This document shows, one piece after another, positions 1 to 22,097 of a DNA stretch of 22,097 nucleotides. The stretch is taken from positions 1 to 22,097 of IMG/VR virus record IMGVR_UViG_3300030380_002846; one strand, written 5' to 3'. The notes below the pieces were generated by a model. The model was not told where the DNA came from and ran no database searches. It saw nothing but the letters and a program-made list of their open reading frames with translations. Each line of letters begins with the position of its first letter. Positions within the stretch are counted from its first letter, which is position 1. A program made the position numbers and the translations under genes. Source of the stretch: a virus.

Positions 1-308
1 CCTACGGAATCCCCGAAAGCCTCAAGCTCACTCCTTACTGTTTTGGTAAATTCACCAAACACAACAGAGGATTTGGCTTGCATCTCTTCAACGCCAGAGG
101 CGAATTTCACCAGTGCCAAACCAGCCCTAGCTGTTTGCATAACGATAGCGGCGGCGAAAACAGCTTTCGCGGCTGTAGCTATCTTTCCAAAACTACTGCT
201 GGCGGATTTTTGAGTTGAATCTACCCTTCGGTCAAACTGTTCCAGCTTCCGATTTACATCTTTAAGGTCAGCTTCAATCCTGACGAGTAGTGTATCAACA
301 GTTGCCAT
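1..308 (-). CDS. Tail tape measure protein, N-terminal part (runs off the window)
   Basis: An open frame of 102 codons starts with ATG at 308-306 and continues past base 1, so only the N-terminus is seen. The product begins MATVDTLLVRIEADLKDVNR and goes on with heptad-like charged sequence (KLEQFDRRVDSTQKSA), a small-residue helical stretch (KIATAAKAVFAAAIVMQTAR) and VEEMQAKSSVVFGEFTKTVR. Such an N-terminus is characteristic of tape measure proteins, which set tail length and pass through the tube during DNA ejection. Its place directly after two tail chaperone frames is the classic position. The start overlaps the stop of the upstream chaperone frame by one base (TGATG), implying translational coupling. 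The identification rests on the N-terminal pattern and the context; the catalytic or membrane regions of the full protein lie outside the window. Confidence 0.85.
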   Translation of the reverse strand, partial: MATVDTLLVRIEADLKDVNRKLEQFDRRVDSTQKSASSSFGKIATAAKAVFAAAIVMQTARAGLALVKFASGVEEMQAKSSVVFGEFTKTVRSELEAFGDSV

Positions 309-541
309 CAGTCGGGATATAACTCCATCAGTTCGTGCAGTTCATTCTTTCTTAGCGGGGGCGGCTTCCCGCCAGAATGAAACTCAGCAAAGCCTTCGAC
401 TGCGGCGTAAAATTCTGGGAAGCTCATATCCCAGAACACTTGTGGGGGAATGCCCATTTTGCCAAGGGCTGTTTGCATCCACTGTTCCCACGGAAGCTCA
501 TCTACACTAGCCGATTGTCCTCCGCCTTTTCCTCGTTTCCC
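308..541 (-). CDS. Tail assembly chaperone, second frame (TAC_6-like), expressed by -1 frameshift
   Basis: This frame has no good start of its own. A TGA at 544-542 closes it on the upstream side, and it is open from there to TGA at 310-308. It contains the residues DELPWEQWMQTALGKMGIPP followed by QVFWDMSFPEFYAAVEGF, resembling the short TAC_6/rcc01693-type chaperones (LPW..., then FW.M...E...A). It would be entered by a -1 slip at 541-535 from the preceding chaperone gene, giving a product of about 182 residues against 117 unshifted. In lambda the analogous gpG and gpGT products prepare the tape measure for tube assembly. A lone ATG at 478 could start a 56-residue product but would cut off the conserved LPWE region, so frameshifting is preferred. 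This is an inference from the sequence, not shown by experiment. Confidence 0.75.
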   Translation of the reverse strand, partial: GKRGKGGGQSASVDELPWEQWMQTALGKMGIPPQVFWDMSFPEFYAAVEGFAEFHSGGKPPPLRKNELHELMELYPD

Positions 542-855
542 TCATCTTCTCCCGCACTCAAGACGGTTGAAAGAATCTCACCAATAGCTTTCATTCCATC
601 AACAAGGCCAGCCCCCCACAAAGCGTTGCCAACCTCTTTTGCATTAATGTCATTTCCACCAGCCCTAATAGCTGGTGTCAGAATGTTCACCATTTGCGTG
701 GTCGTCAAATCACCTTGAGAAAGAGCTTGGGTCACTTTCACGATCCCCAAGCCACACTCGTCCTCAATTCTTTTAACGACATCTAACGTAACCCTAGCTT
801 TGTATTTCTTCTCCCCCAAGATTATCGTCATCTCGCCTCGTTTTGGATTTGCCAT
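502..855 (-). CDS. Tail assembly chaperone (GTA gp10-like, G-type)
   Basis: A 117-residue protein starting MANPKRGEMTIILGEKKYKA, matching the start pattern of the gene-transfer-agent gp10/TAC_11 chaperone family (short, ANP.RGE..., then L..L..IE...G). It probably coats the tape measure protein and brings tube subunits to it. The start ATG at 855 is supported by AAGGAG eight bases upstream. The C-terminus is acidic and low in complexity (AGEDEGNEEKAEDNRLV) and carries the slippery sequence, so it serves partly as a frameshift signal. The first 62 bases overlap the end of the preceding gene, which is more than most overlaps here. Together with the -1 frame downstream it forms the usual G/GT pair between tube and tape measure genes. 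Confidence 0.85.
   Translation of the reverse strand: MANPKRGEMTIILGEKKYKARVTLDVVKRIEDECGLGIVKVTQALSQGDLTTTQMVNILTPAIRAGGNDINAKEVGNALWGAGLVDGMKAIGEILSTVLSAGEDEGNEEKAEDNRLV
535..541 (-). promoter_or_regulatory. Slippery heptamer for programmed -1 ribosomal frameshift
   Basis: On the minus strand the bases read GGGAAAC, parsed G_GGA_AAC in the zero frame of the chaperone gene (codons GAG GGA AAC). This fits the X_XXY_YYZ rule; lambda uses the closely related GGGAAAG in its G-T genes. The -1 frame opens right at this site, just after a TGA at 544-542, and leads into the TAC_6-like frame. A weak 6-bp stem (minus strand CGGAGG at 524-519 with CTTCCG at 496-491, one G-U pair) lies 10 bases downstream. 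It might stimulate slipping, but its 22-base loop makes that uncertain. Confidence 0.8.
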
Positions 856-1072
856 CCGCTTTCTCCTTGGTTTCTACCAAAAGCTCTTCGCCCCTTTGGG
901 CTATATCATGGACGCTTGCGGCTGTGTACGTTTTACTGCCGCACTTAAATTTCCCACCAACCTCTAATTCAGAGGCAGGGGGAATGTTGAAGATGGTGAC
1001 ATCTTCGCCAGCCCTCATGTGACCAGCGAATTTTTTGCCACCAACCTCAACTTCCACTTGTTCCCAAGCCAT
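794..1072 (-). CDS. Small tail-region protein of unknown function
   Basis: A 92-residue product starting MAWEQVEVEVGGKKFAGHMR. A longer frame runs up to base 1114, but ATG at 1072 is chosen because it lies just after the stop of the tail tube gene (1079-1077); the longer version would overlap that gene by 38 bases. The protein has a beta-rich look (short alternating Val/Gly segments, FNIPPASELEVGGKFKCG) and a charged tail (KEKADGKSKTRRDDD). It sits between the tail tube and chaperone genes, so a minor tail role is likely. I do not recognise the family. Its last 62 bases overlap the chaperone gene in another frame. Confidence 0.65.
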   Translation of the reverse strand: MAWEQVEVEVGGKKFAGHMRAGEDVTIFNIPPASELEVGGKFKCGSKTYTAASVHDIAQRGEELLVETKEKADGKSKTRRDDDNLGGEEIQS

Positions 1073-1076
1073 CAGT

Positions 1077-1490
1077 TTACACCGTTGCGAATGTGATCGC
1101 GCCAGAGCTTTCAAAAGTAAAGCTGTAAGTCACCTCACCATTGAACTCGCCGCCATACTCAAGCGTAGTCAACATAAACGCGCCAGTAAATGTACCAAAA
1201 TCAGGAACTAGGAATTGATAATTTGCAAATGAAGATGCATCAAACTTGCCCTTCAAGGTTGTCTCTGATGCACTATCTGTAAATACTCCACTGCCTGTAA
1301 CAGTGATAGAATTTACGCCGCCTTGAGCAAGGATTGTTCTAGCCCTGCCTGAGTCTTTGTTTGTCACATCAACCATCTCATCATTCATGGTCAATGATGT
1401 TGAACGCATACCACCGATTGTTGTGAAAACCTCTGGGCTTGCGCCATCACCGATTTTCATAAGTAGGGCTGAACCCTTTTGTGCCGCCAT
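1077..1490 (-). CDS. Major tail tube protein (TP901-1 / GTA type)
   Basis: A 137-residue protein starting MAAQKGSALLMKIGDGASPE. The stretch GGMRSTSLTMNDEMVDVTNK, then a GGVNSITVTGSGVFTD strand region, then LTTLEYGGEFNGEVTYSFTF near the C-terminus, is the usual layout of the TP901-1 tail tube family: a beta-barrel with the phrase VDVTNKDS, and a late strand ending in FESSG. These subunits stack as hexamers to form the tail tube. Length fits the family (about 135-170). It lies just before the chaperones and tape measure and after the tail terminator, as in most siphoviruses. AAGGAG upstream of ATG at 1490 supports the start. Confidence 0.88.
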   Translation of the reverse strand: MAAQKGSALLMKIGDGASPEVFTTIGGMRSTSLTMNDEMVDVTNKDSGRARTILAQGGVNSITVTGSGVFTDSASETTLKGKFDASSFANYQFLVPDFGTFTGAFMLTTLEYGGEFNGEVTYSFTFESSGAITFATV

Positions 1491-1505
1491 GTCTAAATCT
1501 CCTTG

Positions 1506-1916
1506 TTAGCTGTCTGACACAACGGCACGGAATCGCATGACACCATGCCGCGTTACACCATCACCTTCTATCAGGGTCGTATGAAACTCCTGTCTCATAT
1601 TCACCAAAGAAGCTCCTGAAACAGACAATGAGCTATTATGCAATAAATTATGAACCTGTTTCATCATGTCTTTAATATCACGATTTCCTCTGTATTGCGA
1701 CCAAATATGAATTGTCAGCGTGTGTTCAAAAATATCTTTATCTTTGCTTGAGTTATCAGATATTGTTTCCTCACCGATGCGAATATATGGATAGGCCGTG
1801 TTCGTAGGCACATCATCAAATACCCCAGTAATTGCAGAGCCAGCGGCATCAGTTATGCTTCCTGCGTTAAGGGCGGAAAACACTGCTTTTTGTAATTCAA
1901 AACTGTGTATCGACAT
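1506..1916 (-). CDS. Tail terminator / completion protein (DUF3168 family)
   Basis: A 136-residue protein starting MSIHSFELQKAVFSALNAGS. The phrase VFDDVPTNTAYPYIRIGEET and the later HTLTIHIWSQYRGNRDIKDM are typical of DUF3168, whose members resemble the lambda gpU and SPP1 gp17 terminators that cap the tail tube and meet the head. A GTG three bases further up could also start it. The ATG at 1916 is chosen because it overlaps the stop of the upstream gene as TGATG, a common coupling in this operon. The position between a gp10-like protein and the tail tube gene supports the call. Confidence 0.85.
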   Translation of the reverse strand: MSIHSFELQKAVFSALNAGSITDAAGSAITGVFDDVPTNTAYPYIRIGEETISDNSSKDKDIFEHTLTIHIWSQYRGNRDIKDMMKQVHNLLHNSSLSVSGASLVNMRQEFHTTLIEGDGVTRHGVMRFRAVVSDS

Positions 1917-2341
1917 CACTTTGCCTTGAATAGTTGCGCTTCTAAAGCCCTGATTTTGGGCCTGTTAGCTTCTAATGCTGGTTGCAGAAACGGTCTTGCC
2001 GCCATAGTTGACGTGCCAAACTCTAACGCCTCTGAATATACGGCGCGGCTTTGTACATCCACACCCAGACCATTTCCATCTACCCGCTTGACAATATTAC
2101 TGACAAGATTGCCTGTGTCTGTGGCTGGCGGTTGCCCTGCCGCTGACGCCCTATGTGATCTCCTTGGGCTATATTTCTCATAGACAATCCCGCTTTTTGC
2201 ACCTGATTGTATTGATGTGATCGCTGTGTTTCTTACCAAATCGCCAGCCCTGCCGACTATCTGCCTTGCACTAGCCGCATACTGCTGTTTTACGATCTGC
2301 TGACGGGTCTTGCGGATGATTGTTGTCTTAAAATTTGCCAT
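1916..2341 (-). CDS. HK97 gp10-like head-tail / tail completion protein
   Basis: A 141-residue basic protein starting MANFKTTIIRKTRQQIVKQQ. The middle has GQPPATDTGNLVSNI and the C-terminal half has YSEALEFGTSTMAARPFLQP. These are the two hallmarks of the HK97 gp10 family (P..TG.L..S, and Y...lEfGT....ARPFl.pA). These proteins help join head and tail. Length is normal for the family. The start overlaps the stop of the preceding adaptor gene at base 2341, and its own stop overlaps the next start, so it is tightly coupled on both sides. Confidence 0.88.
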   Translation of the reverse strand: MANFKTTIIRKTRQQIVKQQYAASARQIVGRAGDLVRNTAITSIQSGAKSGIVYEKYSPRRSHRASAAGQPPATDTGNLVSNIVKRVDGNGLGVDVQSRAVYSEALEFGTSTMAARPFLQPALEANRPKIRALEAQLFKAK

Positions 2342-2688
2342 CAGGTTGCAACGCCTTCCTCTGCCAAAATTTCTAGATATTTGTCACGTTCACCCACATT
2401 GATTATGCGCTTAATGTTGAATAGGCGGTTGTATGTGGTTCCATCCACCGTAAAGGAATAAAGAATCCTATGGGCTATTGTAAGATTCCGTCTGTGCCTG
2501 ATAGTGATTTTGTGAGTGGTTCTGTCTTCATTCTGATCACCATAAAATCTTTCACCCCCGCCCACGGCTTCAATGCGACCAAACGTGGTGGCAAATGTGG
2601 AGAAAGCACCTGATGAACCACCACCACCGTCTGCACTGGACGCCTTTGACTGTAAGGCAAGCTGATGTTGCATTTTACCGATAGCCAA
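2341..2688 (-). CDS. Head-tail adaptor protein (SPP1 gp16 / HK97 gp7-like)
   Basis: About 115 residues. The start of this family is usually of the form IGKL.HRI.LQ, and the frame here gives AIGKMQHQLALQSKASSADG. I therefore choose the TTG at 2688, which has a purine-rich GGTGGGGG 7 bases upstream. ATG at 2673 (110 residues) and ATG at 2721 are alternatives. The middle reads STFATTFGRIEAVGGGERF, matching the W..v.WA.IEp..G.E pattern of head-tail joining proteins, which form a ring under the connector. It overlaps the end of the upstream connector gene by 14 bases. Assignment is good; the exact start is uncertain. Confidence 0.8.
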   Translation of the reverse strand: MAIGKMQHQLALQSKASSADGGGGSSGAFSTFATTFGRIEAVGGGERFYGDQNEDRTTHKITIRHRRNLTIAHRILYSFTVDGTTYNRLFNIKRIINVGERDKYLEILAEEGVAT

Positions 2689-3346
2689 AGCCCATACCCC
2701 CACCAAAAGATGACACCCCATATCTCATAATGACATATGGCTGTAACAAAGATGTAATAAGCGCGGGTGGATTCAACGCCCTGCCTTCGTCATCTCCTCT
2801 GTGTTCATAAAGATGTGAGACATATTCCAGCATGGCAACACGAATAGGCTCTGGTATTGATGCCCTTGATGCTCCATAACCCGCTGTATACAAGACCTCA
2901 ATACCGTTTGCATTTCTCAAATCAGTAGGCCATGACCCGCCATCGCGTAAAACAATCCGCGCTGGAACCCTTACTGTGTCCACATAGTAGTTTGAGGCGG
3001 CAAGCGTTGTAGCTGTATTATCATCCGCATATGAAATAATGCTGGTTACAGACTGCACAGGTGATCTTGGTAATTCAATATAGTTGACGCTTGGTGTATC
3101 GGAGTAGCCTGTGTGAAAGCCTTCTTTCAAGGGAACGTCTACATATCCGATTGCGTCCAGTGATAACGTAAAAACAGTGGTCAGGAATGTTCTGTTTGTG
3201 TAATCCTCTGCCCAAAACCGCGCCGCTTGAATAAGATTATCAACTAGCGTTGTATCCACACCTGAATCAATGCGCAGATAAGAGATGGTTTCAGCCGCGT
3301 CTAACGGCTCATTCTGTGGGGCTGTTGTAATTGTTAATCCAGACAT
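2675..3346 (-). CDS. Head-tail connector protein (gp6-like, phiE125 gp8 family)
   Basis: A 223-residue protein. The N-terminal part (LDAAETISYLRIDSGVDTTL, then LIQAARFWAEDYTNRTF) is the helical pattern of the HK97 gp6 / phiE125 gp8 connector family: a short helix with YLRi, then a helix with A...(A/V)E.yt.R. A beta insert follows (ELPRSPVQSVTSIISY, then YYVDTVRVPARIVLRDGG), then the closing GIEVLYTAGYG and P.PIRVAML.YVSHLYEHR. It forms a ring below the portal. ATG at 3346 is preceded by AGGAGG. It comes after the fibre array rather than right after the capsid gene, which is unusual. Confidence 0.88.
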   Translation of the reverse strand: MSGLTITTAPQNEPLDAAETISYLRIDSGVDTTLVDNLIQAARFWAEDYTNRTFLTTVFTLSLDAIGYVDVPLKEGFHTGYSDTPSVNYIELPRSPVQSVTSIISYADDNTATTLAASNYYVDTVRVPARIVLRDGGSWPTDLRNANGIEVLYTAGYGASRASIPEPIRVAMLEYVSHLYEHRGDDEGRALNPPALITSLLQPYVIMRYGVSSFGGGMGFGYR

Positions 3347-3375
3347 TATAGCCTCCTGCGCCTACCTTATCACAA

Positions 3376-3576
3376 TCACTCAGCTTCAGCTATCGTCAAA
3401 TCCCCAGCCGCCACCTGTGCCATGATCTCTCTGTAATGTCGATTTGTATTATCTAGCGGAACACAATGTCCTGCGATACCGTTGATAGTTGCTATAATTG
3501 CAATGTTATCTGAACCATCAACAATGGTTCCATCATCATTCCTGTTCTTGATGAAAGTAGCAGATGAAATATCCAT
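3376..3576 (-). CDS. Small protein, possibly a fibre or tail accessory factor
   Basis: A 66-residue acidic protein starting MDISSATFIKNRNDDGTIVD and ending RHYREIMAQVAAGDLTIAEAE, with the phrase VPLDNTNRHYREI in between. A form like VPLD..N.HY.EI...V..G.LTI.. occurs in short proteins next to fibre genes of marine phages and recalls XkdW or fibre-assembly fragments, but I cannot place it firmly. It lies at the downstream end of the fibre array, between the CQRFF-type fibre gene and the connector gene. The function is unknown. Confidence 0.6.
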   Translation of the reverse strand: MDISSATFIKNRNDDGTIVDGSDNIAIIATINGIAGHCVPLDNTNRHYREIMAQVAAGDLTIAEAE

Positions 3577-3578
3577 AA

Positions 3579-4661
3579 CTAAAACTCCGCATCCGCCGTG
3601 TAGTGAAACCCAAAAATGTCTGCGTTTGCCGCCCCTTGAAACTGTGAAACTCCTTTTGTTCCCGCGTTAGTGAGAGTCGTTGAATCATTTCTGGCGTGAG
3701 TATAGTTGGTATCACAATCTGAAGCGTTACCAGATGAGCCAGTTAAAGAATAAACAAGCATCGTTGGCGTGCCTCTCATTTCAACAGGAAAGTTCACATT
3801 CACACACCGATTGCTTACTGAGGAACCAGTGTTTCGTTCATACATAGCCCCCTTGGTAACAGATGAACCGACAGCAGTTTCGTAATCATAACTTTTTGTG
3901 AAAAACCTTTGACATCGTTCAAGCTCATCTTGAAAAAGCGGTTCTTCCCAAGGTGTGTGAAAATCACCTACCTCTAATTTGCAACCTGTCAGGAAAAATG
4001 TTGCCCCTGAAGTGTTCATAAAAGCAGGACCATCTGTTGGGAAAATTTTTGAAAGTGTGGTATCAGTCAACCATTGCGGGTTAGTCAAACCGCCTCTTTT
4101 AGTGCTTGAAGCATCCAAAACCCAATTAAAAGTTAAGCCTAATCCATCATCAAGGGTGATTCCGCTTCCAGTGTTTGCGTCAATCAAAAGGAATTTTTGT
4201 TCCCAACTGTCAGCAGAATTTATTGTGTATTTTTTTGCATATACCTGATCGCTATCATCTTGTTCAACTGCAATCGCATAATTACCAGCTATGCTTGCCC
4301 TCACATAAAAGGATAAGGCTAATTTTTTTGCAAGGCTTGTACCCCATCTCAAATGTCCCAATTTTCTTGCTTCAACAGTCTGTGATATTTCTGCATGACT
4401 AGTTGTTGTTGCCATAGCATCTGTAGTCTCGACAGCTACCTTTAATGAACTTGAAGCAACAGGGGGTTTCACACTGCTTGTTTGATTACAAGATAAAGCA
4501 CCAATTCCGCTACGCGCCACCCCCCAGCGGTCTAAAACAAAATCTTTGGTTGTAATTTGTGCATCTGATGTTTTTCTTTGCGCTATTTGCATACCAGAAT
4601 TATCAAATAAATTGATGCCGCCTTCTCCAATGCTATCCGCTAACTGTCTTGCTTTGCTCAC
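3579..4661 (-). CDS. Tail fibre-like protein with carbohydrate-binding-like module
   Basis: About 360 residues. The frame is open further upstream, but GTG at 4661 is chosen: it overlaps the stop of the preceding gene (TAGTG) and gives the N-terminus SKARQLADSIGEGG, shared in form with the neighbouring fibre gene (TRARVLADLIGGGA). The middle region (LSFYVRASIAGNYAIAVEQD, later FLTGCKLEVGDFHTPWEEPL) has the shape of a lectin-like beta-sandwich found in phage fibres. The phrase DELERCQRFFTKSYDY matches the EL..CQRYY motif near the C-terminal domain of many tail fibres. Probable receptor-binding or side-fibre role; the receptor cannot be told. Confidence 0.75.
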   Translation of the reverse strand: MSKARQLADSIGEGGINLFDNSGMQIAQRKTSDAQITTKDFVLDRWGVARSGIGALSCNQTSSVKPPVASSSLKVAVETTDAMATTTSHAEISQTVEARKLGHLRWGTSLAKKLALSFYVRASIAGNYAIAVEQDDSDQVYAKKYTINSADSWEQKFLLIDANTGSGITLDDGLGLTFNWVLDASSTKRGGLTNPQWLTDTTLSKIFPTDGPAFMNTSGATFFLTGCKLEVGDFHTPWEEPLFQDELERCQRFFTKSYDYETAVGSSVTKGAMYERNTGSSVSNRCVNVNFPVEMRGTPTMLVYSLTGSSGNASDCDTNYTHARNDSTTLTNAGTKGVSQFQGAANADIFGFHYTADAEF

Positions 4662-5803
4662 TATGCTATCCTTACAATAGTTAAAAAGGTACATCTTGAA
4701 AAACTACCAAAAGATATATTTATCATATTATTTGTCGCCGCCGCGATTTCATAAGTTCCGCTTATTACGTTTCCCCCAGCTATTAATCTTATTTTTGTAC
4801 CGCTTTCCAAATTTTTATATATAGAAGTGCCAGTCAGTGTCATCGTTCCTATTTCATCATCATTGGCATCCATTACTCTGGAAGCACTGCCAAATTCTAT
4901 ATTTTGGTTTGTAATTGCGCTAGAAAAATTATCTGTTGAAAACTGAACCCTTGCCCCAACCTCAATGAGTTGCTCTGTTGCAACAACATCACTTCTAATC
5001 CCACATGAAAATGAAATCAAATACACACCATTTACAGCATCAAATTCGTAAGCATCATTTGATGTGTCAAATTTTGACTTGGTGTCATGGACTACTGTTC
5101 CATTGCCCCCAAAATCCACGACAATTTCCGCTCCATCCGCGTGACCTGTCGTTGATGTTGTTAGCACGACTTGAAAATACTCTTGAACCGCGCCTGTTAC
5201 ATCCCCAGAAAACGTGGTTTGCCCACCAAAAGTAACAGGTCCATTGAATGTGCCGCCTACAGCTTTTGAAACGGTATCAGTTAGGACAAACTTTTGGTAA
5301 AGAACAATCGCAACCACATCATTAGCTGTAAGTGCAGATAGTCCGCCAATCGTATTTGCTGTTGTTGTGTTAAAATCAGAGCCTTGCACCAATGATACGC
5401 CGTTCAAAGAAACCTCAATTTCTTCATTGGCAGAAATGGTTAGGCCAGCAATCTGTGATGTGCCTATGGATGTTTCCCCACCACTTGCAGTAAAATAATG
5501 CCTTGTTCTGATGGCCTCTGAATTTATTTTGGCTAAATTGAAAATGTCAAAAACTGTCACCTCAATAACATCATTGAACGCGAGTGCGCTTAACCCCGTG
5601 ATTGTGTTGTTTTGTGCGCTGTAATCCTCACCAGTCTGAAGCAAAACACCATTCAGATATACATCTATGTATTCTGCATCAGTAAAAGAAAGGCTTTTAC
5701 CGCTGTCATCCAGACCAGAGATAGATGTCTCACCACCTACAGCGGTGAAAAGATACCTGTGTCTAACGCCTGTTTTTTCTGGCGTTGTGCCTATGTATGG
5801 CAT
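4661..5803 (-). CDS. Tail fibre-like protein: two internal repeats and a C1q-like end
   Basis: A 380-residue protein beginning MPYIGTTPEKTG. Two copies of a domain of about 70 residues follow, near residues 16-88 and 102-170. Each has F.A.GGETSI, then a strand with V.LNGV.L..G.D(Y/F), then TI.GLSAL..NDV(I/V). This module is common in fibre proteins of marine phages. After a short linker (GGTFNGPVTFGGQTTFSGDV) comes a C-terminal domain of about 160 residues with FDAVNGVYLISFSCGIRS, typical of C1q/TNF-like jelly rolls that trimerise and bind ligands. It overlaps the next gene by one base. A likely trimeric appendage at the tail tip. Confidence 0.78.
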   Translation of the reverse strand: MPYIGTTPEKTGVRHRYLFTAVGGETSISGLDDSGKSLSFTDAEYIDVYLNGVLLQTGEDYSAQNNTITGLSALAFNDVIEVTVFDIFNLAKINSEAIRTRHYFTASGGETSIGTSQIAGLTISANEEIEVSLNGVSLVQGSDFNTTTANTIGGLSALTANDVVAIVLYQKFVLTDTVSKAVGGTFNGPVTFGGQTTFSGDVTGAVQEYFQVVLTTSTTGHADGAEIVVDFGGNGTVVHDTKSKFDTSNDAYEFDAVNGVYLISFSCGIRSDVVATEQLIEVGARVQFSTDNFSSAITNQNIEFGSASRVMDANDDEIGTMTLTGTSIYKNLESGTKIRLIAGGNVISGTYEIAAATNNMINISFGSFSRCTFLTIVRIA

Positions 5804-5806
5804 TTT

Positions 5807-6331
5807 CTACCCCGCTATCTCTGTAGCACTGATGAACGAAACGCCACGTTCATCAGAAGTTGCGTCATTATCATCTGCTGTTCTATTTAAGAAAAAACTC
5901 TCAGCAACCTTTACCCTCAAACCAACTTTATATGTAATTTGCGAAGTGGTTGAGGGGGTATCAAAAAAATCGTACCTAGCAATTTCTGGGGTTGTGGCAT
6001 CATCCTCATTAAAAAAGACTCTTGTTGCCATACTTATACCAGATGACCTATTCCCTGCTGAAGCATGACCTAATTTGGTTGTATCCCTATAAAAGAAAAA
6101 CACATGGTTATAAGCACTACTATTATCTTCACCATGTTCACCAAAAATATGCGCTTGCAGGTGAATAGTACTGCTTGTGCTTGTTGGCGTAATATTAACC
6201 GTTAAATCTGAGAAAGCGGTATCCGTAAGTGCATCCAAAGTGATACTATTTGTCCCAGTAAATTGAGTGTGCTTTACTTGCAAAATCGCCCCGCCGCCAA
6301 TCAAATCTGCTAATACTCTTGCTCTTGTCAT
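5807..6331 (-). CDS. Small tail fibre-like beta-sandwich protein
   Basis: A 174-residue protein starting MTRARVLADLIGGGAILQVK. The leading residues match the form of the neighbouring fibre gene (SKARQLADSIGEGG) and may be a shared docking peptide. The rest is beta-rich, with TDTAFSDLTVNITPTSTSST and then STIHLQAHIFGEHGED, a pattern common in short marine phage appendage proteins (F..L...ITP...SS.I.....). It is probably a separate subunit or a domain assembled onto the tail tip. No enzyme motif is seen. Spacing to the next gene is three bases. Confidence 0.68.
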   Translation of the reverse strand: MTRARVLADLIGGGAILQVKHTQFTGTNSITLDALTDTAFSDLTVNITPTSTSSTIHLQAHIFGEHGEDNSSAYNHVFFFYRDTTKLGHASAGNRSSGISMATRVFFNEDDATTPEIARYDFFDTPSTTSQITYKVGLRVKVAESFFLNRTADDNDATSDERGVSFISATEIAG

Positions 6332-6332
6332 T

Positions 6333-6893
6333 TTAAAATTCCGTGACTGTAATGAAAGTCTGGTTCATTGCATCTGTGCCGCCAAAAGCACCGCTTGCCG
6401 CACTCGTAAAGGTGGTGCTTGATGTGCCTAAGTTTGAACCATTGATTTCAAAATTGGCATTTTGATCACAACGAACTTCAATATCCAAAGCATTGCCAGT
6501 AGTGTTTGCAAACGATGCTTGTAATAAAAGTTGTGCCGCTTGGTTATTTCTACCCAAAATACACTTTGCGTTTACACAGGTATCATTAAAAAACAATGCC
6601 CCAGCAAACGTATTTGCGACATTTGACCTCTCGCCAACATGAAAATACGCTTCAACAAATATTGTCGATGTCGTTGCCGCTGGTGTGTAGTCTGCTTGAA
6701 CAACCAGATGCCCTTCCGTAATTAAAGGCACAGTGTTGTCTCTTGGTATATTGCTTGTGCTTCCTGTTATCGTTTTCGGTGGTATTGGGATGAATTGTTT
6801 TTTCAAAATTCCACCCGCCCCGCTCACTGTGCCAGTAAAAGCAAATGTATCAGCAAGATTAATGCTTTCGGATTGTATCTTTGAAAGTGCCAT
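6333..6893 (-). CDS. Small tail fibre-like protein
   Basis: A 186-residue protein beginning MALSKIQSESINLADTFAFT and then GTVSGAGGILKKQF. The opening (L.KIQ..S.NL.D...FTG.V..AG) is a form often seen at the start of marine phage fibre genes, where it leads into a beta-rich domain. The remainder (GHLVVQADYTPAATTSTIFV, then ILGRNNQAAQLLLQASF) resembles that of the neighbour at 5807-6331, suggesting distant duplication. Function is inferred from context: it lies in the run of appendage genes after the J-like protein. Confidence 0.65.
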   Translation of the reverse strand: MALSKIQSESINLADTFAFTGTVSGAGGILKKQFIPIPPKTITGSTSNIPRDNTVPLITEGHLVVQADYTPAATTSTIFVEAYFHVGERSNVANTFAGALFFNDTCVNAKCILGRNNQAAQLLLQASFANTTGNALDIEVRCDQNANFEINGSNLGTSSTTFTSAASGAFGGTDAMNQTFITVTEF

Positions 6894-6903
6894 TCAATAA
6901 TCC

Positions 6904-7278
6904 TTATGCGTATGGGCTATCACCTAGAACATCCGTATCCCAAGCCGCCTTGAGTTCATCAATAGTTTTCGCATCACTGATAGCAGATGCGGCTGGTGCA
7001 TCTCTTAATTTTTTTTTGGTTGCTATACTAGCGGCCTGTGCATCAGAGTCACCAGCTTCCAGTGCTTTCATATATGTGACATCTTCAGCATCCAACAAAG
7101 GCTTGCGTACCTCACGGATTTTATCTTTGAATATTTCTTTTGCTGTGGCTAAATCTTCAGTAATCACTGAGCCAGACAATGACCAAGCACCACGAAAATC
7201 CCTGTTTTTAGGAACGGTAGCCTTTGAAGCGTCAATCTGATTGCCATCTTTGTCCCTGATATAAGTTGTTACAGCCAT
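6904..7278 (-). CDS. Probable tail fibre assembly / tail accessory protein
   Basis: A 124-residue protein starting MAVTTYIRDKDGNQIDASKA. It has VPKNRDFRGAWSLSGSVITE followed by a helical, charged stretch (LATAKEIFKDKIREVRKPLL) and ends with ELKAAWDTDVLGDSPYA. The set RDFR.AW...G..I..D, then AK.I....IR..R.P.L, then RD.......A.......LK..W, is common in small proteins beside fibre genes in alphaproteobacterial phages. They are often annotated as tail fibre or chaperone proteins of the DUF4376 type. The helical character differs from the beta-rich neighbours, so a chaperone for fibre assembly is plausible. It is not proven by sequence. Confidence 0.6.
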   Translation of the reverse strand: MAVTTYIRDKDGNQIDASKATVPKNRDFRGAWSLSGSVITEDLATAKEIFKDKIREVRKPLLDAEDVTYMKALEAGDSDAQAASIATKKKLRDAPAASAISDAKTIDELKAAWDTDVLGDSPYA

Positions 7279-7287
7279 TACATACTC

Positions 7288-7746
7288 CTATGCGGCTAGT
7301 TCATCAGATATGCGCCATGCGTTTCGCCATACTCTTGTCTGAGGCAATTGTTGCGTTTTGCATATTACCATCTTTGGCTTATTACCGCTATCCCAATTCA
7401 TCCAAACGCTCTGAGGCACATCTTTCATAATCAAATATTCAATGGCCTCTTCTTCAGTCATCGGCGGCATCGGCTCCGTCTGATGAAGTAGATACCCGCG
7501 TGTATGCTTTTTGAAATCTGGTTGCGCTTCATCCTTTGCCAGTTCCCAGTAAACCCACACAGGGGGCAAAACACCGCCCTGCAATGCACAAGCCATCCAG
7601 TTAGGGTCAGGTATTAGTATTGACGCACAATCATCTACGCTTTTTTCATAGACCACACGATAATCTGACTGCACTGGCTCAAGGTTCTCCTTTGCCCAGC
7701 ATAGACGATCAAACAAGTGTGTGCCTTGAAACTCTGGTGTTTGCAT
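7288..7746 (-). CDS. Tryptophan-rich unknown protein of the fibre array
   Basis: A 152-residue protein. ATG at 7746 is chosen over an upstream GTG/ATG at 7773 because it overlaps the preceding stop as TAATG. The N-terminus is MQTPEFQGTHLFDRLCWAKE. Eight of 152 residues are tryptophan, several in pairs (PVWVYWELAKDE, SVWMNWDSG, VWRNAWRISDEL). The stretch MPPMTEEEAIEYLIMKDVPQ looks helical. I do not recognise the family. The position within appendage genes suggests a virion or assembly role, but nothing else supports that. Confidence 0.6.
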   Translation of the reverse strand: MQTPEFQGTHLFDRLCWAKENLEPVQSDYRVVYEKSVDDCASILIPDPNWMACALQGGVLPPVWVYWELAKDEAQPDFKKHTRGYLLHQTEPMPPMTEEEAIEYLIMKDVPQSVWMNWDSGNKPKMVICKTQQLPQTRVWRNAWRISDELAA

Positions 7747-8162
7747 TATGCTAACTCCCCTGCCCACATCCAATCGTGTGCGCTGTCAGTTCCGCTTCCT
7801 GTGGATGCAGTATGTACTCTTAGGTCGAGAACAGACGTTGTTGTATCGGTACTACCGCATCGAACAATTTTGGGACCACCGTGCGCCATTCCAGCTAAAG
7901 CGGATGCATCTATTTCTTCTTGAGCAGCATTTATAAGTGTATAGTTAAATTCTCCAGTACTTGATTCATCTGTTTTTGATGACACATTTAAGGAATTGCT
8001 TATTACTGTGCCAGTCTGATCAAGCGTACTTGCCCACGCTTTTAAAGTTCCGTTCACAACATACTTTGAAGCAACTGACGTTGGTATTGTTACACTTGAT
8101 CCACTTACAGTTTCAGTTGAATCTGTACCCTCAAAGGTATCTGCTACAATTTTCCCTGCCAT
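7746..8162 (-). CDS. Small appendage protein, NVSS paralogue A
   Basis: A 138-residue beta-rich protein starting MAGKIVADTFEGTDSTETVS. It shares with the next two genes upstream the core K.W......(T/S)....I..SLNVSS..DES and a closing segment that ends GELA. These are three adjacent paralogues, probably made by tandem duplication and divergence, and they most likely form or decorate the tail tip. The gene overlaps its upstream neighbour at TAATG (base 8162) and its downstream neighbour at base 7746, so the set is translationally coupled. The biochemical role is unknown. Confidence 0.68.
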   Translation of the reverse strand: MAGKIVADTFEGTDSTETVSGSSVTIPTSVASKYVVNGTLKAWASTLDQTGTVISNSLNVSSKTDESSTGEFNYTLINAAQEEIDASALAGMAHGGPKIVRCGSTDTTTSVLDLRVHTASTGSGTDSAHDWMWAGELA

Positions 8163-8581
8163 TACGCTAATTCTCCATGAGCCGCGACATGAATCTGTCC
8201 TTCAGTCTGTGAGTTAGATGTGGTGTACATCTCTGTATTCATTGTTGATGAATCAGTAACGGTTACCTGAAGCGATCTGTTTTGTGGATTGCCTCCGTCT
8301 TTACCCCCGCCAGCAGTTGGAACATAAAATGCGCTTGACATTGCACTTGTAAGATTTATCCCATCTTCAGTAGTTTCATCTATCAAACTAGAAACATTAA
8401 GACTAGCTCTTATAGTTGGGTTACTGCTATCTACCAGAGTATCAAAATAGACCCACACCTTTGCCAATCCCTTCTCCAATATTTGCGTAGTAGAGGAACC
8501 GACAGTAACAGTGACATTTTTAGCAGTGGTCTTACCAGTAAGCGTATCTGTTTTGACCTCACCTGTGATAAGCTCACTCAT
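8162..8581 (-). CDS. Small appendage protein, NVSS paralogue B
   Basis: A 139-residue protein starting MSELITGEVKTDTLTGKTTA. The core AKVWVYFDTLVDSSNPTIRA runs into SLNVSSLIDETTEDG, then GGGKDGGN and a final HVAAHGELA. It aligns by eye with the paralogues at 7746-8162 and 8578-8961 over most of its length, with strong divergence outside the NVSS motif. The MSEL start is the same as in the 8578-8961 paralogue. The start overlaps the previous stop as ATGA. Beta-rich appendage role inferred. Confidence 0.68.
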   Translation of the reverse strand: MSELITGEVKTDTLTGKTTAKNVTVTVGSSTTQILEKGLAKVWVYFDTLVDSSNPTIRASLNVSSLIDETTEDGINLTSAMSSAFYVPTAGGGKDGGNPQNRSLQVTVTDSSTMNTEMYTTSNSQTEGQIHVAAHGELA

Positions 8582-8961
8582 AGCAGATCCCCCACAGCGG
8601 CAACATTCACCTCATTTACTCCGACATCACCACTAACAACATCATATGCTGTTGCGAACATCCTTGATGAGGTTTTATTATCATGGACAAAACTGATAAA
8701 CCTATCTTGTACGGCGGTTGAGCCACCATGTGTTGCTAACTCACAAAAGTTCGCGTTACTCATCTGATTTGTCATATCAATTTGCGTGTCGTTACTATTC
8801 ACATCGGTGAGTGAACTTACATTGAAACTTTCGTTTTCACTTACATCTGAGCCACCTGTGTTTTGAAAGCAACTCCAACACTTTATCGCCATTTGCTTGG
8901 TAAGAGTGACTGGACCTGTGCCATTACTGGCTGTAATTGTATCCGCTCTCAACTCGCTCAT
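8578..8961 (-). CDS. Small appendage protein, NVSS paralogue C
   Basis: A 127-residue protein starting MSELRADTITASNGTGPVTL. The opening (L.ADTI...NGTGPVTLT) is a known form at the head of short marine phage fibre proteins. The core is IKCWSCFQNTGGSD, then ESFNVSSLTDVNSND, matching the other two NVSS paralogues. It ends EVNVAAVGDLL, parallel to GELA in the other two. It has four cysteines, and none of the paralogues shows an enzyme motif. It overlaps the next gene downstream by four bases and the gene upstream (8958-9440) by four bases. Confidence 0.68.
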   Translation of the reverse strand: MSELRADTITASNGTGPVTLTKQMAIKCWSCFQNTGGSDVSENESFNVSSLTDVNSNDTQIDMTNQMSNANFCELATHGGSTAVQDRFISFVHDNKTSSRMFATAYDVVSGDVGVNEVNVAAVGDLL

Positions 8962-9440
8962 GCTATCACCATGCTTCCATTCACTGTGACAGTGATGTTA
9001 CTAGCTATTGTAAGCGGTCCTGCACAAAGGGCATTTTCATTGCCAGCAATCGTAACATCAGTATCTAACTGGGCTTGATGAACTCTAAATATGTCACCCT
9101 TTCGTGAAGCATGACCAACTTCACCGTTTTCACCTTGGAAAAAACCCCCGCCGCCACTGCCACCGCCTGTGCCTGTGCCTACTGTTTTGCCTTGGAAAAC
9201 AATGTAAAAATCATCTGTTGTTTCAACATCACCTGTCATAGTGAGGCTGGTTCCGCTTGCCGAATATGCTACTGATGGCTCTTGTCTGACGTTATTAACA
9301 AAAACCTCAATATCATTTGGACCACTTACGGTATGATCTAAAGTGTAACCTCTTTTTGCTGGCACTCCTGTGACACCTGTAAGGTCTTGATATTCAATTG
9401 CCTGAACCGCAAAACTTGGTGAATTACCTACATATGGCAT
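8958..9440 (-). CDS. Small tail fibre-like protein with glycine-rich hinge
   Basis: A 160-residue protein starting MPYVGNSPSFAVQAIEYQDL. The MPY(V/I)G.(S/T)P opening is shared with the fibre gene at 4661-5803. An N-terminal domain with a strand pair (NDIEVFVNNVRQEPSVAYSA) is followed by a glycine-rich hinge (TGTGGGSGGGG). The C-terminal part has LDTDVTIAGNENALCAGPLT and IASNITVTVNGSMVIA, a beta-helix-like repeat common at the ends of marine phage fibre proteins. The start overlaps the stop of the next gene upstream (TGATG). Probable trimeric fibre piece. Confidence 0.7.
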   Translation of the reverse strand: MPYVGNSPSFAVQAIEYQDLTGVTGVPAKRGYTLDHTVSGPNDIEVFVNNVRQEPSVAYSASGTSLTMTGDVETTDDFYIVFQGKTVGTGTGGGSGGGGFFQGENGEVGHASRKGDIFRVHQAQLDTDVTIAGNENALCAGPLTIASNITVTVNGSMVIA

Positions 9441-9769
9441 CAGGTTTGCTCCATTATACTCAAAGCTGTATCAAGGCTGTTTGCAGTATCAGACGAAACC
9501 GAAATTGTATGGGTTGTCTCCAATATCAGCTTATTGCCTGACATATATTCAAATGATGACCCAGCGGGTATGGGAATATTTTTCGCAAGGAATATCGTGG
9601 ATGCCGCACTTAACTTAATATTGACTGTTATCTGACTTGCGCTTGTGTTTGCAACGGTCAGGCCAACAATCACAGTCGTTGTCGCGGCGGGTACTGTGTA
9701 GATATTCATAAGAGCATTTGCGGCTGTGCTTGAGCCATCAAACGTCTTAACCTTAAAGGTGTTAGCCAT
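9440..9769 (-). CDS. Small beta-sandwich structural protein
   Basis: A 109-residue protein starting MANTFKVKTFDGSSTAANAL. The run MNIYTVPAATTTVIVGLTVA, then ITVNIKLSAASTIFLAKNIP, then KLILETTHTISVSSD and LSIMEQT, is a compact beta-sandwich often seen in marine phage and cyanophage virions (YT.PA.TT..I.GL.VAN, later IP.G......LILE.G). It is usually annotated as a structural or fibre protein. One short domain only, no enzyme motif. It fits with the neighbouring appendage genes. Confidence 0.7.
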   Translation of the reverse strand: MANTFKVKTFDGSSTAANALMNIYTVPAATTTVIVGLTVANTSASQITVNIKLSAASTIFLAKNIPIPAGSSFEYMSGNKLILETTHTISVSSDTANSLDTALSIMEQT

Positions 9770-9779
9770 GACCTACCCC

Positions 9780-10229
9780 CTACGCTACATCATCTAAGAG
9801 AGCCGCCACAATACAAGTCACTGTGCCTGTGGATGAGATAGCATGAATATCTGCAACTGTGGTATTTGGTAGATTCGCACAAAAACTATGACCAGCCGCA
9901 ATTTTTATTGCATCTGTAGCACTTGTTGAAGCCGTACCCGCATCAAGCACTATATATACATCATTGGAACTATCAGTGTTTTGAATAAAAAGAAAATTTA
10001 CCTTATCCGCTGTGGCTACCGCTGTAGGGGCTGTGTCATCATCAACCGCTGTATAATCAGTAAAATATCCAGCAATCAAATCAGTGCTTGAGTTTGAAAC
10101 ACTCGTTAGCTTGTAATACCACTTATCATTCGCATCCGCTGGGCTTATTGTAATTGACCCAGAGATGGTTTTTGCAATCTCATCAGGCAGAACGGTTGCC
10201 TGTATCGTTACTGAAGCGTCATCTGCCAT
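9780..10229 (-). CDS. Appendage protein, tandem paralogue 1
   Basis: A 149-residue protein beginning MADDASVTIQATVLPDEIAK. It is clearly homologous to the next gene upstream. Shared blocks are VLPDEIA, DANDKWYYKLTS, STDLIAG.F.DYTAV, ATADKV.FLF and a late PNTTV...HAISS, ending IVAAL.DDVA. The two were probably duplicated and then diverged mainly on variable strands. AAGGAGTC lies just upstream of the ATG. Beta-rich, with no catalytic motif; likely part of the tail tip or capsid surface. Confidence 0.7.
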   Translation of the reverse strand: MADDASVTIQATVLPDEIAKTISGSITISPADANDKWYYKLTSVSNSSTDLIAGYFTDYTAVDDDTAPTAVATADKVNFLFIQNTDSSNDVYIVLDAGTASTSATDAIKIAAGHSFCANLPNTTVADIHAISSTGTVTCIVAALLDDVA

Positions 10230-10240
10230 TTTCGACTCCT

Positions 10241-10708
10241 TTATGCCACATCATCAATTAAAGCCGCTACAATGGCGGTTACACTAGCATCTCCCGCATC
10301 TGCAATATCAGATGAGATGGCGTGAAGATTGCCCACTGTTGTATTTGGGAATCTACCATAAAAACTTTGACCCGCCCCAATAAATATTCCATCAGCAACG
10401 CTATTTGAGGCTGTGCCACCATCAAGAACAATATAAATACCATCCGTGGTGCTTTGATTTTTCACAAACAAAAACTTGACCTTATCAGCCGTATCAATTG
10501 CTGTCGGGGCGGATGATGCGGATACGGCGGTATAATCTAAGAAAGAACCAGCAATCAAATCCGCGCTTGTTTGAGTGATGCTAGTTAATTTATAATACCA
10601 TTTATCGTTGGCATCATCAGGCGCGACTGACATTTCAGCATCAAGAGTTACAGCAATCTCGTCTGGTAAAACTTGCACTTCAGCGGTTACGATTGCATCA
10701 TCTGCCAT
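10241..10708 (-). CDS. Appendage protein, tandem paralogue 2
   Basis: A 155-residue protein beginning MADDAIVTAEVQVLPDEIAV, with the same core blocks as its neighbour at 9780-10229: VLPDEIA, DANDKWYYKLTS, SADLIAG.F.DYTAV, DTADKVKFLF, FPNTTV, HAISSDI and IVAALIDDVA. The shared DDVA end and MADDA start show that the whole gene was copied. Divergence is substantial, so the event is old or the genes are under diversifying selection. Probable virion surface or tail tip protein. Confidence 0.7.
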   Translation of the reverse strand: MADDAIVTAEVQVLPDEIAVTLDAEMSVAPDDANDKWYYKLTSITQTSADLIAGSFLDYTAVSASSAPTAIDTADKVKFLFVKNQSTTDGIYIVLDGGTASNSVADGIFIGAGQSFYGRFPNTTVGNLHAISSDIADAGDASVTAIVAALIDDVA

Positions 10709-10712
10709 TTTC

Positions 10713-11138
10713 TCATCCTAACGCTATCGCTAATGCCACAGCTTGCGGATCAGCCTCACTTGAAAGCGTGCCTGTGATATTGCCACTAGCTGTGATATTG
10801 CCTGTAATATTGATATTTCCTGTTCCAGTAATATCCTGACTGTTCAAATCTAAATTAGCCCCAAGTTGAGGGCTAGGGTCATCAACCAATTCTTCACCAG
10901 TTACTAACACAGAATCATTGGACTGGTTGAATGAAAACAAAGTTATAAAAGCATCGTTATCTGCGTTTCGTATTTTTAGTATATCATTCGCTGTATCATA
11001 CCACAACTGATAGGCATAGGTGGTTGATGGAGCGGATGACCCAGAGCTTAATGAAACCAAAGCAGATAAAGCATTATTTATATCTGCCCTCGTATTTGGG
11101 AATGTTTGATTGGCTATATTAAAATCATGCTGTGCCAT
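10713..11138 (-). CDS. Phage tail fibre-like protein (MAQHD... family)
   Basis: A 141-residue protein starting MAQHDFNIANQTFPNTRADI. The forms NALSALVSLSSGSSAPSTTY and AYQLWYDTANDILKIRNADN are the usual opening domain of phage fibre proteins (FR.DLN.AL.A......AP...YA...W.DT....LKIRNAANN.W). In longer relatives it leads into repeats. Here it ends in a short repetitive beta-strand run (LNSQDITGTGNINITGNITA, then SGNITG). It lies just downstream of the J-like gene, so a baseplate-attached fibre is likely. AGGAG precedes ATG at 11138. Confidence 0.72.
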   Translation of the reverse strand: MAQHDFNIANQTFPNTRADINNALSALVSLSSGSSAPSTTYAYQLWYDTANDILKIRNADNDAFITLFSFNQSNDSVLVTGEELVDDPSPQLGANLDLNSQDITGTGNINITGNITASGNITGTLSSEADPQAVALAIALG

Positions 11139-11147
11139 TTTAAACTC

Positions 11148-14132
11148 CTAGCTTGCTATTTTTCCTGAACCTGAAGCGGTAAAATCAAATGTTCTGTTTA
11201 TAATAGTATTGGAACTATCACGGAATGTTATCGTAAATCCAGCGGTTGTTTTGTTTGTTATTTGATAAAACTCACCAGTTAAAAGATTCTGAGCCGCTAT
11301 GCCAAGGCCTTCCAAGGTTCTATATTCATACCCGAAAGTAACTACCTTTGCAGTTGTTCCGCTTGCAATATCTTGTCCTGTCTGGATTTTTATCTCTGCG
11401 TGTGTGGTTGCGCTTGCAAGTGTGACCGCTGGCGAATAATACCTTGTGCCATCTAGTTGGGTTTGACTTGTCAATTTCAATCGTAGTTTGAAAGCTCTCG
11501 CGGTATAATCCCCTGTTGTCACATCGCTGAAATCTGTAAAGGTGGGACTTGATGAGGGATCATCATCGGTTGTTGCTATTTGCATCACAACATTAGCCCC
11601 GCCAATAGCTGATCTCGTTTGTGCGTTGCCTGTGCCAGCGAAAGGCCCGTAATCCGCTCTAGTATAAGTTATATCAGTTCCAACAAGCCTGAATGTTTGT
11701 TTTGAGCCTAAATCAGTGTGGTTTGTGAACTCATATGTGCCAGATTCCACCACGTTTTGATTTCCGCCATCAAATAACCCAGTAGCATCATCAAAATTAC
11801 CTGATACAGAATCAAAGTTGTTACTCGATTGAAGCCGTAAACTTGGTGTCCCACTGTCGCTGAAAACATAAACATTTGTTTTTGTGCCAGCAAACCCTGT
11901 TGCCGCTTGACTCTCTGTGATTGTTCCTATCGTAGCAAAACCACTTGTGGAAGGGTTATCTTGAATAATCCCCTTTGCCTTTGCCGCAAGGTTTGACCTA
12001 TTCCCATACTTATCTACCGCCACACAGAAATACGTCCCTGTCAAACCCGCCACCGTGATTGTATTTGCTGGCCTAGCGACCTTCTCTGCGAGAATGATGG
12101 CGTTGGCAAAATCCTCGCCAGTGACTACATTTTGATGTCTGATTTCATAATGGCTCAAATCTTCATCAGTGAGAGGCGTCCAAGTTAGAACAGCGTTTGC
12201 ACCTTGATAATTCAAACTCAAATCAGATACGTCGCTTGGTAGGCTTGCAACACCCTTTCCAACAATTGTAATTGTCTGCACCACCCTATCAGATACAGTG
12301 CCAACATTGGAACGTGATCTTGCCCTAACTGTGTAAGTATCACCTGTTTTTACATCAAGGTATTCAAAAACGGTGTTTGAACTCCTACCCAAAGAAATTC
12401 TCGGCTGATCTGTAACAGCAACCCCATCTCTCGCTGTGATTTGAACATCCACCTCAAATGTTGTTGAGTATGAATCTCTTGCAGTCAAAGAAACTTCAAT
12501 GACACTTGTTGCTTTTTGGTTAATGACTTGAACCGTTTGCGCGAGAACCATCGTTGGGGGGAGTATGGCAAATGGATCTGGTAATTCAGTATCATCTTCA
12601 ATAAAGTCATCTTCCTCTGCGTTCCAATCAAAAACCGCGCTATTTGTTTCCCGCAACAAAAGATCAATAGCTAATGTCTCAGTGCTTACTGGCGCAAGAG
12701 TCCAAGAAGCAACTTCAAATACTTTTTGATTAAAACCAAATCGCGGGAATGTGACATAAACCCAATCACCCGCCTTGAGGTTGAAAGCCTTTAAACTAGC
12801 CCTTGTCGATATGGTTATTGCTTGGCGGCTTCTAAAAAGCGTTGCCTTAGCTATTCTCTGTGCGCGAGAATGACTTGTTTGCATATTCTGTGGGAAATCT
12901 AAAACTCTCTCCACATTGTTATCTTCAGCAAGGAATGTCGCTGACGTTACTTTTTTGAAATCTGTTGGAACGTATTTATCACCTGATGGGTTCACAAAAA
13001 CGCCACTGACGGTATTGTATTGATCTGCTATTGATTGCTTGGTTTTTACATCCACTGGTCCACGCAAATCATCTTCCGTAAGTGTCATAACAGGTGTTCT
13101 TGCTGATCCAACCGTCAAAGAAAACTTGCCATTTTGATATGTGAGTTGCCCAATACAAGTCTGTAGTAATTGTGTAAGCACATTTTTATGTGATTGATTT
13201 ACTTTAAAGGCTCCATTGACTGTGTAGCGTTTTTCCGTACCACCATTTGAAAGCGGCACATCTTCATTACATATCGCTCTAGCATCAATAAACGATTGCA
13301 GATCAATCTCTGAATTAGATAGACCCATACCGTACACTGTATTTGTAAGGTAATCATAAATTACATCAGCGGATGTATTTCTAAAGGCTTTGTTTGCCCC
13401 TAGATCATCAACTCTTTTTATTAGCGCACCTTGGATTGTGGCGGAAACTCTTGGCAAGCCATTTGGATACGCCCTATCATCAAACGTAAACCTGTAACCT
13501 ACCAGCGCGACCCCTCTAAATCTGTGGTCTTTGGTAAAACCTTTGAATTGATCTTTAATGAAACTAAAGGCATCTTGCCCATTTGTTCCCTTACGTTCAT
13601 AAATACGAACTAATTTATCATTCTTGGCAACGCCACGCTCTTCATCCGCTTTATCTTGTATGTAAATTTTTGGGGCTGTTACTTTGTTGCTTTTGACCGT
13701 TACATTTTTATCATCCAGCCTGTGGTTAGTGTACCTGTTAATTTCGTGACCAGCGTATGCAACAATCATATAAAGAAACTTATTTTTCTTGCCTTCTGTG
13801 GCAATAAAGCTGATAACCCCGCCTACACGAACCTCTCCATAAATAACTTGTCGAGGTTGGGCTGGCTGTTTGATAGTTTGCGTGCGGCCTTGCAACTCAC
13901 CAACAAAAGCGTTGGTATCAAAGTTTGGCATATCAGGCGTTGGGGAAAGAGCTGATGTCAGCGCCATCGTGCCAGCATAGATTGCCGCGCTTGCTAGATA
14001 ACCCAAAGTTCCAATTGGGTTTATCCAAGCCATGAGAGCTATAGTTGCTAATGCAACAGGATCTTTAATAATCTTACCGACATTATCAACGGTATCTTCA
14101 ATTATCTTGCCAAGACTACCTATAACAGCCAT
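11148..14132 (-). CDS. Tail tip protein, J-like (host specificity)
   Basis: A 994-residue protein. A hydrophobic stretch covers residues 25-63 (ALATIALMAWINPIGTLGYL). Residues 86-130 contain the J-type phrase PAQPRQVIYGEVRVGGVISF, and residues 205-275 have FRGVALVGYRF....YPNGLP and VIYDYLTNTVYGMGL, typical of gpJ and its relatives. A tail-protein core (about 300-490) follows, with YNTVSGVFVNPSGDKYVPTD and LKAGDWVYVTFPRFGF. Two fibronectin III-like domains sit near residues 525-625 and 631-720 (LSLNYQGANAVLTWTPLTDE, HYEIRH). The last 270 residues are beta-rich and probably variable. It forms the tail tip that binds the host. It is adjacent to the hub gene upstream. Confidence 0.85.
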   Translation of the reverse strand: MAVIGSLGKIIEDTVDNVGKIIKDPVALATIALMAWINPIGTLGYLASAAIYAGTMALTSALSPTPDMPNFDTNAFVGELQGRTQTIKQPAQPRQVIYGEVRVGGVISFIATEGKKNKFLYMIVAYAGHEINRYTNHRLDDKNVTVKSNKVTAPKIYIQDKADEERGVAKNDKLVRIYERKGTNGQDAFSFIKDQFKGFTKDHRFRGVALVGYRFTFDDRAYPNGLPRVSATIQGALIKRVDDLGANKAFRNTSADVIYDYLTNTVYGMGLSNSEIDLQSFIDARAICNEDVPLSNGGTEKRYTVNGAFKVNQSHKNVLTQLLQTCIGQLTYQNGKFSLTVGSARTPVMTLTEDDLRGPVDVKTKQSIADQYNTVSGVFVNPSGDKYVPTDFKKVTSATFLAEDNNVERVLDFPQNMQTSHSRAQRIAKATLFRSRQAITISTRASLKAFNLKAGDWVYVTFPRFGFNQKVFEVASWTLAPVSTETLAIDLLLRETNSAVFDWNAEEDDFIEDDTELPDPFAILPPTMVLAQTVQVINQKATSVIEVSLTARDSYSTTFEVDVQITARDGVAVTDQPRISLGRSSNTVFEYLDVKTGDTYTVRARSRSNVGTVSDRVVQTITIVGKGVASLPSDVSDLSLNYQGANAVLTWTPLTDEDLSHYEIRHQNVVTGEDFANAIILAEKVARPANTITVAGLTGTYFCVAVDKYGNRSNLAAKAKGIIQDNPSTSGFATIGTITESQAATGFAGTKTNVYVFSDSGTPSLRLQSSNNFDSVSGNFDDATGLFDGGNQNVVESGTYEFTNHTDLGSKQTFRLVGTDITYTRADYGPFAGTGNAQTRSAIGGANVVMQIATTDDDPSSSPTFTDFSDVTTGDYTARAFKLRLKLTSQTQLDGTRYYSPAVTLASATTHAEIKIQTGQDIASGTTAKVVTFGYEYRTLEGLGIAAQNLLTGEFYQITNKTTAGFTITFRDSSNTIINRTFDFTASGSGKIAS

Positions 14133-14687
14133 TTACCGACCCCACGTTATAGTTTTGTCTTGAAGGCCATCTATAAAAGAAAATCCAACATCACCAGCGA
14201 ACAATGCTTTCTGTTCGTTGTTTGTGTAACGACTTACTTTATTACGGTTCATTCCAATCAAAATGTTTTCGCTCATAATGGAGATGTTGGCGTAATTGCC
14301 ATCATCTGAGATAGTCATTGTATCCATTAAGCCTTTGAAAAGGATATATGTTGCAATAACACTCTGGCTGGAATCTAATGCGCCTACAAATAATGTAAGA
14401 TTTCTGCCTTGGTAGGCATCAGTTAGGGCGGTAGCTATTAAAGAGCTATCAATACCATTGATGGTAAGATTGACACCGTTTGCCTCAAGCTCTGCTGTCT
14501 CTGTGATGGGAGCAAACGCAACAATATCACCCGCCCCAATGTAGGTTTCTGATTCAATGGTTTTGTCGCCAATTCCAGACCAAAACCTTGCTGTGCCGCC
14601 AGCGAACTCTGCTTTCATAGCAAAGAATATTCTGACAGTATCACCAGTGAGGGCTGTATTGAGGTTGCTATCTATCCCTCTAGCCAT
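14133..14687 (-). CDS. Tail hub / distal tail protein (DUF2163-like)
   Basis: A 184-residue protein starting MARGIDSNLNTALTGDTVRI and then FFAMKAEFAGGTARFWSGIG. The forms LN.AL......F.A....GG..R.W.G.G, YIGAGDIVAFAPITETAELE, then DAYQGRNLTLFVGALDSSQS and YILFKGLMD, occur in small hub proteins that precede the J protein in siphoviruses, including GTA-like DUF2163 proteins. It probably joins the tape measure end to the tail tip. The stop TAA abuts the J start directly. This order (hub, then J) is conserved even though the module is misplaced relative to the connector genes. Confidence 0.72.
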   Translation of the reverse strand: MARGIDSNLNTALTGDTVRIFFAMKAEFAGGTARFWSGIGDKTIESETYIGAGDIVAFAPITETAELEANGVNLTINGIDSSLIATALTDAYQGRNLTLFVGALDSSQSVIATYILFKGLMDTMTISDDGNYANISIMSENILIGMNRNKVSRYTNNEQKALFAGDVGFSFIDGLQDKTITWGR

Positions 14688-14701
14688 GAAGCCCCCTTAT
14701 G

Positions 14702-15004
14702 TTACTTTAGGGATTTTTCAGGTGCTTTGCCGCCTTCCCATGCCTCATTGACATTGGGAGTGCTTGGGTCATCGCCCTTTAGCGTGCCATCAGCGTTTCT
14801 AGCCCTTGTGGGGGCGTTTACCTTTGTTTCGGTAGGTTTTACCACCTTTGTTTCTTCAGCAAGCCCTGCGGCTATAAATGCGGCGTTTCTTGCTTTTTCC
14901 CAATCTTCATTACTTGAAAGCTCCTCGCCCTCTGTATAGGTGCGAGTGACAGACCCCATGCTATTGGCAACACCTATGCCATTCTTGATCATTACTGTAG
15001 CCAT
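14702..15004 (-). CDS. Small structural-region protein (unknown)
   Basis: A 100-residue protein starting MATVMIKNGIGVANSMGSVT. The N-terminal half is compact; the C-terminal part is disordered and charged and ends RNADGTLKGDDPSTPNVNEA before WEGGKAPEKSLK. The DDPSTP..NEAW tail appears in small proteins next to capsid genes in several phages. It could be a connector or head accessory factor. GGAGGG lies upstream of ATG at 15004. No family can be named firmly. Confidence 0.65.
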   Translation of the reverse strand: MATVMIKNGIGVANSMGSVTRTYTEGEELSSNEDWEKARNAAFIAAGLAEETKVVKPTETKVNAPTRARNADGTLKGDDPSTPNVNEAWEGGKAPEKSLK

Positions 15005-15024
15005 CTAGCCCTCCGATTGGTAGA

Positions 15025-15046
15025 GGGGCAGAGCGAACCCTGCCCC
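15025..15046 (-). other. RNA hairpin after the decoration gene
   Basis: On the minus strand GGGGCAGGG and CTCTGCCCC pair around a TTCG loop: nine base pairs, one of them G-U. The hairpin lies in the 48-base gap between the decoration gene and the next gene. There is no U-run after it, so it is not a standard terminator. It may stabilise the capsid and decoration messages or act as a weak attenuator that lowers expression of genes further down. The structure is seen in the sequence; the function is inferred. Confidence 0.5.
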
Positions 15047-15052
15047 CACATT

Positions 15053-15517
15053 TTATGCGTTATGCGCGGTAAATGCGTTATCGCCAGTATGACGAGCATG
15101 ACCACGGACAACCATCGCACCGATTGGTGTTCCGTTTGAGTGCGTGCCTGTCTTAGCAATAACCACACGGATGTACCTTTTACCACCGACATAACCAACA
15201 CGGAAGATGCCGCCAGCGGTATCTGGGTCACCGCCTGTTGTGCCATCTAACTTCAGGAAAATTCCACCTGAACTAATTGTGCCGTCTACGATGCCAGCTT
15301 GTGCAACATCAGTGTATGTTGAATCATCATCAGATTCTTCCAATGATATTTCAAAATGAACACTTGATGACAGCGTATCACCTTCTGCGCCGACATCAAC
15401 CAGAACCGTAGCTGACTCATAGCCTTGGAGATCAACTCCTGTGCCATTTGCCGCCGCTGAACGGACTGCCGCCGCCAAGGAGACTGCTGGGCTAATTGAA
15501 TTTGAAAGGTCTTTCAT
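15053..15517 (-). CDS. Probable capsid decoration protein
   Basis: A 154-residue protein starting MKDLSNSISPAVSLAAAVRS. It contains GTGVDLQGYESATVLVDVGA followed by SSVHFEISLEESDDDSTYTD and then VGGKRYIRVVIAKTGTHSNG and PIGAMVVRGHARH. The set vDLqG..SAtvlV.vG, then LEESDD...tdV, is widespread in small proteins next to capsid genes in siphoviruses and is usually taken to be a head decoration or stabilising protein. The gene lies 12 bases after the major capsid gene, the usual place. TAAGGGAG is upstream of ATG at 15517. It is not homologous by eye to lambda gpD. Confidence 0.68.
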   Translation of the reverse strand: MKDLSNSISPAVSLAAAVRSAAANGTGVDLQGYESATVLVDVGAEGDTLSSSVHFEISLEESDDDSTYTDVAQAGIVDGTISSGGIFLKLDGTTGGDPDTAGGIFRVGYVGGKRYIRVVIAKTGTHSNGTPIGAMVVRGHARHTGDNAFTAHNA

Positions 15518-15529
15518 AGCAACTCTCCC

Positions 15530-16747
15530 TTATGTTGAGATTTTCTGCTTGCGTAGAGCTTCAGCCAAGATAACCTGACCGCCTACTCTTGCGCGAGCAT
15601 AATAACGAACACTGCCTGTAGATGCCTGTGTGAACGGATCACGCAAGATTGACAGGTTGACTCTATCAACAACCATGTAGCCTCTTGAGAAATCACCGAA
15701 CATTACAGGAAAAGCATTTGATGCCACATCTGGCATATCAGGCATTTCAATGTATGGATAACCAAGAATGGTATTCGGCACACCAGCGGTGAGCATCATG
15801 CCAGCTTGGAACACATACTGACCCGCACTGTCCTTGAGTTTGCGGATAGCCGCCAAGGTTGTACGGTTGAAGATGAATGATGCGCCTGTGCCATATGGTG
15901 TTTTCACCGCATGGACGAGGTCAATCAAACCATCAGCAAGCAATGTGTTTGCATTACCAGATACAGTTTCCCCAACACTTGAGTTGGTCAACAAACCTTC
16001 AGGCTGACCAACAGAGCTACCATTGATGAAAGCGTTGCCCTCATTCTTAGCAAGCTGTGTTGCGAACTCTTCTTGCATCTCTGCTTCAAGGTTAAAAACA
16101 GAATCCTCAAGCATCTGATTTGAAATATCAACCAGAGCGTAATGCTCATGGGTTGGGATTTCTTCCAACTGAGTTGTGTAACCAGTTGTTTCAGATTTTG
16201 TGCCTGTCTCAGCTACCCATGATGCACTGAATGTTGCAGTGCGGCTTGGCATCTGAATTGACTTCTGGCTTGTTGCCCGAACCCTTGCAATGGTACGCAA
16301 TGGTGAGATTTCTGTGATAGTCTTAATCAACTCATTCACATACTCTGGCGGAGCCAAGAACCCTGCGCCTGTGTCATTGTTCACAGTCAGAGCTTTTACC
16401 TCATCAGGCTCTAAGTCCTTTTCACCTTTACGCAACCACTTGTCAAAAGCCTTTACAGAAAAATCAACTTGCTCTGTTGATACGCCAGCTTCAGGACGCT
16501 TCAACATTGCTTCCATGTTGTCGATTTTTTCTCCAAACTGCTTTTGCTCCTCTTGAGCCAAAGTCAGCTTTTGGTTGATGTCCTCTAGGCGGTCAAGATC
16601 AGCCTCAATATTTTTCAGCTTTTCTTCAACCAGCGGGTCGGACGAACCCTTCTTTTCGATTTCCGCAAGACGTTGATCATTGGTAGCCTTGAACTCCTCA
16701 AAGGCTGTAGCCATTGAATCGACTGCGGTTTTGACATCATCACTCAT
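15530..16747 (-). CDS. Major capsid protein (HK97 fold)
   Basis: A 405-residue protein. Residues 1-85 form a coiled-coil scaffold (delta domain) with heptads such as LVEEKLKNIEADLDRLEDIN. The mature shell starts around residue 118, at ALTVNNDTGAGFLAPPEYVN. Hallmarks of the family follow: ISPLRTIARVRATSQKSIQM, then WVAETGTKSETTGYT, LVDISNQMLEDSVFNLEAEM, NGSSVGQPEGLL and near the end YYARARVGGQVILAEALRKQ. The delta domain is normally cleaved by the prohead protease encoded just upstream. Length is normal. The call is firm. Confidence 0.95.
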   Translation of the reverse strand: MSDDVKTAVDSMATAFEEFKATNDQRLAEIEKKGSSDPLVEEKLKNIEADLDRLEDINQKLTLAQEEQKQFGEKIDNMEAMLKRPEAGVSTEQVDFSVKAFDKWLRKGEKDLEPDEVKALTVNNDTGAGFLAPPEYVNELIKTITEISPLRTIARVRATSQKSIQMPSRTATFSASWVAETGTKSETTGYTTQLEEIPTHEHYALVDISNQMLEDSVFNLEAEMQEEFATQLAKNEGNAFINGSSVGQPEGLLTNSSVGETVSGNANTLLADGLIDLVHAVKTPYGTGASFIFNRTTLAAIRKLKDSAGQYVFQAGMMLTAGVPNTILGYPYIEMPDMPDVASNAFPVMFGDFSRGYMVVDRVNLSILRDPFTQASTGSVRYYARARVGGQVILAEALRKQKIST

Positions 16748-16759
16748 GTCATGCCCCTT

Positions 16760-17629
16760 TTACGATTTCAGGATGTTGGTTAAATTGGCAATGGAATCCA
16801 TTACCCCTTTTTGCTCATCGCCAACCTCTCGCTGGTCTAAAGCGTTTGAAACGGCATTTGCCGCCACTTTTGATTCTGAACGAGATAACCCGCCTTCGTC
16901 CCGAAGGAAAGCCTCCCAATCCCGAACCGACCTATCCTCTGCCTTGACTGCACTGATGCGTGCTTTCGGGTTCATAGGAAAGGTAACTGCACTGATTTCC
17001 ATAAGGTCTACCTCTTTGAGCATACGCTTCTTGCCACGCTCATCGTAGCTGTAACCTTTGGCATCAACCCTGTAACCCACTGACAGTCCATCTATCGCGC
17101 CCATTTTCATAAGCTCATAGACTTCCCGCCCCTTTTGGGTGTTCATTGCAAGTTGGCCTTTAACGTATAAGCCGTTGCCATCTTCTTTTATTTGTGTGTA
17201 AACGCCGATTGGCTCTTTGGTGTCATGCTGGAAAAGCATTTTGATTTTCCGCGCACCCTTTGCTCTTAGTGATTTACGAAACGCCCCATTGACTACAACG
17301 TCATTTCCTAAATCTTTGTTTCCGAATACAGATGCGTAGCCCTCAAACATACCTTTGTTTTTGTCATCTTCATCATCATCGTAGGCTTTTAACTCAAGGT
17401 CAGCCTCGCAATCTATGTATCCAGTTTCAACAAATTTGACCTCATCACATTCATCAAATGCTGGGGCATCATCCATCACAGTCTCCTCTTTACCGTCACG
17501 GTAACTGCTCAGACAGACTGCAACCCGCTGGTCACGCTGTGAGTATTCACTAAGCATAGTGCTATCTTCCATGCACCTCGCCATAAAATCAGTTTCGCTT
17601 TCGCCACTTGTCGGCTTTGGAATCGGCAT
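16760..17629 (-). CDS. Prohead protease (HK97 family, U35 type)
   Basis: A 289-residue protein. The N-terminal 50 residues contain FMARCMEDSTMLSEYSQRDQ and RVAVCLSSYRDG, a short domain often attached to these proteases. The catalytic domain begins at MFEGYASVFGNKDLGNDVVV (about residue 94). The likely active residues are His135 (in MLFQHDTKEPIG) and Ser183 (in AIDGLSVGYRV), and EISAVTFPMNPKARI is the typical closing motif. The C-terminus has RDWEAFLRDEGGLSRSESKV, also standard. It cleaves the capsid delta domain during maturation. It is the first minus-strand gene after the plus-strand cassette, so it needs its own promoter or readthrough. Confidence 0.93.
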   Translation of the reverse strand: MPIPKPTSGESETDFMARCMEDSTMLSEYSQRDQRVAVCLSSYRDGKEETVMDDAPAFDECDEVKFVETGYIDCEADLELKAYDDDEDDKNKGMFEGYASVFGNKDLGNDVVVNGAFRKSLRAKGARKIKMLFQHDTKEPIGVYTQIKEDGNGLYVKGQLAMNTQKGREVYELMKMGAIDGLSVGYRVDAKGYSYDERGKKRMLKEVDLMEISAVTFPMNPKARISAVKAEDRSVRDWEAFLRDEGGLSRSESKVAANAVSNALDQREVGDEQKGVMDSIANLTNILKS

Positions 17630-17650
17630 CAGCTACTCCTATTCCCGCCC

Positions 17651-17679
17651 AGCATACCCTATTGAAACCAAATAGACAA
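17651..17679 (-). promoter_or_regulatory. Candidate promoter for the capsid operon
   Basis: On the minus strand TTGTCT (17679-17674) and TATGCT (17656-17651) are 17 bases apart, about 22 bases before the ATG of the prohead protease. Each box matches the sigma70 consensus in four of six positions. A promoter here would let the capsid genes be transcribed independently of MuF despite the cassette between them. It is a match by eye only. Confidence 0.4.
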
Positions 17680-17684
17680 CGCCG

Positions 17685-17713
17685 ATTATGCGAATCACCC
17701 TGACACAAAACAA
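17685..17713 (-). promoter_or_regulatory. Second candidate promoter, capsid operon
   Basis: TTGTTT (17713-17708) and CATAAT (17690-17685) on the minus strand are 17 bases apart. The -10 box matches consensus in five of six positions, the -35 box in three. It may act in tandem with the site at 17651-17679. Weak evidence. Confidence 0.3.
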
Positions 17714-17752
17714 GCCCAAAGTATCTGTTTTATATGAGCGGCGGTAAAAATA

Positions 17753-17849
17753 TTTGCATAGTTGGCTAGAGCCAGGAGTTAAGTGATTGTTTTTATTGAA
17801 TATTATATTGATTGTTTATGGTGTATTTGTGTTGACATATGCAAACAAT
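17753..17849. repeat. Operator-like repeats in the divergent intergenic region
   Basis: The region between the protease gene and the plus-strand cassette holds an 8-base inverted pair, TTTGCATA at 17753-17760 and TATGCAAA at 17838-17845. It also holds two direct copies of TGATTGTTT at 17784-17792 and 17809-17817, and the inverted form AAACAAT at 17843-17849, which falls in the spacer of the plus-strand promoter. The region is AT-rich. A repressor site that controls the cassette is plausible; no regulator is identified. Confidence 0.4.
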
Positions 17850-17860
17850 AAGATTAGATT
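17832..17860 (+). promoter_or_regulatory. Sigma70-type promoter of the plus-strand cassette
   Basis: TTGACA at 17832-17837 matches the -35 consensus fully, and TAGATT at 17855-17860 matches the -10 box in four of six positions, with a 17-base spacer. Transcription would begin near 17867, which argues for translation from ATG at 17897 rather than from ATG at 17867. The spacer contains operator-like TATGCAAACAAT. Confidence 0.75.
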
Positions 17861-17868
17861 CTCATTAT

Positions 17869-17889
17869 GACCAAATCATTAACTAGGAG
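17869..17889 (+). promoter_or_regulatory. Leader element GACCAAA plus Shine-Dalgarno, copy 1
   Basis: GACCAAA at 17869-17875 and AGGAG at 17885-17889, before ATG 17897. One of four such leaders in the cassette. Confidence 0.55.
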
Positions 17890-17896
17890 TTTAATT

Positions 17897-18598
17897 ATGA
17901 AAACGATTGCTGAATATATGACCCGCGCCGCTGTTGCTATGGCTGATGGCAGTTTCCCTTCTAAGGCCGCTCAAAAAGATGCGACTGATGATGTGAGCCG
18001 CGCTTTTGATCAAATCAAAGGCACAAAAAATCGTGATAGCTTGGATGCCGCTGGTTATACCGTTTGGGATTTGCCAATGTCTCTGCATCAGGTCAGAGCA
18101 AAGCATGAGCCAATTTTCAAAGCCGCTGGCATTGATTGGACTGTGGTGGCAAAGCTGGTTGAGATGCGTACCGACATCAAGGCTATGTCAGTTGTCAAGC
18201 CAGCCCCCAAGCCTGTTGCAAAACCTACTGGCAATCAAGCTACTCATCAAGGCACTTGCCAGATTTGTGGTTGCGTTCACAAGGTCAGCAATAAGAGCGG
18301 CAAGATTGCTACTCATGGCTACACAGTTGAATACGGATATTTCAACGGTGAGTGTGGCGGTGGTCATCAGCTTCCATTTGAGGTTTCATGTGACCATCTG
18401 AAAAAGCACATTGATGACATGGTTGTCGCCATCGACTCAATCGACCCAGAGGGCTTCCGTGAGTACAAAGATCGCTGGGGGCGTGACCGCAAGGTTTCTA
18501 ACAAGCAGATCATGTATCAACTGGAACAGTCAGTTGTGTACCAGCGTGAGCGTCTAGCTGGCTGGACACCAAAAGAACTTATTGAGGTGGGGGCTTAA
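17897..18598 (+). CDS. Zinc-binding unknown protein, first gene of the plus-strand cassette
   Basis: A 233-residue protein from ATG 17897, which has AGGAG seven bases upstream; the in-frame ATG at 17867 lies at the likely transcription start and is not chosen. The N-terminal half is helical (MKTIAEYMTRAAVAMADGSF, later VVAKLVEMRTDIKAM). A proline-rich hinge (VVKPAPKPVAKP) leads to a zinc-binding-like module at residues 120-165: C121 and C124 in CQICG, then H140 in ATHGY, then C153 in NGECGGG, then PFEVSC. This CxxC...HGY...C.G module occurs in phage and plasmid proteins of unknown role. Contacts with nucleic acid are possible. It is not a known toxin or repressor. Confidence 0.75.
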   Translation: MKTIAEYMTRAAVAMADGSFPSKAAQKDATDDVSRAFDQIKGTKNRDSLDAAGYTVWDLPMSLHQVRAKHEPIFKAAGIDWTVVAKLVEMRTDIKAMSVVKPAPKPVAKPTGNQATHQGTCQICGCVHKVSNKSGKIATHGYTVEYGYFNGECGGGHQLPFEVSCDHLKKHIDDMVVAIDSIDPEGFREYKDRWGRDRKVSNKQIMYQLEQSVVYQRERLAGWTPKELIEVGA

Positions 18599-18605
18599 CA
18601 GCCCC
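18590..18605 (+). other. Intercistronic hairpin at the end of the zinc-binding gene
   Basis: GGGGCT (18590-18595) pairs with AGCCCC (18600-18605) around a TAAC loop that holds the stop codon region of the first gene. No U-run follows, so termination is unlikely. It may affect stability or expression of the next gene. Low certainty. Confidence 0.35.
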
Positions 18606-18615
18606 GCCCACCAAC

Positions 18616-18631
18616 GACCAAACCAAAGGAG
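18616..18631 (+). promoter_or_regulatory. Leader element GACCAAA plus Shine-Dalgarno, copy 2
   Basis: GACCAAA at 18616-18622 and AGGAG at 18627-18631, before ATG 18640. This gene is internal to the operon, so the element is not tied to a promoter. Confidence 0.55.
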
Positions 18632-18639
18632 AAATAGAA

Positions 18640-19152
18640 ATGGCAAAAGTTTTTACAATTACTGATATGGCTCGTAACCAAGATTGGACAGTGCGAGTTG
18701 TGTTTCAGGGTGACAGATATGGGCGTGATATGTGTCTTGTTCACGATGATGCCGAACCGTTGATTGACTTTTATGACGCGGACCATGATTTTGACACCGA
18801 TACTGATGGCAAAATTCTAGGTCAGTTTGTTGGACAATACTGCGCAAATACTCTGCTTGAAGATTCCAAAACAACCAACGGCATCAACTTGCATGGCGGA
18901 GTCCCCAAATGGGAAATCGAGAAAGCCTGTTATCGGGAAATTTTGTCAAAAGTAGAATCTATCATTGATGATAAAAAAGAAGAAGATGCGATTGAGGCTG
19001 ATCAGAAGCACTCTGATAACCTCTATGACATTGTGGATGCTGTGCGGCTCAAGCTACACGCTCAAGGCACAGACGATGCCAAGGCGGTGCTAAACATGAT
19101 CTCAGACATGGCTCAAGCCAACGGCATACACTTCGACAGAATTGACACTTGA
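18640..19152 (+). CDS. Unknown acidic protein of the plus-strand cassette
   Basis: A 170-residue, clearly acidic protein starting MAKVFTITDMARNQDWTVRV, then VFQGDRYGRDMCLVHDDAEP, with aspartate clusters (DFYDADHDFDTDTDG). The C-terminal half is helical and charged (IDDKKEEDAIEADQKHSDNL, later AVLNMISDMAQANGI). AAGGAGAAA lies upstream of ATG 18640. It follows the zinc-binding gene by 41 bases and is followed by a terminator, so the two form one operon. I do not recognise the family; acidic composition alone does not show a role such as DNA mimicry. Confidence 0.72.
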   Translation: MAKVFTITDMARNQDWTVRVVFQGDRYGRDMCLVHDDAEPLIDFYDADHDFDTDTDGKILGQFVGQYCANTLLEDSKTTNGINLHGGVPKWEIEKACYREILSKVESIIDDKKEEDAIEADQKHSDNLYDIVDAVRLKLHAQGTDDAKAVLNMISDMAQANGIHFDRIDT

Positions 19153-19161
19153 ATGAACTAG

Positions 19162-19192
19162 GGGCGGGGTTTATAGACCCTGCCCTATTTTT
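19162..19192 (+). terminator. Rho-independent terminator of the first cassette operon
   Basis: GGGCGGGGT (19162-19170) and ACCCTGCCC (19177-19185) form a nine-pair stem with one G-U pair around TTATAG, followed by TATTTTT. It lies just after the stop of the acidic protein gene. On the opposite strand the structure lacks a U-run, so it would not stop transcripts coming from the MuF side. Confidence 0.85.
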
Positions 19193-19197
19193 GTCAC

Positions 19198-19227
19198 GTT
19201 GACGTTTGTCAACAGATGTGTTAGAAT
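19198..19227 (+). promoter_or_regulatory. Promoter with overlapping palindrome, second cassette operon
   Basis: TTGACG (19199-19204) and TAGAAT (19222-19227) have a 17-base spacer and are good sigma70 matches. A perfect palindrome, GTTGAC-GTTT-GTCAAC (19198-19213), covers the -35 box, so a bound repressor would compete with polymerase. The regulator is not known. Confidence 0.7.
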
Positions 19228-19236
19228 CGCTGTAAC

Positions 19237-19256
19237 GACCAAACTGTTTAGAGGAG
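19237..19256 (+). promoter_or_regulatory. Leader element GACCAAA plus Shine-Dalgarno, copy 3
   Basis: GACCAAA at 19237-19243 and AGGAG at 19252-19256, before ATG 19263. Confidence 0.55.
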
Positions 19257-19262
19257 TCTGAT

Positions 19263-19655
19263 ATGACTTGTAATTTAGAAATACCCACCTTCTTGCGTAG
19301 GGGGCATCCCGATTGTGTGATTGCTGGCGTTTCAAGCGTCACCGAGCGGCCTGTACCAGTTGAGGTGTCTGCTAGTAAGCAAAAACTAACAGCGGCCTTC
19401 AAGGGGCGTCTGGCGGCCACCATTCTTGGCATGGTTAATAATGGTCACAACACTTTCGGCAAACTGCGAAAGGCTCTGCCCCAGCACGATGACCGTGAGT
19501 TAAAGTCTGCCATCCGCTATGCCAAGAAATGGATACCCCAGCTTGAGCGGCGCGGGACTAGAGCCAAGCCCCAGATGATTCAGTATCAGGCACGGCTTGT
19601 CACCAAGGGCAGAGTGTATGAGGTGATCAAGTACACCAAAGGGGGTGCGGCATGA
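19263..19655 (+). CDS. Unknown basic protein, possibly DNA-binding
   Basis: A 130-residue basic protein. The first 35 residues are probably flexible (TCNLEIPTFLRRGHPD). The middle is helical, LTAAFKGRLAATILGMVNNG, then HNTFGKLRKALPQHDDRELK and SAIRYAKKWIPQLERRG, which has the spacing of a winged-helix or helix-turn-helix fold. The C-terminal IQYQARLVTKGRVYEVIKYT looks like two strands of a wing. A transcription regulator for the cassette is plausible but not shown. The promoter just upstream has a palindrome that could be its own site. The gene overlaps the next one by four bases. Confidence 0.68.
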   Translation: MTCNLEIPTFLRRGHPDCVIAGVSSVTERPVPVEVSASKQKLTAAFKGRLAATILGMVNNGHNTFGKLRKALPQHDDRELKSAIRYAKKWIPQLERRGTRAKPQMIQYQARLVTKGRVYEVIKYTKGGAA

Positions 19656-19732
19656 TGCTGGCGTTCAAAATCCTGATGGGGACACTGGGCTTTGCAATGA
19701 TGTGTTCCCTGCCGATTATGTTTTTTATGTAA
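19652..19732 (+). CDS. 26-residue membrane peptide
   Basis: ATG at 19652 overlaps the stop of the preceding gene as ATGA. The product is almost wholly hydrophobic and methionine-rich: MMLAFKILMGTLGFAMMC, then SLPIMFFM. It would span the membrane once. A purine-rich GGGGGTGCGG lies upstream. Small single-span peptides of this sort are easily missed. The role is unknown and it is too short for a typical holin. Coupling to the upstream gene gives moderate support that it is made. Confidence 0.5.
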   Translation: MMLAFKILMGTLGFAMMCSLPIMFFM

Positions 19733-19743
19733 AAAAATATTGC

Positions 19744-19778
19744 CCATAACGTCAATTCAACAGCGATTGATGTTATGG
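19744..19778 (+). repeat. Near-perfect 13-base inverted repeat, likely operator
   Basis: CCATAACGTCAAT (19744-19756) and ATTGATGTTATGG (19766-19778) are inverse copies with one G-U type mismatch and a nine-base spacer. No U-run follows, so it is not a terminator. It lies 32 bases before ATG 19810 and may be the operator or promoter region of that gene. No clear -35/-10 pair is seen here. Confidence 0.55.
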
Positions 19779-19785
19779 TGTTATT

Positions 19786-19803
19786 GACCAAAGCAAAAAG
19801 GAG
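19786..19803 (+). promoter_or_regulatory. Leader element GACCAAA plus Shine-Dalgarno, copy 4
   Basis: GACCAAA at 19786-19792 and AGGAG at 19799-19803, before ATG 19810. Confidence 0.55.
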
Positions 19804-19809
19804 TCAGAA

Positions 19810-19980
19810 ATGGACGACCTCAAACCAATCGACAGGCGGCACGCCGCCTACAATAAAGCATATCAAGATGCCATCCGTGAGGGGGCAAAGTCTGTTAGCG
19901 ACCTTGATATAGTCATCCGCGAAAAGATGGGTGAAATGGGATTCTATATCCCAGAGCGGCAGTCTCCAGAACACGACTAG
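19810..19980 (+). CDS. Small 56-residue unknown protein
   Basis: ATG at 19810 has AAGGAG just upstream. The product begins MDDLKPIDRRHAAYNKAYQD and ends MGFYIPERQSPEHD; the first half is helical and charged (AIREGAKSVSDLDIVIREKM). The stop TAG at 19978-19980 overlaps the stop of the converging minus-strand gene in the shared sequence CTAG. It has its own leader and operator-like repeat. Function unknown; I see no toxin or anti-CRISPR motif. Confidence 0.65.
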   Translation: MDDLKPIDRRHAAYNKAYQDAIREGAKSVSDLDIVIREKMGEMGFYIPERQSPEHD

Positions 19981-20198
19981 ACCAAAACATCATCAGGCAC
20001 ATCAAGGCCGATACGCTCTATCAGATCATCTAGGTCTAACCGTGTATCCGAATTGATTGCCTGATTTACTATCTCGACAAACTGTCTGGTCACATCATCT
20101 TCATATGACATTTCAAATATTGTCACATCATCACGCTGGAAATGCTCAACGTATCTGTCGATTGCCTCATTAACCGCTGTTTGATTCTTAAATGTCAT
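19977..20198 (-). CDS. Small acidic protein overlapping the MuF gene end
   Basis: A 73-residue protein starting MTFKNQTAVNEAIDRYVEHF, with 18 Asp/Glu and only 6 Lys/Arg, so strongly acidic. It looks mostly helical (DVTRQFVEIVNQAINSD, later DLDDLIERIGLDVPDDVLV). The start overlaps the stop of the MuF-metallopeptidase gene by 11 bases, showing coupling. Small acidic genes in this position can be immunity or inhibitor partners of a MuF-linked enzyme. That is a guess from position and charge; a structural role is equally open. Confidence 0.65.
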   Translation of the reverse strand: MTFKNQTAVNEAIDRYVEHFQRDDVTIFEMSYEDDVTRQFVEIVNQAINSDTRLDLDDLIERIGLDVPDDVLV

Positions 20199-22097
20199 CG
20201 GGCATCTTCCCCCCTTCTAGCATTTCATCAAATAATTCATCCATTTTCTTTAAGCTCTCAGGCGCAACCCTTTCGATCAGCCTTCTGTAAATAGCCGCCC
20301 TCTTGGGGTCTGTACCCATCAACGCCGTATAGTTTGCCATCATTTCTGTGGTGTGGCTCATTCGGATACCATCACCCAACGACACAAACTTGGAATAATA
20401 CCCTTTTCCGTGGCCTCTGCCAATCGCGGCATTTGACATTGCTTCCATGTAATCAGCTAGATACCCGCCCTCATCCATATGGCTATGACGCTCTAACCAA
20501 GCACTCCAACCAGCATTGCTAGAACCTTGGCCTACCCTGTTCACTTTCAAATCATTTAAGAAAAACAGGAAATCTTTTTTTCTGGCGGTGTTTTCATTAG
20601 CAATATTAAGCAATCCGATGGGGCCACCGCTCTTGGCTTGCCCTTTGCCGTTCACTCCGTCACCAAATAAAATAGCTATATCATCGTAGTCAAACCCTGA
20701 ACCTTTCAATATGTCATCAATCAGGTCTTTATCAAATTCCAAGTCATCTACTACATCAAAGAATCTTCCGTCTGTGGAGCGTTCTGTGTTTAGCCAAGAA
20801 CGGTAATTGTAAAACGATGGCCTGTTTGCAAACTCTTTAGGGTTTATGTCTAGCCCTCTGGTTTTCAAAAATGCCAACATACTAGCTTCGGCTTCAGCAT
20901 CTTTTTGTTTCAGCTTTGGACTGCGGTGCAGTTTTCTATCTGCAATTACAGTGGTCTTTAAGTCTGCGGATATACCGATCTGTGTAGAGTTGTCCCTCAG
21001 ATACCGACCCATCATATAATCAATGTGATGACCATACTCATGCCGCCACGTTGTTTTTGACCGTAATCCTAAAGCCTCACCGCCTCTTAATTGATCAGCG
21101 GTTTGCGCCATACTGATTTGCGGAACCTCATCTGAGTCTTTGCGATTCTTTCGGTAAAATGCGCGTTTGCTTTCACTGATTGTTTCCACTGGCCTTGTGA
21201 GAGCAACAACCTTGAAAACCTTGCTTGATGTGTTCCAGCCAGCTTGGTCATGGAACTCGATCTCATTGGCTGTTGCCGCACCGTAAGGTTGATTAGTTGC
21301 TGGCACTGGCTTCTGTGGCGCAACTGTATCCTCATCCTGAATGACCTCATCATCTGGATCGATATACAGCGTGACACAGCGGCAGTTGATGACGTTCTTG
21401 GCCCCGCCCTTTGGATCACCAGTGTATGCCATCGCTACACCGCCCACTATAAAGTCCTCATCTAGCGGAACCTCTGTGCCATTAGCCGCAACGTGTGTGG
21501 CTCTGGCTCTGGCATCCGATACCGCAACCCAGCGTTTCATCTGGTTGGGTATATTCAAGCTGGCATTTACCTGATGGTTAGCATAGCTGGCGGCGGAGTG
21601 CGTTTCTGTTCTGGCTATGGTGTTTGCCCTGTACCTACTGAAAGCCCCATCCAGTGAATCCCTGATGTTCTTGCCGATAGCGGCAACGCCCAGCCCTTCC
21701 TGTGCGCCTTGATTCACCACACGATTGATCTGCCGCATCGTGCTATTGCTTATCTGGGTAATCCTGATACCGCCTACATCCCTAATGTACTGGCGCACTA
21801 TGGCCTCAAACTGTCCGTCTTGCTTGCGATCCCTGATGACCCTCAAGCCAAACGCATCAATGACTGCACGGTAGTGACTGCCTAAAACGTCTGCCAGCCT
21901 GTCGGTCAAGCCCCTGTTAACAGTGTCCACATTGCCTGACCGCTGATATACCCTTGCCGCATCACGCCCCACACGGCTGAATGTAGATTGTAATTGCGAC
22001 CTCAAACGCCGCTCAAATCCCAGCCGTAATCGGTTCTGTTCTATAAACTCTTTTCTTGGGCTACGCTTTTGGCGTGATGATTTGCTGGATATTCGGA
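20188..22097 (-). CDS. MuF-like head protein fused to a zinc metallopeptidase-like domain (5' end outside window)
   Basis: The frame is open to the window edge. A TTG at 22005 could start a 605-residue product, but codons upstream give conserved-looking RQKRSPRKEFIEQNRLRLGF, so the true start lies outside. Numbering from the TTG, residues 80-215 are the Mu gpF-like domain: NSTMRQINRVVNQGAQEGLG, then ARTETHSAASYANHQ, RWVAVSDARARATHVAANG and NVINCRCVTLYIDPDDE. After a linker, residues 322-329 read HEYGHHID, a zincin HExxH site with Glu323 as base. Near the end, GRGHGKGYYSKF and HTTEMMANYT (551-560, Glu554 as possible third ligand) match other MuF-linked peptidases. MuF proteins sit at the portal and can be ejected. 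The enzyme's target is unknown: either capsid maturation or a host protein. Confidence 0.85.
   Translation of the reverse strand, partial: RISSKSSRQKRSPRKEFIEQNRLRLGFERRLRSQLQSTFSRVGRDAARVYQRSGNVDTVNRGLTDRLADVLGSHYRAVIDAFGLRVIRDRKQDGQFEAIVRQYIRDVGGIRITQISNSTMRQINRVVNQGAQEGLGVAAIGKNIRDSLDGAFSRYRANTIARTETHSAASYANHQVNASLNIPNQMKRWVAVSDARARATHVAANGTEVPLDEDFIVGGVAMAYTGDPKGGAKNVINCRCVTLYIDPDDEVIQDEDTVAPQKPVPATNQPYGAATANEIEFHDQAGWNTSSKVFKVVALTRPVETISESKRAFYRKNRKDSDEVPQISMAQTADQLRGGEALGLRSKTTWRHEYGHHIDYMMGRYLRDNSTQIGISADLKTTVIADRKLHRSPKLKQKDAEAEASMLAFLKTRGLDINPKEFANRPSFYNYRSWLNTERSTDGRFFDVVDDLEFDKDLIDDILKGSGFDYDDIAILFGDGVNGKGQAKSGGPIGLLNIANENTARKKDFLFFLNDLKVNRVGQGSSNAGWSAWLERHSHMDEGGYLADYMEAMSNAAIGRGHGKGYYSKFVSLGDGIRMSHTTEMMANYTALMGTDPKRAAIYRRLIERVAPESLKKMDELFDEMLEGGKMPDDI

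Follow-up and report, generated by a model that had tools for sequence, protein, structure and literature searches.

A probable programmed −1 frameshift joins two tail chaperone frames of a marine phage and may be shared with alphaproteobacterial gene transfer agents

Results

Two chaperone frames overlap between the tail tube and tape-measure genes

The window analysed here is a 22,097 nt stretch of a marine phage, positions 1–22,097 of the IMG/VR record IMGVR_UViG_3300030380_002846. Its tail chaperone locus lies close to one contig end and comprises the following features, listed by window position.

3–308, minus strand: first part of the tape-measure gene, which runs off the contig end; assigned from PHROG tape-measure matches (best 1.6e-4)
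308–310, minus strand: TGA ending the −1 frame, which shares bases with the tape-measure ATG (TGATG)
311–541, minus strand: −1 frame extension (T-like), 77 codons, a Gly/Arg-rich linker (GKRGKGGG) followed by Phage_TAC_6
502–855, minus strand: 0-frame chaperone (G-like), 117 codons, ATG at 855–853 and stop at 504–502
535–541, minus strand: candidate slippery heptamer G_GGA_AAC, its phase read directly
542–544, minus strand: TGA immediately 5′ of the heptamer, closing the −1 frame on that side, read directly
1077–1490, minus strand: major tail tube protein, a homologue of RcGTA Rcc01691 (6tba, E 9e-26)

Both chaperone frames are flanked by the tail tube gene on one side and the tape measure on the other, which is the position expected of a lambda G/GT-type pair. 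Near the end of the first frame, the codons GAG GGA AAC at 543–535 place GGGAAAC in X_XXY_YYZ phase, and a slip at this point would join 107 residues, counted through the AAC codon, to 75 residues of the −1 frame, giving a product of 182. The 0-frame protein belongs to Pfam PF11836 Phage_TAC_11 (GTA-gp10; 5.6e-11, 42.8 bits against a cut-off of 27.8), the match covering residues 6–99 (window 559–840) and positions 1–94 of the 96 in the profile. The −1 frame belongs to Pfam PF09550 Phage_TAC_6 (1.7e-9, 38.4 bits against a cut-off of 23.4, profile 1–57 of 58), with the domain at its residues 16–77 (window 311–496). Its best NCBIfam match is TIGR02216 (rcc01693 family; E 3.9e-7), and at 30.2 bits against a cut-off of 56.1 it is a relative of that family and not a member. 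The first ATG, GTG or TTG of the −1 frame is codon 22, within the TAC_6 domain; because the Pfam match begins at residue 16, a start there would truncate the domain. These readings bear out what an earlier note on this DNA had claimed, namely the 117-codon frame, the phase of GGGAAAC, the limits of the −1 frame and the 182-residue length (all coordinates and lengths being correct), the two family assignments, and a second frame that lacks a good start.

AlphaFold models the 0-frame protein (pLDDT 83) as a small alpha/beta domain that extends to about residue 100, with disorder from residue 102, so that the slip falls in the disordered tail. Foldseek searches of the PDB with this model gave zero significant matches. 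When the Foldseek PDB candidates were re-ranked by VIA, the HK97 tail assembly chaperone 2ob9 came out on top (Z 5.0, next 3.0; 84 residues, rmsd 6.0, 11% identity), a Z that is low in itself, and the matches also include several viral models labelled as tail assembly chaperones. The structure models would agree with a G-like role of the 0-frame protein, weakly on their own. The model of the −1 domain is helical and of low confidence.

The window contains six copies of GGGAAAC, where shuffled sequences would lead one to expect 2.3, and the heptamer alone is therefore weak evidence. Another in-phase copy lies at 4769–4775 (minus strand), near the end of the ORF 5803–4661; we rejected it as a second frameshift site, its −1 frame stopping after 8 codons.

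Two further aspects of gene order were observed. A small ORF of 92 residues without a Pfam match (794–1072, minus strand) lies between the tail tube and chaperone genes and overlaps the chaperone start, and MW202777 likewise carries a small hypothetical gene between these two genes. At 11148–17629 (minus strand), the order is unusual in that a 994-aa ORF and many small ORFs separate the capsid genes from the head-tail connector and tail tube genes; the 994-aa ORF has no Pfam match and may be a tail-tip protein.

The heptamer is conserved at the nucleotide level among viral relatives

Viral relatives were collected by scanning contigs with both window proteins and with a profile of each. The 84 unique viral sequences used below are those in which both frames were found, the window included; they are related, and the counts do not represent independent events. 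The −1 relation between the frames is present in 84/84, and the stop of the −1 frame touches or overlaps the tape-measure ATG in most of them. The tape measure itself is 676–786 aa long in ten contigs related to the window phage.

The earlier note had named, as an outcome that would speak against a frameshift, relatives that lack the heptamer and translate the second frame from its own start. This is not what the relatives show. An in-phase heptamer is kept throughout, as GGGAAAC in 82 of the 84 sequences and as GGGAAAG in 2, with Z as the sole position that changes, and 56 of the 84 −1 frames have no ATG, GTG or TTG before the TAC_6 domain. It is thus the conservation of the site in 84/84, not the heptamer itself, that exceeds chance. 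A scan that used the 0-frame profile only, and is therefore independent of the −1 frame, recovered the in-phase GGGAAAC in 60/60 sequences, the search patterns lying far from the heptamer.

The constraint extends to the codons that make up the site. Across the 84 sequences, the X codon is GAG in 75, GTG in 4 and TCG in 2, with ACG, CAG and GCG making up the rest, so that its third base is always G despite six different amino acids, and the GGA codon is invariant (84/84). We compared codon use in 36 sequences with a median identity of 55% and a minimum of 27%. Both site codons, GGA and AAC, are invariant in this set, whereas other conserved Asn columns use AAC in 3/36 and 3/34 only, and most of the remaining conserved Gly columns draw on all four codons. 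Judged from these alignments, the heptamer is conserved through selection on the nucleotides themselves, which a slippery site would require. The frames, their phase, their families, this nucleotide-level conservation and the missing usable start are direct observations.

The in-phase GGGAAAC also occurs outside the close clade, in the chromosomal locus L103, the Desulfofustis phage OP947159, MW202777 and the Rhizobium phage RHph_Y3_1. A search of genome contigs with the −1 frame profile returned only two loci, both distant. In OP947159 (L153) and MW202777 (L154), two separate tail genes are annotated without a frameshift, though an in-phase GGGAAAC joins them; these annotations are probably incomplete.

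Search for a stimulatory RNA downstream of the heptamer

RNAalifold applied to 33 sequences downstream of the heptamer found zero conserved pairs, and single folds of ten sequences were not better than shuffles (z −0.77 to 1.69). In the window, a hairpin is predicted after a 9-nt spacer, with a stability within that of shuffles (z −0.42). A 5-bp GGCGG/YUGCC stem, paired at 87% of cells, was considered and rejected, as its covariation is not above shuffles and its middle pair fails in 18/33; the Gly-Gly and Leu-Pro codons at this place offer the simplest account of the stem. The missing conserved structure neither supports nor excludes weak frameshifting.

Candidate slippery sites occur in many GTA-like clusters but not in the sampled RcGTA clade

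For comparison with gene transfer agents (GTAs), we sampled loci from chromosomes, plasmids and phages in which TAC_6 lies next to a tail tube gene, applying the label "GTA-like" on the basis of gene order and the tail tube protein. Statements on the RcGTA clade rest on close relatives (best tail-tube match to 6tba 92%), on Paracoccus ferrooxidans and on PMC9765227, where g10.1 is listed as a separate gene. All 32 sampled clusters of this clade provide TAC_6 with a start codon, which in most cases overlaps the first stop, and an in-phase heptamer was found in none of the 32. The picture differs outside the clade: many other alphaproteobacterial GTA-like clusters, together with several annotated phages, have a −1 overlap with a slippery heptamer. 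The earlier note had held that the two families are separate genes in the Rhodobacter GTA, a statement that stands for the RcGTA clade and fails for alphaproteobacterial GTA-like clusters at large. Among the classifiable non-RcGTA loci, 14 have the heptamer and no start, 3 have both, 1 has neither, and 10 have a start and no heptamer. The heptamer and the missing start therefore co-occur (Fisher p 2.7e-4, with no correction for kinship or sample overlap).

The heptamers of GTA-like clusters are mostly CCCTTTC (also CCCTTTT and CCCTTTG), AAACCCT and GGGAAAG, with C_CCU_UUC, A_AAC_CCU and G_GGA_AAG as candidate shift sites. The CCCTTTC-type heptamers are in phase in the chromosomal GTA-like clusters L055, L060, L062, L063, L070, L073, L080, L087–L091, L096, L097, L100, L104, L105 and L114. 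In these clusters the frames overlap in the −1 relation, the heptamer lies at the start of TAC_6, and a usable start is missing. From this arrangement, these clusters likely make a gp10-gp10.1 frameshift product. CCCTTTC overlaps the conserved F-P-W of the TAC_6 domain, and its conservation is therefore partly protein-driven; the choice of TTT and of the preceding CCC is not. L098, L116, L152 (a Shinella plasmid) and L157 (phage MW462191) carry a third candidate type of slippery site, AAACCCT, which is in phase and lies towards the end of the TAC_11-like frame; TAC_6 is in the −1 frame. In L092, L112, L208 and L212, an in-phase GGGAAAG joins TAC_11 and TAC_6, lying directly ahead of the stop codon in L092.

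The tape measures of GTA-like clusters are about 160–230 aa long with or without a heptamer, compared with 676–786 aa in the ten phage relatives, so that loss of the site is not simply tied to tail length.

Discussion

Proposed mechanism and alternative explanations

We consider the locus to be a lambda G/GT-type programmed −1 ribosomal frameshift, with a probability of about 0.94 on the strength of the sequence comparisons. Most ribosomes would read 855–502 and produce the 117-residue chaperone, whereas a minority would slip one base back on G_GGA_AAC (541–535) and continue through TAC_6 to 308, producing the 182-residue fusion; we infer the slippage, its frequency and the role of each form. 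By analogy with lambda gpG/gpGT, coating of the tape-measure protein may fall to the short form, and the long form may use its TAC_6 tail to bring in the tail tube protein. Highly shift-prone heptamers in E. coli are described as those with AAG at their end (PMC5009743), and the AAC-ending heptamer may therefore shift inefficiently.

The two frames could instead yield separate proteins, with TAC_6 translated through termination-coupled re-initiation once the first gene has been read, from a start in the overlap or from codon 22. Such an arrangement exists in homologues, TAC_6 having its own start and no heptamer throughout the sampled RcGTA clade, and codon 22 is ATG in the window and in many relatives. 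However, the 56 sequences without any start codon ahead of the TAC_6 domain speak against it, and it leaves both the synonymous conservation of GGGAAAC and the G-ending X codon unexplained. As for an internal start at M22, we rejected it, since the residue is not conserved (I, F or L in relatives such as L035, L043, L047 and L051) and a start there cuts the TAC_6 domain. Taken together, we regard separate translation as improbable. Still less credible is a heptamer present by chance, in which the −1 frame would be a leftover or untranslated and the 117-residue protein the only product: the five further GGGAAAC copies in the window speak for such a reading, but the site is conserved without exception, and the domain in the −1 frame passes the Pfam cut-off and has 22 invariant columns across 28 aligned sequences. 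The metagenomic origin of the contig also raises the question of a sequencing or assembly error that split one gene into two frames, which is refuted, to the point of being negligible, by the −1 relation shared among 84 unique sequences from many data sets and separately deposited phage records.

Evolutionary reading and significance

With the same kind of −1 overlap in many GTA-like clusters and several annotated phages, the TAC_11/TAC_6 fusion more probably represents a common condition than a peculiarity of the window phage. On balance, we lean slightly towards a −1 frameshift inherited by these phages and the alphaproteobacterial GTAs from a shared ancestor; many GTA-like clusters outside the RcGTA clade would then still produce a gp10-gp10.1 fusion from a changed slippery site, and the RcGTA clade, to which the model GTA belongs, would have lost it in favour of two separate proteins. 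Frameshifted G/GT chaperones are already well known, and the window case joins them. Our search of open-access papers, with most subscription journals outside its scope, found none in which TAC_11/TAC_6, rcc01693 or the tail genes of GTAs are described as paired by a frameshift, and the new part is possibly the retention and loss of the slippery site across GTAs. Two tail families that are widely annotated and separately listed would form a G/GT pair, for which the nucleotide-level evidence is strong, and in many phages, e.g., OP947159 and MW202777, the TAC_6 half has probably been annotated wrongly or with an incorrect start. The GTAs offer a test case, in which a clade that has seemingly swapped the frameshift for a separate gene stands beside relatives that keep the frameshift, allowing the purpose of the fusion to be asked.

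Comparison with known systems

As in lambda, the overlapping frames of the window lie between the tail tube and tape-measure genes, and the long form would extend the short one. The lambda slippery site is GGGAAAG, whereas that of the window is GGGAAAC, and the two halves in the window are Pfam TAC_11 and TAC_6. In lambda, the −1 shift is reported to occur at a low level near the end of the first gene (PMC5009743), and long-tailed dsDNA phages share the gpG/gpGT frameshift as a conserved trait (Xu, Hendrix and Duda 2004, reviewed in PMC5009743). The same site as in the window phage, G_GGA_AAC, has been reported as the g-t shift site of HCTV-1, a virus of halophilic archaea and thus of a different domain of life (PMC5009743). 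Among solved structures, the HK97 chaperone (2ob9) matches the 0-frame model best, yet this match is too weak alone to establish kinship. A parallel in gene content is RcGTA g10/g10.1 (rcc01693 family, TIGR02216), where related families follow each other in the same order, flanked by the tail tube and tape-measure genes. The RcGTA clade differs from the window phage and its relatives in that TAC_6 has its own start without a heptamer and the tape measure is about 220 aa long instead of 676–786 aa. The T4-like tail assembly chaperones are a precedent for two forms made without a frameshift (Vladimirov 2022, as cited in PMC10885494), and the RcGTA clade may likewise make its two chaperone forms without one.
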